Source: Loktanella sp. SALINAS62
GTDB lineage: Bacteria; Pseudomonadota; Alphaproteobacteria; Rhodobacterales; Rhodobacteraceae
DNA length: 64,000 nucleotides
Direction: 5' to 3'
Assembly (NCBI RefSeq): GCF_018263905.1
Contig: NZ_JAAFZU010000027.1
Location: 19,268-83,267 of the forward strand
Shown: one piece after another, positions 1-64,000 of the stretch
Position numbering within the stretch: position 1 is the stretch's first letter
Layout: every line of letters starts with the position of its first letter
The notes under the pieces: generated by a model
Told to the model about the DNA's origin: nothing
Database searches by the model: none
What the model saw: only the letters and a program-made list of their open reading frames with translations
Made by a program: the position numbers and the translations under genes

Positions 1-84
1 CTCGACAATTCGCTAATTCGCGCGAAATTTATCAATGATCTGATTGCTGCGATGACGCTAAACCAGTCATTATCCGAAATCTAG
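1..84 (+). CDS. C-terminal end of an unidentified protein (left edge)
   Basis: Frame 1 is open from the first base to a TAG at 82-84 and encodes 27 residues ending NQSLSEI, with an amphipathic, helix-like composition. It is cut by the window edge, so no family can be assigned. Its stop overlaps the stop of the convergent BLUF gene within a palindromic CTAG at 81-84. That tight tail-to-tail packing is the main reason to think it real. It could also be a chance open frame. Confidence 0.35.
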   Translation, partial: LDNSLIRAKFINDLIAAMTLNQSLSEI

Positions 85-506
85 ACAGAGCTTGAAGCGC
101 CTAGATCAATGCGTGCGCTTACGCCCATGAAAAACCAAATTGCTTCAGCGCACGACGCTTGCTCCGGCGTCTTCTTGAATGTTGCTTCTGCCATAAAGTT
201 CTTAAGCGACATCACATCGCTTGAGGAATAACCCATACTCCACTTCCTAAATCTGGGACGCCGTAGTTCACCATGCCCCAGCAACTTCATGTTTGTGTGG
301 CGTTCATCGAACTGAAGGCGGCTGTACAAGTCCCACAGCGGACGCGAAGGCCCTTCAATATACTGGATGAACAAACCGTCTTCGGCATGAAGGAAACCGG
401 TGAGACCGAAGAGCAAGTTTTTCAGCGTAGAGATCGTGACAATACTCTGGCAGCTTGAAGAGTCAGGCAAAACCAGTGCCTTACTTCGATATACAAGGTA
501 TTCCAT
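81..506 (-). CDS. BLUF-domain blue-light photoreceptor, single-domain
   Basis: A 141-residue protein made almost entirely of one BLUF (FAD-binding blue-light sensor) domain. Visible hallmarks are the N-terminal MEYLVYRSKA strand with the FAD-facing Tyr, the Asn in LKNLLFGLTGFL, the Gln in FIQYIEG, the DERH segment, and the Trp in RKWSMGY. These Tyr/Gln/Asn positions form the photoactive hydrogen-bond network in known BLUF proteins. I chose the ATG at 506 because GGAGG lies 8 bases upstream; an in-frame TTG at 521 has no such site. No output domain is attached, so it presumably signals through a partner, as short BLUF proteins do. The SCHIC gene at 1686-2540 is an attractive candidate partner, since AppA fuses these two domains. 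The gene lies downstream of two tiny ORFs on the same strand. Confidence 0.88.
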   Translation of the reverse strand: MEYLVYRSKALVLPDSSSCQSIVTISTLKNLLFGLTGFLHAEDGLFIQYIEGPSRPLWDLYSRLQFDERHTNMKLLGHGELRRPRFRKWSMGYSSSDVMSLKNFMAEATFKKTPEQASCAEAIWFFMGVSARIDLGASSSV

Positions 507-700
507 TGCAATATCCTCCAATTCAAGCCCTGCTTTAGTGGCGCAGGCAAAGCTTTAGGCAAAATATTGCCCTCACACCGCACCATATGCTTCGGATGCA
601 ATGCCTGCAAAACCGACCTAAGGTCCTTTCGGCAAAAAGCGTCCACCATACACTCTGTTCCAAAATGGCCAACACACGCTCCGATCCGCTCAGAAGTCAT
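422..700 (-). CDS. Small Cys-containing ORF, unidentified
   Basis: A 92-codon frame whose ATG overlaps the stop of the preceding 68-residue ORF as ATGA, suggesting coupling. The first 65 codons are free of other genes. The last 28 or so run antiparallel in register terms within the start of the BLUF gene on the same strand, which is unusual. The N-terminal half contains four Cys (CVGHFGTECMVDAFC and VRCEG) that could bind metal or act in redox. No family was recognised. It may be real, a frameshifted remnant, or chance. Confidence 0.35.
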   Translation of the reverse strand: MTSERIGACVGHFGTECMVDAFCRKDLRSVLQALHPKHMVRCEGNILPKALPAPLKQGLNWRILQWNTLYIEVRHWFCLTLQAARVLSRSLR

Positions 701-903
701 CCCATGACGTCGCTATCGGTGTCAGTTTTGCGCAACCACGGCGAAGTATAGATTAGGCTCTCGCGCGCCCTATCGAAGCAATCGGAGTGCCAATAAGTAC
801 CGCTTTCAGCATGCCGAAGTACTGAGAAGTCTTTTTCGAAGCACCAATGGCAAACATGCTCTCCACTACTCGACTTCAGTTGGTGATTTTCCCTCATCAG
901 CAT
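697..903 (-). CDS. Small zinc-finger-like protein, unidentified
   Basis: A 68-residue protein starting at an ATG with GAGG nine bases upstream. The centre holds CHWC, then about 18 residues later WHSDC, giving a CxxC...HxxC arrangement typical of a small zinc-binding knuckle. No named family was recognised. The stop overlaps the start of the next ORF (ATGA), so it could head a three-gene unit ending in the BLUF gene. A perfect 6+6 inverted repeat (922-937) sits just upstream. AppA-type proteins carry a Cys-rich C-terminal segment, so a functional link to the BLUF and SCHIC proteins is possible but is inference. Confidence 0.5.
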   Translation of the reverse strand: MLMRENHQLKSSSGEHVCHWCFEKDFSVLRHAESGTYWHSDCFDRARESLIYTSPWLRKTDTDSDVMG

Positions 904-921
904 CCCTTTACACCTCAAGCC

Positions 922-937
922 CTACGATATGTCGTAG
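922..937. promoter_or_regulatory. Inverted repeat, possible operator
   Basis: CTACGA-tatg-TCGTAG is a perfect 6-bp inverted repeat with a 4-base centre. It lies 19 bases upstream of the ATG of the 68-residue ORF, where a repressor or activator dimer could bind. No regulator is assigned. Confidence 0.4.
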
Positions 938-1197
938 CGCCATAAACGCACGGAATATTTGACACAGATCAATTACAAATCAGTTACTTGGTGCGTCTTG
1001 TTAAAACACAGCTTGCGGCTGAATGTTCCATCTGCGGTGCTTCACAGCTTCGTAAAGCTGAAATGCGACAGACCATGATCCTCTTGATCAGTCACACCGC
1101 TGGTACACTTTCAGGCACGTTTAGACACAGACCCAATTCCCCAAGGCTTTCCCTTGAGTTGACCGACTGATTGTAAAGTAGTTGCTGCGTCTCAGGG

Positions 1198-1285
1198 CCA
1201 ACGAAAACCAATCCCAAAGGGGGGTAGGGGTCTGAGCAAAACGAGTTCCAAAAGAGGGCGTTTCGCTGGCGTTATTGTTGTTGTT
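1198..1285. repeat. Diverged direct repeat, copy A1
   Basis: This block shares a long gapped match with 4197-4290. Shared landmarks, in order, are an AATCCCAAAGG run, GGGGTAGGGGTCTG, a segment reading AAA-CGA-TTC-AAAAG, GGCGTTT, and TTATTGTTGTTGTTA. It is the outermost part of a duplicated unit that also includes 2885-3125 and 3177-3374. Similarity stops near 1197/4197, which may mark the end of the ancestral element. Confidence 0.75.
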
Positions 1286-1685
1286 ATTGCAAGCCATCCA
1301 TCAACTTCGAGTCCGTCAGGCACCTCACAGTTGCCGATGAGCACAGCCTCGCCCCTTCGACGATACAAGCCATCCTGAGGCTGACCCAATGAGGCGTGTA
1401 GCTATCACGGCTGGTCGCAACTCTATGCTACACCCATGGTCATCGGATGGAACTAGGACTTTCAAGTCGATGCCGGAAGTGAACATTTAGGTTGGGTCGG
1501 CAGAATGTCGGCAGTGCGAACTTTCCTGCCGTTCGCTGCGGGCGCGATAGTTTGGGTTGTGCTGGCGCAGCATAAATCATCTTAGGCGGACAGCGGATAT
1601 CCATGTGAAGTACCTTTCACCACAACATGAGGCTATTGAACGAATCGTACGCTAGGTTAACGTCGGTTTCAGAAGGGAATATAAA

Positions 1686-2540
1686 ATGGGCGAACTGCAG
1701 GCTGCATTCGACGCAGAAGTGTTCTCAAGGACGACGTCACTCTTTGCATCGAAGCGTGATACCTTTCCTCCGGATGAAGTACAGGCGCTCGCGGGCGACA
1801 TCGTAAGACGTCTTGTGTCAGCCAATCTACTTGGTCCTGCATTCCACGCCCCTGTTATCCCTGAAGAGGACATTGCCGCGTTTTGTGACGCTCTTACCCA
1901 GCCCGATCCTCAAGCCTCCTTGCATTTCATTGAAAACCGACGTGCCGAGGGCATGACCCGGCAAGGCGTATATCTCAGCTACATCACTGCCGCAGCGCGG
2001 TGCTTGGGTGAAGAGTGGGAGGAGGACAGGTTATCCTTACTGCAAGTGGCATACGGAACCGGTCACCTTTACGCACTGATGCGCGCCATGAGGGCTGAGA
2101 GACCATCAGTGCAGCACCATGCATTGGACAATCGCCGTTATGCCCTGTTTGCGACGGTTCCGGGTGAGGATCACGGCATAGGGATCACCGTCGCAGCAGA
2201 TATATTCCGAGACGTTGGCTGGGATATTGATCTTCAGACTGGTACCGATCACGAAGCACTTCTCGCGCACGTTATGAATACCCAGCCGCTTTTCATCGGC
2301 CTCTCGCTGAGTACTGAGCAACGACTGGACGCGCTGGTGCGGTTGGTTGTGGGGATGCGCATCATCATGCCCAAAGCAATCATCGGCGTCGCACCGGCTC
2401 CGAACGTTGACCCTGAACGGCTGACTGACCTTGTGGACATCGATCTCGTGTTCGAAGATGCGCCTTCTGCCTGTCGCACATTGGATCGTCTGGTCCGCCT
2501 TCACAGGAGACCTGTACGCTTGGGTTGTCGATCGAATTGA
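1686..2540 (+). CDS. SCHIC/B12-binding-like protein (PpaA/AerR-type)
   Basis: A 284-residue protein with the layout of PpaA/AerR and of the AppA C-terminal SCHIC region. A helical cap (about 30-140) contains the LGEEWEEDR motif of B12-binding cap domains. A Rossmann-like cobalamin-binding fold follows (about 151-270), starting ALFATVPGEDHGIG. His163 is placed like the axial-ligand His of DxHxxG motifs, with Glu replacing the first Asp. In known photosynthetic Rhodobacteraceae this family binds heme or cobalamin and modulates the PpsR repressor. The start has AGAAGGGA about 8 bases upstream. No photosynthesis gene is nearby, and the gene is embedded between repeat blocks of an integrated element. 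A BLUF gene lies 1.2 kb away on the other strand, giving AppA's two modules as separate genes. The ligand and partner are inferred. Confidence 0.8.
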   Translation: MGELQAAFDAEVFSRTTSLFASKRDTFPPDEVQALAGDIVRRLVSANLLGPAFHAPVIPEEDIAAFCDALTQPDPQASLHFIENRRAEGMTRQGVYLSYITAAARCLGEEWEEDRLSLLQVAYGTGHLYALMRAMRAERPSVQHHALDNRRYALFATVPGEDHGIGITVAADIFRDVGWDIDLQTGTDHEALLAHVMNTQPLFIGLSLSTEQRLDALVRLVVGMRIIMPKAIIGVAPAPNVDPERLTDLVDIDLVFEDAPSACRTLDRLVRLHRRPVRLGCRSN

Positions 2541-2555
2541 TCAACCTCGGAGAAA

Positions 2556-2870
2556 GTCCGTTACGGTGGGCTGAACAGTGCCGACCACCGATACCCAGGC
2601 GGAACCGAAAATGCCATCATCTTGGCAACGCTGTCGCGCGAAATGTTGAAATGACGCGCTGCTTCTCGCTGGCTCATGCCCTCAGCACAGGCCAGCCGAA
2701 CTCTCCGATAAATGTCCACGGTGAACATCCTCCAACCCTCCCTGCGATCCGCAGAAAGGACATAGATGGACGACTATTAAGCCGCCCGCAGCAAGGTCAT
2801 CCCGCCGCTACCGTGGCCGAATTTCTCACCGCCGATTTCAGCGCCGCTGGGAGGCACCCTACAGCGTCAA
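2556..2870 (-). mobile_element. IS21-family element remnant (5' end of istA)
   Basis: On the minus strand from the ATG at about 2725 the frame reads MFTVDIYRRVRLACAEGMSQ, then REAARHFNISRDSVAKM and VPPGYR. This is the N-terminal helix-turn-helix region of IS21-family IstA transposases. The reading then leaves the family after GYR and stops within nine codons, so only about 55 of roughly 500 residues remain and istB is absent. The DNA upstream to about 2870 probably contains the element's terminal repeats. It separates the SCHIC gene from the second repeat block. Confidence 0.8.
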
Positions 2871-2884
2871 GTCGAGCATAAGGC

Positions 2885-3125
2885 CACACGGGTAGCCAAA
2901 CGATATTAGAGGGCCCCTGTGAGAGGCACTTTGAGCTTTTCCGCCAAGGCTACTTTGGGACGATCCTAAAGTAGAACCGTTTGCCGGGGCACTTGGAGCC
3001 CCACCACTCAGGGAGGCAACAAGCAAATCGCTACGCCCGATAGCTATATGTATTGACCCGCTTAGCGAGTGAAGCATCAGACAGCACAGACCCTCCCATC
3101 AATGGCCAACCTTCGCCCCCTGATA
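2885..3125. repeat. Diverged direct repeat, copy A2
   Basis: This block matches 4420-4660 along its length with many substitutions. Shared landmarks are GGGTAGCCAAACG, a CTACTTTGGGA-GATCC segment, TACGCCCGATAG-TAT, a CCCATCAA-G-CCAACCTT segment, and the distance between them. It is non-coding in both copies. It lies directly downstream of the decayed pol-like gene fragment, as copy B lies downstream of the intact gene. Confidence 0.75.
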
Positions 3126-3176
3126 GCCGTTCCTGAGATTGCCCCATTATTTGGTCAGACCCAATCAGGGTTTCAC

Positions 3177-3374
3177 CTACGCCCCTTTGCCCTTCACTGT
3201 GACCACTGGTGATAGACCACAGACATTCTTGAAGTTGCGCTTGAAGACCTCGACCCCAAGGTCCTTCCGAGAGATCAGCAAAATGATGCAGTCATGCAAA
3301 GGCAAAGCGACGACCTCGTGTGCGTCCATGAGTTCGACAAGGGTGGCCATGAGGACCCACCCCATGACCAACAA
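3177..3374 (-). pseudogene. 3' fragment of a second copy of the 455-aa pol-like gene
   Basis: The frame encodes about 60 residues closely matching the C-terminus of the intact protein at 4785-6152. Both carry the run LVELMDAHEVVALPLHDC (intact copy: LLELMDVHGVVALPVHDC), then KDLGVEVF and a CGL segment. Everything upstream of the motif-C-like HD block is missing, so the copy is dead. It is followed on the same strand by repeat block A2, in the same order as in the intact copy. Confidence 0.85.
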
Positions 3375-3389
3375 AGCGTATCAGGTTCA

Positions 3390-3467
3390 TCATGGGGTTG
3401 AACACACCACGGGGCATCCTAGGACCTCAGCATTACGGGCTTCCAGATCATCGAAGTGGGATGTCAT
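3390..3467 (-). pseudogene. Short 5' gene fragment, tentative
   Basis: An ATG at 3467 preceded by CAGGAGAA opens a 25-residue frame beginning MTSHFDDLEARNAEVLG. It resembles the first residues of rhodobacterial CoA-ligase-type proteins and then stops. With a good ribosome site but no body, it may be the stub of a gene cut by the duplication junction near 3375. The family suggestion rests on memory of N-terminal sequences and is weak. Confidence 0.25.
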
Positions 3468-3577
3468 AGCGCGTTCTCCTGTCCAGGTCCTGCTTAGTCT
3501 GACGCTCTGGACAATCGAAAGCTAGGGGCGGTGCCGGGCGCTATTCAGCCGCGCTGTCAGCGGATAACACGTCAGGG

Positions 3578-3964
3578 TCAGTCCGGCTCTGCGCTGTTGC
3601 GGCAGATGTTGACCATGGCACGCACCATTGCGTCGGAGACCTCTGCTTCGGTGCCCATATTGTCCGCACCCGGTACTGCGTTTTCGGTCGCCGTCGCGGT
3701 ATCATCCGGGGATGCCGCTTCATCGGACGATGTCATTGCTCCGACCGCACCGCTGTCCACCCCGGCATCCGGTGGGGGCATCGTGTCAGACCCAACCGTC
3801 GACAAGTTGGCAACCGCATCGATCTGCGCATCCGCATCCAGTTCAAGAAACTGCGTGCAGGTCAGCGTCGGATTGCCCGCGCCAATGTCTATGGTCTGTG
3901 CCACGGCAGGCATGGTGAAAGTCGTCAGCGCCGCGCAAGCCGCAGCCAATGTTGTGCTATTCAT
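3578..3964 (-). CDS. Exported HdeA/HdeB-like small protein
   Basis: A 128-residue protein starting MNSTTLAAACAALTTFTM, with a signal peptide ending about AVAQ. The mature part opens with TCTQFLELDADAQIDAVANL, like the Cys-containing first helix of HdeA/HdeB acid-stress periplasmic chaperones. It ends VRAMVNICRNSAEPD with the second Cys, so the expected disulfide pair is present. Between them lies an unusual Asp/Ala/Ser/Thr/Pro-rich, low-complexity stretch of about 50 residues that is probably disordered. I chose the inner ATG because it directly precedes the signal peptide. It sits alone between the two element copies. Chaperone function is inferred. Confidence 0.6.
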   Translation of the reverse strand: MNSTTLAAACAALTTFTMPAVAQTIDIGAGNPTLTCTQFLELDADAQIDAVANLSTVGSDTMPPPDAGVDSGAVGAMTSSDEAASPDDTATATENAVPGADNMGTEAEVSDAMVRAMVNICRNSAEPD

Positions 3965-4784
3965 CGAAAGCATCCCGTTACAACCGACATTCCCCAAGTG
4001 GGCTGCCGCCTGACGTAAGCGTTGCCTGATATTGCCGCCAGATCAAGTGATTCGCCTTCCCAGCCTCGACCAAGGTCGTCAGAGAGCTCGAAGCCCAGAA
4101 CTTCGCCCCGCATCGCCCCTCCGCCCATAAGAGACGTCCTTTGCGACGTCGTTATGCACGTATCTTAGGCCCTTACGCCAAAATCTGGCAGGCGGTGCCA
4201 ATCGGGTGGTTAATCCCAAAGGGGGGGTAGGGGTCTGTACAAATCGACTTCAAAAAGAAGGCGTTTTGTTAGCCTTATTGTTGTTGTTACGCCGTTGAAG
4301 CCCATGCGGTCGATACCGACCAATCATCAGACTGTCACCCAGCATCCTAAAGAGCCTGTAGCCTCGTAGCGCCACTGGCGGGCACCCCACAACACTAAGT
4401 CTGCCTTTCCGCCAGATGGGGGTAGCCAAACGCCGCCAATGGGCCTCTATGGAGGCGACTTTGTGCTTTCTCTGACAGTCTACTTTGGGATGATCCCAAA
4501 GCAGGGTCGTTGCGCTGGGCACCTACCCTCGTCCCGTCGGGTGCTACCCAACAGCAATTCCTTACGCCCGATAGTTATGCGTAATGACCTTCTGAAGGTG
4601 TGCCCCAGAGGTCAGCATAGATCACCCCATCAACGCCCAACCTTGGGGCTACTATGGATCACAAGATGACCCAAGGAATGACCCAAGCGTTGGTGATACC
4701 CACCACCCCTGAGAGAACCAGCTAGGAACATTCGATAGTTCCAGACACCATTGATGTAATCCCAACCTAATTGGTCTGCACCAT
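3965..4784. repeat. Gene-free stretch with repeat copies B1 (4197-4290) and B2 (4420-4660)
   Basis: I see no intact gene here. The block 4197-4290 is the partner of 1198-1285, and 4420-4660 is the partner of 2885-3125. Only about 130 bases separate the two blocks here, against about 1.6 kb in the other copy, where the SCHIC gene and IS21 remnant lie. Both blocks are downstream of the pol-like gene, so they may be its 3' untranslated DNA or the element's terminal region. A minus-strand stub at 4113 starting MRGEVLGFE faintly recalls an IS OrfA. Confidence 0.7.
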
Positions 4785-6152
4785 TCAAGCCAAGCCTTGG
4801 GCCTCTGAGCCCTTAAAGGTTACAATCGGTGTAAGACCGCAGACCGACTTAAAGTTACGCTCGAAGACCTCCACGCCGAGGTCCTTCTGAGAGACCTGCA
4901 CAATGATACAATCATGGACTGGCAAAGCGACAACCCCATGGACGTCCATGAGTTCGAGAAGAGTGCCCATGAGCATGCGCGACTCATCGTACTGCAAGCT
5001 GGCCCAATCAATCCCTCGGGCCTTCAATTCACCTAGGATGGGATGAACCCTAAGGACCCTACCCCACGCAATTCTACAGGTCAGGCTTTTAGGTAATGGC
5101 AGTTGACCATCGTTTGCCAGTTCCTTTCTGAAAGCCCTAGGCCATCTGGTAGGATTATCGCCTTTACCAATCGCCATGTTGACCAGCTTTTTTACCACCC
5201 ACCTAGTCAGCCCCGGAATCTCGTAGGGGTCCTTGGTCTGATCCATGTGCATTCCTGTGACGCCATAGATTAACGTGAGGTGACAAGCCTGAATATCCAG
5301 CTCGCAGGTCGGCTCGCCGTCGATAGTAACACCGTATCGTTTGGCCTTCTTTATGCTGGTCAAACTAATGGGGGCGTGGTCCGCTAACCGACCTCCTTGA
5401 TCGAACGCATAGTCGGGATCGTCGCCGTTGTGAAAAGTTCTAGACAGGTCTGGCAGCAGCCCAAGATTGAACTCGTGCTCAAGTAGGAACTCATTGTACC
5501 GCCTGACGTCAGCCACAAGGTCTTGTACGACGGGGTCAGACTTGTTGAGAGGCATACGCCGTGCCTCATCGCGTCCAACCCTTCGGGCCTTGAGGACAAC
5601 GGGGTAGCTGAGTTCCCGATTTGGTCTGAAATGGTCATTGAAGGTGTCTGTGGTGATCTCTGCGAATGACCCTACAAGGTCTAAAAGTTCCGACGTGGCC
5701 CTATATCGAGCAGCCTTTGCGAAATCGACCGTTACCGCACCACCGAAATGCCGACCCTTTTTCTGGAAGCCCCTGTGGCTCTCTACCAGACCCATTTGAG
5801 GCCAAGCTGTCCTGAGCCGGTCAAAATGATCCTCTGTCATGTACGTACTGTCAAACGATCCAGAGTCCGAAGAACGGTACATAAAGCCCCCGGCCTCTTC
5901 ATGGTAAGCGTGAGACAGCAGGTCCGCCAAGAACGCCCCGAGAGCCGTGCAAAAGGTTTCCCTGTCCTTTGCTCGACGACGCCGCTTTCTGAGGCCATTC
6001 GCCATCTCAAAGTCTTCGGTCCGACTGGCAAGACCGTCAATCAATGCCTTGGCTTCAGGACTGAACGGATAGTGGCGCAAAGTTGCCATCCTCGCAGCGT
6101 CAAACATACGCTTCAGGTCTGTGTGCGCGTCGAAGGGTGAATCGCCGTCCAT
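4785..6152 (-). CDS. Element-encoded protein with polymerase-like palm motifs
   Basis: A 455-residue protein of a family that I recall as uncharacterised and found near integrases and plasmid genes. Its C-terminal half shows three motifs in the order of family-A DNA polymerases and T7-type RNA polymerases. A motif-A-like segment is GEPTCELDIQACHLTL with Asp286. A motif-B-like segment is TRWVVKKLVNMAIG with Arg317 and Lys321 (RxxxK). A motif-C-like segment is VVALPVHDCIIV with His413-Asp414. An RTFHNG...DQGGR block (239-255) precedes motif A. Spacing is compact (A to B about 35, B to C about 92 residues), so it would be a minimal palm. The N-terminus has a basic run KRRRRAK at 56-62. It sits directly downstream of the integrase on the same strand, and a truncated second copy lies at 3177-3374. 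Polymerase or primase activity is inferred from motifs only. Confidence 0.75.
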   Translation of the reverse strand: MDGDSPFDAHTDLKRMFDAARMATLRHYPFSPEAKALIDGLASRTEDFEMANGLRKRRRRAKDRETFCTALGAFLADLLSHAYHEEAGGFMYRSSDSGSFDSTYMTEDHFDRLRTAWPQMGLVESHRGFQKKGRHFGGAVTVDFAKAARYRATSELLDLVGSFAEITTDTFNDHFRPNRELSYPVVLKARRVGRDEARRMPLNKSDPVVQDLVADVRRYNEFLLEHEFNLGLLPDLSRTFHNGDDPDYAFDQGGRLADHAPISLTSIKKAKRYGVTIDGEPTCELDIQACHLTLIYGVTGMHMDQTKDPYEIPGLTRWVVKKLVNMAIGKGDNPTRWPRAFRKELANDGQLPLPKSLTCRIAWGRVLRVHPILGELKARGIDWASLQYDESRMLMGTLLELMDVHGVVALPVHDCIIVQVSQKDLGVEVFERNFKSVCGLTPIVTFKGSEAQGLA

Positions 6153-6180
6153 ATGGGTGCCCTTATTGTTTCGCCAACTA

Positions 6181-6363
6181 TCAGGATGGAAACGCCTTCA
6201 TCAAGGCCGCTTGCTTGCGCTCAAGGCTATGGCCCTTCCCGTAGTTCGCCTGTGAACCTCCACCTGTGGAATGCCCAAGGATGGCCTCTTGCAGGTCAAG
6301 GGACACGTCAGCGTCACGCAGGGCGTCCTTGAGGCTATAAAGGGGGTGCCTAGGGTCAGTCAT
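6181..6363 (-). pseudogene. C-terminal remnant of a second tyrosine integrase
   Basis: A 60-residue frame whose ATG overlaps the integrase stop (ATGA). It reads LKDALRDADVSLDLQEAILG, then HSTGGGSQANYGKG and LERKQAALMKAF. This matches the last catalytic segment of tyrosine recombinases, with the LGH His and the nucleophilic Tyr. The HxxR box is damaged (HPLYSLKD, no Arg). It cannot recombine alone. It may be the tail left by an integrase replaced by recombination, or a small DNA-binding peptide kept by coupling. Confidence 0.65.
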
Positions 6364-7691
6364 GCTGTCTCTTTTTGAACCAATTCGTCTGGCATCTTGC
6401 TTATGGGGTAGCTCAACTGGGACATAGCTGCGGCCTTTACGGCTAAGTTCACGCCCCCCGAATAGTGACCGTAAGTCATCGTCGGCTTTTCGTGCCCAAC
6501 GATGTCGGCAGAAACGTTCTCTGGTATGCCTGCAATCTCAAACAACGTGACCACGGTCTTCCGGATGCTGTGGAAAACCTTGGTCGGGCCAAACCCCGAT
6601 TTCGTCTTCAGTTTGCCAAAGCGTTTGCCGACGCTGGCAGCACGATCACCGAAGACGTCAGGCTTTAGTCCGGACAATACGAAACCATCATTACTAGTGG
6701 ACACGAGATGGTCCATCAGTGGCTTCAGCATCGGGTGGATAGGAACGTGCCTGTCGCCTGCGTCTGTCTTGCTGTCAAAGACCTCAAAGCTATCAGCAGA
6801 GACCCGATCAACCTGAAGAGCGCCGATTTCTCCAATCCGACATCCCGTCCACATGGCGATCCAGATGATCTGTGAAAGCCTGATGTCACCCTTTTTGATG
6901 GCAGCGTTCAAAAGAAAAACGACCTCGTCGACCTCGAACGGCTTCCTGATATCCTCTCGCTTAACCCTTTGAGACCTACGGGCCTCTAGGACGTCTTTGA
7001 AAGGTTCTGTTTCCTCAGGTGCGAAGCCCTTGCGTTGAAGATAGGTCCAATAAAGGCGACAAACGGAAATGATCCGCCTAACAGTCGCGACTTTCAGACC
7101 ACCCTCCTGAAGGGTATCGACCCACTTTCGGACCTCCGGCCTCGTAACGTCGGCGGTCTGCGGAAATCGTTCAGAAAAACGCTTAAGGTCTGTTCGACGC
7201 ATCGCAATAGTCTTTGCTTCGACATCAATAGACTTTAGCCACGCCTCGGCATGGAGATTGGTAGGGATGGATTGCCCAAGGACAATCTGGCGAACCACTT
7301 CAGCCTTATTCCGGTCAACCTTACCAAGCCTCTCAACTTCGTCCTGTAAGATGCCGTTGTAGGTAATTTGAAGGAACTGGGCGTCATCGCGGTCATCTTC
7401 AGACAAACGCCGATCATTCAACCGCCTCTCATTCGCTAGATAATCTTCACGCCATTCCAGTGCACGATAGACGGAAAGGTCTGACAGGTTTGGGCGTCCT
7501 TCACGGGCAGCCTGAACTTGCATCTTCCAATGCGCGACGACCTGCAAAACCCGTATTTCAGCTTCACGCTGGCTGTCGGTTTTCAGAGACTGGACGAAGC
7601 GAGCCTTGCCCTCAAAGTAAGACCTGACATCCTTCGGCACCTCGAGAACTGCATACCAACCGCGTCGTCGTTTCTGAAGATATTGGGGCAT
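6360..7691 (-). CDS. Tyrosine recombinase / site-specific integrase
   Basis: A full-length 443-residue phage-type integrase. The N-terminal part (MPQYLQKRRRGWYAVLEVPK) is the arm/SAM-like DNA-binding region. The core-binding domain spans about 150-240. The catalytic domain carries Arg in TGCRIGEIGAL, the HSIRKT box (His and Arg), GHEKPT, and the nucleophile Tyr in TYGHYSGG, so all key residues are present. It would integrate and excise the element encoding the pol-like protein. Its start is preceded by GTGTGGT-rich direct repeats (7693-7726), a likely site of arm binding or autoregulation. It lies about 100 bases from a tRNA/tmRNA-3'-end-like sequence that could be the attachment site. Confidence 0.92.
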   Translation of the reverse strand: MPQYLQKRRRGWYAVLEVPKDVRSYFEGKARFVQSLKTDSQREAEIRVLQVVAHWKMQVQAAREGRPNLSDLSVYRALEWREDYLANERRLNDRRLSEDDRDDAQFLQITYNGILQDEVERLGKVDRNKAEVVRQIVLGQSIPTNLHAEAWLKSIDVEAKTIAMRRTDLKRFSERFPQTADVTRPEVRKWVDTLQEGGLKVATVRRIISVCRLYWTYLQRKGFAPEETEPFKDVLEARRSQRVKREDIRKPFEVDEVVFLLNAAIKKGDIRLSQIIWIAMWTGCRIGEIGALQVDRVSADSFEVFDSKTDAGDRHVPIHPMLKPLMDHLVSTSNDGFVLSGLKPDVFGDRAASVGKRFGKLKTKSGFGPTKVFHSIRKTVVTLFEIAGIPENVSADIVGHEKPTMTYGHYSGGVNLAVKAAAMSQLSYPISKMPDELVQKETA

Positions 7692-7692
7692 C

Positions 7693-7726
7693 TACCACAC
7701 ACGCTTACCACACACGTTCACCACGA
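7693..7726. repeat. GTGTGGT direct repeats at the integrase start
   Basis: TACCACACACG occurs at 7693-7703 and again at 7706-7716, followed by a degenerate TTCACCACG at about 7717-7725. On the integrase strand this reads CGTGTGTGGTA twice, immediately upstream of its ATG. The period is 13 bases. These could be integrase arm-type or excisionase sites, or an autorepression site. Confidence 0.5.
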
Positions 7727-7772
7727 TTTACGCAGCGTTATCAGTACTTTCAATGCGTTAAATGCGCAACAG

Positions 7773-7795
7773 CGAGTACCCCCTAGGCTCCACCA
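7773..7795 (+). other. Possible attachment site (tRNA/tmRNA 3'-end-like)
   Basis: CGAGTACCCCCTAGGCTCCACCA ends in GGCTCCACCA, the usual end of tmRNA and some tRNA genes, about 80 bases beyond the integrase start. No full tRNA precedes it, and the T-arm spacing does not fit exactly, as expected of a duplicated att core rather than a gene. The full RNA gene would lie to the left of this window. This is tentative. Confidence 0.3.
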
Positions 7796-7879
7796 AATTC
7801 CCGTATTTCACTTGCGTCATTGCGGCCCTTGGGCTGTCGTCAGACGCCCTGCTTGCACGCGATGACCATCCCGGCTCAT

Positions 7880-7908
7880 ATCCCGCGACCCTGAATGGAT
7901 CGCGGGAT
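7880..7908. terminator. Hairpin between Gfo/Idh gene and element edge
   Basis: ATCCCGCGA (7880-7888) and TCGCGGGAT (7900-7908) form a perfect 9-bp stem with an 11-base loop. It lies downstream of the minus-strand oxidoreductase gene. There is no T run on either side, so it may be a weak or factor-assisted terminator, or simply a structural boundary. Confidence 0.4.
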
Positions 7909-7944
7909 TGGTGCGAAACGGCACAGCCGTATCAATGTTCGGTA

Positions 7945-9102
7945 TCAGCGGAACATCGGCGGACGTGCGTCCAGCCAAGCACCATCCGCCTTACCGCTGG
8001 CGGCGACGGCATGAACCGCCGCCATCGACCGCAAACCATCCGTCGCGCGCGGATACAGGTTCGCCGCCGGGTCCATTTCACGGCCGTCCTTGCGGGCACG
8101 GATCGCTTCGGCCAGATCGGTGTAGATATTGGCGAAAGCCAGTGGCATCCCTTCGGCATGGCCCACGGTGACGCGGCTGCTGCGGTCGGCCTCTGGTGAC
8201 AGGCCGCCCTCACCGCGTTCGATGACCTGCAATCGACCACCCAATGGCATGTAATGCAGCTGATTGGGCTGTTCCTGTGCCCAGCGCAGGCCACCGGTTT
8301 CGCCAAACACCTGAATAGTCAGCCCGTGCTGCCGTCCCAGCGCGATCGACGATGTCCAAAGCCGCCCGACAGCACCGCCATCCATGCGAAAGTTGACCAT
8401 CGCATCATCTTCCAGCGTGCGCGACGGGATGCAGGACACGCAGTCAGCGGACAGTTTGGTCACCTCTTGACCCGTGACGAAACTGGCCATGTGCAGCGCA
8501 TGGATACCACAGTCGGCAAATTGCGCGGATACCCCGGCCTGCGCGGGATCATACCGCCAGCGCACGCGCGGATTGTCGGCGTCGGCGGCATCGGCGTGGT
8601 GGCCATGCGCAAATTCCGCCTTGACCAGACGGACCTGTCCGATATCGCCCCGCGCCACCATCGCCCGCATGTGACGCACCAGAGAATAGCCGCTGTAGCC
8701 GTAGTTGACCGCACAAATCCGGTCGGTTGATTCAGCGATCCTGACGATTTCCTCGCCTTCCTCGACCGTCATCGTCATCGGCTTTTCGCACAGCACGTGA
8801 AACCCGCCTTCCAGAAAGGCCTTTGTAATTTCGAAATGTGTACTGTTGGGCGTCGCCACAGTCACCAGATCGATACGATCGTCGCGGCCGCGTTCGCCCG
8901 CCAGCATTTCCGTCCAGTCGCCATAGGACCGGTCCGGCGTCAGCCCCAGCCGCTGACCATAGGCGCGGCCTGCATCCGCGCGATGATCCAGCGCGCCTGC
9001 GGCAAAGGTGAACAGACCATCCAGACCCGCACCCAAACGATGCGCCGGGCCGATCTGGCTGCCTTCGCCGCCACCGATCATCCCCCAATTCAATTTCGCC
9101 AT
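7945..9102 (-). CDS. Gfo/Idh/MocA-family NAD(P)-dependent oxidoreductase
   Basis: A 385-residue protein starting MAKLNWGMIGGGEGSQIG, whose GGGEGSQIG loop is the dinucleotide-binding site. HVLCEKPMTM carries the family's EKP catalytic Lys. A C-terminal alpha/beta substrate domain follows from about residue 130. These enzymes oxidise sugars or inositols. It diverges from iolC over 81 bases, so it is likely an inositol or scyllo-inositol dehydrogenase of the same regulon. The exact substrate cannot be read from sequence. The start has no alternative upstream Met with a ribosome site. Confidence 0.88.
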   Translation of the reverse strand: MAKLNWGMIGGGEGSQIGPAHRLGAGLDGLFTFAAGALDHRADAGRAYGQRLGLTPDRSYGDWTEMLAGERGRDDRIDLVTVATPNSTHFEITKAFLEGGFHVLCEKPMTMTVEEGEEIVRIAESTDRICAVNYGYSGYSLVRHMRAMVARGDIGQVRLVKAEFAHGHHADAADADNPRVRWRYDPAQAGVSAQFADCGIHALHMASFVTGQEVTKLSADCVSCIPSRTLEDDAMVNFRMDGGAVGRLWTSSIALGRQHGLTIQVFGETGGLRWAQEQPNQLHYMPLGGRLQVIERGEGGLSPEADRSSRVTVGHAEGMPLAFANIYTDLAEAIRARKDGREMDPAANLYPRATDGLRSMAAVHAVAASGKADGAWLDARPPMFR

Positions 9103-9183
9103 ACCGTCACGCCCTCCCATGATCTGGCGGCACCTTGGCGCGGGGCGCAAAGCAGGGCAAGGTGCGACAAAAGGGGGGCCACC

Positions 9184-10161
9184 ATGAATGTGATGACTGG
9201 AATCAGGGCGCGGCGGTTCGTTGTCGTGGGCCGGGTCGGCATGGACCTGTTCACCGCCCCGGGCGTGACCACAGAAGATGCTGACGCATTTCAGGCGGAC
9301 ATGGGCGGATCATCGGCCAACATTGCCGCCGGTCTGGTGAAACTGGGTGCACAGGCGGCGCTGGTTACATCCGTTTCCGACGACGCAATCGGCAGTTTCT
9401 GCCTGTCCAAGCTGGACCAATACGGCATCGACGCAACCCACGTCAGACGAGTGACCGGCGAGCCGCGCACATCGGTGGCGATCTACGAATCGCGGACCGA
9501 GAACCATCGCAACGTGGTCTACCGCAACAACGCCGCTGATTTTCAGATGACAGTCGCGGACGTGGAATCCGTCGATTGGTCGCAATATTCCGCGCTGATC
9601 ACGGCGGGCACTGTTTTTGCCGCCGAACCGTCCCGCAGCGCTGCCTTTCGCGCGTTCGATCTGGCACGTGCGGCGGGGTTGCCGATCATCTTTGACGTGG
9701 ATTACCGACCCTATAGCTGGCCATCGCCGCAGGTCGCATCCGACGTGCTGTCGCGCGCGGGGGCGCTGTCGGACGTAATTGTCGGCAATGATGACGAATT
9801 CGGGTTCATGGCCGGCGACAAGGCCAAAGGGCTGGACAAGGCCCGCGCGCTGGTGGCCGATGGGGCCGCCATCGCGATCTACAAAATGGGTGAACACGGT
9901 GCCATCACGATCACTGCCGATGGCGAAGACCGCAGCGGGATCTTTCGGGTCAACGCACTGAAGCCTACGGGCGCGGGCGACAGTTTCATGGCGGGGCTGC
10001 TGGCGTCGCTGGCGGACGGATGCGACCTTCGGACCGCCGTGCTGCGCGGATCGGCCTGTGCTGCCATCGTCGTGGCGCGCCCCGGCTGCGCGCCCGCCAT
10101 GCCGGACCGCGCCGGGTTGGACGCGTTCCTGTCCCAACACCCCGGCCCAACCGAAGGATAG
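9184..10161 (+). CDS. iolC: 5-dehydro-2-deoxygluconokinase
   Basis: A 325-residue PfkB/ribokinase-family sugar kinase. GGSSANIAAGLVKLG is the N-terminal PfkB signature. LKPTGAGDSFMAGLL is the second signature, with the catalytic Asp. IolC phosphorylates 5-dehydro-2-deoxygluconate in myo-inositol catabolism. The assignment rests on adjacency to iolB (4-base gap) and the overall match, since PfkB kinases are hard to separate by motif alone. The ATG at 9184 follows an AAAGGGGGG ribosome site. The 81-base gap to the divergent oxidoreductase must hold both promoters. Confidence 0.87.
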   Translation: MNVMTGIRARRFVVVGRVGMDLFTAPGVTTEDADAFQADMGGSSANIAAGLVKLGAQAALVTSVSDDAIGSFCLSKLDQYGIDATHVRRVTGEPRTSVAIYESRTENHRNVVYRNNAADFQMTVADVESVDWSQYSALITAGTVFAAEPSRSAAFRAFDLARAAGLPIIFDVDYRPYSWPSPQVASDVLSRAGALSDVIVGNDDEFGFMAGDKAKGLDKARALVADGAAIAIYKMGEHGAITITADGEDRSGIFRVNALKPTGAGDSFMAGLLASLADGCDLRTAVLRGSACAAIVVARPGCAPAMPDRAGLDAFLSQHPGPTEG

Positions 10162-10165
10162 ACCG

Positions 10166-11005
10166 ATGCACATCGCCCCCTATGATAACCGCAATCAGGC
10201 CATCGTGGATGCAGACGATCCACTGGTGCCGCTGAACTATTTCAACATCGTGAAACTGGCGGCGGGTCAGGCTTTTACCTATCGGGTGCCGGGGTACGAA
10301 ACCTGCATCGTGCCTGCAACGGGCACCGTCGATGTCGATGTCGAAGGCGTGGGTTTTGCCGCACTGGGCAATCGCGGGGCCGATGTCTGGGACGGCGAGC
10401 CCGAAGGCGTCTATGCCCCGTCTGGTGCGACGGTCACCCTGACCGCCACGCGGGATACCGAAACCTTTGTCGCGGGTGCCCGCTATGCCAAGGTGCTGGA
10501 CCCGTTCGATGTGCGCGCGGACGGGATCGACCGGGTGCAATACGGGTCCGACGACACCAAGACACATCGCAAGATCAAACATATTCTGGGGCAAAAACAG
10601 CACGACCGCGTCGGCCGCCTGCTGGTGTCCGAACTGTTCACCGTCGGTGCGGGCGGCTGGTCAGGGTTCCCCAGCCACAAGCACGATACCGACCGTCTGC
10701 CGCGTGAAACGCGCCATGACGAAACCTATAATTTCCGGTTCAAACCGAACCACGGGTCGGGGCTGCAGATGCTGCAACGCACTGACGGCGCACCCGGCGA
10801 CGCCTATCACATTGTGGATGGGTCCACCGTCTGCATCGACAAAGGGTATCATCCCTGCGCCGTGCTGCCCGGATACGAGATGTATTATTTCACGATCCTT
10901 GGCGGGCTGTCGCAGCGCAGTCTGGTGCAATATTTCCAGCCGTCACACGCTGACCAGATCGAAACCATCCCCGGCATCAAGGACATGATCGCCAAGTTCA
11001 AATAG
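10166..11005 (+). CDS. iolB: 5-deoxy-glucuronate isomerase
   Basis: A 279-residue IolB-family cupin. The second cupin half shows FPSHKHDTDRLPRETRHDET, the His/Glu metal site typical of the family, and a later GYHPCAVLPGYEMYYF segment with another His. It converts 5-deoxy-glucuronate to 5-dehydro-2-deoxygluconate, the substrate of the upstream IolC. It starts at ATG 10166, four bases after the iolC stop, and continues into the aldolase gene 15 bases downstream. No iolD, iolE, iolG or iolA is in the window, so the rest of the pathway must be elsewhere. Confidence 0.93.
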   Translation: MHIAPYDNRNQAIVDADDPLVPLNYFNIVKLAAGQAFTYRVPGYETCIVPATGTVDVDVEGVGFAALGNRGADVWDGEPEGVYAPSGATVTLTATRDTETFVAGARYAKVLDPFDVRADGIDRVQYGSDDTKTHRKIKHILGQKQHDRVGRLLVSELFTVGAGGWSGFPSHKHDTDRLPRETRHDETYNFRFKPNHGSGLQMLQRTDGAPGDAYHIVDGSTVCIDKGYHPCAVLPGYEMYYFTILGGLSQRSLVQYFQPSHADQIETIPGIKDMIAKFK

Positions 11006-11020
11006 CAAAGGGCCGCTGCC

Positions 11021-11845
11021 GTGCCGCTTGTCACCCTGTCCGATGTTCTGCGCCCTGCCCTGACCAACCGCACATGCGTTGTCGGTCTGGTGACGCTGGG
11101 CTGGGAAGACATGCGCGCCTACGTCGCCGCAGCAGAAGCCGAAGGCGTGCCCGTCATCCTGCAAGCCGGGCCATCCTGTCGCGCGCATACGCCGCTGTCG
11201 GTGCTAGGGGCGATGTTCCGGCACCTTGGGGACGCGGCAGGCGTGCCTGTCGTGGCCCATCTGGATCATGGCTATACGCGCGACGAATGCCGCATCGCGC
11301 TGGACTGCGGGTTCACCTCTGTCATGTTCGACGGGTCACGCAGCCCATTGGCGCAGAACATCGACGACACCGCGGCCATTGCGGAAATGGCCCATGCCGC
11401 CGGTGCATCCTGCGAAGGCGAAATCGGGTTCGTGGGCTATGCGGGGGGCGACACATCCGCCGGAACCGACCCAGAGCAGGCCGCGATTTTTGCCCGCGAC
11501 ACGGGTGTCGACGCGCTGGCGGTGTCGGTCGGTAATGTGCATTTGCAACAGCATCCGGACGGCGGACTGGACATGGACCGCTTGCGCGCAATCGAAGCCG
11601 TGACCGACGTGCCATTGGTCATCCACGGTGGGTCGGGCGTGCCGCCCGCGCAGCGCCGGACGCTGGCGCAGGACACAAAGGTCTGCAAGGTCAACATCGG
11701 GACAGAATTGCGCATGGCCTTTGGCGATGCCCTGCGGGCGGCAGTCGCGGCCGATCCCGCCCGGTTCGATCGGGTGGCGATCCTGCGCGACACGCACGAC
11801 CCGCTGGTCGCAGCGACCCGCGCGGTTCTGCGCGCATTTCGCTAA
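11021..11845 (+). CDS. Class II aldolase, probably IolJ-like
   Basis: A 274-residue zinc-dependent class II aldolase (fructose-bisphosphate/tagatose/IolJ group) starting at GTG. VVAHLDHGY carries the catalytic Asp and first zinc His. CEGEIGFVGYAGG, GNVHLQQ (zinc His), VIHGGSGVP (zinc His) and VNIGTEL (phosphate-binding end) follow in the family order. Position right after iolC and iolB suggests cleavage of 6-phospho-5-dehydro-2-deoxygluconate to dihydroxyacetone phosphate and malonate semialdehyde. A general FBP/TBP aldolase role is the alternative. Confidence 0.85.
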   Translation: MPLVTLSDVLRPALTNRTCVVGLVTLGWEDMRAYVAAAEAEGVPVILQAGPSCRAHTPLSVLGAMFRHLGDAAGVPVVAHLDHGYTRDECRIALDCGFTSVMFDGSRSPLAQNIDDTAAIAEMAHAAGASCEGEIGFVGYAGGDTSAGTDPEQAAIFARDTGVDALAVSVGNVHLQQHPDGGLDMDRLRAIEAVTDVPLVIHGGSGVPPAQRRTLAQDTKVCKVNIGTELRMAFGDALRAAVAADPARFDRVAILRDTHDPLVAATRAVLRAFR

Positions 11846-11923
11846 ACATGAACCACATCGGGTGGCGGGACCGGACCACGCCCGCTAGGCTGGCGGTATC
11901 TCCCCCTGTTCCGGTGCCGTCCC

Positions 11924-13156
11924 ATGTTGCGTGTTCTGACCCTGATCTTCCTGATGTGCGCCAGCGTTGCGCAGGCCCAGTCGCGCGATCAGGCCGAACG
12001 ACAGTTCCAGAATTGGCAACAGGCAACGCTGTGGCCGCTGGCCAGCCGGGCCGGTGTCGCGCGCCCGGTGTTCGATGCGGCGCTGGCGGGGATCACGTTG
12101 GATTGGGACCTGCCCGATCTGGTGCCGCCCGGCACCAGTGCGGCGCCGCATGGCATTTCACGTCAGGCTGAATTTGGCGCCCCCGCGCGCTATTTTGCCA
12201 GCAATACCATTGACGGTGCGGTCAGTGGCGGTCGCCAGATGGCGCAGCGCCACGCCGCCGCACTCGCCGCGACCGCCCGCGCGACCGGCGTGCCCGCCCA
12301 TATCATTCTTGCGATCTGGGGCCGCGAAAGCGCCTATGGCCGCGCCGCTATTCCGCACAATGCCGTGCGCGTGCTAGGCACCAAGGCATTCATGAGCAGC
12401 CGCGCCGATTATTTCACCGCTGAACTGATCGCAGCGCTTCAGATCATGCAGGCGGGGCATATCGCGCCGGGTGCGATGAAATCCAGTTGGGCGGGCGCGC
12501 TGGGTCAGCCGCAATTCATGCCGTCCAGCTTTCTGCGCTACGCCGCAGATGGCGACGGCGACGGGCGTGCCGATATCTGGGGGTCAGAGCCGGATACCAT
12601 CGCCAGCATCGGCACCTATCTGGCGCGTCACGGCTGGGTGCCGGGCCGCGACTGGGGGTTCGAGGTGACGGTGCCTGCCACGATCACGTGCGCGCTGGAA
12701 GGCCCCGATCAGGGCCGCCGCATTGCCGATTGGGAAGCCATGGGGATCGCCCGCGTGGGTGGCCGCGCGTTTCCCGCGCATGAACGCGGACAGGACGGTT
12801 TCCTGCTGATGCCCGCCGGACGTCTGGGGCCGGCGTTTATCGTCACGCCGAATTTCTACGTGCTGAAAGATTACAACGAAAGCGACCTTTATGCGCTTTT
12901 CGTGGGCCATGTCGGGGACAAGATCGCCTATGGCGTCGGGCCGTTCACAGGCCGTTGGGGTGGCATCGATACCCTGACCCGTGGCGCGGTGGCCGCGATG
13001 CAGACCAGCCTGCAACGGATGGGGATGGACACCGGCGGCGCGGACGGTCTGGCAGGGTTCCGCACCCGTCGCAGCATCGGCGCATGGCAGCAGGCAACGG
13101 GTCAGGCGCCGACCTGTTTTCCCGACCGCGCCATCGTCCGCGCGCTGGGCGGCTGA
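11924..13156 (+). CDS. Lytic murein transglycosylase (MltB-type) with PG-binding domain
   Basis: A 410-residue exported protein. The signal peptide MLRVLTLIFLMCASVAQAQ ends at about residue 19, with no lipobox Cys, so it is a soluble MltB/SltB-type enzyme. The SLT domain (about 25-325) includes IWGRESAYGR with catalytic Glu135, the GALGQPQFMPSSF loop, and a DGDGDGRADIW segment. A C-terminal peptidoglycan-binding domain (about 340-405) contains GGADGLAGFRTRRSIGAWQQ. It cleaves peptidoglycan glycan strands with formation of 1,6-anhydro ends. It starts 78 bases after the aldolase and is probably independent of it. Confidence 0.92.
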   Translation: MLRVLTLIFLMCASVAQAQSRDQAERQFQNWQQATLWPLASRAGVARPVFDAALAGITLDWDLPDLVPPGTSAAPHGISRQAEFGAPARYFASNTIDGAVSGGRQMAQRHAAALAATARATGVPAHIILAIWGRESAYGRAAIPHNAVRVLGTKAFMSSRADYFTAELIAALQIMQAGHIAPGAMKSSWAGALGQPQFMPSSFLRYAADGDGDGRADIWGSEPDTIASIGTYLARHGWVPGRDWGFEVTVPATITCALEGPDQGRRIADWEAMGIARVGGRAFPAHERGQDGFLLMPAGRLGPAFIVTPNFYVLKDYNESDLYALFVGHVGDKIAYGVGPFTGRWGGIDTLTRGAVAAMQTSLQRMGMDTGGADGLAGFRTRRSIGAWQQATGQAPTCFPDRAIVRALGG

Positions 13157-13171
13157 CGCCAGCGTCTAGTC

Positions 13172-14041
13172 TTACGGCAAGCTCGCCAGCGTCCGCCGCG
13201 CCTGTTTGAGGTGCGGGATGTCGTACATCTTGCCGTCGATGCCGATCGTCCCAAGGTCGGGCTGGTCCGCAAACGCCTGCACGATCCGGCGCGCCAGCGC
13301 GATTTCGGTATCCGTGGGGGTGAAATCGGCGTGGATCGCCGCGACCTGTCCGGGGTGGATCGCCAGCCGACCGACGAAACCGTCCCGCCGTGCGGCGCGT
13401 CCCGTTGCGTGAAATCCGTCGGTGTCACGAAAATCGGCGTGCAACGTTTCAATGGCCGCAACACCTGCGTGCGCGGCGGCGAACAGGCACAGATCACGCA
13501 CCATGCGGTAGGGTGCGGTGAACCCGCCCGCATCATCGCGGTTGGATGTGGCCCCGATTTCGGCGGCCAGATCCTCTGCCCCCCACGTCAGGGCGACCAG
13601 CCGGGGATGCGCGGGCGCGTAGCTGCCCAGCGCGAACAGCGCCGCGGGCGTTTCGGTGGCGATCACCATGATCCTGACGCTGCCGTCCGCCATGCCCGCT
13701 GCCTGTTCCAACGGCGCGATCATGTCGGCCAGACGTGCGACATCGGCACCGCCTGCCGCCTTTGGCAAAACGATCCCATCCAGACCGGGGCGCACCACGG
13801 CGCGCAGATCGTCCTGTGTCAGGCCCGTGTCAAACGGATTCACCCGCACGAAAAACGCCCAATCCCGCAAGGCAGGCGCGTCCGTGATCCGCTGGGACAG
13901 GGCATCGCGGGCGGCGGCCTTTTGCGCCGGTGCAACGGAGTCTTCAAGATCGAGGATCAGCACGTCGGCGCCGATCCCCTGCGCCTTGGTGAACTTGCGT
14001 TCGGAATCGGCGGGCACGAACAACCATGACCGCATTTTCAT
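13172..14041 (-). CDS. HpcH/HpaI (CitE-like) CoA-ester lyase or thioesterase
   Basis: A 289-residue TIM-barrel protein of the CitE/malyl-CoA lyase superfamily: MRSWLFVPADSERK, then LILDLEDSVAP with acidic Mg ligands, and LVALTWGAEDLAAEIGA, the usual second acidic site. Its ATG overlaps the MaoC stop (ATGA). Candidate roles are malyl-CoA thioesterase, citramalyl-CoA lyase, or a lyase for a branched 3-hydroxyacyl-CoA made by the adjacent hydratase. Lacking citD and citF it is not a citrate lyase subunit. It is the last gene of the seven-gene minus-strand operon. Confidence 0.82.
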   Translation of the reverse strand: MKMRSWLFVPADSERKFTKAQGIGADVLILDLEDSVAPAQKAAARDALSQRITDAPALRDWAFFVRVNPFDTGLTQDDLRAVVRPGLDGIVLPKAAGGADVARLADMIAPLEQAAGMADGSVRIMVIATETPAALFALGSYAPAHPRLVALTWGAEDLAAEIGATSNRDDAGGFTAPYRMVRDLCLFAAAHAGVAAIETLHADFRDTDGFHATGRAARRDGFVGRLAIHPGQVAAIHADFTPTDTEIALARRIVQAFADQPDLGTIGIDGKMYDIPHLKQARRTLASLP

Positions 14042-14490
14042 GCCGGTTGCCGCATCATCAGGGCGTTGCGCACGGCCTCGCAGACGACTTGACCGTTTTG
14101 GTTGTATCCCCGGTGCACGAATGTGACGATCCCCTGGGTCGGGCGCGATTTGCTGGGGCGGACGGCCATCACCTCTGTTTCGACGCGGATCGTGTCGCCG
14201 TAGAATACCGGGGCAGGAAACACCGTGCGTTCGAATCCCAGATTGCCGACGGTGGTGCCCAGTGTGGTTTCATGCACGGAAATGCCGACGACCAGCCCCA
14301 GCGTGAACAGCGAATTGACCAATGGCTTGCCGAATTCGGTTTCCGCAGCAGCGGCATAATCCAGATGCAACGCGGCGGGGTTCATCGTCGCCGTGGTAAA
14401 TGTGATGTTGTCGGTTTCCGTCACCGTCCGCCGGATGGCATGGGTGATGACCTGACCGACACTGAACTGTTCAAACCACAGCCCGCTCAT
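14038..14490 (-). CDS. MaoC-family hotdog acyl-CoA hydratase
   Basis: A 150-residue single-hotdog MaoC-like protein. The hydratase loop reads TATMNPAALHLDYAAAAETE followed by FG. It keeps the active-site His but has Thr where the classic GDxNP motif has Asp. In my recollection this variant occurs in MaoC proteins paired with CitE-like lyases. It therefore probably hydrates a branched or dicarboxylic enoyl-CoA (mesaconyl-, itaconyl- or methylcrotonyl-like) that the downstream lyase cleaves. Both its start and its stop overlap neighbours as ATGA. Confidence 0.8.
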   Translation of the reverse strand: MSGLWFEQFSVGQVITHAIRRTVTETDNITFTTATMNPAALHLDYAAAAETEFGKPLVNSLFTLGLVVGISVHETTLGTTVGNLGFERTVFPAPVFYGDTIRVETEVMAVRPSKSRPTQGIVTFVHRGYNQNGQVVCEAVRNALMMRQPA

Positions 14491-15356
14491 CCGCGGTGCC
14501 GTCCTTCGAACCGGGGCAGCATCGCGGAAAAGTCGCGACCGGCGCCGTCCTCATCCTCGACGAAGGTGCGATAAAGATTCATCGCCGCCAGTCCCATCGG
14601 AGTGTCGGCATCGGCAGCACGGGCGGCGTCCTGCGACAGGCGCAGGTCCTTTAGCATCAGATCGGCTGCAAAACCGGGGGCATACCCGTTGTCGGCGGGC
14701 GATTTGGGACCGACACCGGGGGCCGGACAATAGGCGTTCATTGTCCATGATGACCCCGATGATGTGCTGACCACGTCAAACATCGCCTGACGGTCCAGCC
14801 CCAGCTTGTCTGCCAAAGCAAAGGCTTCGCATGTGGCGATCATCGTGACGCCAAGGATCATGTTATTGCAGATCTTGGCCGCCTGTCCGTTGCCGGACGG
14901 TCCGCAATGCACCGCCTTTTGCCCCATGATGTCGAACAGCGGCTTGGCCGTGGCAAAAGCATCGGCATCGCCGCCGACCATAAAGGTCAGCGTGCCGCCC
15001 TGCGCCCCGCCGATCCCACCCGACACAGGCGCATCCAGCGCCCCCAGACCCGCCGCGCGGGCATCGGCGGCCACATCACGCGCGCTTTGCACATCGACCG
15101 TCGAACAATCCAGAAAAACAGCGCCGCGCGGCAGCGCCGGGATGATCTGTGCCGCGACAGCGCGCAGGATATCGCCATTCGGCAACATCGTGATCGCCAC
15201 ATCCGCCCCGGCGCAGGCCAGTGCGGCGCTGTCGGCCATGGTCATTCCGTCGGGCCGCGCGGCTACATCATGGCCCGTCACGTCATGCCCCGCCGCCGCC
15301 AGATTGGCCGCCATCGGCGCGCCCATGTTGCCAAGTCCGATAAACGCAATTTTCAT
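14487..15356 (-). CDS. mmsB: 3-hydroxyisobutyrate dehydrogenase
   Basis: A 289-residue beta-hydroxyacid dehydrogenase. It shows N-terminal NAD-binding IGLGNMGAPMAANLAAAGH, the substrate loop LDAPVSGGIGGAQGGTL, and the catalytic Lys in AKICNNMILG. It oxidises 3-hydroxyisobutyrate to methylmalonate semialdehyde in valine degradation. This fits its place after the 3-hydroxyisobutyryl-CoA hydrolase, whose stop overlaps its ATG. The next enzyme, methylmalonate-semialdehyde dehydrogenase (mmsA), is not in the window. Confidence 0.92.
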   Translation of the reverse strand: MKIAFIGLGNMGAPMAANLAAAGHDVTGHDVAARPDGMTMADSAALACAGADVAITMLPNGDILRAVAAQIIPALPRGAVFLDCSTVDVQSARDVAADARAAGLGALDAPVSGGIGGAQGGTLTFMVGGDADAFATAKPLFDIMGQKAVHCGPSGNGQAAKICNNMILGVTMIATCEAFALADKLGLDRQAMFDVVSTSSGSSWTMNAYCPAPGVGPKSPADNGYAPGFAADLMLKDLRLSQDAARAADADTPMGLAAMNLYRTFVEDEDGAGRDFSAMLPRFEGRHRG

Positions 15357-16402
15357 GGTGTTTCCTTTGACGACAAAATCAGGGCATCATCGCCCAGCGG
15401 GGCCAGCATCGCGGCGATATCCGCATCGCTGACCTGCGCGGCAGACCGGTGTGCCCATGCGGGATTGCGGTCGCGGTCGATGATCGCGGCGCGGATGCCT
15501 TCCAGAAAATCGCCCTGTTCCTGCGCCCGAAAGGTGTAGCGGTATTCGTGACGCAGCGCCTGTGTCAGGCTCGCCCCCGTGCGCGCGTCCCGGATCAGTT
15601 GCAGGGCGCAGGCCATCGCCAGCGGCGCGTTGCGCGACAACGCCTTGGTCGCGGCTGCCGCAACATCGCCTTCGGCGGCGCCGCAAGCGATAACGATATC
15701 GCCCAATGTGTCACGCGCGAACAGCGTGTCGATTTCCACGGCATCCGTTGCCATCTGCGACGGCGGCGGTGTAACCGCCATCTGCGCGACGGCACCCGCG
15801 TCGCCATCGCGTTCAAGCGTTTCGGTCAGTGCGGCCCAACGGTCATGCGGCACGAAATGATCGGCAAACCCTGCATGGATCGCGTCACCCGCCGCCATGC
15901 GGGCCGACGTTAGGCCAAGGTATTCCCCCAGATGACCCGGTGCGCGCCCCAAAAGAAAGCTGCCGCCCACATCGGGGACCAGACCGATCCCGCATTCTGG
16001 CATGGCGATCTGGCTGTTTTCGCAGACAATCCGGTGGCTGGCATGACAGCCGACGCCGACGCCACCGCCCATCGTAAAGCCCGGCAAGAATGTCACCACC
16101 GGCTTGCCATATCCCGCGATCATCGCGTTCATGCGGTATTCCTGTCGCCAGAAATCCTGACCAAAGGTGAATTCCCCGGCGGTGCCTTTGGCGTAAAGGT
16201 CCGCGATATCGCCGCCCGCACAAAACGCCTTTTCACCCTCGGCATCGATCACCACCAGCCGCACCGTGTCATCCGTGGCCCAACGGGTCAGAGCAGTCTC
16301 GATCCTGACGCTCATTTCGGCGGTCAAGGCGTTCAGCGCGTCGGGGCGGTTCAGGGTGATGCGTCCGGCGTGGCCGGTTTGTCCAATCTGGATGTCGGTC
16401 AT
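15353..16402 (-). CDS. 3-hydroxyisobutyryl-CoA hydrolase (HIBCH)
   Basis: A 349-residue crotonase-fold protein starting MTDIQIGQTGHAGRITLNRP. EKAFCAGGDIADLYAKG is the oxyanion and CoA loop. GFTMGGGVGV follows, and MPECGIGLVPDVGGSFLLGR carries the Glu and Asp positions characteristic of HIBYL-CoA hydrolases. The length (about 350, longer than ordinary enoyl-CoA hydratases) also fits. It releases free 3-hydroxyisobutyrate for the next gene's product. Its ATG overlaps the stop of the acyl-CoA dehydrogenase. Confidence 0.9.
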   Translation of the reverse strand: MTDIQIGQTGHAGRITLNRPDALNALTAEMSVRIETALTRWATDDTVRLVVIDAEGEKAFCAGGDIADLYAKGTAGEFTFGQDFWRQEYRMNAMIAGYGKPVVTFLPGFTMGGGVGVGCHASHRIVCENSQIAMPECGIGLVPDVGGSFLLGRAPGHLGEYLGLTSARMAAGDAIHAGFADHFVPHDRWAALTETLERDGDAGAVAQMAVTPPPSQMATDAVEIDTLFARDTLGDIVIACGAAEGDVAAAATKALSRNAPLAMACALQLIRDARTGASLTQALRHEYRYTFRAQEQGDFLEGIRAAIIDRDRNPAWAHRSAAQVSDADIAAMLAPLGDDALILSSKETP

Positions 16403-17532
16403 CTGTCCGCCAGCACATGACGCGCCACGATCATGCGCATGATTTCGTTGGTGCCTTCCAGAATCTGATGCACGCGCAGATCGCGCACGATCTTTTCGAT
16501 CCCGTAATCCGCAAGATAACCGTAGCCGCCGTGCAGTTGCAGACATTGGTCCGCCACGCGCGACGCGGCTTCGGTCACGTGCTTTTTCGCCATCGCACAG
16601 AATTTTGTGGCATCGGCTGCGCCGTTGTCCAGTTTCCATGCTGCCTGCCACAGGAACGTGCGGGCGGATTGCAGTTCGATTTCCATGTCCGCCAGCCGGA
16701 ATTGCAGCGCCTGAAAATCGGTCAGGGACTGACCGAACGCCTTGCGGTCGGCCATATAGGCGACGGTCGCATCCATCGCCGCTTGCGCGCCGCCCAGCGC
16801 ACTGGCCGCGATGTTCAGACGGCCACCGTCCAGCCCCTTCATCGCATAGGCAAAGCCGCGCCCTTCGTCCCCCAACAGGGTCGCTGTGCAATCGTCCATC
16901 TGGACCTGACGCGTCGGTTGCGACCGCCACCCCATCTTGTCTTCCAGCCCGCCAAAGGACAGCCCGTCAGCGCCGTCAGCGACCAGATAGGCGCTGATCC
17001 CCTTGGGCCCGGCATCGCCGCTGCGGGCCATGACGATATACAGGTCGGAATAACCGCCACCGGAAATGAACGCCTTGGTTCCCGTCAGCGACCAGCCGTC
17101 GCCGCTGCGTTCCGCCCTGGTTTTCAGGGCAGCCGCGTCAGACCCGGACCCCGGTTCTGTCAGGCAATAGCTGGCGATGGTTTTCATCGCGATCAGATCG
17201 GGCAGCAGCCGTGCGCGGGTGGCATCATCTCCAAAGGTGTCGATCATCGCGGCGCACATGTTGTGGATCGACAGAAAGCTTGCGACCGACGGGCAGGCCA
17301 TCGACAACGCTTCGAACACCAGCGCCGCGTCAAGCCGTGACAGGCCTGCACCACCGGATTCTTCACGGACATACAGCCCGCCAAATCCCAGCGCGGCGAT
17401 ATCCGTCCACAACGCGCGCGGGATCGTGCCGTCTGCTTCCCACGTGCGGGCATGCGGTGCGATCCGGTCGCGACCAAAGTCACGGGCCATGTCAAAGATG
17501 GCCGACTGTTCCTCGGTTAATGCGAAATCCAT
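16399..17532 (-). CDS. Isobutyryl-CoA dehydrogenase (acyl-CoA dehydrogenase)
   Basis: A 377-residue FAD acyl-CoA dehydrogenase starting MDFALTEEQSAIFDMARDFG. It has SYCLTEPGSGSDAAALKTRA (FAD loop), TGTKAFISGGGYSD, the LQLHGGYGYL segment, and the catalytic Glu in QILEGTNEIMR. The sequence and operon context (followed by HIBCH and HIBADH) point to oxidation of isobutyryl-CoA to methacrylyl-CoA in valine degradation, with electrons passing to ETF. The start was chosen at the ATG giving the family-standard N-terminus, with GGAGG nearby upstream. Confidence 0.9.
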   Translation of the reverse strand: MDFALTEEQSAIFDMARDFGRDRIAPHARTWEADGTIPRALWTDIAALGFGGLYVREESGGAGLSRLDAALVFEALSMACPSVASFLSIHNMCAAMIDTFGDDATRARLLPDLIAMKTIASYCLTEPGSGSDAAALKTRAERSGDGWSLTGTKAFISGGGYSDLYIVMARSGDAGPKGISAYLVADGADGLSFGGLEDKMGWRSQPTRQVQMDDCTATLLGDEGRGFAYAMKGLDGGRLNIAASALGGAQAAMDATVAYMADRKAFGQSLTDFQALQFRLADMEIELQSARTFLWQAAWKLDNGAADATKFCAMAKKHVTEAASRVADQCLQLHGGYGYLADYGIEKIVRDLRVHQILEGTNEIMRMIVARHVLADR

Positions 17533-17599
17533 GGTGATCCTCCCTGTGGCGACGATACCCGAACCGTGGGCGGCGGCAAGGGCAGCGCCGCCCATGCCG

Positions 17600-18763
17600 T
17601 CAGCCGTTCGACTTTTCCCAATGTCGCTTGATCCCCTTGGCCAGCGACCAGCGATGCACCTCTGACGGACCGTCGTAGATGCGGAAGGCGCGGATTTCGC
17701 GAAACACCTGTTCCACGATGGTTGCGTCCGACACACCGGTGCCGCCCATGACCTGAACACAGCGGTCAGCCACGCGCATCAGCGCTTCTGACACGGCCAC
17801 CTTGGTCATAGAGCTTTCGCGCCCCGCCCGTTCACCACGGTCCAGCGCATCGGCGGTCCAGTCGATCATCAAACGCGCCTGTTGCAGGTCGATCAGGTTG
17901 TCGGCCAGCATGAACCCCACGCCTTCGTGGTCAATCAGTGCCTTGCCGAACGCTTGCCGACGATTGGCGTAATCCGTCGCAATTTCGTTGCAGCGGATGC
18001 AGGCCCCCAGCCAGCGCATGCAATGGGTCAACCGCGCCGGGGCAAGACGCACCTGCGCATATTTGAACCCTTCGCCAGGATCACCCAGCATCTGGTCGGC
18101 GGGGATACGCAGATCTTCGATCTCGACCGTGCAATGGCCGCCGGGCAGGCTGTTGTCGATGGTGCGGGGCTGGTGAACGATGCGGATCGCAGGGTCCGGC
18201 AGATCGACAAGGAACATGCAGGCACCCTGTTCGGCTTTTGCCATGACAATCCCGATTTGCGCCTGTGCGGCACCCGTGATCCAACATTTGCGCCCGTTGA
18301 CGACCCAATGATTGCCGTCCGGCACACAGGTGGTCTGCATCATCGACGGGTCCGACCCTGCCCCGCCATCGGTCCAGGGTTCGGACATGAAAAACGCCGA
18401 TCGCGCCGTGCCTGCGACCAGCGGATCAAGAAATCGGGATTTCAGCGCGTCCGACCCGACGCGCCCCAGCAGATAGATATTGCCTTCGTCCGGGGCGGCG
18501 GTGTTGCAGGCCAGCGGGCCCAGTGGCGACAGGCCGGACGCGATCAGCACCTGCGCGGTTTCACGGTGCGTCAGATGGTGGCCATCGGCCCGGATATGCG
18601 GCGTCATCACGCCCGCCTCGCGCGCAAGGGCGCGCAGGTCGGCGATAACGTCTTCGGTCGGGCAGTTGTGGGCGTCGCGGCGCGGGTCTTTTTCGAACGG
18701 TGCGACGACGTTTCTGACAAAGGTTTCGACGCGGGCGGCGATTTCGGTGGCTGTCTGCGTCAT
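17600..18763 (-). CDS. Acyl-CoA dehydrogenase, ACAD10/11-like
   Basis: A 387-residue acyl-CoA dehydrogenase of the ACAD10/11-like branch. MSEPWTDGGAGSDPSMMQTT is the flavin loop. QVMGGTGVSDATIVEQVFRE and IYDGPSEVHRWSLAKGIKR mark the C-terminal domain, where an Asp-Gly-Pro box replaces the Glu-Gly-Thr of short-chain enzymes. Mammalian relatives act on branched or 4-hydroxy acids, so the substrate here may be a hydroxylated or branched acyl-CoA. It overlaps the upstream SDR gene by 4 bases. A 67-base gap separates it from the next gene. Confidence 0.87.
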   Translation of the reverse strand: MTQTATEIAARVETFVRNVVAPFEKDPRRDAHNCPTEDVIADLRALAREAGVMTPHIRADGHHLTHRETAQVLIASGLSPLGPLACNTAAPDEGNIYLLGRVGSDALKSRFLDPLVAGTARSAFFMSEPWTDGGAGSDPSMMQTTCVPDGNHWVVNGRKCWITGAAQAQIGIVMAKAEQGACMFLVDLPDPAIRIVHQPRTIDNSLPGGHCTVEIEDLRIPADQMLGDPGEGFKYAQVRLAPARLTHCMRWLGACIRCNEIATDYANRRQAFGKALIDHEGVGFMLADNLIDLQQARLMIDWTADALDRGERAGRESSMTKVAVSEALMRVADRCVQVMGGTGVSDATIVEQVFREIRAFRIYDGPSEVHRWSLAKGIKRHWEKSNG

Positions 18764-19521
18764 TTCGGTGCCATGCGGATCGCACCGTCCAGACGAATGA
18801 CCTCTCCGTTCAGCATCGGATTTTGGGCGATCGCCTGCACCAGCCGGGCGTATTCGTCAGGATCGCCCAGACGGTTCGGAAACGGCACCTGCGCGCCCAG
18901 ACTGTCCTGTGCGTCCTGCGGCAGGCTTTTCATCAGCGGGGTCAGGAACAGGCCCGGTGCAATGGTCATGACCCGGATGCCAAACCGCGCCATTTCGCGT
19001 GCGGCAGGCAGGGTCAAGGCAGCCACGCCCCCCTTGGATGCCGCATAGGCGGGTTGTCCGATCTGGCCATCAAACGCCGCGACAGAGGCCGTGTTGATGA
19101 TCGCGCCGCGTTCCTCTCCCAGCGTGTCAAGCTTTTGCAGATGGGCCGCGAATTTTGACATCACATTGAACGTGCCGACCAGATTGATGTTCACGATCCG
19201 GGCGAATTCGGCCAGCGGCAGCGGGGTGCCGTCGCGGTTCACGATCTTGGCGGGCGGGCCGATGCCCGCGCAGTTCACGCACAGGCGCGGCGGCGTCGGG
19301 CCGGAAAACGCGGCGTCGATCGCATGCGCGACAGCGGCGTCATCGGTAACGTCGGCCTGCGCAAACGTGCCACCGATGTCTTGTGCCAGCGCGCGACCCA
19401 GATCGGCGTTCATGTCCAGAATTGTGACCTGCGCGCCACCTGCGGCAAGCCTGCGTGCGGTCGCGGCCCCCAGACCCGATGCGCCACCCGCGACGACCGC
19501 CCCGATGCCATTGATTTCCAT
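18760..19521 (-). CDS. SDR 3-hydroxyacyl-CoA dehydrogenase (HSD10-type)
   Basis: A 253-residue short-chain dehydrogenase. GGASGLGAAT is the NAD loop and ILDMNAD gives NAD specificity. The NCAG segment, the catalytic Ser in INTASVAAFDG and YAASKGGVAAL (Tyr and Lys) complete the triad. The C-terminal MTIAPGLFLTPL and FPNRLGDPDEYARLVQAI segments resemble type II 3-hydroxyacyl-CoA dehydrogenases (2-methyl-3-hydroxybutyryl-CoA dehydrogenase, isoleucine degradation). It is first in the seven-gene operon, which fits branched-chain catabolism. Confidence 0.88.
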   Translation of the reverse strand: MEINGIGAVVAGGASGLGAATARRLAAGGAQVTILDMNADLGRALAQDIGGTFAQADVTDDAAVAHAIDAAFSGPTPPRLCVNCAGIGPPAKIVNRDGTPLPLAEFARIVNINLVGTFNVMSKFAAHLQKLDTLGEERGAIINTASVAAFDGQIGQPAYAASKGGVAALTLPAAREMARFGIRVMTIAPGLFLTPLMKSLPQDAQDSLGAQVPFPNRLGDPDEYARLVQAIAQNPMLNGEVIRLDGAIRMAPK

Positions 19522-19685
19522 ATGCGTGATCCTCTCCCCCGTGTTGCGCCCAACCTAGCAGCGCGGACGGTGTGCGCCACCCTTGACGATGCGTGACGTT
19601 TCCAGACGCTGCGGCGGCGATCTTGACCTATCGGGCCGTGTCCGTTCGCGCGATAAGAGGCACGAGTCCGCGAAAGGCCCGCAGC
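19522..19685. promoter_or_regulatory. Divergent promoter region (branched-chain operon / sdaA)
   Basis: This 164-base gap separates the SDR start from the serine ammonia-lyase start and must carry both promoters. I could not assign convincing -35/-10 boxes or an operator palindrome. Confidence 0.4.
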
Positions 19686-21092
19686 ATGTTTCTATCCATT
19701 ACCGATGTCTTCAAGATCGGGGTCGGCCCGTCGTCGTCGCATACAATGGGACCAATGACCGCCGCCGCCCTGTTTCTGGACGATCTGCGGCGCGGTGTCG
19801 AACGCATCCCCGGCGCGGGCGATCTGGCATCCGTCACCGCCACGCTGCACGGCAGCCTTGCATTCACCGGCAAGGGCCATGCGACCGACCGCGCCGTGCG
19901 GCTGGGCCTGTTGGGCATGGTGCCCGCCACGTTCGACGCCGACAAGGCCGAGGCGCTGGACGCTGCCCTGCAGGCGACCGGCACCCTGCATCCCGACGGA
20001 TTGCCGCCGCTTGGGTTCGTGCCGGACCGCGATGTGATTTTCGACTATGGCCCACCGCTGGAATTGCACGCCAACGGGCTGGTCCTGCGGGCGTTCGATA
20101 CCGCCGGGCGGCCCTATTATACGCAAACCTATTATTCCGTCGGCGGTGGTTTCGTGATGACGGAACCGGAACTGCTGGCCCATCGCAACCGCGACAACAG
20201 CACGCCGCAGGCGACGGACCATGCCTTTCCCTTTGCCTTTGGCACGGCGCGCGAAATGCTGACCATGGGGACCGCATCGGGCAAGACCGTCGCACAGATG
20301 AAACGCGCCAACGAAGAGCTGGTGCATGACAGTAAGCTGGATGCCAAGATCGACGCGATCTGGGCGGCCATGGACGATTGCATCAGTCGCGGCCTGAAAC
20401 AGGACGGCATCTTGCCGGGTGGTCTGAAGGTCCGTCGCCGCGCCCGCGCGATCCACGAAAAATTGCAGGCCGAACGCGGCACCAATCAGGCGCAACCCCA
20501 CGTCGCAAACGACTGGATGAGCGTTTACGCCATGGCCGTAAACGAAGAAAACGCAGCCGGCGGCAAGGTCGTCACATCCCCCACCAACGGGGCGGCAGGG
20601 GTCGTGCCCGCCGTCGGGCGTTACTATCGTGACCACTGCATCGGGGCCACGCAACAGGGGTTGCGCGACCTTTTGCTGACCGCTGCCGCGATCGGCGGGC
20701 TGATCAAGCACAACGCCAGCATATCCGGCGCCGAAGTCGGCTGTCAGGGAGAGGTGGGATCAGCCGCCGCGATGGCCGCCGCAGGCCTGTGCGCGGCGCT
20801 TGGCGGCACCAATGAACAGATCGAAAACGCCGCCGAAATCGCGCTGGAACATCATCTGGGCATGACCTGCGACCCGGCCGCAGGGCTGGTGCAGGTGCCC
20901 TGCATCGAACGCAACGCATTGGGCGCGATCAAGGCGGTCAGCGCCGCCAGTCTGGCGCTGCGCGGTGACGGCGTACATTTCATGCCGCTGGACAACTGCG
21001 TGCAGGTGATGCTGGAAACCGGACGCGAAATGGATGTGAAATACAAGGAAACATCGACCGGGGGGATCGCCGTCAACCTGCCCGAATGCTAG
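19686..21092 (+). CDS. sdaA: L-serine ammonia-lyase, iron-sulfur dependent
   Basis: A 468-residue single-chain L-serine dehydratase. It shows the N-terminal beta domain [16 protein letters not shown], the [13 protein letters not shown] linker, and the alpha domain with [30 protein letters not shown] and the family Cys residues. These include the Cys in [18 protein letters not shown] that holds the [4Fe-4S] cluster. It deaminates serine to pyruvate and ammonia in the cytosol. The ATG at 19686 gives the canonical start; a more upstream in-frame Met extends into non-conserved sequence. Confidence 0.95.
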
Positions 21093-21147
21093 GCCATTGC
21101 ATCGCCCCCCTGCGCACGGCACCATCGCCCCACAGCAGGAGGACCGC

Positions 21148-22335
21148 ATGACCGATACCTACATTCTTGGCGCCGCGCGCACCCCGATGGGCGCATTCAT
21201 GGGGGAATTGTCCGGCGTGCCCGCCACCGTGCTGGGCACCACCGCCATTGCGGCAGCATTGGCGCAGTCGGGTGTCAGCCCCGATGCGATAGACGAGGTG
21301 TTCATGGGCAATGTGCTGCCCGCCGGACTGGGTCAGGCGCCCGCACGTCAGGCCGCAATTCACGCAGGGATTCCAGAACGCACCCCCTGCACCACGGTGT
21401 CAAAGGTCTGCGGATCCGGGATGCGGGCCGCGATGTTCGCGCAGGATGCCATCGCACTGGGCCACGCGGGACTGGTCGTCGCGGGCGGCATGGAAAGCAT
21501 GTCGAACGCGCCTTATCTGCTGCCAAAGGCGCGGGGCGGCTACCGGATCGGCCATGGCCAGACGCTGGATCACATGATGCTGGACGGGCTGGAAGACGCC
21601 TATGACGTGGCTGCCGACGGCACACGGCGCGCCATGGGCACCTTTGGCGAAGATTGCGCCGCACATTACGTTTTCACCCGCGCCCAGCAGGATGATTTCG
21701 CCATCGCCAGCGTCACCCGCGCCAAAGAGGCCGCCGCATCCGGCGCATTCGACTGGGAAATCGCGCCCGTCATGCGAAAGACCCGCAAGGGCGAACAGGT
21801 CATCGACAGCGACGAAGGCCCGCGCCGCATCGACCCGGCCAAGATCCCGAACCTGCGCGCGGCATTCAAATCCGACGGCACGATCACGGCCGCATCGTCA
21901 TCGTCGATCAACGACGGGGCTGCGGCGCTGATCCTTGGCGGGGCGGATGCCGCAAAGGCGCACGTCCCCATCGCCCGGATCGTGGGACAGGCGGCCTTTG
22001 CCGCGGCGCCGGGTTGGTTCACAACCGCCCCCATTCACGCCATGGACCGGCTGTTTGACCGGATCGGCTGGACCTATGCCGACGCCGATCTGTTCGAAAT
22101 CAACGAAGCCTTTGCCGTGGTGCCGATGGCCGCGATGAAAGACCGCGATATCCCCCACGACCGCGTCAACGTGCACGGCGGGGCCTGTGCGTTGGGTCAT
22201 CCCATCGGCGCGTCGGGCGCGCGGATTGTGGTGACCTTGCTGGGCGCGCTGCGCGCACGGGGTCTAAAACGCGGCGTTGCATCAATCTGCATCGGTGGCG
22301 GCGAAGGCACCGCCTTGGCGGTCGAAATGATCTAA
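21148..22335 (+). CDS. Acetyl-CoA C-acyltransferase (thiolase)
   Basis: A 395-residue thiolase starting MTDTYILGAARTPMGAFMG after a CAGGAGGACCGC ribosome site. The nucleophilic Cys lies in CTTVSKVCGSGMRAA. NEAFAVVP follows, then GGACALGHPIGASGAR (His) and the second Cys in SICIGGGEGTALA. It catalyses biosynthetic or degradative condensation/cleavage of acyl-CoAs, most like acetoacetyl- or 2-methylacetoacetyl-CoA thiolases. It may serve the neighbouring branched-chain operon. The gap to sdaA is 55 bases. Its stop overlaps the convergent oxidoreductase stop. Confidence 0.93.
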   Translation: MTDTYILGAARTPMGAFMGELSGVPATVLGTTAIAAALAQSGVSPDAIDEVFMGNVLPAGLGQAPARQAAIHAGIPERTPCTTVSKVCGSGMRAAMFAQDAIALGHAGLVVAGGMESMSNAPYLLPKARGGYRIGHGQTLDHMMLDGLEDAYDVAADGTRRAMGTFGEDCAAHYVFTRAQQDDFAIASVTRAKEAAASGAFDWEIAPVMRKTRKGEQVIDSDEGPRRIDPAKIPNLRAAFKSDGTITAASSSSINDGAAALILGGADAAKAHVPIARIVGQAAFAAAPGWFTTAPIHAMDRLFDRIGWTYADADLFEINEAFAVVPMAAMKDRDIPHDRVNVHGGACALGHPIGASGARIVVTLLGALRARGLKRGVASICIGGGEGTALAVEMI

Positions 22336-23720
22336 AGCGGAAAGCCAAGGCGATGGACCAACCTAATCCACGCCTTGCGCCAGCCGCCTTTGGTATCGAC
22401 ATGGTCCAACGCACGCATTGTCAGCGCGGCCCCCATCCAGCGGAACGGTTCGGGCGGGATACGACCGGGCAGGCTGCTGGCAAGTGCAAGGTCCAGATCC
22501 GGTGATCCGGTATCGTCCAGCCGTTCCAGCGCCAGCCGCGCGCCGAACCGTGACGCTGTGACGCCAAACCCGGAATAGCCGCCGGCATAAACGCCCTTGC
22601 CGCCGTAATAGGGTTGCAGATGCACCGCCATGCGCGTGGTCAGATCAATCGGGCCGGACCATGCGTGCGAAAACTTCACATCGTCCAACTGCGGAAATGT
22701 GTCGTGGAAATATCCCGCCAGCCGGTCATAAACCTGCAGCTGCCGGTCACCTGCGGGATCGGTCGCATCGTTGAAATAATACCCGATCCGTCCGCCATAA
22801 ACGATCCGGTTGTCGCGCGTCAGTCGCATGTAATTCAGCTGCTTGCGGGTGTCATAGACGCCTTGGCGATTGGTCCAGCCGATGCGGTCCATCTGCTCCG
22901 CCGTCAACGGCTCGGTCGCCAGCACGCGGTCGCGCATGGCGACGACATATCGCTTGATATGGCGGTGCCCCGCGCCCCATGCATTGGTCGCAAACAGCAC
23001 CCGCCGCGCGTCGATGCGCCCGTCGTGTGTGGTGATCCGCAACTGGTGACCCTGATCGGACACGTCCAGCATCGGAGTGTGTTCATGCACGCGCACCCCC
23101 AGCGTCAGGGCAATCGCCTTGAGCCCCCAGGCCAGTTTGGCTGGGTGCACGGTGCCGGTGCGCTGCCGCGACCAGATCGCGCCCTCGAAAAGGGGGGACG
23201 CCAGTTCTGCCTGTGTCTGGGCGCGATCCAGCAGGACAGCGTCGTGACCGTGCTGCTGGTGCAGGGCGAATTCGCGGTGCAGGTCGTCCAGATGGGCGCG
23301 GTTGACCGCGACGGTCATTTCGCCGGTCCATTCCAGATCGGCGTCGATCCCGAATTGTGTGATCGTGTCGCGCCAGCCATCCAGATTTTCGATGCCCAAC
23401 CGTTCCAGCACGTCCATGTCTGCGGGGAACACACGTTTGGCATTGCCCAGCCCGTGAATGACCGATGTGGACACGATCCCGCCCGGACGGCCAGAGGCGC
23501 CGTGCGCGACCTTGCCTGCCTCGATCAACGTGACATTCCGCGCGGGGTCGCGCTGTTTGGCGATGATCGCGGCCCACAACCCGGTAAAGCCACCGCCAAC
23601 GATCAGCAGATCAGTCTCTGTCCGGCCGACCAGATGCGCGCAGGTGTCCGGGGCTGCGGTATTGTCCAACCACAGCGGATAGAATGTTACATCCGTCAGG
23701 GCCTTGTGAAACGTCGTCAT
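22332..23720 (-). CDS. FAD-dependent oxidoreductase (DAO family)
   Basis: A 462-residue DAO-superfamily flavoprotein. The FAD loop is LLIVGGGFTGLWAAI, followed by LIEAGKVAHGASGRPGG. A C-terminal GGKGVYAGGYSGFGVT segment contacts the isoalloxazine. The family oxidises amines or amino acids such as glycine, sarcosine or gamma-glutamylputrescine. The substrate is not deducible. The ATG at 23720 was chosen because the frame upstream is unconserved and runs into the promoter of the divergent hpsN. It is convergent with the thiolase gene. Confidence 0.87.
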   Translation of the reverse strand: MTTFHKALTDVTFYPLWLDNTAAPDTCAHLVGRTETDLLIVGGGFTGLWAAIIAKQRDPARNVTLIEAGKVAHGASGRPGGIVSTSVIHGLGNAKRVFPADMDVLERLGIENLDGWRDTITQFGIDADLEWTGEMTVAVNRAHLDDLHREFALHQQHGHDAVLLDRAQTQAELASPLFEGAIWSRQRTGTVHPAKLAWGLKAIALTLGVRVHEHTPMLDVSDQGHQLRITTHDGRIDARRVLFATNAWGAGHRHIKRYVVAMRDRVLATEPLTAEQMDRIGWTNRQGVYDTRKQLNYMRLTRDNRIVYGGRIGYYFNDATDPAGDRQLQVYDRLAGYFHDTFPQLDDVKFSHAWSGPIDLTTRMAVHLQPYYGGKGVYAGGYSGFGVTASRFGARLALERLDDTGSPDLDLALASSLPGRIPPEPFRWMGAALTMRALDHVDTKGGWRKAWIRLVHRLGFPL

Positions 23721-23866
23721 GGGCAGCTTGCCTTTTGCGGTGACCGTATGAAACGTGATAGCCTGCTGCGTGGCCCGATCAAAGAGCCTGCCGGGAAACG
23801 CTTGCGCGATGCCGGGCACCAGATATGGTGACGCCCAGGGTGCCGTGCGCCCGGACAGGGGGCCGC

Positions 23867-25189
23867 ATGCCACAGACCATCGGGGAACGGCGATACGTCA
23901 AGCAGGCGACGCGTACGACAACAGCCGATGCCTGTGACGTGCATGCAACCGTCCAGCGGATGCTGTCAGAGATCGAAACAGGCGGCGACGCCGCGGCACT
24001 GGATTATGCCCGCAAGCTGGATGGCTACAACGGCGCGCTGATCCTGTCGCGCGCGCAGATCGACGCCGCCTGCGCCGCCGTGCCGCAACGGCTGAAGGAC
24101 GACATCCTGTTCGCTCAGGACAATGTGCGCCGCTTTGCACAAGCCCAGAAGGCATCGCTGACCGACGTGGCGTTCGAAATGGAACCGGGCCTGATGGTCG
24201 GGCAGAAAACGATCCCTGTCGACACCGCCGGTTGCTATGTGCCCGGCGGCAGGTTCAGCCATGTCGCCAGCGCCATCATGACCGTCACGACCGCATCCGT
24301 CGCCGGGTGCAAACGCGTCATTGCCTGTTCGCCACCGCGCCCAGAGACGGGCATACCCCCCGCCATTGTGTATGCCGCCCATATCAGCGGGGCGGATACC
24401 ATCGTAGCGATGGGCGGCGTTCAGGCTGTTGCATCCATGGCATTCGGGCTGTTCGGGCTGCCGCGCGCCAATATCCTTGTCGGTCCCGGCAACCAGTATG
24501 TGGCAGAGGCGAAACGCATCCTGTACGGTCGCGTCGGCATCGACATGGTGGCGGGGCCGACGGACAGCCTGATCCTGGCCGACGCGACAGCCGACCCGTT
24601 CATCGTGGCGACCGATCTTGTGTCGCAGGCCGAACATGGCTGGAATTCTCCGGTGTGGCTGGTGACGGACGATGCGGCGCTGGCAGCCACCGTCATGTCA
24701 CTGGTGCCCGACCTGATCGCGGCCCTGCCCCAGCCCAACCGCGCCAGCGCAGAAGCCGCATGGCGCGATTTCGCAGAGGTCGTTCTGTGCCCCGACCGCG
24801 ACGACATGGTCGCCTGTTCAGACGCCTATGCGCCCGAACACCTGACCGTGCAGGCCGCCGATCTGGATTGGTGGCTGGACCGTCTGACCTGCTATGGATC
24901 GCTGTTTCTGGGTGAAGAAACCACCGTCGCATTCGGTGACAAGGCGACCGGCACCAACCACGTGCTGCCGACATCTGGTGCCGCAGCCTATACCGGTGGG
25001 CTCAGCGTGCATAAATATATGCGTGTCGTCACATGGCAAAGATCAACACCCGCAGGCGCACGCCGCGTCGCACAGGCGACCGCCCGCATTTCCCGGCTGG
25101 AAGGCATGGAAGGCCACGCGCGGGCCGCCGATGCGCGGTTGGCCAAGTATTTTCCGCACGAAACCTTTGATCTGTCCGCCGACGGCTGA
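23867..25189 (+). CDS. hpsN: HisD-like dehydrogenase, probably sulfopropanediol dehydrogenase
   Basis: A 440-residue member of the histidinol dehydrogenase family. It has VDTAGCYVPGGRFSHVASAI, GGVQAVASMAFG and VGPGNQYVAEAKR (NAD region). DLVSQAEHGWNSP carries the Gln/His zinc-site residues, and HVLPTSGAAAYTGGLSVHKY the later His. It is not in a his operon. It is followed by comD and comE, so the better call is the HpsN branch, which oxidises 2,3-dihydroxypropane-1-sulfonate to sulfolactate with NAD. Direct action on sulfolactate would fit the next step better and cannot be excluded. The comD gene starts 26 bases downstream. Confidence 0.78.
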   Translation: MPQTIGERRYVKQATRTTTADACDVHATVQRMLSEIETGGDAAALDYARKLDGYNGALILSRAQIDAACAAVPQRLKDDILFAQDNVRRFAQAQKASLTDVAFEMEPGLMVGQKTIPVDTAGCYVPGGRFSHVASAIMTVTTASVAGCKRVIACSPPRPETGIPPAIVYAAHISGADTIVAMGGVQAVASMAFGLFGLPRANILVGPGNQYVAEAKRILYGRVGIDMVAGPTDSLILADATADPFIVATDLVSQAEHGWNSPVWLVTDDAALAATVMSLVPDLIAALPQPNRASAEAAWRDFAEVVLCPDRDDMVACSDAYAPEHLTVQAADLDWWLDRLTCYGSLFLGEETTVAFGDKATGTNHVLPTSGAAAYTGGLSVHKYMRVVTWQRSTPAGARRVAQATARISRLEGMEGHARAADARLAKYFPHETFDLSADG

Positions 25190-25215
25190 CATCCCCTTAT
25201 GAAAGGCAAGGCTGC

Positions 25216-25722
25216 ATGACTATCGACACGCGGATCGTGAATGATCTGATCGCCAACGAGATCGGTTTCGTCACGACCGTCCCGTGCAAACAATTGGCTG
25301 GCGTGATCGCGGAACTGGATCGCCGCGACGACATCCTGCATGTCCCGTCCAACAAGGAAGACGAAGGCATGGGATTGTGCGCAGGGGCATGGATGGGCGG
25401 TAAACGGTCCGCGATCATCATGCAGAACACCGCGATCGGCGTGACGATCAACACGCTGGCGACGCTGATCCAGTATTACCGCATGCCGCTGCCGATGCTG
25501 ATTTCATATCGCGGCGAATTGCGCGAACCCGTCGCCTGTCAGGTGGAAATGGCGGTCCATACCAAAGCACTGCTCGCCCAGTTGCATATCCCGACCTATC
25601 ATTTTCACCGCCAGTCGGACGTGGACGAGTTCGACGCGATCCTGAAATATACCTTTATGTGCAACAAGCCCGTTGCGATCCTGACCGACGCCACATTCTG
25701 GGGAGGCTACGGCGACCAATGA
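25216..25722 (+). CDS. comD: Sulfopyruvate decarboxylase, alpha subunit
   Basis: A 168-residue protein equal to the N-terminal (Pyr-binding) TPP domain: GFVTTVPCKQLAGVIAEL, then PSNKEDEGMGLCAGAWMGGK with the TPP-activating Glu, and IMQNTAIGVTINTLATL. Length and split organisation match ComD. With ComE it decarboxylates sulfopyruvate to sulfoacetaldehyde. Its stop overlaps the comE start (ATGA), as expected for a 1:1 complex. Phosphonopyruvate decarboxylase is a close relative and remains possible, but the HpsN-like neighbour favours sulfonate use. Confidence 0.85.
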   Translation: MTIDTRIVNDLIANEIGFVTTVPCKQLAGVIAELDRRDDILHVPSNKEDEGMGLCAGAWMGGKRSAIIMQNTAIGVTINTLATLIQYYRMPLPMLISYRGELREPVACQVEMAVHTKALLAQLHIPTYHFHRQSDVDEFDAILKYTFMCNKPVAILTDATFWGGYGDQ

Positions 25723-26273
25723 TCCGTTCTGAAATCCTACGCGATATCGCCCCGATCCTGCGCGACCATCTGGTCGTCTGCAACATCGGCATTCCCAGTC
25801 AGGAATTGCACGCCATCGACGACCAGCCCAGCAATTTCTACATGCTGGGCACCATGGGTCTGGCGTCGTCGATCGGCCTTGGGCTGGCGTTGGCACAGCC
25901 CAAACCGGTGATCGTGATTGACGGCGACGGGTCGGTGTTGACCAATCTGGGCACGCTGGCGACCATCGGGAACGTGGATGCGCCGGGCTATATCCTGATG
26001 ATCATCGACAACGGGTCATATGGGTCCACCGGGGATCAGCCGACCTATGCTGGGATGCGGACATCGCTTGCGGACGTGGCGCGCGCCTGTGGCACTGAAC
26101 GCGTGATCCAGTGTCAGGACCGCGACACCGGGGCGGTCCTGACAGATGCGCTGGCGGCGGGCGAAAAGACCGTGATCGTGGTCAAATGCGACAGCGGCAA
26201 CGCCAAGATGCCGGTCATCACGATGGACCCGGTGACGATCCGCGACCGGTTCATGGCAGCTGTGCGCGCCTAG
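25719..26273 (+). CDS. comE: Sulfopyruvate decarboxylase, beta subunit
   Basis: A 184-residue TPP-binding domain. MLGTMGLASSIGLGLAL is followed by VIDGDGSVLTNLGTLATI and MIIDNGSYGSTGDQPTY, together the GDG...N motif for the Mg-diphosphate. It pairs with the comD product. ATG 25719 sits inside the comD stop. The sulfoacetaldehyde made would need Xsc (acetyltransferase), which is not in this window. It is convergent with the RND gene, with one base between stops. Confidence 0.87.
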   Translation: MIRSEILRDIAPILRDHLVVCNIGIPSQELHAIDDQPSNFYMLGTMGLASSIGLGLALAQPKPVIVIDGDGSVLTNLGTLATIGNVDAPGYILMIIDNGSYGSTGDQPTYAGMRTSLADVARACGTERVIQCQDRDTGAVLTDALAAGEKTVIVVKCDSGNAKMPVITMDPVTIRDRFMAAVRA

Positions 26274-26274
26274 A

Positions 26275-29200
26275 TCAGGCGCGCGCCTCTTGCGGGGCGC
26301 GGTCGATATCGTCCTGTTCCGCGTCCTCGCGGCCCCAGAACACGCCTTTCTGTCGTTCGCCTGCCCGTTCAAGCAATGCATAAAGCGCGGGCACAATCAG
26401 GATGCCCAGCAGGGTCGCCACAGTCATGCCACCGACCGCCGCCACACCGATGGCATTGCGCGCACCCGCCCCCGCCCCGGTTGCGAACACCAGTGGCAAC
26501 AGCCCCAGAATGAACGACAGCGCCGTCATGATGACCGCACGATACCGCTGGCGCGCGGCAAGGATCGCGGCTTCGGTGATTGGCAGGCCTTCGGCGTGGC
26601 GGGCGGATGCGAATTCGACGATCAGGATGGCATTCTTGGCCGCCAGCCCAATCAGCATGACCATGCCGATCTGGGCATAGACGTTGGACGAATAACCGAA
26701 CGCCAGCAGTGCCGTCGTCGCACCCGCCGCCGCCACCAGCACTGACAGCATGACCGCCAGCGGGCGCAGCCAGCTTTCGAATTGGCCGACAAGGAACAGG
26801 TAGGCAAAGACAAAGGCCAGACCAAAGGCGATGAACGTCACGTTGCCAGCCTCTTGCTGCTGCAGGCTGGCACCGCTGAACTGATAGGAATAGCCGTTCG
26901 GCAAAACCTCTGCCGCGACGTCCTCCAGCGCTTGCAAGGCCTCTCCTGTGGCATAGCCTTGGGCGGGGCTGCCCGACACGCTGGCGGCAGTGAACAGGTT
27001 GAACCGGGGCAAAATGTAGGGACCGAACCGGGTTTCCAGATCAGCCACGGTGCTGATCGGCACAGATTCTCCCGCCGCGTTCTGCACCCGGATGTCCAGA
27101 ATGTCGGCAGGTTCGCTGCGGAACGGCGCATCGGCCTGAATCCGCACCTGATAGACTCGCCCCTGATAGACGAACTGGTTGACGAATCCCGCCCCCAGCG
27201 TTTGGCCCAGCGTGTCGTAGATGTCGGCCACCGTCAGCCCCAGCGCCTGCGCGCGGTCGCGGTCCACATCCACAAAGATGCGCGGCGTGCCCGCACTGAA
27301 ACTGGTGCGCGCGCCTGTAATTTCGGGCCGCTGGTTGGCCGCGTTGACAAAGGATCGCGCAACCTGTGCCACTTCGGTCGGATCCTGCCCCTGAGTCGCC
27401 AAAATCTCGAACGAGAAGCCCCCGACGCTGCCAGCACCGGGAATCGCAGGCGGCGGAAATGCGGTGATCTGTGCGCCGGGAATGCGCGCAAACTGCGCGT
27501 TCAACTGGCCCAGAATCTGGAACACGGGCGGGCGTTCACCCCACGGGGTCAGGGTGACAATCGCAATCCCGACGCTGGACCGCGATCCCCCCAGAAAGCT
27601 GAAGCCAGCCACCTGAATGACGTTTTCGACCCCGTCCGTGCCATCAATGATATCCCCGATCTCGCGCATGGTTTCGGTCGTGCGCTGCAACGATGCGCCG
27701 TCAGGCAGCGAGACATCGACAAGGATCGATCCCTGATCTTCTGGCGGCACAAGCTCGTTGGGCAGGTTGGTGTAGCTGAACCATGCAATCGCGATGCCAG
27801 TGCCCAGCGCGGCCAGCGTCAGCACCCCCTTGGTCACGAAAAAACGCACGACGCGGGCGTATCCGTTACGCGCCTTGTCCAGCCCCCAGTTGAACGCCTG
27901 AAAAAACCAGCCCCGCTGTTTTGGTTTTTGCAGCATCGCCGCGCAAAGGGCAGGCGTCAGTGTCAGGGCGACGACCGACGACAGCACGATGGAAATCGAC
28001 AGCGACAACCCGAACTGGCGGTAAAGCTGCCCTGTCAGACCGGGCAAAAATGCGGTCGGCAGAAACACAGCCAGCAAAACAAGCGTCGTGGAAATGATCG
28101 GCCCGGTGATCTGGCCCATCGACTTGATCGCGGCCTCTTGGCCGATCAGGTCGTCTTCTTCGATCACGCGGCGGGTGTTTTCGACGACAAGGATCGCATC
28201 GTCCACGACGATGCCGATGGCCAGAATCAGGGCCAGCAAGGTGATGACATTGATCGAAAACCCGATCAGCAACAAAAAGGCGAAGGTGCCGGTCAGCGAT
28301 ACCGGAATGGCGATCAGTGGGATGATCGTCGCGCGCACCCCTTGGAGGAACATGAACACCACGCCGACGATGATTGCCGCCGTCAGGGCCAGTGTTTTCA
28401 GAATCTCTTGCAGCGTGACGCGGACATAGGCGGTGGTGTCATAGACAACATCATAAGTCAGGCCAGCGGGGAATGACGGTTCCAGCCGTTCCAGTTCGTC
28501 CCGGATCTGGTTGACGGTCTGGATCGCGTTCGCACCGGGCGCTTGATTCACCTGCATCGTCAGGCTTTCGCGGTCGCCCAGATAGGAATTGGATGCATAG
28601 TCCTGACTGCCCAGTTCGACCCGCGCCACATCCCCGACCCGCACCAGACCGCCCGCATCGCCCGACCGGATCACGATATCCCTGAACGCCTGCGGATCGG
28701 ACAGCCGACCCTGCGCCGTCACGGTATAGACCAGCGCCTGCCCATCCACTGCAGGCGCGCCGCCGACCTGCCCCAGCGCAGCGGCAAGGTTCTGGGACCG
28801 GATGGCGTTCGCCACGTCGGACGCAGAAATGTTGAACGCAGCCAGCTTGTTCGGGTCGGTCCAGATGCGGATTGCATAATTCGACGGCCCCAGCACCTGC
28901 GCGTTGCCCACACCGTCGATCCGTTGCACGGCAGTCGTAAGGTTGGTGGACACGTAGCCCGCCGCCTCGATCAGCGAAAGCGGCCCGCCGTCATCGACCG
29001 GAAAGGCCACGGCCAGCAGGAAGCTGGGCGATTGCGTGGTGACGGTCACGCCCTGATCGACCACGGATGTCGGCAGTTGCGGTGTTGCCAGTTGCACCCG
29101 GTTCGACACGTTGACCTGCGCAATGTCGGGATCGGTGCCGATGGCAAAGGTGATCGACAGCGAATAGGTCCCCTGATTGGACGATGACGACGACATATAG

Positions 29201-29430
29201 GTCATGCCTTCGACCCCGTTGATCGCACGTTCAAGCGGCGCACCCACGGTTTCGGCCAATACGGTGGAATCGGCGCCGGGATAGGACGCGCTGACGCTGA
29301 TCGTCGGCGGCGAGATGTCGGGATATTGCGTGACCGGCAGGGCAAAGATCGACAGCGCGCCCGCGATGACGATGACCAGACTGATGACTGCTGCCAGACG
29401 GGGCCGCCGGATGAACGCGGCAGAGATCAT
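26275..29430 (-). CDS. RND efflux pump inner-membrane transporter (AcrB/HAE1 type)
   Basis: A 1051-residue AcrB-type proton antiporter with the usual 12 membrane helices and two large periplasmic loops. The N-terminus FIRRPRLAAVISLVIVIAG is helix 1. GIVVDDAILVVENTRR in TM4 gives the two proton-relay Asp, and GLAAKNAILIVEFA in TM10 gives the Lys, so the relay is intact. It exports hydrophobic compounds with the adaptor encoded just upstream (ATGA overlap). No TolC-type outer membrane gene or TetR regulator is adjacent. Confidence 0.95.
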   Translation of the reverse strand: MISAAFIRRPRLAAVISLVIVIAGALSIFALPVTQYPDISPPTISVSASYPGADSTVLAETVGAPLERAINGVEGMTYMSSSSSNQGTYSLSITFAIGTDPDIAQVNVSNRVQLATPQLPTSVVDQGVTVTTQSPSFLLAVAFPVDDGGPLSLIEAAGYVSTNLTTAVQRIDGVGNAQVLGPSNYAIRIWTDPNKLAAFNISASDVANAIRSQNLAAALGQVGGAPAVDGQALVYTVTAQGRLSDPQAFRDIVIRSGDAGGLVRVGDVARVELGSQDYASNSYLGDRESLTMQVNQAPGANAIQTVNQIRDELERLEPSFPAGLTYDVVYDTTAYVRVTLQEILKTLALTAAIIVGVVFMFLQGVRATIIPLIAIPVSLTGTFAFLLLIGFSINVITLLALILAIGIVVDDAILVVENTRRVIEEDDLIGQEAAIKSMGQITGPIISTTLVLLAVFLPTAFLPGLTGQLYRQFGLSLSISIVLSSVVALTLTPALCAAMLQKPKQRGWFFQAFNWGLDKARNGYARVVRFFVTKGVLTLAALGTGIAIAWFSYTNLPNELVPPEDQGSILVDVSLPDGASLQRTTETMREIGDIIDGTDGVENVIQVAGFSFLGGSRSSVGIAIVTLTPWGERPPVFQILGQLNAQFARIPGAQITAFPPPAIPGAGSVGGFSFEILATQGQDPTEVAQVARSFVNAANQRPEITGARTSFSAGTPRIFVDVDRDRAQALGLTVADIYDTLGQTLGAGFVNQFVYQGRVYQVRIQADAPFRSEPADILDIRVQNAAGESVPISTVADLETRFGPYILPRFNLFTAASVSGSPAQGYATGEALQALEDVAAEVLPNGYSYQFSGASLQQQEAGNVTFIAFGLAFVFAYLFLVGQFESWLRPLAVMLSVLVAAAGATTALLAFGYSSNVYAQIGMVMLIGLAAKNAILIVEFASARHAEGLPITEAAILAARQRYRAVIMTALSFILGLLPLVFATGAGAGARNAIGVAAVGGMTVATLLGILIVPALYALLERAGERQKGVFWGREDAEQDDIDRAPQEARA

Positions 29431-30755
29431 TCGCCCGCGCCCCCGGCACCGTTTCCGGCACCGTCCGGCGCGGCTGCATCGCTGCGCGGATCGACGGTCT
29501 GACCGTCCTGTAGCTGCGACGCACCGCGCACAATGACCCGTGCGCCGCCGTCCAGCCCGCTTATCACCGCAGTCATGCCGGGGGTGTCGGTCGCAGTTGT
29601 CTGAACTGTTGCGCGTCGTACCGTGTCGTCGTCCTGCAGCACCCAGACAGACGTGCCGTCGCGGTCAAGCTGCAAGGCAGATTGCGGTATCGCGGGATAT
29701 ATCGGCGGATTGGCTTCGGTGACATGCAGGGTCACGTTCTGGTTGGGTAACAACAGGCTGTCGGGATTGGCGAAACGCACCCGGACCTCGACCGACCCGG
29801 TGGTCGCATCGACGCTGTTGCCGATGAAGTCGAAATCGCCCTCGGTCGCATAGGCCGATCCGTCAGGCAGGCGCAGCGTCAGGTCATAGTTCCGCACTTT
29901 CAGGGGTTCGGCATCGGACTCTGCCGGGGCGTCCCCCGATGGCGAAACAGGCGCCGTGTCACTGCCGCCAATGCCCAGCCGCCGCCATGTCGCCAGCCGT
30001 GTCTCACCCAAGGCAAAAACGCCCCAGATCGGGTCAAGCTGCACCAGTTCCGCCAAAGGGCCGCTGGACGCGGTGACATAATTGCCCCGTGTCAGGTTCG
30101 GGGCAGACATACGCCCGTCGATGGGCGCCAAAATCGTGGTGTAGTCGACATTCAGTTGCGCGCGGTCGACCGCGGCATCGGCCTGCAACCGCATGCCACG
30201 GGCGGCCTGAAAAGCGGCACGCGCATCGTCCAGCATGGACTGACTGACGGTGCCGCTTTCGCGCAGCTCTTGGTTGCGGGCAAGGGCGCGTTCGGCTTCG
30301 ACCTCTTGCGCCTGCGCGCTTTCCAGTTCGGCCTGCGCGGCGCGCAGTTCAGCCTGATACGGTGCGGGATCGATCTGGAACAGGGTATCGCCTGCTTGCA
30401 CGTTTTGCCCGCCTTCAAAATCGACGGCGTCGATAAAACCCGGCACACGTGTCACCAGCGACACCTGCTCGATTGGCGCAATTCGCCCGATAAAACTGAA
30501 ACTGTCCCCGACAGGCCGCATGTCCGCTGTCGTGAAAACGACCGCCGGTGGTGGCTGCTGTTCGGATTGGTCTTGTTCCTGCGGACGGCCAAGGAACGAC
30601 AGAAACCCGGGCAATTCGACCGTGCCGATCAGCGGCAGGTCGATCACGGACGGCGCATCACCAGACCCGCCCTGTCCCTGCTGGGCCGCGCCCGGCTGTG
30701 CATTCATCACAATCAGAACCACCAAAACCGGCAGGCCAGTCGTCAGACGCCACAT
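29427..30755 (-). CDS. RND efflux periplasmic adaptor subunit (AcrA type)
   Basis: A 442-residue membrane-fusion protein. The signal peptide MWRLTTGLPVLVVLIVMNA runs through about PGAAQ. The biotinyl-lipoyl half VDFEGGQNVQAGDTLFQID precedes a coiled-coil hairpin of alternating Ala/Glu/Gln (about 130-195). YTTILAPIDGRMSAPNLTRG and a beta-barrel follow. A Gln/Gly/Asp/Pro-rich linker precedes the adaptor (about 25-75). An Ala/Pro/Ser-rich insertion at about 275-290 and a Gly/Ala-rich tail are unusual but not disruptive. It links the pump to an outer membrane channel. Confidence 0.93.
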   Translation of the reverse strand: MWRLTTGLPVLVVLIVMNAQPGAAQQGQGGSGDAPSVIDLPLIGTVELPGFLSFLGRPQEQDQSEQQPPPAVVFTTADMRPVGDSFSFIGRIAPIEQVSLVTRVPGFIDAVDFEGGQNVQAGDTLFQIDPAPYQAELRAAQAELESAQAQEVEAERALARNQELRESGTVSQSMLDDARAAFQAARGMRLQADAAVDRAQLNVDYTTILAPIDGRMSAPNLTRGNYVTASSGPLAELVQLDPIWGVFALGETRLATWRRLGIGGSDTAPVSPSGDAPAESDAEPLKVRNYDLTLRLPDGSAYATEGDFDFIGNSVDATTGSVEVRVRFANPDSLLLPNQNVTLHVTEANPPIYPAIPQSALQLDRDGTSVWVLQDDDTVRRATVQTTATDTPGMTAVISGLDGGARVIVRGASQLQDGQTVDPRSDAAAPDGAGNGAGGAGE

Positions 30756-30859
30756 GTCAATAAAACTTTCGCAACTTCAATGTAGGACAGCTAGGTCGCG
30801 CGTTCCATCCGTCGAGCGAACATCCAGCAAGCCGTAGCAATCGCGGGCGCTGCAGTCTG

Positions 30860-32131
30860 TCAGGACAGGGACGCGTGCCGGTCCAGCCGCCCTGACGCCA
30901 GTGCCGACAGCGCGACCATCACGGTGGCCGTGCTCAGCATCAGCGACAGACCACCGACCTGATAGGTCAGTCCTGACAAAACCGTCCCCAGCAACCGCCC
31001 GGCAGCGTTTGCCATGTAGTAAAAACCGACGTCCATGGTCACACGTTCTGCCTTTGTGAAGGCCAAAATCAAGTAGGAATGCAACGCGGAATTGATTGCG
31101 AAAATCGCGCCAAACACCAGCAACCCCGCGACCAGCGTGACGGTCAGCCATGCCTGTGGCTGGGGCGATAGCAGCGCCGCGACGGTCAGTAGGGCGGGCA
31201 CAACAGCCAGCACCCATGCCAGACGGCTGGCCGCAGCCACCAGCACCGGCGTTGGTCGCGTCGCGGCCCGCAGCACGCGTGGCGCAGCCCCCTGCACAGC
31301 GCCATAAAGGATCGTCCAGACCGCCATGAAGCTGCCGATCAGGAAAAATGCGGTGCGGTTGCTTTCGGGCGTGCCGTCCGACAGCACGCTGTAAAAATAG
31401 ATCGGGACGCCCACGACGAACCAGATATCCCGCGCGCTGAACAGGAATACCCGCGCGCCCGACAACCAGTTGACGTTGGGGTCGTCGGAAAACACCTCTG
31501 AAAACTTAGCGCCCTTGCGGCCCTGCGGCAAACCCGGCGGCATCGCAACAACCACGGCAATCAGGATCACCGCAAGGATCGCCGCCATCCCCAGCACGGC
31601 CCAGACGAAACCGAGTGTTGCAAGCAGGCCCGCGCCAAGCAAAAAGCCAAACCCTTTGACCGCATTTTTCGACCCGGTCAGCAGCGCCACCCAGCGAAAC
31701 AGGCCACCCGCAGTTGCCGGGGCCAGCAGTTTCACCGCCGATTTGGATGACATCTTGGCAAGATCCTTTGCAACGCCGCTCGCACCTTGCACGACCATGA
31801 CATATGCGACCGACACGCCGATGGTCCACGCAGGATCAAGCTGCGCCAAAACCAAAAGGGCGATTACCTGCAACCCAAGTCCCGCATATAGCGTCGCCGT
31901 CAGGCCGAACCGCGCCGCGATCCATCCCGCGCACAGGTTCGTCACCATCCCCGCAAGTTCGTACAACACGAAAAGATAAGCCAACTGTACCGGCGAAAAG
32001 CCAAGCGTATGAAAGTGCAGCAGCACCAGCATCCGCAACGCGCCATCGGTCAACATGAATGCCCAATAGGCCGCCGTGACAGCGACATAGGCCGACAGCC
32101 CCTTTGGCCGCTGTGCGTCGGTTTGGGTCAC
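30860..32131 (-). CDS. arsJ: ArsJ organoarsenical efflux permease (MFS)
   Basis: A 423-residue MFS-type membrane protein with about 12 hydrophobic segments, starting at GTG inside the GAPDH stop (GTGA). [20 protein letters not shown] and [20 protein letters not shown] are characteristic of ArsJ. It exports 1-arseno-3-phosphoglycerate, made by the adjacent GAPDH from arsenate; the product breaks down outside the cell, so the pair confers arsenate resistance. It is the last gene of the arsR-C/GAPDH/arsJ operon. Confidence 0.93.
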
Positions 32132-33126
32132 AACGCTGCACCCACCATCAGCGCGACATCGACCAGCCGATGTGCATAGCCCATTTCATTGTCATACCAC
32201 GCGTAGATTTTGACCTGTGTGCCGTTCACCACCATCGTCGACGGGGCATCAACGATGCCGGATCGCGTGTCGTTGGTGTAATCGGCAGAGACCAGCGGGC
32301 GTTCCTCATATCCCAAAATACCCTTTAACGGGCCTTCGGCAGCGGCTTTGAACAGGGCGTTGACCTCTTCTGGCGTGGTGTCGCGCATGACTTCGAACAC
32401 GCAATCTGTCAGCGATGCGTTCAGTAGTGGCACCCGCACGGCATGACCATTCAGACGGCCCGTCAGTTCGGGATAGATCAGCGTGATTGCCGTGGCACTG
32501 CCCGTGGTCGTCGGCACCAGCGAATTCAGCGCGGACCGTGCGCGGCGCAGATCCTTTGCCGGGCGGTCAACGATGGTCTGGGTGTTGGTCACGTCATGGA
32601 TTGTCGTGATCGACCCGTGTTTGATCGTCAGGTTTTCGTGGATGACCTTGACCACGGGGGCCAGACAATTGGTGGTGCAACTGGCCGCCGTGATGATCCG
32701 GTGACGTGTAGGATCATAGATGTCGTGGTTCACGCCAAAGACAATGTTGGCCGCATCGCCGTCCTTGACCGGGGCGGACACCACGACCTTACTCACGCCC
32801 GCCGCGAAATAGGGCGCGAGCTTTGCTTCCGTTTTGAAAACGCCCGTGCAGTCGATCACCACATCAACGCCGTCCAGCGGCAGGTCGTTCAAATCCGCGG
32901 TGCCAATGAACGGAATACGTTGACCATCAACCGTGACGCTGTCCGCATCGGATGAAAACGCAGCATCCCACCGGCCGTGCACCGTGTCGAATTCCAGCAG
33001 ATGCGCGTGCATCGCCGCATCCCCCACCGCATCGTTGATCCATGCGATCCTGGCCCCCTTGGCCAGCAGCGGTTTCAACGCAAGCTTTCCGATCCGGCCA
33101 AGGCCATTGACAGCGTAGATAGTCAT
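32128..33126 (-). CDS. ArsJ-associated glyceraldehyde-3-phosphate dehydrogenase
   Basis: A 332-residue GAPDH. The NAD loop is [13 protein letters not shown]. The catalytic Cys lies in [14 protein letters not shown], and the active-site His region is [14 protein letters not shown]. The C-terminal [14 protein letters not shown] segment is canonical. Its operon position between arsR-C and arsJ marks it as the arsenate-using paralogue that forms 1-arseno-3-phosphoglycerate, rather than the glycolytic gapA. Both ends overlap neighbours by 4 bases, implying coupled synthesis. Confidence 0.93.
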
Positions 33127-33947
33127 ATCATTTTCCCGGCGAATTCACGACCGATGTCATCGACCGCATGTTGCATTGAAATCCGGTTCAGCGCGGCCAG
33201 CGGCAAAGCCACGAATGTTTCAATCCGGCGGTGGATCGCGGCAAAGGCCTGCTGAAACGCCAATGCATTCAGCGCATCGGTACCATCCGCCGTAGCGGGA
33301 TCGGGAATGCCCCAATGCGCGCTCACGGGCTGCCCGATCCATGCAGGGCAATCTTCGTTCGCGGCCTGATCGCAGACCGTAAACACGAAATCGAACTGTT
33401 TGGGATCGTCGCCCCGATATGTCGATACCGACTTGGACCGCAAAAGCGACAGGTCATGTCCCTTTTGCTGCAACAGCATCAGCGCCTTGGGGTGTATTTC
33501 AGCCTGCGGATGTGTCCCAGCAGAGAAGGTATCAAAGCGGTCACCAGCGATGTCGCGCATAATCGATTCCGCAAATATCGACCGGGCTGAATTGCGGGTG
33601 CATACGAACAGGACGGAATACTTAGGCGGCGCGATGTCCAACGGTCTGTCGGCAAAGGCAGTGGCGCACAGGTCTGGCCTGCCGCGGCAACAATCACTCC
33701 ACATAAAATCGAATGTGGCGCGCGTCGCATCCATGTTCACGCCATAGCGCAGGGATGTGCCCACGCGTTCCTGCGTGATCAAACCCACCTGCATCAGGGT
33801 GCGCACATAGGTCGACAGGGTGTTCGGCTTGATATCCAGCGCCGTCGCCAGATGGGTGGCGGGAACCCGGTCGGGATACCGCCGCATCAACAGGCGAAAC
33901 AGGGCCATCCGCTGCGGATGACCCAGTATTGCAAAGCGTTCCGTCAT
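33123..33947 (-). CDS. ArsR repressor fused to thioredoxin-type arsenate reductase
   Basis: A 274-residue fusion. Residues 1-95 form an ArsR winged helix ([16 protein letters not shown] recognition region). It ends with vicinal Cys86-Cys87 and Cys94, a CC...C As(III)-sensing arrangement like that of Acidithiobacillus-type ArsR. Residues 110-250 form a low-molecular-weight-phosphatase-fold Ars[13 protein letters not shown] holds Cys116 and Arg122 of the CX5R loop, and [15 protein letters not shown] the resolving Cys pair used by thioredoxin-coupled reductases. I prefer ATG 33947 over 33959: GGA lies upstream of it, and the operator-like repeat then falls outside the gene. It senses arsenite and also reduces arsenate. 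Confidence 0.9.
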
Positions 33948-33958
33948 TATTTGTTCCA

Positions 33959-33980
33959 TAATTCATGTATTATTGAATTA
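33959..33980. promoter_or_regulatory. Probable ArsR operator
   Basis: TAATTCA (33959-33965) and TGAATTA (33974-33980) form a perfect 7-bp inverted repeat with an 8-base A/T-rich centre. It is 11 bases upstream of the preferred arsR-C start, where an ArsR dimer would block transcription. The symmetry is seen directly; binding by this ArsR is inferred. Confidence 0.6.
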
Positions 33981-34198
33981 GATTCCAATCTCAAAGCTTT
34001 TTCTGCAGACGCGGAAAAAATGCGGGGCAAAACCAGTCTTTTTTCCGGCGCTGTTTTCCCAATCTACGTTGGGCCAACAGTCCCTCACGCCGCAGTTTCG
34101 ATACGACTGTTTGGAACTGCCCCACACCGGGCTGCGTTTAGGAAACACACGAAACAACGCCGATTGACGTGTGCAAGCGACAAGGCAGGGGGCGCGGA

Positions 34199-36157
34199 AT
34201 GAACAATCGACAGACGGCCAACGGTGCGCTAGCAGAACGCGCCGCACAGCGGGTGGCCATCGAAAATATCGACCCGCACATCAATCAGGGCCGATTTGCG
34301 GCCAAGGCCGTCCAGGATTGGCCACTGACAATTACCGTCGATGTTTTTGGCGACGGACATGAACTATATGCCGCCGGGATCAATCTGCCGGACGGGACGA
34401 TCCACCCGATGGAACACGTGGCCAATGATCGCTGGCGCGCCGATGTCACGTTCACCGAAAACGGCCCTGCGCATTTCACTGTGTTGGGCTGGCGTGACGT
34501 CTGGGGCACATGGGTCCGCGATACTGGCAAAAAGATAGCGGCCGGGCAGGATATCAGCGTCGAATTGCAGGAAGCGCGGCAAATCCTGGATGGGATGGCA
34601 CCCGGACGTGGTGCCGCAAAGACGTACAAGGCTGTCGCAAAGGCCGCCAAGGCTGGCGACACCGAAACGTTGCTGTCCGACGATACCGCAGCATTCATGG
34701 CGGAACACGGACCGCGCGCGAACCTGACCAGATCTGCCGAGATCCCGGTTTGGGTCGACCGCGAACGCGCTGCGTTTTCGGCATGGTACGAGCTGTTCCC
34801 CCGGTCGCAGGGGGCCGAAGGGCAGCACGGCACCTTTGACGACGTGATCGACAAATTGGATTACGTGACCGATCTGGGGTTTAACATTCTTTATTTTCCG
34901 CCGATCCACCCCATCGGCACGACCAACCGCAAGGGCAAGAACAACAGCCTGCGCGCCGAACCGGGCGATGTCGGATCACCCTATGCGATCGGGTCGCCCG
35001 ACGGTGGAATGGATGCCGTTCACCCTGAACTGGGAACACTCGACGATTTCGACAGACTGGTCCGTGCCGCCGCCGAGAAGGGGCTGGAAATTGCGCTGGA
35101 TATCGCGCTGAACGCTTCCCCGGACCATCCGTGGATCGACGAACATCCGGACTGGTTCGAACGGCGGCCCGACGGCACGATCAAATTTGCCGAAAACCCG
35201 CCCAAGAAATACGAAGACATCGTCAATTTCAAATACTACAACGCCGACGGTTCGCCCAATACGCCATTCTGGCACGCGATCCGCGATCTGTTCCTGTTCT
35301 GGATCGATCACGGTGTCACAATCTTTCGCGTCGACAATCCGCACACCAAACCGTTTCCGTTCTGGGAATGGATCATCGCGGATGTCCGCCAGACCTGCCC
35401 AGAGGCGATTTTCCTGTCAGAGGCGTTTACCCGGCCCAAGCTGATGAAACAGCTTGCGAAACTGGGCTACAACCAAAGCTACACTTACTACACGTGGCGC
35501 AATTCCAAGGCAGAGCTGACAGAATACCTGACAGAACTGACGACGGAAGCCTGCCGCAACTATATGCGGCCCAACTTTTTCACCAATACGCCCGACATCA
35601 ACCCCTACTTCAACCATGACAGCGGACGACCGGGGTTCCGGACCCGTAGCGTGCTGGCAGGCACCCTGTCGGGCAACTGGGGGCTATATCAGGGTTTCGA
35701 ATTCTGCGAGGCCGACCGGCTTCCGCCAAAGGACGAATACAGCGACAGCGAAAAATACGAGCTGAAGCACCGCGATCTGGATGCCCCCGGCCACATCAAG
35801 GACGATGTGCGTCTGATCAACCGCATCCGCCGGGACAATCCCGCGATGAAGGATTTCACCAACCTTGAATTTTTCACGGCACACGAAGACCGGGTGCTGT
35901 TTTACGGACGGTTTGACGACCAGACCCGCAACTACCTGCTGTTCCATGTCCTGCTGGATCCCTTCGGCGGCGCCGATGTGCCGTTCGAGCTGCCCCTGTG
36001 GAAATTCGGACTGCCCGACGAAGCATCGATCGAGGTCGAGGACGCCGTGCAGGGCAACAGGTTCACATGGCACGGCAAGCATCACCTGCTGACGCTGGAC
36101 CCGCAGGACCGTCCCTATGCCATTTGGAAACTTTTCCCGCCGGGAGGCGCCGCATGA
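34199..36157 (+). CDS. glgE: Alpha-1,4-glucan:maltose-1-phosphate maltosyltransferase
   Basis: A 652-residue GH13_3 enzyme. An N-terminal beta domain (about 15-110) precedes SAWYELFPRS, NILYFPPIHPIGTTNRKGKN, EIALDIALNASPDHPWIDEH, the nucleophile Asp in IFRVDNPHTKPFPFWEW, the acid/base Glu in FLSEAFTRPKLMKQLAKLGY, and QSYTYYTWRN. These are GlgE-specific rather than amylase-like. It extends alpha-1,4-glucan with maltose from maltose-1-phosphate. The ATG at 34199 follows AGGGGGCG. Its stop overlaps the treS-maltokinase start, and all three genes form one operon. Confidence 0.95.
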   Translation: MNNRQTANGALAERAAQRVAIENIDPHINQGRFAAKAVQDWPLTITVDVFGDGHELYAAGINLPDGTIHPMEHVANDRWRADVTFTENGPAHFTVLGWRDVWGTWVRDTGKKIAAGQDISVELQEARQILDGMAPGRGAAKTYKAVAKAAKAGDTETLLSDDTAAFMAEHGPRANLTRSAEIPVWVDRERAAFSAWYELFPRSQGAEGQHGTFDDVIDKLDYVTDLGFNILYFPPIHPIGTTNRKGKNNSLRAEPGDVGSPYAIGSPDGGMDAVHPELGTLDDFDRLVRAAAEKGLEIALDIALNASPDHPWIDEHPDWFERRPDGTIKFAENPPKKYEDIVNFKYYNADGSPNTPFWHAIRDLFLFWIDHGVTIFRVDNPHTKPFPFWEWIIADVRQTCPEAIFLSEAFTRPKLMKQLAKLGYNQSYTYYTWRNSKAELTEYLTELTTEACRNYMRPNFFTNTPDINPYFNHDSGRPGFRTRSVLAGTLSGNWGLYQGFEFCEADRLPPKDEYSDSEKYELKHRDLDAPGHIKDDVRLINRIRRDNPAMKDFTNLEFFTAHEDRVLFYGRFDDQTRNYLLFHVLLDPFGGADVPFELPLWKFGLPDEASIEVEDAVQGNRFTWHGKHHLLTLDPQDRPYAIWKLFPPGGAA

Positions 36158-39100
36158 ACATCATCGACAAAGACCAACTGACCCCCGATCCCGCCGTGGA
36201 AGAGCCCGACTGGTACAAGGATGCGGTGATCTACCAGATCCATGTCAAGGCGTTTCAGGACAGCAACGGTGACGGGATCGGTGATTTCGCAGGTCTGATG
36301 CAACGGCTGGATCACGTGCAGGAACTGGGTGCGACTGCGGTCTGGCTTTTGCCGTTCTATCCGTCGCCCCAGCGTGATGACGGCTATGACATCGCGGAAT
36401 ACAAGGAAATCAACCCGTCCTACGGGACGATGGATGATTTCCAGGGCTTCGTGGACGAAGCGCATCGCCGCGGGCTAAAGGTCATTACCGAACTGGTCAT
36501 CAACCACACCAGCGACCAGCACGACTGGTTCCAACAGGCCCGCAACGCCCCGAAAGGCAGCGCAGAGCGAGATCTGTATGTCTGGTCCGACGATCCGACC
36601 AAATGGATGGACAAGACGCGGGTGATCTTTAACGACACCCACGACAGCAATTGGTCATGGGACCCGGTGGCGGAACAATTCTACTGGCACCGCTTTTTCG
36701 ATCACCAGCCGGACCTGAATTTCGACAACCCTGACGTGCTGAAGAAGGTGCTGGATGTCATGCACTTCTGGCTGGAAAAAGGCGTCGACGGTCTGCGGCT
36801 GGACGCGATCCCCTATCTGGTCGAACGCGACGGCACCAACAACGAAAACCTGCCCGAAACCCATGACGTGCTGAAGGCGATCCGCGCCGATCTGGACCAG
36901 CATTTCGAAGGCAAGATGTTGCTGGCCGAAGCGAACCAGTGGCCAGAGGACACCCGCCCCTATTTCGGCGAAGGTGATGAATGCCATATGGGGTTCCACT
37001 TTCCACTGATGCCACGGATGTACATGGCCGTCGCACAGGAAGACCGATATCCGATCACCGACATCATCCGGCAGACGCCAGCAATTCCGGAAAACTGCCA
37101 GTGGGCGATTTTCCTGCGCAACCATGACGAACTGACACTGGAAATGGTGACGGACCGCGAACGCGATTATCTGTGGGACACCTATGCCAGCGACAAGCGC
37201 GCACGGATCAACATGGGCATCCGCCGGCGCCTTGCGCCGCTGCTGCAGAACGACCGCCGCAAGATCGAATTGCTGAATTCGCTTTTGTTTTCGATGCCCG
37301 GCACGCCGGTTGTCTACTATGGCGACGATATCGGGATGGGCGACAATTATTATCTGGGCGACCGCGACGGTGTCCGCACACCGATGCAATGGTCCGCCGA
37401 CCGCAACGCGGGCTTTTCGCGGGCCAATCCGCAGCGGCTGTATCTGCCGACCATTCAGGACCCCGTGCACGGCTACGAATCCGTCAACGTCGAGGCGCAG
37501 CAAAACGCGCCGTCGTCGCTGCTGAACTGGATGAAGCGAATGATTGCCGTGCGTCAACGGCACCCGGTCTTTGGCCGTGGGGAAATCGAACTGCTCTATC
37601 CGCGTAACCGCAAGGTGCTGGCCTACGTCCGCCGTCTGGGGGACGAGGTGATGCTGTGCGTGGCGAACCTGTCGCGTCAGGCGCAGGCCGCCGAACTGGA
37701 CCTGTCGGATCATGCGGGCCGCGTGCCGATCGAACTGACGGGCCAGTCGCCGTTTCCGCCTGTGGGCGAGCTGCCGTATCTGCTGACCATGCCCGCCTAT
37801 GGCTTTTATTGGTTCGCTTTGGCCAACGCCAACGAAGCACCAAGCTGGCATTCGCCTTATACCCAGATGTTGCCCGATTTCGTGACTCTGACCACCCGGA
37901 CAGGCACCATCGGCAACGCCATGGATGACAAATCCGCCGCCGATTTCGAAAGCCAGACGCTGCGCGACTATCTGCCCCTGCAACGCTGGTTCGCCGCCAA
38001 GGAGGACCGCATTTCGCAAACAAAGCTGCGGCGGCTGGTCGAAATTGACGGCAAGCATTTGCTGTCCATTGTCGACGTCACGGCTGGCGACAACGAGCAG
38101 CGATATTTCCTGCCGCTGTCCGCCGTCTGGGGCGAAGATCACCTGACATTGGGGCCGCGCCTGCCTGCCACGCTGGCAAAGCTGCGGCAGGCCAACCGGG
38201 TCGGCGCGATTCTGGATGGTGTGGTGGACGAAGATCTGGCCAACACCCTGTTGGAGGCGTTGAAAGAAGGCCGTCAACTGTCAGCCGATGGCGAAGGCCG
38301 GATCGACTTTACCCGGTCCGATCGACTGGCCGATCTGGCAGACGATGCGGGCGAACCCCGCTTGTTGTCCGCGGAACAGTCGAACGCGTCTATCGCGTTT
38401 TCCGACAAGCTGATCCTGAAACTGTACCGACGTCTGCAAAAGGGGCTACAACCCGATATCGAAGTCGCCCGGTTCCTGACCGACGAAACCGATTTCGCGG
38501 CGACCCCGCGCCTGCTGGGCACGATCGACTGGACCGAAGCCGACGGTCAGGTCACGACGCTTGGGGCCATATCCGAATTCGTCCGCAATCAGGGCGACGC
38601 CTGGACCTATGTGACCGAGGCGCTGGATCGCGATATGGAACGGCTGGAAACCTCTGGCCCTGACACCGACCCGGCGGACGCGGATGCCGTCATGGGCGGG
38701 CCATTGGATCTGGGCCGTGTTCTGGGCCAGCGCACCGCTGAATTGCACCGCGCCATGTCGAGCGGTGATCGCGGATCTGCCTTTGGGATCGACGATCTGG
38801 ACAAACCCAATCTGAACCGCATGGTTGACGAAATCATGGGCGAGGTGACGGGCGTTCTGGACCATCTGCAAGGTCATCTGGGTGCATTGTCGGATACGGG
38901 CCGCGCACTGGCCGAAAAACTGCTGGATCAACGCAGGACCTTGCTGGACCGCATTTCAGGTTTGAAATCGGCCAATCCGTCGGGCGGCTTGTCGCGGATT
39001 CACGGCGATTACCATCTGGGTCAGGTGCTTGTTGTTCAGACTGATGTGATGATCATCGACTTCGAAGGCGAACCGACCCGCAGCCTGGCTGAACGCACCG

Positions 39101-39447
39101 CAAAAACCTCGCCGCTGCGCGATGTGGCGGGGATGCTGCGCAGCTTCGACTATGCGCTGTGGACCACGGCCCGCCGTCGCATCGAGCTGGGCGCCGACCC
39201 GCACCAGACGCTTGACGGTGTGGATCACTGGCGTGCAGTCACGTCTGGCACGTTCCTTGACGCCTACCGCGACACGATGGACGGCGCGGCAGTGCATCCC
39301 GCCGAACGCGACTTTGAACAGGCGCTGCTTGATCTCTTCCTGATCCAGAAGGCCGCTTACGAAGTGGCCTATGAAATGGCCATGCGGCCCGATTGGATCG
39401 AAATTCCCCTGCGGGGTCTTCTGGCCCTGATTGACGATGGACATTAA
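36154..39447 (+). CDS. treS: Trehalose synthase fused to maltokinase
   Basis: A 1097-residue two-enzyme fusion. Residues 1-590 are TreS (GH13_16): DWYKDAVIYQIHVKAFQDSN, LPFYPSPQRDDGYDIAEY, GLRLDAIPYLVERDGTNNEN (nucleophile Asp), LLAEANQWPED (Glu) and FLRNHDELTLEMV. Residues about 640-1097 are maltokinase (Pep2/Mak): LSRIHGDYHLGQVLV with the catalytic Asp, then MIIDFEGEPTRSLAERTAK with the Mg-binding Asp. It isomerises trehalose to maltose and phosphorylates it to maltose-1-phosphate, the GlgE substrate. The fusion allows channelling. The ATG lies within the glgE stop. Confidence 0.95.
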   Translation: MNIIDKDQLTPDPAVEEPDWYKDAVIYQIHVKAFQDSNGDGIGDFAGLMQRLDHVQELGATAVWLLPFYPSPQRDDGYDIAEYKEINPSYGTMDDFQGFVDEAHRRGLKVITELVINHTSDQHDWFQQARNAPKGSAERDLYVWSDDPTKWMDKTRVIFNDTHDSNWSWDPVAEQFYWHRFFDHQPDLNFDNPDVLKKVLDVMHFWLEKGVDGLRLDAIPYLVERDGTNNENLPETHDVLKAIRADLDQHFEGKMLLAEANQWPEDTRPYFGEGDECHMGFHFPLMPRMYMAVAQEDRYPITDIIRQTPAIPENCQWAIFLRNHDELTLEMVTDRERDYLWDTYASDKRARINMGIRRRLAPLLQNDRRKIELLNSLLFSMPGTPVVYYGDDIGMGDNYYLGDRDGVRTPMQWSADRNAGFSRANPQRLYLPTIQDPVHGYESVNVEAQQNAPSSLLNWMKRMIAVRQRHPVFGRGEIELLYPRNRKVLAYVRRLGDEVMLCVANLSRQAQAAELDLSDHAGRVPIELTGQSPFPPVGELPYLLTMPAYGFYWFALANANEAPSWHSPYTQMLPDFVTLTTRTGTIGNAMDDKSAADFESQTLRDYLPLQRWFAAKEDRISQTKLRRLVEIDGKHLLSIVDVTAGDNEQRYFLPLSAVWGEDHLTLGPRLPATLAKLRQANRVGAILDGVVDEDLANTLLEALKEGRQLSADGEGRIDFTRSDRLADLADDAGEPRLLSAEQSNASIAFSDKLILKLYRRLQKGLQPDIEVARFLTDETDFAATPRLLGTIDWTEADGQVTTLGAISEFVRNQGDAWTYVTEALDRDMERLETSGPDTDPADADAVMGGPLDLGRVLGQRTAELHRAMSSGDRGSAFGIDDLDKPNLNRMVDEIMGEVTGVLDHLQGHLGALSDTGRALAEKLLDQRRTLLDRISGLKSANPSGGLSRIHGDYHLGQVLVVQTDVMIIDFEGEPTRSLAERTAKTSPLRDVAGMLRSFDYALWTTARRRIELGADPHQTLDGVDHWRAVTSGTFLDAYRDTMDGAAVHPAERDFEQALLDLFLIQKAAYEVAYEMAMRPDWIEIPLRGLLALIDDGH

Positions 39448-39450
39448 ATT

Positions 39451-41661
39451 ATGACCACTGACACTTTCCCCGACACCGCCCCGCCCGCGTCAGAAATTCA
39501 GGATATTCTGCGTGGCCAGAATGGTGACCCGTTCCGCACGCTGGGCATGCACCAGCAAGATGGCGGACCGGTTACGATCAACGTCTTTGCCCCCGACGCG
39601 ACAGAAGTGACGTTGTGCGACGCCAAAGGCAAGGATGTCACAACGCTGACGCGGATCGATGACGAAGGATTCTTTCACGCCGCACTGCCCAAAAAGCGCA
39701 AGCCATTCGCCTATCGGCTGAAGATGCGCAATGCGGTCGGCCATACATGGGACGTGATCGACCCCTACGCCTGCGGTCCATGGCTGGGCGAAATGGACGA
39801 ATACCTGCTGGGCGAAGGGCGGCACGAAGAACTGTACCGCAAGTTGGGCGCGCATCCGGTCACGCATGACGGGATCGACGGCACCGCGTTTGCCGTCTGG
39901 GCGCCCAACGCGCGCCGCGTATCGGTTGTGGGCCATTTCAATGCTTGGGACGGGCGCCGCCACCCCATGCGGCGACGCGGTGCATCGGGTGTGTGGGAAA
40001 TCTTTCTGCCCGGCATCACACGCGGCGAGATCTATAAATATGAAATCGTCGGTGCCTATGGCCATGTACAGGCGCTGAAAACCGACCCGGTGGGCTTTCG
40101 CGCCGAACAGCCGCCCGAAACCGCGTCCATCGTGGATGGACTGATCCAGCGCGACTGGTCCGATGCCGAATGGTTCGCAAATCAGGATCGCGACCAACGC
40201 CGCGCGCCGATGTCCATCTACGAGGTGCATCCCGGCAGCTGGCGGCGTGGCGACGGCAATACGATGTTAAGCTACGAAGACATGGGTAACCAACTGATCG
40301 ACTATGTGACCCAGATGGGGTTTACGCACGTCGAATTCCTGCCCATCGGTGAACACCCGTTTTCGGGGTCTTGGGGCTATCAGCCCATCGGACTTTTCGC
40401 GCCCACGTCACGGTTCGGCACGCCACAGGAATTTGCCGCCATGGTGGACCGTCTGCACGGGGCCGGGATCGGTGTGATCGTCGATTGGGTGCCCGCGCAT
40501 TTCCCAACCGACGCGCATGGGCTGGGGCAATTCGACGGCACAGCGCTGTATGAACACGCGGACCCGCGACAGGGGTTTCATCAGGACTGGAACACGCTGA
40601 TCTATAACTTTGGTCGGCGCGAGGTTGCGAATTTCCTGCGCGCCTCTGCCACGTATTGGCTGAAAGAGCTTCACGTCGATGCGCTGCGCGTCGATGCGGT
40701 CGCGTCGATGCTGTATCTGGATTATTCCCGCAACGACGGCGAATGGATTCCAAACCGCTATGGCGGGCGTGAAAATCTGGATGCCATCGATTTCCTGAAA
40801 GGCGTGAATGAAACCGCCCGCGATTATGCCCCGCATGCGCTGACCATCGCAGAAGAAAGCACCGCCTGGCCCGGTGTATCGCGTCCCGTGTCCGAAGACG
40901 GGCTGGGGTTCGATTTCAAATGGAACATGGGGTGGATGCACGACACGCTGGAATACATGCAGCAGGATCCGATCCACCGGAAATACCACCATCATTCCAT
41001 GACCTTTGGACTGGTCTATGCGTTTTCGGAAAACTTTGTCCTCCCGCTCAGCCATGACGAGGTGGTCCACGGCAAAGGGTCCATGCTGAACAAGATGCCC
41101 GGCGACCGTTGGCAGCAGTTCGCGAACCTGCGCGCCTATTACGGGTTCATGTGGGGACACCCCGGCAAGAAGCTGTTGTTCATGGGCTGCGAATTCGGAC
41201 AGGACCGCGAATGGAACCACGATCAATCGCTGGATTGGCACCTGCTGGATGACCCCATGCACGACGGCGTCCGCAAACTGGTCGCGGACTTGAACGCGCT
41301 TTACCGGTCCGAACCGGGCCTGCACGAACGCGACTGTCAGCCCGAAGGGTTTGACTGGATCGAAGGCGGCGATACCCAAAACAACGTCTTTTCGTTCGTC
41401 CGTTATGGCGAAGAGGGCACGAAACCGGTCGTGGTGGTCTGCAATATGTCGCCGGTGCTGCGGCAGGATTACCGTATCGGTGTCCCGCAGTCGGGCCAGT
41501 GGCGCGAGGCGCTCAACAGCGACGCTGCGGACTATGGTGGGTCCGGTGCTGGCAACCCGGACGGTCTGACGGCGGATGGCGACGCGACGCACGGGTTTGC
41601 CAATTCGCTGTCACTGACGCTGCCGCCCTTGTCATCGGTCTTTCTGGTGCCGGATGACTGA
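39451..41661 (+). CDS. glgB: 1,4-alpha-glucan branching enzyme
   Basis: A 736-residue GH13_9 branching enzyme. An N-terminal CBM48-type domain contains [20 protein letters not shown]. The barrel follows with [27 protein letters not shown], the nucleophile Asp in [16 protein letters not shown], the Glu in [14 protein letters not shown], and [14 protein letters not shown]. It introduces alpha-1,6 branches into the glucan made by GlgE. It starts 3 bases after the treS-maltokinase stop. No glgC or glgA is present here, so this locus makes glucan from trehalose rather than ADP-glucose. Confidence 0.96.
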
Positions 41662-41679
41662 CGCCTGCGCGCCGTCAGA

Positions 41680-42693
41680 TCACAGCTTCAGGACGATCGG
41701 CACGATCAGCACCAGCGCAAAGATCCGCGCGAAATGGTGCACGGCGACATAGGCCGGATCATACCCCAGCGACAGGCCGATGGCGGCCATCGCTTCCACC
41801 CCGCCGGGCGCAAAAGCGATCCAGATCTGACCGAACGGCAGGCCGGTCAGAAGGTTTGCAATCACCGCAAAGCAAAGCGATACGACAAGCGCACTGCAGA
41901 CGACGGCCAGACCGGCGGCGGCGTATTTTCGGAATTGCGCAGCGGTGACTCGGCTCATCCTTGACCCCAGAACGGCCCCGGTCAGTGCAAAGGCCGCAAA
42001 GATCGCCCAATCGGGGGCGAGGCCTTGCACCAGACCGACGGCGTGGCCAGACGCACTGATAACCATCCCAGCCAAGAGACACGCCGCAGGCAGGCCAGCC
42101 TGTGTGCCGAGAAGGCCCAGAATTATGGAAATGGCCAAAAGCGCAGCCAAGACAGGCAGGGACATGACAGTGACATCGACCGGCAACGCCACCGCCGATT
42201 GATCCAGCGCGACCGCCAGTGGCGGCACCGCGATGACCAGCACCAAAAGCCGCATCACCTGCAGGAACATGACGGCAGCGGCGTCGCCGCGGCCTTCGAC
42301 CGCAATCGCGATGGCATTCGACATGGTGCCGGGCGAACTGGCCAGCGTCGCGGTCTGTGTATCCAGACCGAACCCCCGCGACAGCACCAGCCGCCCCGTC
42401 AGGATCGTTGCAAACAATGATGCGACAAGCACCACCAAACTTACGCTCCACGTGCCCAGTTGAGTGAACAATTGTTCATCCACCCCTGCCCCCAACGACA
42501 CGCCGATAGTTGCAAAGGCCAGATTGCGCAGGGCGTCAGGCAGGCCGACACGCCCACCGATTGCAGCCAGCCCGGCCACGGCCAGCGTACTGCCGATCAG
42601 CGCACCCGCCGGAATTCCGACAATGGCGGCCAATGCCGCCCCCACAAACCCCGCCCCAAGGGTGGCAGCAGTGGACCGGATATTTATCATCAT
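41680..42693 (-). CDS. AbrB-family (PF05145-type) membrane protein
   Basis: A 337-residue integral membrane protein with about 10 hydrophobic helices in two similar halves. Each half carries a short re-entrant-like glycine segment (LASSPGTMSNAIAIAVEGRG and WIAFAPGGVEAMAAIGLSLG). The APGG/SPGT plus Glu pattern is characteristic of the AbrB family of putative transporters, unrelated to the Bacillus AbrB regulator. Some members are annotated as ammonia-monooxygenase-linked; the true substrate is unknown. The second of the upstream Met codons (42693) starts the conserved sequence. It converges with glgB. Confidence 0.85.
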   Translation of the reverse strand: MMINIRSTAATLGAGFVGAALAAIVGIPAGALIGSTLAVAGLAAIGGRVGLPDALRNLAFATIGVSLGAGVDEQLFTQLGTWSVSLVVLVASLFATILTGRLVLSRGFGLDTQTATLASSPGTMSNAIAIAVEGRGDAAAVMFLQVMRLLVLVIAVPPLAVALDQSAVALPVDVTVMSLPVLAALLAISIILGLLGTQAGLPAACLLAGMVISASGHAVGLVQGLAPDWAIFAAFALTGAVLGSRMSRVTAAQFRKYAAAGLAVVCSALVVSLCFAVIANLLTGLPFGQIWIAFAPGGVEAMAAIGLSLGYDPAYVAVHHFARIFALVLIVPIVLKL

Positions 42694-42993
42694 GGCGTTG
42701 CCCTTGTTCAGACGTTCCGCGTGCCGCACCTTGGCCACACTGGATCCGCAGGACTCTTTTGCAGCGCCCACCCAACATTGACCAGTCACCACCAAGGATC
42801 GACAGCTTCCGCCGCAGGTTGTTTATCGGGCGACCTACGGCGTCCAATCAATAAATTAATCCAGTTTTATCAGACGGATGATTGATCGCTGAACGCGCGT
42901 CCAAGTCTGGACATCCGCCCGGCCCCTCGGTTCGATGCCGCGTCAGGCGACCTTGATCGGTGGCCCGCTTTCCATGTTGCAGGAGGTTACACA
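42694..42993. promoter_or_regulatory. Divergent intergenic region (AbrB-like / TRAP SBP)
   Basis: This 300-base gap separates two divergent genes. No third gene is convincing. The strong ribosome site CAGGAGGTTACACA precedes the SBP ATG. A small GTCC-aagtct-GGAC inverted repeat lies in the middle, at about 42899-42912. I could not assign promoter boxes. Confidence 0.45.
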
Positions 42994-44079
42994 ATGGATC
43001 GTCGTTCTTTCATTCGCGCAGGCGCGCTGGGGGCCACGGCCACAGCACTGGCCGCACCCGCCATCGCGCAGGGCAATACCACGTGGCGGATGGTCACCAC
43101 GTGGCCAAAGAATTTTCCCGGTCTGGGTGTCGGTGCCCAGCGCCTTGCTGACCGGATCACCACGGCTTCGGGTGGACGGCTGACCGTACAGGTCTTTTCC
43201 GCCGGTGAAATGGTCCCACCGCTGCAATCGCTGGACGCCGTGATCGACGGCACAGCTGAAATGAGCCACGGTGCTGCCTATTACTGGCAGAACAAATCCC
43301 CCGCCCTGTCGTTCTTTACCGGCGTGCCCTACGGCATGACCACGCAAGAACTGGGTGCTTGGGTCCGGTTCATGGGCGGTCAGGAAATCTGGGACGAGGT
43401 GTATGACCAGTTCGGCGTGCAGGGCTTTTTGTCAGGCAACACCGGCACGCAGGCCGGTGGCTGGTTCAAGAATGAACTGATGGGCGTCGAAGACGTCAAT
43501 GGCCTGCGGTTCCGCACCCCCGGTCTGGGTGGTCAGGTCTGGGAAAAGCTGGGTGCGACCGTCACCAACATGGCTGCTGGCGAAATCTTTCAGGCCTTAC
43601 AGTCCGGCACGCTGGACGCTGCAGAATTCGTCGGACCCTACAATGATCTGGCGCTGGGATTTTATCAGGTCTGCAAGAACTACTATTTCCCCAGCTTCGT
43701 GGAACCGGGGCTTGCGACCGAACTGGTCGTCGACAAGGCGAAATATCAGGCGCTGCCCGCAGACCTGCAAGCCATCGTGCGTGATTGCAGTCAGGCAGAA
43801 TACGACATGGTCGCCGCCGATTTTGCCGCCAACGATCCGCGCGCGCTGCAAACGCTTGTGAACGATCATGGCGTGAACGTGCGGCAATTCCCCGACAGCA
43901 TTCTGGAAGCAGGTGCCACCGCGTCGATGGAAGTGTTGACAGAACTGCGCGACAGCGGCGACGCACTGGTCAAGAAAACCGCCGAAAGCTTTGTTGAATC
44001 GCTGAAGGTGCTGCGCACCCGTACGCAAGACATCGACGCGCCCTTTGTGCAGGCCCGCGAAAAGTACCTGACGCTTTGA
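42994..44079 (+). CDS. TRAP transporter substrate-binding protein (2-oxo acid type)
   Basis: A 361-residue DctP-family periplasmic protein with a twin-arginine signal peptide (MDRRSFIRAGALGATATALA, cleavage after about AIAQ). The mature start WRMVTTWPKNFPGLGVGAQR and the LGGQVWEKLGATVTNMAAGE segment with AAEFVGPYNDLALGFY resemble TakP, the alpha-keto-acid TRAP receptor of Rhodobacter. This suggests pyruvate or 2-oxo-acid binding. It converges on dctM/dctQ, its likely partners, across a shared terminator. That is an unusual arrangement; these genes are normally co-directional. Confidence 0.9.
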   Translation: MDRRSFIRAGALGATATALAAPAIAQGNTTWRMVTTWPKNFPGLGVGAQRLADRITTASGGRLTVQVFSAGEMVPPLQSLDAVIDGTAEMSHGAAYYWQNKSPALSFFTGVPYGMTTQELGAWVRFMGGQEIWDEVYDQFGVQGFLSGNTGTQAGGWFKNELMGVEDVNGLRFRTPGLGGQVWEKLGATVTNMAAGEIFQALQSGTLDAAEFVGPYNDLALGFYQVCKNYYFPSFVEPGLATELVVDKAKYQALPADLQAIVRDCSQAEYDMVAADFAANDPRALQTLVNDHGVNVRQFPDSILEAGATASMEVLTELRDSGDALVKKTAESFVESLKVLRTRTQDIDAPFVQAREKYLTL

Positions 44080-44101
44080 CCTGACGGCCACTGAAAACGA
44101 C

Positions 44102-44132
44102 AAAGGCCCGGACAGTGCGTCCGGGCCTTTTT
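44102..44132. terminator. Rho-independent terminator after the TRAP SBP
   Basis: AAGGCCCGGA and TCCGGGCCTT form a 10-bp stem with a 7-base loop, flanked by AAA and TTTTT, so it can act on both strands. It lies 23 bases past the SBP stop and 17 bases past the dctM stop on the opposite strand. Confidence 0.85.
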
Positions 44133-44148
44133 GCATGCGGCGTCCGCG

Positions 44149-45540
44149 TCAGCCCGCGATTAGCCGGGGCAACCATGTGACGATGCCGGGGAATGCAAAC
44201 AGGATCGCGATGGCGATAATCTGCAACACGACAAATGGGATGATCCCCTTGTAGATCGCGGATGTCGGCATGTCCGCAGGCGCCACCCCCCGCAGATAGA
44301 ACAACGCAAAGCCAAAGGGCGGCGTCAGGAATGACGTTTGCAGGTTCACCCCCACGATCACGCCCAGCCAAACCGGGTCGACATCCAGCGCCAGCAGAAC
44401 GGGCGCTGTGATCGGGATCACGATAAAGATGATTTCAAACGTATCGAGGATGAAACCCAGCAGGAACATGATCACCATGACGACCGCAACGGCGGCCATC
44501 GTGCCGCCCGGCAGGTCCGACAGGAATTCATGCACAAGATTGTCGCCACCCATCAGGCGGAACACGACTGAAAATACCGACGCGCCCAGCAGGATGATAA
44601 ACACCATCGACGTGATCGTGGCCGTGGCGATCACCGTCTGATGCAGGATCGAAAATGACAGACGCCACCGCAACGCCGCAAGGACCATCGCGCCCACAGC
44701 GCCAACGGATGCGGCTTCTGTCGGGGTGGCAATGCCGCCCAAAATCGACCCCAGCACTGCCATGATCAGCAACAGCGGCGGAACCAGCGCCACCAGCACC
44801 TCGCGCCCAAGCGACGCGCGGTCCTCTGGGCTGAGCGGGGTGGCGGGAAGCGATTCCGGGTCGATGATAGCCTTGAAGATCGTGTAACCCAGATATAGCC
44901 CGACCAGCATCAACCCCGGCAGGATTGCGCCCGCGAACAGATCACCGACCGACACCGGAACCGGGGCAAAGTTGCCCTTTTCCATCTGCACCTGACTGTT
45001 GATGCCCGACAGCATATCGCCCATGAAAATCAGCACAGTGGACGGCGGAATGATCTGTCCCAGTGTGCCGGACGCGCAGATGACGCCGGTGGCGATCTTG
45101 GGGTCATAACCCGCGCGCAGCATTGCGGGCAGCGAAATCAGCCCCATCGTGACGACCGTTGCACCCACCACCCCCGTGGATGCCGCCAGCATCGCGCCCA
45201 CCAGAATAACGGATAGGCCCAGCCCACCGCGCAGGTTGCCGAACAGTTTGCCCATGGTCAGCAACAGTTGTTCCGCGATCTGCGACCGTTCCAGCATGAC
45301 GCCCATGAAAATGAACAGGGGCACCGCGACCAGCACCTCGTTCGTCATAAATCCGATATAGCGGTTCGGCAGCGCGCCGAAATTCGACGGATCGAACACG
45401 CCGAATGCCCAGCCGACGGCCCCGAACCCCAGGCTGACACCAGCCAGCGTAAAGGCGACCGGGAAACCCAGCAGCAAAAAGCCGATGATGCCAAAGAACA
45501 TCAACCCAGCAAGCAATTCGCCCAGCATGACCGGATCCAT
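44149..45540 (-). CDS. dctM: TRAP transporter large permease
   Basis: A 463-residue DctM-family ion-transporter-superfamily protein with about 12-14 membrane helices. Landmarks are VPLFIFMGVMLERSQIAEQL, STGVVGATVVTMGLISLPAM, CASGTLGQIIPPSTVLIFMG and NLQTSFLTPPFGFALFYLRG. It catalyses sodium-coupled uptake of the substrate delivered by the SBP. The ATG overlaps the dctQ stop by one base (TGATG). It includes a longer cytoplasmic loop at about 225-250, seen in 2-oxo-acid TRAP systems. Confidence 0.93.
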   Translation of the reverse strand: MDPVMLGELLAGLMFFGIIGFLLLGFPVAFTLAGVSLGFGAVGWAFGVFDPSNFGALPNRYIGFMTNEVLVAVPLFIFMGVMLERSQIAEQLLLTMGKLFGNLRGGLGLSVILVGAMLAASTGVVGATVVTMGLISLPAMLRAGYDPKIATGVICASGTLGQIIPPSTVLIFMGDMLSGINSQVQMEKGNFAPVPVSVGDLFAGAILPGLMLVGLYLGYTIFKAIIDPESLPATPLSPEDRASLGREVLVALVPPLLLIMAVLGSILGGIATPTEAASVGAVGAMVLAALRWRLSFSILHQTVIATATITSMVFIILLGASVFSVVFRLMGGDNLVHEFLSDLPGGTMAAVAVVMVIMFLLGFILDTFEIIFIVIPITAPVLLALDVDPVWLGVIVGVNLQTSFLTPPFGFALFYLRGVAPADMPTSAIYKGIIPFVVLQIIAIAILFAFPGIVTWLPRLIAG

Positions 45541-46124
45541 CAGTGCAGCCCTTCGATTGCGGCGGTGTCCGCAGCGGATTGTGTCGCGGGGTAAGCCATC
45601 ATCGGCGGCACCAGATCATCGCGCCCCGCCAGCACCAGCACGGACCGGCACAGCATCGCCACGCCCTGCAAGGCCAACAGCCCTGCGAACCCGATGATGA
45701 ATGTTTTCAGGATATACAGTCCCGGCATACCGCCCACGTTGGCGGAGCCTTCGAAATAGGACCACGACCGCTGCACGAAAGGCAGCGAATAGATCAGCAC
45801 GATATAGCAAAACGGCAGCAGGAACAGCAGCACGCCGATCAGGTCCACCTTGGCACGGGTTTTGACGCTGGCGGGGCGGTAAAAGATATCAACGCGGACA
45901 TGATCGTCGCGCAACAACGCAAATCCCGCCACTGCCATGAACATGGCCCCGTTCAGCCAGATATACAGGTCTTGCAGCCACAGAAAACTGGTGGCGAACA
46001 CGTAACGCAACACAACGACCGTGAAACAGACCACCACGATCCCCAGCGACAGCCACGCAAAGATCTGGCCGATCATCCAATTGACCCGGCTGATCGCCGC
46101 CGCAAGATAACCCAGTATCCGCAA
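45540..46124 (-). CDS. dctQ: TRAP transporter small permease
   Basis: A DctQ-family protein of about 194 residues with four membrane helices. RYVFATSFLWLQDLYIWLNG is the conserved centre, and DDHVRVDIFY and FIIGFAGLLALQG are also visible. The start is uncertain: no ATG lies at the expected point. TTG at 46124, with GGGG upstream, gives a normal N-terminus, while an in-frame ATG further inside (WMIGQ) would cut the first helix. It partners with dctM to its 3' side. Confidence 0.82.
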   Translation of the reverse strand: MRILGYLAAAISRVNWMIGQIFAWLSLGIVVVCFTVVVLRYVFATSFLWLQDLYIWLNGAMFMAVAGFALLRDDHVRVDIFYRPASVKTRAKVDLIGVLLFLLPFCYIVLIYSLPFVQRSWSYFEGSANVGGMPGLYILKTFIIGFAGLLALQGVAMLCRSVLVLAGRDDLVPPMMAYPATQSAADTAAIEGLH

Positions 46125-46397
46125 AATCGAACCCCATTCACACTGTACACAGACGACGACGGCACGCCCCGCGTTTGCAGGTCCTTGCCGTGTCTTCATC
46201 CGCCGCGGACTGTGTGCAGTCAACCTTTGCCGCGCGCCATTTTCCGCGCAACCAGTCTGGATTTATGTTTTCTTGCATAGCCTTAATCAGGATCAAGAAA
46301 CCCGACACAAACGGTTGCCCGCGATACCCGCATAGGAACCTGCGGGGCGTCTTTCCGGTTTTAGAAACATCTGATGTCAAACCTGAAGGAACACACG

Positions 46398-46694
46398 ATG
46401 GACCATAAAACACATACACCGATGCGCGTCGAAGACCTGAACGTCACCAACGTCGAAGGCATCAACGTCTACGGCCCGGATGACCACGATATCGGCGATG
46501 TCTCTCATATGCACGGCGTAGGCCCGACGGCTGACGTCGTTGTGGACGTGGGCGGTTTTTTGGGGATCGGCGCAAAGCGTGTCGCCCTGCCCGTTTCGCA
46601 GTTGAATTTCATGCGTGATGAAAACGGCAATATTCATGCCACGACACGCATGACAAAAGACGAACTGAAAGAACTGCCGGAACACACGGACTGA
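46398..46694 (+). CDS. PRC-barrel domain protein
   Basis: A 98-residue protein covering one PRC-barrel domain. NVTNVEGINVYGPDDHDIGD is followed by HGVGPTADVVVDVGGFLGIG and KRVALPVSQL. PRC-barrels occur in RimM and photosynthetic reaction-centre H subunits; stand-alone forms are common and of unknown role, often stress-related. AAGGA precedes the ATG at 46398 by 8 bases, so the upstream in-frame Met is not used. It stands alone and is followed by a strong hairpin. Confidence 0.87.
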   Translation: MDHKTHTPMRVEDLNVTNVEGINVYGPDDHDIGDVSHMHGVGPTADVVVDVGGFLGIGAKRVALPVSQLNFMRDENGNIHATTRMTKDELKELPEHTD

Positions 46695-46706
46695 TCCGTC
46701 AAAAAA

Positions 46707-46744
46707 CCGATCACGCGACGTGCCAGACGCGTCGCGTGATCCGG
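46707..46744. terminator. Strong hairpin after the PRC-barrel gene
   Basis: GATCACGCGAC (46709-46719) pairs with GTCGCGTGATC (46731-46741), extended by CC/GG. AAAAAA precedes it on the plus strand, so the classic stem-plus-T-run reads on the minus strand. On the plus strand it could still slow or end transcription from the PRC-barrel gene. Confidence 0.6.
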
Positions 46745-46869
46745 ACTGTGTTACTGGCATTCCTGACAATCTGTCCCGTTGACGTGTGATGGCTTTTGCC
46801 GTCTACCCGCCGCGCACGTCCGCATGAACGCAAACCCGTGTTCTGCCGCCAAATCAGGAACCAATGCCC

Positions 46870-48063
46870 ATGAAACGCATCCACCTTGGCGCGCGCCCCG
46901 ACCTTGCACAAAAGGCGGAAGCGGCAGGTTTCACGTTTCATGCGATGTATGGCGAACCCTATTGGGACGAAGATACGGCTTACGCATTCACGCTTGCGCA
47001 GGTCGAAAACGATATTGAAGACCCCGCAACAGAACTGCACGAGATGTCCCGCGCCGCTGCAGCCGAGATTATCGCATCAGAAGAGCTGATGGAACGGCTG
47101 GCAATCCCGCGCGTGCACTGGGATTTGATCGCGGATTCATGGGCGTCCGGCCAGCCGGAACTTTATGGTCGGTTCGACCTGATCTATGATGGAACCGGCC
47201 CCGCAAAGATGATCGAATACAACGCGGATACGCCCACGGCCCTGTTCGAAAGCGCATCTTTTCAGTGGACATGGCTGGAAGACATGATTGCTAGCGGGGC
47301 CCTGCCCGACGGCAGCGACCAGTTCAACAGCATATTTGAGGCGTTGACCGCGCAGTTTCAGGCCATGTTCGCGCCCGGAACAGACATTCATTTCACAGCG
47401 TTCGAAGCGATGGTCGAAGATTACGCCACCGTTGAAATGCTGGCCTATGCCGCCCGCGCCGCCGATATGGGCGCACATTTCGTCGATCTGCCGCAGATCG
47501 GCGTCACCGATAGCGGCCAGTTCGCAGACGCGGATGCCCGCATCATCGGCAAGCTGTTCAAGCTTTATCCGTGGGAAGACCTGCTGCGCGACGATTTCGC
47601 CAAACATCTGGCTACAGCCAACTGCCAGTTCATCGAACCCGCATGGAAGGCTGTTGTGTCCAACAAAGGGCTGTTGCCCGTGCTGTGGCGCATGTTCGAA
47701 GGGCACCCCAACCTCTTGCCCAGTTTCTTTGCGGACGAAATGGACGCCGGGTCCGATGCTGTTGCACGCGCCAGCGAAGCCTTGGCCCACGGCACGGTAA
47801 CGAAACCGGTGTTCGGTCGTGAAGGTGCGAGTGTGACCATTGCGCGCGGTGAACATGTGATAGAGGCATTGACGGATCAGACCTATGCCACACATCCGAT
47901 GATCGTTCAGGCCTACGCCGAAATGCCTGAATTTGAAGGCTTTCATCCTGTTATCGGCGCATGGGTGGTGGGCCAAACCTGCGTCGGCATGGGTCTGCGT
48001 GAAGATAAATCGCGGATCACCCAGAACCTTAGCCGGTTCAAACCGCATTACATCCTTGACTGA
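46870..48063 (+). CDS. Glutathionylspermidine synthase-like ATP-grasp protein (YgiC)
   Basis: About 397 residues of the GspS/YgiC family, the synthetase half of glutathionylspermidine synthetase/amidase. GYxFH-type start GFTFHAMYGEPYWDEDTAY, the ATP-grasp segments DLIYDGTGPAKMIEYNADTP, FIEPAWKAVVSNKGLLPVLW and KPVFGREGASVTI, and the tail LSRFKPHYIL are visible. Stand-alone YgiC forms C-N ligations of unknown physiological substrate. Two Met (46864 and 46870) are possible; the second matches the family start. It is paired with a YgiB-like lipoprotein downstream, as in enterobacteria but in reverse order. Confidence 0.88.
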   Translation: MKRIHLGARPDLAQKAEAAGFTFHAMYGEPYWDEDTAYAFTLAQVENDIEDPATELHEMSRAAAAEIIASEELMERLAIPRVHWDLIADSWASGQPELYGRFDLIYDGTGPAKMIEYNADTPTALFESASFQWTWLEDMIASGALPDGSDQFNSIFEALTAQFQAMFAPGTDIHFTAFEAMVEDYATVEMLAYAARAADMGAHFVDLPQIGVTDSGQFADADARIIGKLFKLYPWEDLLRDDFAKHLATANCQFIEPAWKAVVSNKGLLPVLWRMFEGHPNLLPSFFADEMDAGSDAVARASEALAHGTVTKPVFGREGASVTIARGEHVIEALTDQTYATHPMIVQAYAEMPEFEGFHPVIGAWVVGQTCVGMGLREDKSRITQNLSRFKPHYILD

Positions 48064-48114
48064 TCAACCCTATATATTGGGCAGTTAGCCGCAACGCCGT
48101 AGAAAGACCTGTCC

Positions 48115-48711
48115 ATGACCGCACCGCATCTGTCGAAACGAACACGGATCATGCCCGCAATCCTGCTTGGGGCAAGCGCATTTGCGTTGACCGCCTGCGA
48201 AGATGACCGCGTGGACGCCAATGCCTTTCCGGACAAGGAATCCTGCGTCGCGGCGGCACGCGAAGGGCTACAGGCCTTTTCGGTCGCGGATTGCGAAACG
48301 GCGTTTGCCGAAGCGCTGGTCGAATACGAAAGATCGGCACCCCGCTATGACGATCTGGCACTGTGTGAAGAACAGCACGGCGGCGAATGCGTGGCCCAGC
48401 AGGGTGCGGGCGGTTCGTCGATCTTTATGCCGCTGATGGCGGGCTACCTGATGGGCAGTCTGTTAAGCAACAGCAGGGCACAGACCCAGCCCCTGTATCG
48501 CGATTCAGCAGGTAAATTCGCGACGGCGTCCGGTGCGACGGTGCTGAATACGAACCGGGGCAGCGGAAAAATGGCCGCCGCCAGCTTTCGCGCGGCCCCG
48601 ACAACAGCGACTGCGGCCCCGATGTCGCGCGCCACGGTCAACGCGACCGGCGGCTTTGGGTCCAGCCGTACGGGTGGCTTTTCAAGCGGCCGCACCACAT
48701 CGGGCGGTTAA
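48115..48711 (+). CDS. DUF1190 (YgiB-like) lipoprotein
   Basis: A 198-residue protein with an N-terminal membrane segment and lipobox ALTAC, so the mature lipoprotein starts at Cys28. KESCVAAAREGLQAFSVADC and CEEQHGGECVAQQGAG are the Cys-containing core typical of DUF1190/YgiB. A Gly/Ala/Ser/Thr-rich low-complexity tail ends the protein. It follows the YgiC homologue by 51 bases. The family's function is unknown; the conserved ygiBC pairing suggests a joint envelope role. Confidence 0.85.
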   Translation: MTAPHLSKRTRIMPAILLGASAFALTACEDDRVDANAFPDKESCVAAAREGLQAFSVADCETAFAEALVEYERSAPRYDDLALCEEQHGGECVAQQGAGGSSIFMPLMAGYLMGSLLSNSRAQTQPLYRDSAGKFATASGATVLNTNRGSGKMAAASFRAAPTTATAAPMSRATVNATGGFGSSRTGGFSSGRTTSGG

Positions 48712-48874
48712 GACAGACCAGCGCATCGGTTCTGTGCCGTCTGTCAAAGCTGGTAGTGTCATGATGCCCAAGCATCGGCCAGCCGTTCAAAGGGCAGGAC
48801 AAGCCCTGTCGGCTGCTTTGATTATAGCGGCCATGGCTCAATAACATTTAACGGATGAAACCCAGGTCGCAATT

Positions 48875-48888
48875 GTCACAAAAGTGAC
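48875..48888. promoter_or_regulatory. Inverted repeat upstream of phnD
   Basis: GTCAC-aaaa-GTGAC is a perfect 5-bp inverted repeat 47 bases before the phnD ATG, with a further GTGAC at about 48903-48907. It may be an operator of the phosphonate-type transporter. No regulator gene is adjacent, so this is tentative. Confidence 0.4.
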
Positions 48889-48935
48889 GTATCAAAACTC
48901 TAGTGACTGCAAGGAAACTAAACCCTGGGGATACC

Positions 48936-49886
48936 ATGAAAACCATAGCCACCCTTACGACCGCTGCCACGATTGCAATGGCACTGCCAGCCCATGCGGA
49001 ATTCGCTTTGGACGCGCGTTTCACCGATGCCGACGGCGATCTGGTCGCGGACATTCCGACCGATGCGGAACAGCTTCTTGACCCTGAAACACTGATTTTC
49101 GCATACACCCCGGTCGAAGACCCCGCCGTCTATGCCGAAGTCTGGCAAGGTTTTCTTGACCATATGTCAGAAGCAACCGGTCGCAATGTTCAGTTCTTCC
49201 CGGTCCAGTCAAACGCTGCACAACTGGAAGCCATGCGCGCAGGTCGTTTGCACATCGCGGGTTTCAACACAGGTGCCAACCCGCTGGCCGTGGCCTGTGC
49301 CGGGTTCCGCCCCTTTGCGATGATGGCAGCAGAGGATGGTTCATTCGGCTACGAAATGGAAATCATCACGCACCCCGAATCCGGCATCAGCGACGTGGAA
49401 GGCATCCGTGGCCAGCAGATGGCGTTCACGTCCGAGACGTCCAATTCCGGTTTCAAAGCGCCGTCCGCAATCCTGTCTGCGGAGTTCGGAATGGTCGCTG
49501 GTGACGATTTTGAACCCGTCTTTTCCGGCTCGCACGACAATTCGATCCTGGGTGTGGCTAACCAGGACTATCCTGCCGCCGCGATCGCCAATTCGGTGCT
49601 GGCGCGCATGATCGAACGCGATGCGGTCACGTCCGACCAAATTTCGTCGATCTATACCTCGCAGACATTTCCGACCACGGGTTACGGCACGGTCTACAAC
49701 CTGACCCCCGAACTTCAGGAATCGATCCAAGAGGCGTTTTTCAGCTTTGACTGGGAAGGTTCCGCGTTGGAGGCAGAGTTCAAAAACTCTGGCGAAGCAC
49801 AGTTCATCCCGATCACATTTCAGGAAGAATGGTCGGTGATCCGCACCATCGACGAGGCCAACAGCGTCGTTTACGATTGCAACTAA
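48936..49886 (+). CDS. phnD: Phosphonate-type ABC transporter substrate-binding protein
   Basis: A 316-residue PhnD-family periplasmic protein. The signal peptide is MKTIATLTTAATIAMALPAHA. FAYTPVEDPAVYAEVWQGFL, FFPVQSNAAQLEAMRAGRLH (ligand loop), GFNTGANPLAVACAGFRPFA and QMAFTSETSNSGFKAP are family features. An extra acidic stretch with DADGDLVADIPTDAE follows the signal. Relatives bind phosphonates, phosphite or phosphate; the ligand is unknown, and no C-P lyase genes are present. It is first of four transporter genes. Confidence 0.9.
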   Translation: MKTIATLTTAATIAMALPAHAEFALDARFTDADGDLVADIPTDAEQLLDPETLIFAYTPVEDPAVYAEVWQGFLDHMSEATGRNVQFFPVQSNAAQLEAMRAGRLHIAGFNTGANPLAVACAGFRPFAMMAAEDGSFGYEMEIITHPESGISDVEGIRGQQMAFTSETSNSGFKAPSAILSAEFGMVAGDDFEPVFSGSHDNSILGVANQDYPAAAIANSVLARMIERDAVTSDQISSIYTSQTFPTTGYGTVYNLTPELQESIQEAFFSFDWEGSALEAEFKNSGEAQFIPITFQEEWSVIRTIDEANSVVYDCN

Positions 49887-49910
49887 TCGTTAAGTTTGCA
49901 TGATTTTGCC

Positions 49911-49933
49911 ACGGGCGGCCTCGCGCCGCCCGT
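49911..49933. terminator. Intra-operon hairpin between phnD and phnC
   Basis: ACGGGCGGC and GCCGCCCGT form a perfect 9-bp stem with a 5-base loop, without a following T run. Placed after the SBP gene, it probably stabilises the phnD mRNA or reduces read-through so that the SBP is made in excess. Confidence 0.6.
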
Positions 49934-49960
49934 CTGCATTCGCACGAAAGAAATATACAG

Positions 49961-50782
49961 ATGTTGATCCTCGATGGTCTGTCAAAGACCTATAAGACTG
50001 GTGACGCTGCCTTGGCAGACGTATCGCTGACTGTTCCAAAAGGTCAGATCCTCGGGCTGATCGGTCCATCAGGGGCGGGTAAATCGACGCTGATCCGGTG
50101 TATCAATCGCCTGGTGCAGCCGACCAGCGGCAAGGTGCTTTTGGGCGATGTGGATCTTGTGCGGCTGGGCAAGGCCGATCTGCGCCGACAGCGTCGCAGG
50201 ATCGGCATGATCTTTCAGGAATATGCGCTGGTTGAACGGTTGACCGTGATGGAAAACGTCCTGTCCGGCAGATTGGGATACGTGCCGTTCTGGCGCAGCT
50301 TCCTGCGGAAATATCCGCCAGCCGACATTCAGCGCGCGTATCAGTTGCTGGACCGTGTCGGGTTGATGGCACATGCCGATAAACGGGCGGATGCGCTGTC
50401 AGGCGGTCAACGCCAACGCGTCGGCATCGCTCGGGCACTGGCCCAAGACCCAGAGCTGCTGCTGGTCGATGAACCGACCGCCAGCCTTGATCCAAAGACC
50501 AGCCGTCAGATCATGCGCCTGCTGACGGAAATTTGCAGCGAACGCGGGCTTCCCGCCATCGTCAACATCCATGACGTGCCGCTGGCGCAGCAGTTCATGC
50601 AGCGCATCGTTGGGTTGCGCGCGGGCCGGGTGGTGTTTGACGGGACGCCGGAACAACTGACCCACGAGGCACTGACCACGATCTATGGCGCCGAAGACTG
50701 GAATGAAATGCGCCGTGGCGATCAGGAACAAACAAACGCCGAAGAAGACGCGCGCAATCGCATGGCGGCCCTGGTCCAATGA
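49961..50782 (+). CDS. phnC: Phosphonate-type ABC transporter ATP-binding protein
   Basis: A 273-residue ABC ATPase. Walker A is [17 protein letters not shown], the Q-loop [20 protein letters not shown], the signature [16 protein letters not shown], and Walker [17 protein letters not shown], followed by the H-loop [13 protein letters not shown]. The [12 protein letters not shown] helix is typical of PhnC. It powers import with the two permeases whose genes overlap at its stop (ATGA). Confidence 0.93.
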
Positions 50783-51585
50783 CCAATTCCGCCTACCCCA
50801 CTACATGGCGCCGCCCGCCGCAGATCATCAAGAACCGACGCTGGCGCATTGCGTTCCAATTGGCTGTCCTGATTTATCTTGTCCTCGCCATCAGCACCGT
50901 CGATGTGAACTGGTCGCGCGTTTATGACGGGCTGGAACGCGGTCAACGTTTTGTCATGGGCTTTCTGCAACCGGACTTTGAAAGCCGCTGGCGCGATATC
51001 AGCCAAGGTCTGATCGAAAGCCTGACCATGACGTTGACATCGACCGTCGTGGGCGTGGCCATTTCGATCCCGATCGGGATCGGTGCGGCGCGCAACCTTG
51101 CGCCGCGCTGGATATATTACATCTGCCGATCCATCATTGCCGTCAGCCGCGCCTTGCAGGAAATAATCATCGCAATCTTTCTGGTGGCGATGTTCGGTTT
51201 TGGCCCCTTTGCGGGTTTTCTGACGCTAAGTTTCGCCACCATCGGCTTTATCGCCAAGCTGCTTGCAGACGATATCGAAGAAATTGACGAATCTCAGGCC
51301 GAAGCGGTGCGCGCTACTGGCGCATCATGGGTGCAATTGGTGAATTATGCGGTTCAGCCACAGGTCATGCCACGCCTGATCGGCTTGTCGCTTTATCGGC
51401 TCGACATCAATTTTCGCGAAAGCGCGGTTATCGGGATCGTTGGCGCAGGGGGAATCGGGGCCACGCTGAATACCGCCATCGACCGTTATGAATACGATAG
51501 CGCGGGCGCCATCCTGTTGATCATCATCGCCATCGTCATGGTCGCTGAATACAGCTCTAGTTATCTGCGGAAGTTCCTTCAATGA
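50779..51585 (+). CDS. phnE: Phosphonate-type ABC transporter permease 1
   Basis: A 268-residue membrane protein of the PhnE family with about five to six helices. The ATPase-contacting loop contains [20 protein letters not shown] and [21 protein letters not shown] preceding [20 protein letters not shown] helix and the [20 protein letters not shown] segment are canonical. It forms a heterodimeric channel with the next permease. Both ends overlap neighbours as ATGA. Confidence 0.92.
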
Positions 51586-52394
51586 CCGAAATCTCGCATT
51601 ACAGTCAGGTCTGGTCCTATCGCACGCCGCGCGGGCGGTTGGCGCTTTGGGGCGCGTGGCTCGCACTGGTGGCCCTGTTCGTGTTTTGCTGGCAGGTCAT
51701 GACAAAGGACACGATCTGGTTTTTTGTCACCGACGCACCGCGGCAGGCCGCTGACATCGGCAACCGGATGATGCCACCGCGCTGGTCCTATCTTCCGGAA
51801 CTATGGGCACCGCTTTGGGATACCATCAACATCGCAACGCTAGGCACCATCGGCGGGGTGATCATGGCCGTGCCCGTGGCGTTCATGGCTGCGCGCAACA
51901 CGACACCGTCGGCGCGGATTCTGCGCCCGCTTGCATTGTTCATCATCGTGGCGTCGCGGTCGATCAACTCTTTGATCTGGGCGCTGCTGCTGGTGGCGAT
52001 CATCGGTCCGGGCCTGTTGGCCGGCATCGTCGCCATCGCGCTACGTTCCATCGGTTTTGTGGGCAAGCTGCTGTATGAGGCCATTGAGGAAACCGATGCC
52101 AACCAGATCGAAGCGATCACCGCGACAGGCGCGAGTGGCGCACAGGTTCTAAGCTACGGAATCGTGCCGCAGATCATGCCTGCGTTCTGGGGCATCACGG
52201 TGTTCCGCTGGGACATCAATATCCGTGAAAGCACCATTCTGGGACTGGTCGGGGCGGGTGGCATCGGGCTAAAGCTTCAGGCTTCATTAAACACACTGGC
52301 ATGGAGTCAGGTCACGGTGATCCTGTTGCTGATCCTTGCCACGGTCGTTCTCAGCGAATGGGTGTCAGCGCGGGTGCGGCACGCGATCATCTGA
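51582..52394 (+). CDS. phnE: Phosphonate-type ABC transporter permease 2
   Basis: A 270-residue PhnE paralogue. WDTINIATLGTIGGVIMAVP is the first core helix. GFVGKLLYEAIEETDANQIE with AITATGASGAQVLSYGIVPQ forms the EAA-like coupling loop, and WDINIRESTILGLVGAGGIG matches the end of permease 1. It closes the phnD-C-E-E operon. A sensor kinase begins 122 bases downstream. Confidence 0.92.
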   Translation: MTEISHYSQVWSYRTPRGRLALWGAWLALVALFVFCWQVMTKDTIWFFVTDAPRQAADIGNRMMPPRWSYLPELWAPLWDTINIATLGTIGGVIMAVPVAFMAARNTTPSARILRPLALFIIVASRSINSLIWALLLVAIIGPGLLAGIVAIALRSIGFVGKLLYEAIEETDANQIEAITATGASGAQVLSYGIVPQIMPAFWGITVFRWDINIRESTILGLVGAGGIGLKLQASLNTLAWSQVTVILLLILATVVLSEWVSARVRHAII

Positions 52395-52516
52395 TCGGGG
52401 TTCGGACCGCCGGCCCCCTGACGCGACTGGGGGCGGACATCATCAAGATGTGCGCACCGTGACGGGGTTGCGATTGCATCTGTGATTTCGCACGGCAATC
52501 CACCATACAGGGGCGC

Positions 52517-54295
52517 ATGAACGTTTATCGTCAAAAGGTTTTCGTGTTGACCGGCGCGCTGGCGCTGACCGCCCTGCTGGTCGGTGCGCTGACGTTGCCG
52601 CATCTGCAACAGCACTACCTGCGCGAACAAGCGGAAGACGACACACAATTGCTGCATCTTGCAAAACAAAGCCTGCAGGCGGCACTTGAGCGATATGCAC
52701 CGCTGCCCGCATTGATTGCCGAACGTCCAAGTCTGGGACAGCTGCTGGAAAATCCCGACACCCCTGCCTTGGCGGCCACCGTCAACGAGGATTTGCGCCA
52801 GACTGCCGCGATGGTGCATGCGTCGGACGTGTTTTTGATGGACATTACCGGGCGCACGATTGCTGCCGCGACCTATCAGGACGACGGCAGTTATGTCGGG
52901 CGCAATTTCAGCCACCAGACCTATTTCACGAACGCGCTTTACGGCGCGCTCAGCAGCTTTCAGGTGTCTGGCACCACCACCGGCGAAAGGGGCTATTTCT
53001 ATGCCGCCCCGGTCGAAGTCGGGGATCGCATCGTCGGTGTGTTGGCCATCAAGTTCAATATCGAAGCGTTCAACAGCGTCTGGAACGGCGCCAGCCGCGA
53101 ATTCATCGTGTCAGACACGAACGGCTTTGTGCTGATGTCGTCGCGGCCCGACTGGCATTTCCGCGCCATGCGGCCGCTGACGGATGCCACACGGCGCGTG
53201 ATCGCACAAAACCTGCAATATCCGATCGACCGGATAGAATTGCTGCCGATCACAACCGAGGATTTAAGCGATACGGCCCAACGGGTGACGATCACGGGGG
53301 ACACGACGGACAGCTTTGTGATGACCTTTGTCACCTTGCCTCAGCGGGGCTGGACCATGACAGCATTGCAGTCGACGGCCCCTGCCCTGCTGACGGCCGT
53401 GACGACCTTGTTGATGATCGGGTTGATCGTCTTGCTGCTGATCGCAGCGTTGCTGTCCTATCTGTTGAAACAGGCGCGCCAAAAAGAGGCGCTGATCAGC
53501 GAGCAAAGGGCAAAAAGGCTGCTGGAAACAACCGTCAGTCAACGCACGGCGGACCTGCAAAAAGCGCTGGAACATCTGAAAAATACCCAGACCGACCTTA
53601 TTCAGGCGGGTAAACTGTCGGGGCTGGGCCAGATGTCTGCCGCCCTGTCACATGAATTCAACCAGCCCTTGGCTGCAGTCAAAACCTATGCCGATAACGC
53701 GCGCGCTTTTCTGGACCGCGACCGGGTGGCAGAGGCGCGCGACAATATCGACCGCATTTCAAAAATGGCGGACCGGATGGCGTCAATCTCTGCGCATCTG
53801 CGCAACTTTGCGCGCCGACCGCAGCAAGCGACAGGCCCGCTTTTGCTGAACAAGGTGGTGCATGATGCGTTGGCGGTCATCGATGTGCGGCTGGCGTCCG
53901 GCGCGGGGCGCATCGACTATACCGCGCCGATCGACGATGTGTATGTGACAGGCGGCCATGTTCGTTTGCAGCAGGTGATCGTCAACATGCTGAACAATGC
54001 ACTGGACGCCATGGAAGGACAGACCGACCCACTGGTCACGCTGACCGTGTCCGGGCACAGCATCGTGGTGCGCGACCGGGGGCCGGGGGTCGACGCAGCC
54101 ACAGCCGACCAGATGTTCGATCCGTTCTTTACGACCAAGCCACCGGGCAAGGGGCTGGGGTTGGGATTGTCGATTTCCTACAATATCGTCACCGACTTTG
54201 GCGGGACCATGACGGCGGCCAATCATCCCGACGGCGGTGCCGTATTCACCGTGACACTGCAACCGGCAACACCGCTGCGCGAGGCGGCGGAATGA
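52517..54295 (+). CDS. DctB-like sensor histidine kinase
   Basis: A 592-residue membrane kinase with one helix at about 10-30 and another at about 295-320. Between them is a double-Cache/PAS-like periplasmic sensor (VFLMDITGRTIAAATYQDDG, NFSHQTYFTNAL, GERGYFYAAPV), the module that binds C4-dicarboxylates in DctB. The cytoplasmic part has a short coiled coil and the H-box AALSHEFNQPLAAVKTYADN with the phospho-His. The N-box is VNMLNNALDAMEG, and the G-boxes are VRDRGPGVD and GKGLGLGLSISYNIV. It is coupled (ATGA) to a DctD-like regulator. The ligand is probably the carboxylate carried by the TAXI-TRAP downstream. Confidence 0.9.
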   Translation: MNVYRQKVFVLTGALALTALLVGALTLPHLQQHYLREQAEDDTQLLHLAKQSLQAALERYAPLPALIAERPSLGQLLENPDTPALAATVNEDLRQTAAMVHASDVFLMDITGRTIAAATYQDDGSYVGRNFSHQTYFTNALYGALSSFQVSGTTTGERGYFYAAPVEVGDRIVGVLAIKFNIEAFNSVWNGASREFIVSDTNGFVLMSSRPDWHFRAMRPLTDATRRVIAQNLQYPIDRIELLPITTEDLSDTAQRVTITGDTTDSFVMTFVTLPQRGWTMTALQSTAPALLTAVTTLLMIGLIVLLLIAALLSYLLKQARQKEALISEQRAKRLLETTVSQRTADLQKALEHLKNTQTDLIQAGKLSGLGQMSAALSHEFNQPLAAVKTYADNARAFLDRDRVAEARDNIDRISKMADRMASISAHLRNFARRPQQATGPLLLNKVVHDALAVIDVRLASGAGRIDYTAPIDDVYVTGGHVRLQQVIVNMLNNALDAMEGQTDPLVTLTVSGHSIVVRDRGPGVDAATADQMFDPFFTTKPPGKGLGLGLSISYNIVTDFGGTMTAANHPDGGAVFTVTLQPATPLREAAE

Positions 54296-55626
54296 CCCAG
54301 ACCGTGCTGTTCGTCGATGACGAAGAAGAACTGCGCAACGCCGGGCACCAAACGTTGATGCTACACGATCTGCCCGCCGATATCTTTGAACGGGCCGAAG
54401 ACGCGCTGGCCCGGATCAGTCGCGGGTTTCCCGGTGTGCTGGTCACCGATATCCGTATGCCGGGGCGGGACGGTCTGTGGCTGATGCGGCAGGCCCTGGA
54501 AATCGATCCGGAATTCCCCGTGATCCTTGTCACCGGGCATGGCGACGTTGATCTGGCCGTGCAGTCGATGCGCGAAGGCGCATATGATTTCATCGAAAAA
54601 CCCTTTGCCCCGATGCGGCTGGTCAGCACGATTCATCACGCACTGGAAAAACGACGGCTGACGCTGGAAAACCGGTCCCTGAAGCGCGAAGTCGGCTGTC
54701 GTGACAAGGTTGAATCGCGCCTGATCGGACAATCCGATGTCATGGTCGAACTGCGCAAGAACATCGCCACCATCGCCCGGACAGATACTGACGTGCTGAT
54801 CAAGGGCCCGACCGGGGCGGGCAAGGATCTGACCGCGCGGGCCTTGCACGATATGTCCGACCGCGCCCCGCATCCATTCGTCCATATCAACTGTGCCGCC
54901 CTGCCAGTCGATCTGGTGGAAACGGAATTGTTCGGGCACGAAGCAGGCGCATTCGCGGGGGCCATGCGGGCACGGTTCGGAAAATTCGAATACGCCCGCA
55001 AGGGCAGTGTATTTCTGGACGAAATCGACAGCTTGCCAGTGACCGTGCAGGCAAAATTGCTTCACGCCATACAGGCGCGCGAAATTACGCGGCTGGGGTC
55101 CAACGAACCGGTAGCGCTGGATATTCGCATCATTGCCGCTGTGAAATCCGATCTGGAACTCGCAGTCGCGGCGGGCACGTTCCGCGCTGATCTGCTGTAT
55201 CGCCTGAACGTCGTGACGATTGCAGTGCCGCCGCTGGATGCACGACGCGACGATATACCGTCACTGTTTCTGAACCTTGTTGCACAGGCAGCCGCCCGAT
55301 ATTCCAGACAGATGCCTGATGTCCCGGCAGAGGTTTTATCGCGCATGGCAACCCGCGCTTGGCCCGGCAACGTGCGCGAACTGCGCAATGCTGCAGATAG
55401 ATTCGTGCTGGGTCTGGATACCGCAGATGCGACCCTGTCGGTGGATGAACAGACCGGGACATTGGCCGCTGCGGTTGCGGCCCATGAAAAGTCCCTGATT
55501 GTGGCGGCATTGACGGCGCAGGGCGGCAAACTGAAACCCACCTACGAAACCTTGGGCCTGTCCCGCAAAGCGCTTTATGACAAGATGCAGAAATACAATA
55601 TTTCCAAAGGTGACGCCGAAACCTGA
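54292..55626 (+). CDS. DctD/NtrC-like response regulator
   Basis: A 444-residue regulator with a receiver domain (phospho-Asp53 in VLVTDIRMPGRDG), an AAA+ domain and a C-terminal Fis-type helix-turn-helix (LKPTYETLGLSRKALYDKMQ). Walker A reads KGPTGAGKDLTARAL and Walker B GSVFLDEIDSLP. The sigma-54-contacting loop reads GAFAGA instead of GAFTGA (EAGAFAGAMRARFGKF), losing the key Thr; other DctD-like proteins also vary here. It may therefore activate sigma-54 weakly, or act differently. The partner kinase is encoded immediately upstream. Confidence 0.9.
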   Translation: MTQTVLFVDDEEELRNAGHQTLMLHDLPADIFERAEDALARISRGFPGVLVTDIRMPGRDGLWLMRQALEIDPEFPVILVTGHGDVDLAVQSMREGAYDFIEKPFAPMRLVSTIHHALEKRRLTLENRSLKREVGCRDKVESRLIGQSDVMVELRKNIATIARTDTDVLIKGPTGAGKDLTARALHDMSDRAPHPFVHINCAALPVDLVETELFGHEAGAFAGAMRARFGKFEYARKGSVFLDEIDSLPVTVQAKLLHAIQAREITRLGSNEPVALDIRIIAAVKSDLELAVAAGTFRADLLYRLNVVTIAVPPLDARRDDIPSLFLNLVAQAAARYSRQMPDVPAEVLSRMATRAWPGNVRELRNAADRFVLGLDTADATLSVDEQTGTLAAAVAAHEKSLIVAALTAQGGKLKPTYETLGLSRKALYDKMQKYNISKGDAET

Positions 55627-55749
55627 CCGCGCATCCCTGCGCATGTTTCGGTTCCGACACATGCAAATGCCAATTTGCCCCCTTTGTAACCCATAGGCCG
55701 CCGACACTGCGATATTTTAGCCAATCGCGACCGGTTAGACGGTTGCGCC

Positions 55750-55763
55750 GGGCGCATAGCTGC
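55750..55763 (+). promoter_or_regulatory. Candidate sigma-54 promoter of the TAXI-TRAP operon
   Basis: GG-N10-GC spacing occurs at 55750-55763 with a CTGCA -12 region, about 90 bases before the TAXI SBP ATG. The -24 box lacks the usual TGGCAC, so the match is partial. Its position directly after a DctD-like activator gene is the main support. Confidence 0.3.
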
Positions 55764-55851
55764 ATTGATAACCGCGCGGATCGGGATTTTTCTGCCCGTT
55801 CGATATCACGCCGACCCCAAAAAGGTCGGTCAATTCTGTGGAGGAAAACAC

Positions 55852-56838
55852 ATGAAATTTGCAGCTCTTGTTGCGACGACGGCACTGACAGCAACATCCG
55901 TCTATGCCGAAGCGCACGAAGACCGCACCGACTGGCCTGAAAGCTTTACCGTTGGCACGGCGTCGCAGGGTGGCACCTATTTCGCCTATGGTTCTGGCTG
56001 GGGCAACCTTGTTGCCGAAGAGCTGGGCCTGACCGGCGGTGGTGAAGTCACCGGCGGCCCGATGCAGAACATGGCACTGGTCCACACCGGTGATGCGCAA
56101 TTCGGCATGACGACCATGGGCCCGGCAGCCGAATCCGTCGCTGGCACCAATCCGATCGCCCCCGGTCTGGAAATGACCAACGCCTGCGCGATGTTCCCGA
56201 TGTACCAGACGCCGTTCTCGGTGACGGCACTGACATCGTCCGGCATCACGACCGTTTCAGAAATTCCCGACGGCGCGCGCATCGGTTTCGGTCCTGCCGG
56301 GTCCACGTCCGACACCTATTTCCCGCGCATGATGGAAACGCTGGGCGTTGAATTCGAACGTCGCAACGGCGCATGGGCGGACCTTGGTGGTCAGCTTCAG
56401 GATGGCCTGCTGGACGTGATCGCATTTGCCGCCGGTGTGCCCGTGCCAGCCGTCAGCCAATTGGAAGTGCAAACCGACGTGAACATCATCGAGTTCACCG
56501 AAGAAGAGCAGGCCCAGTTGATGGAAACTTTCCCGGTTGCCAACTTTGAAATTGGTGCAGACACCTACACCTCGCTTGAAGAGCCGGCGCGGTCGGTGTC
56601 GATGTGGAACTTTGCAATCGCCAACTGCGATCTGCCCGCCAGCTTTGTCAAAGCGGCTGTTGACGTGGTGATGTCCGACAACGAGCGTATGGTGAACATC
56701 CACCGCGCCGCCCGTTCGACGCTGCCCGAAAACTGGGACAAGAACAACAACGTGCTGAAATGGCACCCCGGTGCGGCTGAATGGTTCATCGAAAACGCGG
56801 ACGCGGACATTCCCGCCGACCAGATCTTCGGCAACTAA
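55852..56838 (+). CDS. TAXI-family TRAP substrate-binding protein
   Basis: A 328-residue TAXI-type periplasmic receptor. The signal peptide is MKFAALVATTALTATSVYA. The mature FTVGTASQGGTYFAYGSGWG start, MQNMALVHTGDAQFGMTTMG, RIGFGPAGSTSDTYFPRMME and LGGQLQDGLLDVIAFAAGVP segments are characteristic. TAXI receptors deliver acidic substrates, such as glutamate or other dicarboxylates, to fused TRAP permeases like the next gene. GAGGAAAACAC precedes the ATG. A hairpin separates it from the permease gene. Confidence 0.92.
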   Translation: MKFAALVATTALTATSVYAEAHEDRTDWPESFTVGTASQGGTYFAYGSGWGNLVAEELGLTGGGEVTGGPMQNMALVHTGDAQFGMTTMGPAAESVAGTNPIAPGLEMTNACAMFPMYQTPFSVTALTSSGITTVSEIPDGARIGFGPAGSTSDTYFPRMMETLGVEFERRNGAWADLGGQLQDGLLDVIAFAAGVPVPAVSQLEVQTDVNIIEFTEEEQAQLMETFPVANFEIGADTYTSLEEPARSVSMWNFAIANCDLPASFVKAAVDVVMSDNERMVNIHRAARSTLPENWDKNNNVLKWHPGAAEWFIENADADIPADQIFGN

Positions 56839-56852
56839 GCCCGATCTGCACA

Positions 56853-56874
56853 GGGCCGCGCTTTGGCGCGGCCC
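56853..56874. terminator. Intra-operon hairpin between TAXI SBP and permease
   Basis: GGGCCGCGC and GCGCGGCCC form a 9-bp all-G/C stem around TTTG, 14 bases after the SBP stop, with no T run. As after phnD, it probably favours higher SBP than permease expression. Confidence 0.6.
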
Positions 56875-56955
56875 CTACGATATCACGCCGACAATCCAAC
56901 ACTTTGTTGCACCAGTGCGCCCGAACAGGGCGCCTGCGTGCCGATGGGGCTTTTC

Positions 56956-59196
56956 ATGACCACCAACACACAACTTGACGATCAGACAGATGGGCCTGTG
57001 ATTGCTGACGGGGTCGACGACGAACCTGTCGAACACAACCGCCGCATCTATGCAGGCAATACCTATATCGCCGTCGCGGTGCTGTCAGGCTTTTACGCGC
57101 TGTTCCATATGGCGGCATTGAATGGGTGGTCGATCAACAGCTGGACCGGAATCGACATTCCGGGACTCCCTTCATTTCCGATGGAAACATGGAATTTCCG
57201 CATCGTGCATATCGCCGGCGCGTTGATCCTGGGTTTCTTTTTGTATTCCGCGCGGTCATTCTCCGAGGCTGATCATGGCGGATATAAACACCCGCTTGAT
57301 CTGGTGGCCTATGCCGCCGCCATACCGGCACTTTATGCGCTTTATACCGCGATGTCGTTTGCGTCACAAATTGCCGGTGGCACCATGTGGAACGGGATGG
57401 ATGCGGGCATTCGCAATGCAGAAATCTACCATTACGGTCTGCCGTTGCTGGTCGCGACCACCGCCGGGATCGTGCTGGGCTGGATGCGCCCCCGCGTTCG
57501 CGGGGCCATCGCAAGCGCAGATATCGTGCTTGCGATCTGTGCCGTTGCAGTCGCCGCCTATCTGATCACGATCTATGGCACGTTGATGCGCAATTCCACG
57601 GGCACACCCTTTGCCCCGATCGGCATCAGCCTTGCGGCGGTCGCAGGTACGGCCCTGATCATGGAAATGACCCGCCGCGTCGCCGGGCTGGCGCTGATCA
57701 TCATTGCGGGCGTCTTTTTGGTCTATGTGTTCGTCGGTGATCTTTTGCCGGGGTTCCTGAACGCGCCGAATATCGCGTGGGACCGGTTCTTTAGCCAAGT
57801 CTATACGGACGCTGGTATCCTTGGGCCGACCACTGCGGTGTCATCGACCTATATCATCTTGTTCATCATCTTTGCGGCCTTTTTACAGGCATCCAAGGTC
57901 GGTGATTATTTCGTTAACTTTGCCTTTGCCGCCGCCGGTCGCGCGCGCGGTGGCCCGGCCAAGGTCGCGATTTTTGCGTCCGGCCTGATGGGTATGATCA
58001 ACGGTACCTCTGCCGGGAACGTCGTGGCGACGGGGTCGCTGACCATCCCGCTGATGAAAAAGGTGGGATACAAACCCCAGACCGCCGGCGCGGTCGAAGC
58101 TGCGGCATCCACGGGCGGTCAGATCATGCCGCCGATCATGGGCGCAGGCGCGTTCATCATGGCCGAAATCACCGGTATTCCCTATACCGACATCGCGATC
58201 GCGGCGATTATCCCGGCCGTGCTGTATTTCGTATCCATCTATTTCATGGTGGATTTCGAAGCAGCCAAGCTGGGTATGCGCGGCATGCGCGAGGATGAGT
58301 TGCCAAAGTTCCGCAACATGGTCCGGCGGGTGTTCCTGTTCCTGCCCATCATCATCCTGATTGCTGCGCTGTTCATGGGATATTCGGTCATCCGGGCGGG
58401 CACGCTTGCCACCGCATCGGCGGCGGTCGTCAGTTGGTTCACGCCCTACCGGATGGGGATCAAATCCGTATCAAAGGCGTTTGAACTGGCGGGCATCATG
58501 TCGATCCAGATCATCGCGGTCTGTGCCTGCGCGGGTATCATCGTTGGTGTGATTTCACTGACCGGCGTGGGTGCGCGGTTCTCGTCCGTGCTGCTGAACA
58601 TCGCAGATGCAAACCAGTTGCTGGCCCTGTTTTTCGCAATGTGTATTTCCATCCTGTTGGGGATGGGGATGCCGACGACAGCAGCGTATGCGGTGGCCGC
58701 GTCCGTGGTGGCGCCGGGCTTGATCCAACTGGGGATTCCGGCGCTGACGGCACATTTCTTTGTGTTCTATTTTGCGGTCGTGTCCGCGATCACGCCGCCT
58801 GTGGCACTTGCCAGTTATGCGGCGGCTGGCATTTCGGGATCGAACCCGATGTCGACCTCTATGGCGTCGTTCAAGATCGGGATTTCCGCCTTTATCGTGC
58901 CGTTCATGTTCTTCTACAACAGTGCGATCCTGTTCGATGGCGCGTGGTATGAAATTCTGCGCGCAGCGGCGACGGCCATATTCGGTGTGTTTCTGCTATC
59001 GTCCGGCGTACAGGGGTGGTGGGTCGGCGGTCGCGCATCCGTCGTTGTCCGGGTGGGCCTGATTGTGGTCGCCTTGTTCATGATCGAAGGCGGACTGATC
59101 TCTGACGCGATCGGGGTCGGCGGGGCGGTCGCGCTGTATCTGCTGACCAAGGCGACCCGGCCAAAAACCGGCAAGGACAGCGCAGCCGCAGCCTGA
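56956..59196 (+). CDS. TRAP transporter fused permease (4TM-12TM)
   Basis: A 746-residue membrane protein joining the DctQ-like small subunit (helices within about 30-270) to a DctM-like large subunit. Landmarks are FASGLMGMINGTSAGNVVAT, EAAASTGGQIMPPIMGAGAF, CISILLGMGMPTTAAYAVAA and VVSAITPPVALASYAAAGIS. This fused form accompanies TAXI receptors. An extended C-terminal tail of three or so hydrophobic segments follows residue 640. ATG 56956 was chosen for the GGGG about 7 bases upstream; MGLF four codons earlier is possible. Confidence 0.93.
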   Translation: MTTNTQLDDQTDGPVIADGVDDEPVEHNRRIYAGNTYIAVAVLSGFYALFHMAALNGWSINSWTGIDIPGLPSFPMETWNFRIVHIAGALILGFFLYSARSFSEADHGGYKHPLDLVAYAAAIPALYALYTAMSFASQIAGGTMWNGMDAGIRNAEIYHYGLPLLVATTAGIVLGWMRPRVRGAIASADIVLAICAVAVAAYLITIYGTLMRNSTGTPFAPIGISLAAVAGTALIMEMTRRVAGLALIIIAGVFLVYVFVGDLLPGFLNAPNIAWDRFFSQVYTDAGILGPTTAVSSTYIILFIIFAAFLQASKVGDYFVNFAFAAAGRARGGPAKVAIFASGLMGMINGTSAGNVVATGSLTIPLMKKVGYKPQTAGAVEAAASTGGQIMPPIMGAGAFIMAEITGIPYTDIAIAAIIPAVLYFVSIYFMVDFEAAKLGMRGMREDELPKFRNMVRRVFLFLPIIILIAALFMGYSVIRAGTLATASAAVVSWFTPYRMGIKSVSKAFELAGIMSIQIIAVCACAGIIVGVISLTGVGARFSSVLLNIADANQLLALFFAMCISILLGMGMPTTAAYAVAASVVAPGLIQLGIPALTAHFFVFYFAVVSAITPPVALASYAAAGISGSNPMSTSMASFKIGISAFIVPFMFFYNSAILFDGAWYEILRAAATAIFGVFLLSSGVQGWWVGGRASVVVRVGLIVVALFMIEGGLISDAIGVGGAVALYLLTKATRPKTGKDSAAAA

Positions 59197-59218
59197 ACCG
59201 ACACCAGCACACAAGACG

Positions 59219-59249
59219 AAAAAAGCGGGGCACGTGGCCCCGCTTTTTT
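59219..59249. terminator. Bidirectional rho-independent terminator
   Basis: AAAAAAGCGGGGC and GCCCCGCTTTTTT form a near-perfect stem around an ACGTG loop with T runs on both strands. It sits between the convergent TRAP permease and tctA genes and can end both transcripts. Confidence 0.92.
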
Positions 59250-59285
59250 ATGTGTCTGGCTTGCTCTGTTTCGCGCCACGCACCA

Positions 59286-60800
59286 TCAATCCCCGTCGGC
59301 GACGCCTTCTGCGCGTTTGCGCGCGCGGTAAGACCGGAAGCTAGGCAGGATCACCAGCAAGGCGGCCAAGACCAGCAAGCCCAGCGTCATCGGGCGTTCA
59401 ACGATGAAATCAAAGCCACGGTAAAGCTGCATCGCGCGGGCAAAATTGTTTTCCAGCATCACGCCAAGGATGAACCCGATCAGCAGCGGTGCCAGCGGAT
59501 AGTCCGCGAACCGCAGGATGGTTGCCACGATACCGAACCCCACAAGTATCAGCAATTCGGTGGAATTATTCTGACCCAGATAACTGCCCATCAGCGTGAA
59601 AAACAAAATGAACGGGATCAGAAAGGTGCGCGGGATCGTCAGGATCTTGGCGATATAGGGGATCAGCGGCAGGTTCAGCACCAGCAGCACAAGGTTGCCG
59701 ATATACATCGACATGATGACGGCCCAGAACACATCTGGTTCGTCGATCATCAGCCGCGGTCCCGGCGTCACGTTCAGTGCCAAAAGCGCGCCCAGCAAAA
59801 TTGCTGTCGTGCCGGACCCCGGAATACCCAGCGTCAGCAGTGGCACGAATGATCCGGTGCAGGCGGCGTTGTTCGCGGCTTCGGGCGCGGCAATCCCCTT
59901 GATCGATCCTTTGCCGAACTCGGCCTGTTCGGCCCCCTTTGCGATGTTGCGCTCTACGGCGTAGCCCAAGAATGACGCAATCGTCGCCCCCGCCCCCGGC
60001 AATACACCAATAAAGAAGCCCTGAATTGATTGACGCCCGATCACTGGTGCGATGCTGCGTGCTTCGCTGCGCGAAATGCGCAATCCGCTGATCTTGCCGC
60101 TGTCACCCGTGGCAGCGCGGCCCGGGTTCATGACAAGAAACAACGCTTCGGGCAGGGCAAACATCGCCATAGCCAGCGTGATGAACGAAAAACCCGATTG
60201 CAGTTCCATCATGCCAAAGGTGAAACGCGGTGTGTTCGACAGCGCACCTTCGCCAACGGTGCCCAGCATAAGGCCCAGAACCGTCATCATCAGCGCCTTG
60301 GCCACCTGCCCCGTACCGGCAAAGGCCGCGATGGCCGACAGACCGACAACCATCAAGGCGAAATATTCTGCCGAATGAAACAGCAGCGCCACAGATGACA
60401 GGGCCGGGGCAAATATCATCAACAGGACCGCACCGATAGTGCCACCTGCGAAACTGGCGATAGCAGCAATGGTCAGCGCCTTGCCTGCCTGTCCCTTACG
60501 GGCCAAGGGATAGCCGTCGAACGACGTGGCGACGGTGCCTGCGACGCCCGGTGCGTTTAACAGGATCGACGATGTCGACCCCCCGAAAATCGCCCCGTAA
60601 TAAACACCTGACAGCAAAATCAGCGCCGACGTCGGATCACCGATGCCAATGGCGATGGGAATCATGATGGCGATGATCGACATCGGGCCAAGGCCCGGCA
60701 ACATGCCGATCAGCGTGCCGATCACACAGCCCAGCACGACGATCATCAGGTTGAATGGTGTGACAGCCGTCGCCAGCCCGATCAGAATACCTTCAATCAT
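59286..60800 (-). CDS. tctA: Tripartite tricarboxylate transporter large permease
   Basis: A 504-residue TctA-family protein with about 12 helices. GTLIGMLPGLGPMSIIAIMI and GVLPGAGATIASFLGYAVER are the two inverted glycine motifs, and AAPEAANNAACTGSFVPLLT with LGIPGSGTTAILLGAL follows. A YYGAIFGGSTSSILLNAPG segment is also typical. It imports citrate-like carboxylates with TctB and TctC. ATG 60800 lies 11 bases after the tctB stop. The C-terminus is basic (RSYRARKRAEG). Confidence 0.95.
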   Translation of the reverse strand: MIEGILIGLATAVTPFNLMIVVLGCVIGTLIGMLPGLGPMSIIAIMIPIAIGIGDPTSALILLSGVYYGAIFGGSTSSILLNAPGVAGTVATSFDGYPLARKGQAGKALTIAAIASFAGGTIGAVLLMIFAPALSSVALLFHSAEYFALMVVGLSAIAAFAGTGQVAKALMMTVLGLMLGTVGEGALSNTPRFTFGMMELQSGFSFITLAMAMFALPEALFLVMNPGRAATGDSGKISGLRISRSEARSIAPVIGRQSIQGFFIGVLPGAGATIASFLGYAVERNIAKGAEQAEFGKGSIKGIAAPEAANNAACTGSFVPLLTLGIPGSGTTAILLGALLALNVTPGPRLMIDEPDVFWAVIMSMYIGNLVLLVLNLPLIPYIAKILTIPRTFLIPFILFFTLMGSYLGQNNSTELLILVGFGIVATILRFADYPLAPLLIGFILGVMLENNFARAMQLYRGFDFIVERPMTLGLLVLAALLVILPSFRSYRARKRAEGVADGD

Positions 60801-60811
60801 TTGTCCAACCC

Positions 60812-61300
60812 TTACATGAACATGCCGGGCCAGGGGCGCAGGAAAATGCCCAGCACCTCTTGGACCAGATACCAAATCGAACCGGCAGCAATGACAGCGA
60901 CCGGAATCATGATGTGAAAACGCCGTTCACCCAGAAGCAGCGAGCCGACGAATAGAAAACCCACCGTCGCGCCCAGAAACCCCAGCGGCCGCAGCAGCAG
61001 GGCGTAGCCCAGCATCAGGACGATCAAGCCAAGCGCCTGCCCAACATGGTAATCGCCAAGCCGCGTCAGATCGATCGCGCCGTCTTTCTTGGTCTCGTTT
61101 GCGGCGGGCTTTGAGCTGAACAGAATGATAAATCCAACGACCAGCCCCGCTACCGTCAATATCTTGGGAAAGGTTGATGGCCAGACCGGATTGCGCTGCA
61201 GGATCGGCGGCAATTGGTCGTCCATTGTGAAGAATGCGGCGTAGCCATAGACGCAGCACAGCGTGATAAAGGCCAGCGCGATCCAGCGATCGAGTGCCAT
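60812..61300 (-). CDS. tctB: Tripartite tricarboxylate transporter small permease
   Basis: A 162-residue protein with four hydrophobic helices, typical of TctB. It shows RWIALAFITLCCVYGYAAFF, WPSTFPKILTVAGLVVGFII (the conserved FP segment), ALGLIVLMLGYALLLRPLGF and LGATVGFLFVGSLLLGERRF. It is between tctC (111 bases upstream) and tctA, the standard tctCBA order. Confidence 0.9.
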   Translation of the reverse strand: MALDRWIALAFITLCCVYGYAAFFTMDDQLPPILQRNPVWPSTFPKILTVAGLVVGFIILFSSKPAANETKKDGAIDLTRLGDYHVGQALGLIVLMLGYALLLRPLGFLGATVGFLFVGSLLLGERRFHIMIPVAVIAAGSIWYLVQEVLGIFLRPWPGMFM

Positions 61301-61411
61301 CGGCGGTCCCTCCCCGAGGATGTGATAAGCAAAGTGTGTGCGGATGCCCCACGCAGGGGCACCCGGCTTGCGTTCCGATGTTCTGCCAGCGACAGCGGCG
61401 AGGAACAGTTT

Positions 61412-62398
61412 TTAGAGGAAGCCCAGTTCGCGCATCAGATCACCGATCTGGATTTCCTGCTGCTCTAGAAACTGGGTGAATTCTTCACCGGGCTGGTAGA
61501 TGTTCACCAATCCCATACGCGCGCGGACTTCTTCCCATTCGGGAGTTTCCATCATTGCGGCCAGCATCGCCTGATATTCGGCCTGCTTTTCTTCAGACAG
61601 ACCGGGCGCGCCAAAGAAACCGCGCCAGTTCACGAACTGCGCATCGATCCCCTGTTCGACAAAGGTCGGCGCCGCGTCATATGCAGGAACACGGTCCGGC
61701 GCAGTTACGCCAAGGATACGGACCTCACCCTGTTCTGCCAGTCCGATTGCTTCGGAAAACCCTGTGGACAGTGCCTTGATTTCACCGGACAAAAGGCCAG
61801 CCATTGCTTCGCCACCGGCATCGTACCCGATATAGTTAAAGGCGGTCGGGTCTTCACCGGCGCCCTGCATGACAATGGCCGCAACAAGGTGGTCCATGCC
61901 ACCCGGAACCGAACCGCCACCGATGGTCAGCGCATTGGGGTCTTCGCGGTAAATTTCCAGCGCGTCTTCCATCGTTTCAATCGGGCTGTCTGCCAGAACC
62001 ACCAAGGCGGCATAGTCGCCCACAGTGCCTGCAACCATGGTCAGGTCACGGAAGCTTTGGGAAATCTCGCCGGTCAAGGCGCGGATCACGATGGGGGTCG
62101 AATTGACCATCAGCGTGCCGTCGCTGCTGGCCGCGTTTTCGATCAGGTTGGCAATCGCCACACCGCCGCCGCCGCCAGACATGTTTTCATAAGTTGCGTT
62201 GCCGACCAGACCTGCATTCATCAGCGCCTCGCCCGTGCCGCGCGCCGTGCCGTCCCAGCCACCACCGGCACCGCCGGGGATCAGGAAATGCACCGAGTCC
62301 ATCATCTGATGGCCTTCGGCCTTGGCCATGCCTGTCGCTGCAAAGCTTGCTGTTGCCGCTGCGATCAACGCGCGACGTGTCCACCCAAGGGTGTTCAT
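61412..62398 (-). CDS. tctC: Tripartite tricarboxylate transporter substrate-binding protein
   Basis: A 328-residue Bug/TctC receptor. The start MNTLGWTRRALIAAATASFA has a TRR motif before a hydrophobic stretch ending at about AKA, so Sec or weak Tat export. VHFLIPGGAGGGWDGTARGT is the first ligand loop. NMSGGGGGVAIANLIENAAS and FNYIGYDAGGEAMAGLLSGE are the next family landmarks. It binds citrate-like carboxylates. GGGAGGAATTACC precedes the ATG. It is divergent from tctD across a region with tandem CTGACAG repeats. Confidence 0.93.
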   Translation of the reverse strand: MNTLGWTRRALIAAATASFAATGMAKAEGHQMMDSVHFLIPGGAGGGWDGTARGTGEALMNAGLVGNATYENMSGGGGGVAIANLIENAASSDGTLMVNSTPIVIRALTGEISQSFRDLTMVAGTVGDYAALVVLADSPIETMEDALEIYREDPNALTIGGGSVPGGMDHLVAAIVMQGAGEDPTAFNYIGYDAGGEAMAGLLSGEIKALSTGFSEAIGLAEQGEVRILGVTAPDRVPAYDAAPTFVEQGIDAQFVNWRGFFGAPGLSEEKQAEYQAMLAAMMETPEWEEVRARMGLVNIYQPGEEFTQFLEQQEIQIGDLMRELGFL

Positions 62399-62462
62399 TG
62401 GTAATTCCTCCCATTTGACAGGTGGTCCTCTCCCACCCATAACGCTAGCTAATCACACCAAG

Positions 62463-62480
62463 CTGACAGAAACCTGACAG
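62463..62480. promoter_or_regulatory. Tandem CTGACAG repeats, probable TctD binding site
   Basis: CTGACAG occurs at 62463-62469 and 62474-62480, one helical turn (11 bases) apart, between the divergent tctC and tctD starts. Tandem direct repeats with this period are typical of OmpR-family regulator sites. Binding by the adjacent regulator is inferred. Confidence 0.6.
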
Positions 62481-62523
62481 GGATCTAGTCCAGTTCCATG
62501 TGCAGGGATGCGGGGGGTATCGC

Positions 62524-63195
62524 GTGCGCTATCTTCTGATCGAAGACAACGTCGAACTCGCCGACGCCGTTATCAAGCGATTGGCGCTGGACGGTCATGC
62601 CGTCGATCATGCGACGACGCTGGCCGATGCACAGGACTGTCTTGCCGGTGCCACCTATGACCTGATCCTGCTGGACGTGATGTTGCCCGATGGCGATGGC
62701 CGCGATTTTCTGGCGCGCAACCGCGCACGTCTGGAAACGCCGGTGATCGTCCTGACCGCGCGCAGTCAGGTATCCGACCGTGTGGGCGCACTGGATCAGG
62801 GGGCAGACGATTACATCACCAAACCTTTTGATTTTTCGGAACTCGAGGCGCGATGCCGTGCCGTACTGCGGCGCCGTGGCGGGACGGCGCGCAATGAAAT
62901 CGCGCTTGGCCCAGTTTCGTTCGACCTGCTTGCCGGCACCTTGCAGCGCGACGGTCAAACGCTTGAACTGCGAAGCCGCGAAATCCGCCTGCTGGAACTT
63001 TTCGCCCGCAGCCCCGGCCAGATCCTATCCAAATCGCACCTGATGGATCGTTTGTTTTCCTATGACACCACCGTCACCGAAAACGCGATAGAGGTGTATG
63101 TCGGGCGGTTGCGCCGCCGGATCGACCAGATGGGTCTGCGCATCGAAACCGTCCGCGGCGAAGGTTACCGCATAGAGACCGGGGTAAATGACTAA
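62524..63195 (+). CDS. tctD: OmpR-family response regulator, TctD-like
   Basis: A 223-residue regulator starting at GTG after a GGGGGG ribosome site. The receiver domain holds the acidic pair in LLIEDN, phospho-Asp51 in LILLDVMLPDGDG, and Lys in DDYITKPFD. The winged-helix DNA-binding domain has SREIRLLELFARSPGQILSK and IEVYVGRLRRRIDQ. Divergence from tctCBA and the sensor gene overlapping its 3' end match TctDE, which switches on tricarboxylate uptake. Confidence 0.92.
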   Translation: MRYLLIEDNVELADAVIKRLALDGHAVDHATTLADAQDCLAGATYDLILLDVMLPDGDGRDFLARNRARLETPVIVLTARSQVSDRVGALDQGADDYITKPFDFSELEARCRAVLRRRGGTARNEIALGPVSFDLLAGTLQRDGQTLELRSREIRLLELFARSPGQILSKSHLMDRLFSYDTTVTENAIEVYVGRLRRRIDQMGLRIETVRGEGYRIETGVND

Positions 63196-64000
63196 ATCCC
63201 AATCCATCGGTCGCCGATTGACGCTGTTGCTGGCGGCGGTGGCGGCGGTTTTGTCGGTGCTCAGTTGGGCCATGGTCACGGTGCTGGCACGCGAAGCAAC
63301 GCAGCGGACCCAGGACAACGTCCTTGCAGCCTCTGTCACGACCATCGCGGAAACCCTGCGAAGCGAACAGGCAGAGGTGCGGCTGGAATTGCCCTATGCC
63401 GCTTTTGCCATGCTCGGCGCGATCAGTCAGGATTTGGTGTTCTACCGGGTTACGGCCAACGACCGGACACTGACAGGTTACGACGACCTGCCATCGTTTG
63501 AAACCGGACGGCAGGGTCAGGTGATGTTCCACACCGCCAATTATCGCAGCGTTCCGATCCGCATGGCCGCAACGACACGGCTGATTTCCGTGGGGGACGG
63601 ACAGACGCAGGTCACCGTGACCGTGGCCCAGACCCGTGACGGCGTCGGCGCGATCGCTGCCGACCTGTCGCAGCTGGCGGCGTTTTTCTCATTGGCTTTT
63701 TTTGCTGTGGCTGTCGGGCTTTCTGCGGTTGTCGCGGCAACATCGCTGCGCCCGTTGAACGAAATCGCGGCTGCCGTGTCACGGCGCGGTCCGTCCGATC
63801 TTCGCCCCGTGCAACGCAATGCACCGGCAGAGCTTGCACCGCTTTTGACAGCGCTGAACCGGCTGATGGACCGCTTGCGCAATTCGATCCGCCGGTCAGA
63901 GGATTTTATCACCGAAGCTGCGCACCGCATCCGGACACCACTGGCAACCGTGCGGGCACAGGCGGAAATCGCGCTGCGCACCGTGCAGGGTGACACGGAA
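63188..64000 (+). CDS. tctE: TctE-like sensor histidine kinase (truncated by window end)
   Basis: The first 271 residues of a membrane kinase; the frame is open at the window edge. It has an N-terminal helix (RLTLLLAAVAAVLSVLSWAM), a periplasmic 2CSK-like sensor (about 35-150), a second helix (about 160-185), and a HAMP-like linker. The phospho-acceptor His lies in FITEAAHRIRTPLATVRAQA. The residue after His is Arg, where most HisKA kinases have Glu, Asp or Gln. The ATPase domain is beyond the window. ATG 63188 overlaps the tctD end by 8 bases. Confidence 0.88.
   Translation, partial: MTKSQSIGRRLTLLLAAVAAVLSVLSWAMVTVLAREATQRTQDNVLAASVTTIAETLRSEQAEVRLELPYAAFAMLGAISQDLVFYRVTANDRTLTGYDDLPSFETGRQGQVMFHTANYRSVPIRMAATTRLISVGDGQTQVTVTVAQTRDGVGAIAADLSQLAAFFSLAFFAVAVGLSAVVAATSLRPLNEIAAAVSRRGPSDLRPVQRNAPAELAPLLTALNRLMDRLRNSIRRSEDFITEAAHRIRTPLATVRAQAEIALRTVQGDTE

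Follow-up and report, generated by a model that had tools for sequence, protein, structure and literature searches.

A 455-residue protein encoded beside an integrase raises the question of whether so compact a protein belongs with the polymerases that its motifs recall and, if so, what it would do for the DNA that carries it. We examined its gene within the window (the whole stretch of 64,000 nucleotides that was analysed), starting from an earlier note that had read the gene product, from the letters alone, as a palm protein with active-site motifs in the A-B-C order of family-A DNA polymerases and T7-type RNA polymerases (RNAPs).

Active-site motifs and family membership

The gene is open on the minus strand, and several stops interrupt frame 1 of the plus strand over the same interval (Table 1). 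The coordinates 4785-6152 in the earlier note were correct, as were its motifs and residue numbering; the translation contains CELDIQACHL (Asp286), TRWVVKKLVNMAIG (Arg317, Lys321) and ALPVHDCII (His413-Asp414). In a first survey of 20 homologues the invariant columns were R238, G254, R255, R272, D286, Y310, R317, K321, H413 and D414; the alignment from that survey (A1) was made without the frameshifted pieces L005, L021 and L028 of genome G006, the short or cut L024, L030 and L002, and L020, L023 and L029, which had no tblastn listing. We then used an enlarged alignment, in which 59 rows were kept out of 66 ORFs of at least 300 aa. The two catalytic-type aspartates do not vary freely there, Asp286 being present in 59/59 rows and Asp414 in 57/57 ungapped rows (the rows gapped at motif C are the 341-aa ORFs L171 and L172), and Arg317 and Lys321 are each kept in 58/59. 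The sole misses are R317 in L175, K321 in L171 and H413 in phage protein AUR84708, which has Phe. Conservation extends to R255 (59/59), which lies at the predicted strands 236-241 and 255-258 of the hairpin preceding motif A, to R272 and Y310 (59/59 each), to the fingers aspartate D308 (55/59) and to an acidic residue, E or D, at 390 (56/59). Motif B had been written as TRxVxKKxVxMAxG; its RxxxK part is conserved and its MAxG part is not. In some viral members motif A reads EIDYSQIHPR or EEDYSQIHPS, close to DYSQIELR of Pol I.

Table 1. Positions of the polymerase gene, its motifs and the surrounding element features in the window.
Feature	Position	Strand	Basis
TV-Pol/divPolA2-type polymerase gene, 455 aa	4785..6152	-	ORF, ATG start at 6152; PHROG 4756; predicted palm fold
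Palm/fingers core (predicted), residues 178-452	4797..5621	-	aligned to Pol I, mitochondrial RNAP and T7 RNAP chains
N-terminal domain, about residues 31-165, tentatively winged-helix-like	5658..6062	-	models of the window protein and of L032
GGR hairpin, Gly254-Arg255, counterpart of Pol I TGRLSS	5388..5393	-	59/59 rows; hhalign
Motif A, Asp286; His291 at +5, the place of Glu710 in Pol I	5295..5297	-	Asp in 59/59 rows
Motif B, RxxxK (Arg317, Lys321)	5190..5204	-	58/59 rows each
Motif C, His413-Asp414	4911..4916	-	56/57 and 57/57 ungapped rows
Tyrosine integrase, 443 aa (DUF6538 + Phage_integrase)	6360..7691	-	Pfam; upstream of the polymerase gene, same strand
C-terminal remnant of a second integrase, about 59 codons	6184..6360	-	6195-6336 is 84.5% identical (142 nt) to the G223 integrase gene
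Decayed C-terminal fragment of an older polymerase copy	3181..3353	-	77% identical to 4801-4973; E 1.3e-22, 71% aa
Non-coding, downstream of the older copy	3022..3113		72% identical to 4553-4644
Non-coding, downstream of the intact polymerase gene	4553..4644		72% identical to 3022-3113
Repeat of about 80 bp, polymerase-distal side; candidate element end, att site or origin	4208..4300		86% identical to 1210-1286
Second copy of the repeat, probably the end of the older element copy	1199..1290		repeat comparison

The window protein matched no Pfam family, even at E 10, and nothing in NCBIfam or PADLOC, and a sequence search of the PDB returned chance-level matches only (best E 0.1). It does match PHROG 4756 (function unknown; E 4.3e-23), as did 9/9 proteins tested, itself and AUR84708 among them. 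AUR84708 is a representative of divPolA2, and a profile built without phage sequences matched it at E 1.1e-25 (Z set to 1e5); homology to divPolA2 is established by this profile match and the common PHROG. With the protein as query, homologues were found in 18/198 genomes of the host's family, and with a 21-row profile in 25/398 genomes of its phylum; relatives occur in Thioclava, Sphingomonas and Bradyrhizobium. At E 0.01, tblastn found homologues in 18/50,697 phage records and 3/72,556 plasmid records. Scanning with the window protein yielded one relative among the genome contigs, and scanning the viral contigs with the protein and then with a 5-row alignment yielded none; the IMG/VR contigs picked by a degenerate GGRLYGG-WQ pattern all encode relatives (9/9). 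One more polymerase of the family, distantly related to the window protein, is encoded in the host's own genome (L170, G000:C40:210-1157). Another genome has two polymerase genes (L059:8295-9371 and 18146-19222), each adjoining an rve-type transposase gene, the two transposases scoring near-identically.

Families of this kind are already in print. TV-Pol proteins are PolA/T7-RNAP-like minimal polymerases of mobile elements, predicted to be primase-polymerases, with members in Rhodobacterales and other alphaproteobacteria and a subset that bears an extra N-terminal globular domain and sits beside a lambda-type integrase, resolvase or transposase (Iyer, Abhiman and Aravind 2008, PMC2579912). As the available text of that paper describes them, their common features recur in the window family: two palm aspartates, the hairpin arginine, the fingers aspartate and RxxxK, the lack of a nuclease domain (absent among the 6 Pfam families found for 21 members) and a mobile-element neighbourhood with an integrase, resolvase or transposase. 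The same text predicts an all-helical TV-Pol N-terminal domain, whereas our models show helices plus a two-strand wing, and it associates TV-Pol with a D5 helicase, whereas none was recognised by the window gene. A weak link joins the family to Microcystis phage Ma-LMM01, whose best-scoring ORF among those of at least 120 aa is gp030 (hmmsearch E 2.9e-4; hhalign P 4.5e-4, probability 33%); a faster search for this link found nothing. Probably this gp030 is the TV-Pol to which Iyer et al. refer. It is a 506-aa hypothetical protein (L207:3247-4767) adjoining two transposase genes, and its residue at motif A +5 is His, as in the window protein.

The phage family divPolA2 was described from genomes that have a regular DNA polymerase besides; its genes lie in variable neighbourhoods, and a part in repair or transcription was suggested (Yutin et al. 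2024, PMC11348598). By that description the window protein is like divPolA2 in having an active-site palm without an exonuclease or known thumb, and in its structural matches to DNA polymerases and mitochondrial RNAP; it differs in lying in a bacterial contig beside an integrase, within a separate recombinase-linked clade that has no viral rows. Because it does not stand beside a regular DNA polymerase in a tailed-phage genome, we file it as a divPolA2 homologue and not as divPolA2 itself. Pipolins, as described, are likewise integrative elements with a polymerase of their own, but theirs is of family B (PolB plus integrase). The family had been thought still to be annotated as hypothetical, which is true of the databases and not of the literature, where TV-Pol was described in 2008 and divPolA2, its phage branch, in 2024. 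We thus class the window protein with the TV-Pol-type polymerases of integrative elements, as a relative of divPolA2; the kind is already known.

Fold, sugar gate and the choice between DNA and RNA polymerase

An AlphaFold2 model made with 11 rows (the window protein, L003 and L031-L039) had a mean pLDDT of 74.7 and a pTM of 0.68, with 10-residue blocks over 271-450 at pLDDT 71-97, all except one at 82 or above. Comparison of the model with the PDB bore out the expectation of a family-A/T7-type palm, predicted over residues 178-452 (Z 13-14). The best 50 VIA-align rows were family-A DNA polymerases or single-subunit RNAPs throughout (Z 12.5-13.9), among them yeast mitochondrial RNAP 8att (Z 13.9; 243 residues, 3.6 A), apicoplast Pol 5dkt (Z 13.8) and T7 RNAP 1s77 (Z 13.0); because VIA Z differences under 1 are ties, the fold does not distinguish a DNA polymerase from an RNA polymerase. 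Foldseek gave 15 PDB matches at E ≤0.001 (best E 2.7e-4), and its best 50 rows were all family-A DNA polymerases, at low whole-length TM-scores (0.20-0.33). In BFVD the top matches were unnamed or uncharacterised phage proteins, one of the best ten being called ‘DNA polymerase’ (Rheinheimera phage Barba31A, 435 aa). Neither a Pol I thumb nor an exonuclease was recognisable in the window protein; the TV-Pol thumb is described as two antiparallel helices, and ahead of the hairpin the model has one long helix (207-224).

By sequence profile the resemblance to Pol I is modest. In local mode, a 35-member profile scored 33.0 against 25 bacterial Pol I sequences plus T7 gp5 (200 column shuffles, ≤22.8; reversed profile, 14.7) and 33.3 against seven phage RNAPs (shuffle maximum, 23.7). 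The 35-member core was aligned by hhalign to Pol I plus T7 gp5 over 235 columns (P 8.9e-4, probability 23.1%), in a register that set GGR on TGRLSS, motif A on DYSQIELR, RxxxK on RRSAK and HD on HDE; the enlarged profile was aligned to the same set over 200 columns (P 5.3e-5, probability 66.8%), and to the seven phage RNAPs over 42 columns near motif C (P 0.0014, probability 17.9%). The A-B-C order read by the earlier note thus stands, with the motifs in register with those of Pol I, and the conserved motifs exceed chance both in residue conservation and in a profile score above the shuffles.

Where the family departs from Pol I proper is the sugar gate, the pair Glu710 and Phe762; in a bacterial PolA reference set Glu, Phe and Tyr766 were present in 25/25. 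At motif A +5, the position of Glu710, the 59 rows of our alignment hold H (26), Y (8), G (6), F (6), N (3), M (3), Q (3) and one each of S, L, A and E, the only Glu being that of phage AUR84708. Four residues after the motif B lysine, at the position of Phe762, Phe occurs in 1/58 rows, and at K+8 Tyr occurs in 2/58, so that the RxxxK...YG of T7 motif B is not kept. By these residues the window family likely lacks the usual ribonucleotide filter. With the Glu + Phe gate missing, it would therefore either have another gate, for which the His or Tyr at +5 could serve, or take rNTPs. The available parts of the TV-Pol, divPolA2 and CCPol papers gave no description of such a loss, and it is the most testable new point; it makes the choice between dNTPs and rNTPs directly testable. 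The divPolA2 representative at L153:25469-26761 differs from the bacterial rows in having Glu at motif A +5 and in carrying Phe where their motif C has His.

Ahead of the palm, the N-terminal domain was modelled on homologue L032 (pLDDT 83.0), where it runs helix-helix-strand-helix-helix-strand-strand, the order of a winged helix. The top Foldseek rows for this model were PadR/MarR-type winged helix-turn-helix (wHTH) proteins (probability up to 0.99, best E 0.017), and VIA Z for the domain was at most 6.9, below the tool's trust level; we therefore call the domain winged-helix-like only tentatively, from the model of the homologue. A likeness to the N-terminal region of T7 RNAP (1msw residues 64-258, Z 6.9, the best row; 4/50 rows were T7 RNAP) was set aside, a ribosomal protein (6.8) and TFIIE (6.7) having similar scores, and nothing was built on it because all of these scores lie under the trust level.

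These comparisons bear on whether the protein, in place of replicating DNA, could transcribe the element or produce a long RNA as a single-subunit DNA-dependent RNA polymerase, an option raised for divPolA2 by Yutin et al. (PMC11348598). The best VIA row is the yeast mitochondrial RNAP, tied with Pol I rows and with T7 RNAP not far below; the ten best PDB matches of the A1 profile all fall on mitochondrial RNAP motif C (E about 0.035-0.042); Pfam RNA_pol touches 2/21 members (best E 0.012); the 35-member profile scores phage RNAPs level with Pol I; and the Glu710 equivalent is missing in 58/59 rows and that of Phe762 in 57/58. We nevertheless consider this reading unlikely and do not make it our first choice, because Pol I was matched across all motifs (200-235 columns), whereas the alignment to phage RNAPs in local mode was limited to the vicinity of motif C (42-45 columns). 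It also sits poorly with the loss of ...YG from motif B, with a protein in which no promoter-recognition domain was recognised and whose N-terminal T7 RNAP likeness lies within the winged-helix noise, and with a protein about a third to half the size of the T7 and mitochondrial enzymes. Sequence does not by itself decide between DNA-polymerase-like and RNA-polymerase-like behaviour.

Integrase linkage and the make-up of the element

As had been claimed, the neighbour of the gene is an integrase, assigned by Pfam to the tyrosine type, and integrase linkage is general across the family. Across all 58 loci a tyrosine integrase lies within 3 kb in 31 and within 5 kb in 36; for the cellular and plasmid (non-viral) loci the counts are 29/49 and 34/49, against 1/16 control regions of 17 kb (34/49 vs. 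1/16, Fisher p 1.5e-5), a contrast somewhat inflated by the seeding of the integrase profile with integrases that adjoin these polymerase genes. In 9/49 of these loci the integrase gene immediately precedes the polymerase gene, with the same orientation and no more than 300 nt away, and 15/49 have none within 5 kb, some of them near contig ends. A maximum-likelihood tree of 57 cores (57 of the 59 aligned rows; root arbitrary) placed the window protein in a 16-row clade with support of 100/100 and no viral row, and AUR84708 outside it on a long branch. Within this clade the integrase is at most 3 kb away in 13/16 rows and at most 3.4 kb in 15/16, that of L049 being 8.8 kb away. When the ORFs of 74 loci were compared with the window integrase, its next-best relatives came from L051, L046, L054 and L049, all of them loci of the window polymerase clade.

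We surveyed 68 of 82 neighbouring proteins from 14 clade loci and found 11 Phage_integrase and 7 Resolvase matches; no helicase, D5-like or other, was seen among the 25 of 52 Pfam families listed for these 68. Defence-type genes also occur beside some homologues: the order on a Sphingomonas plasmid is integrase, HTH protein, polymerase, hypothetical gene and then vsr, HNH and cytosine methyltransferase genes, and the surroundings of the Thioclava homologue include AbiE and methyltransferase genes. The polymerase could on this account be part of an island's anti-phage defence cargo, which we hold to be very improbable, as the recombinases recur whereas the defence genes vary, and neither the window polymerase nor its integrase matches a PADLOC model. 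In prophage L035 (12804-13352 and 11513-12811) the polymerase homologue and an RNase H gene (PHROG 531), both on one strand, overlap at the start of the homologue; methyltransferase and helicase genes follow, as in L032.

The window also preserves traces of related insertions (Table 1). The integrase gene that matches the remnant, in congener G223, precedes a polymerase 46% identical to the window polymerase, and sequence of the same type is found in G229. Because a decayed polymerase C-terminus and a copy of its 3' flank lie downstream of the intact gene, the site has probably received the element at least twice. Of 9 congeners, 3 have the repeat of about 80 bp, and these are also the 3 with a window-type polymerase; no copy was found in the remaining 6. 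A hairpin origin is not supported, since single-stranded folding was not clearly better than shuffles in any of 4 copies (z 1.15, -1.02, -0.42 and 0.73). A search for att sites found no exact repeats of at least 10 bases between 2000-4790 and 7600-8300, and the congener comparison showed no empty integration site because the flanks differ. Neither a helicase nor an MP-like partner was seen in the ORF list of the window element.

Near the older element copy are a BLUF blue-light sensor gene and a gene for a B12-binding domain (window 81-521 and 1686-2540; Pfam), and in G223 the stretch from the polymerase gene to the repeat contains a BLUF gene; these genes may be photoreceptor-type cargo or may mark a shared integration neighbourhood. 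In another congener the polymerase is split over several ORFs near a contig end (L044:17944-18627, G006:C66), with the same repeat, and is probably decayed.

A proposed role for the polymerase

The earlier note had suggested a small polymerase or primase that serves an integrative element. The predicted palm fold, the conserved aspartates and the integrase linkage agree with this, and from them we infer catalysis and a role in the element, including priming, origin binding, element replication and use of a host helicase. On balance we think that the window protein probably primes and/or copies its small integrative element. The element would consist of the tyrosine integrase, the polymerase and the conserved repeat at the polymerase-distal side, and the polymerase would be a minimal one, a family-A/T7-type palm and fingers behind a winged-helix-like N-terminal domain. 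That domain would bind the element's origin or direct the polymerase to it, the polymerase would prime and/or extend DNA on the excised element, and the host would supply a helicase and the bulk of the synthesis.

The precedent for a priming role, on which this moderately favoured reading leans by analogy, is CCPol, the TV-Pol of SCCmec, which primes DNA together with its partner MP and needs both palm aspartates to do so (Bebel et al. 2020, PMC7581432); the CCPol/MP findings were later extended to Bacillota (Rice 2023, PMC10061031). To its authors' knowledge CCPol is the only TV-Pol to have been biochemically characterised (PMC7581432). It too is a mobile-element A-family polymerase linked to recombinases. 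Compared by description and not by sequence, it has no N-terminal domain, whereas the window family has its own, and it keeps equivalents of Glu710 and Phe762 and prefers dNTPs (PMC7581432), whereas the window family is without both residues. Because the family is without the residues by which CCPol discriminates against ribose, the precedent may not carry over.

CCPol alone cannot prime and only extends primers, and it needs the OB-fold partner MP to begin (PMC7581432, PMC10061031). The same observation suits an accessory repair or gap-filling polymerase that would complete integration or tolerate damage without priming, in which the N-terminal half could replace the thumb; repair was also suggested for divPolA2 by Yutin et al. 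(PMC11348598). This seems to us quite unlikely, given that no repair partners were recognised next to the window gene and that linkage to integrases and resolvases suits element replication at least equally.

The reading in which the protein primes and/or copies the element admits a bolder form, which we regard as doubtful: one protein of this clade would be both origin recogniser and RNA (or mixed RNA/DNA) primase of a two-gene integrative element, with no MP-like partner, its palm having lost the ribonucleotide-excluding residues and an origin-binding winged helix having been acquired. If this were true, an A-fold RNA primase would be a further solution to priming beside DnaG and the archaeo-eukaryotic primases.

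What is new here is the recombinase linkage of the clade, the tentatively winged-helix-like N-terminus and the absence of the ribose-excluding Glu and Phe. PHROG 4756, a ‘hypothetical’ family, becomes a testable primase/polymerase, and the phage divPolA2 of 2024 is now linked to bacterial integrative elements with TV-Pol features. Together, the integrase, the polymerase and the repeat would offer a compact model for how an A-type polymerase may start without a primer.
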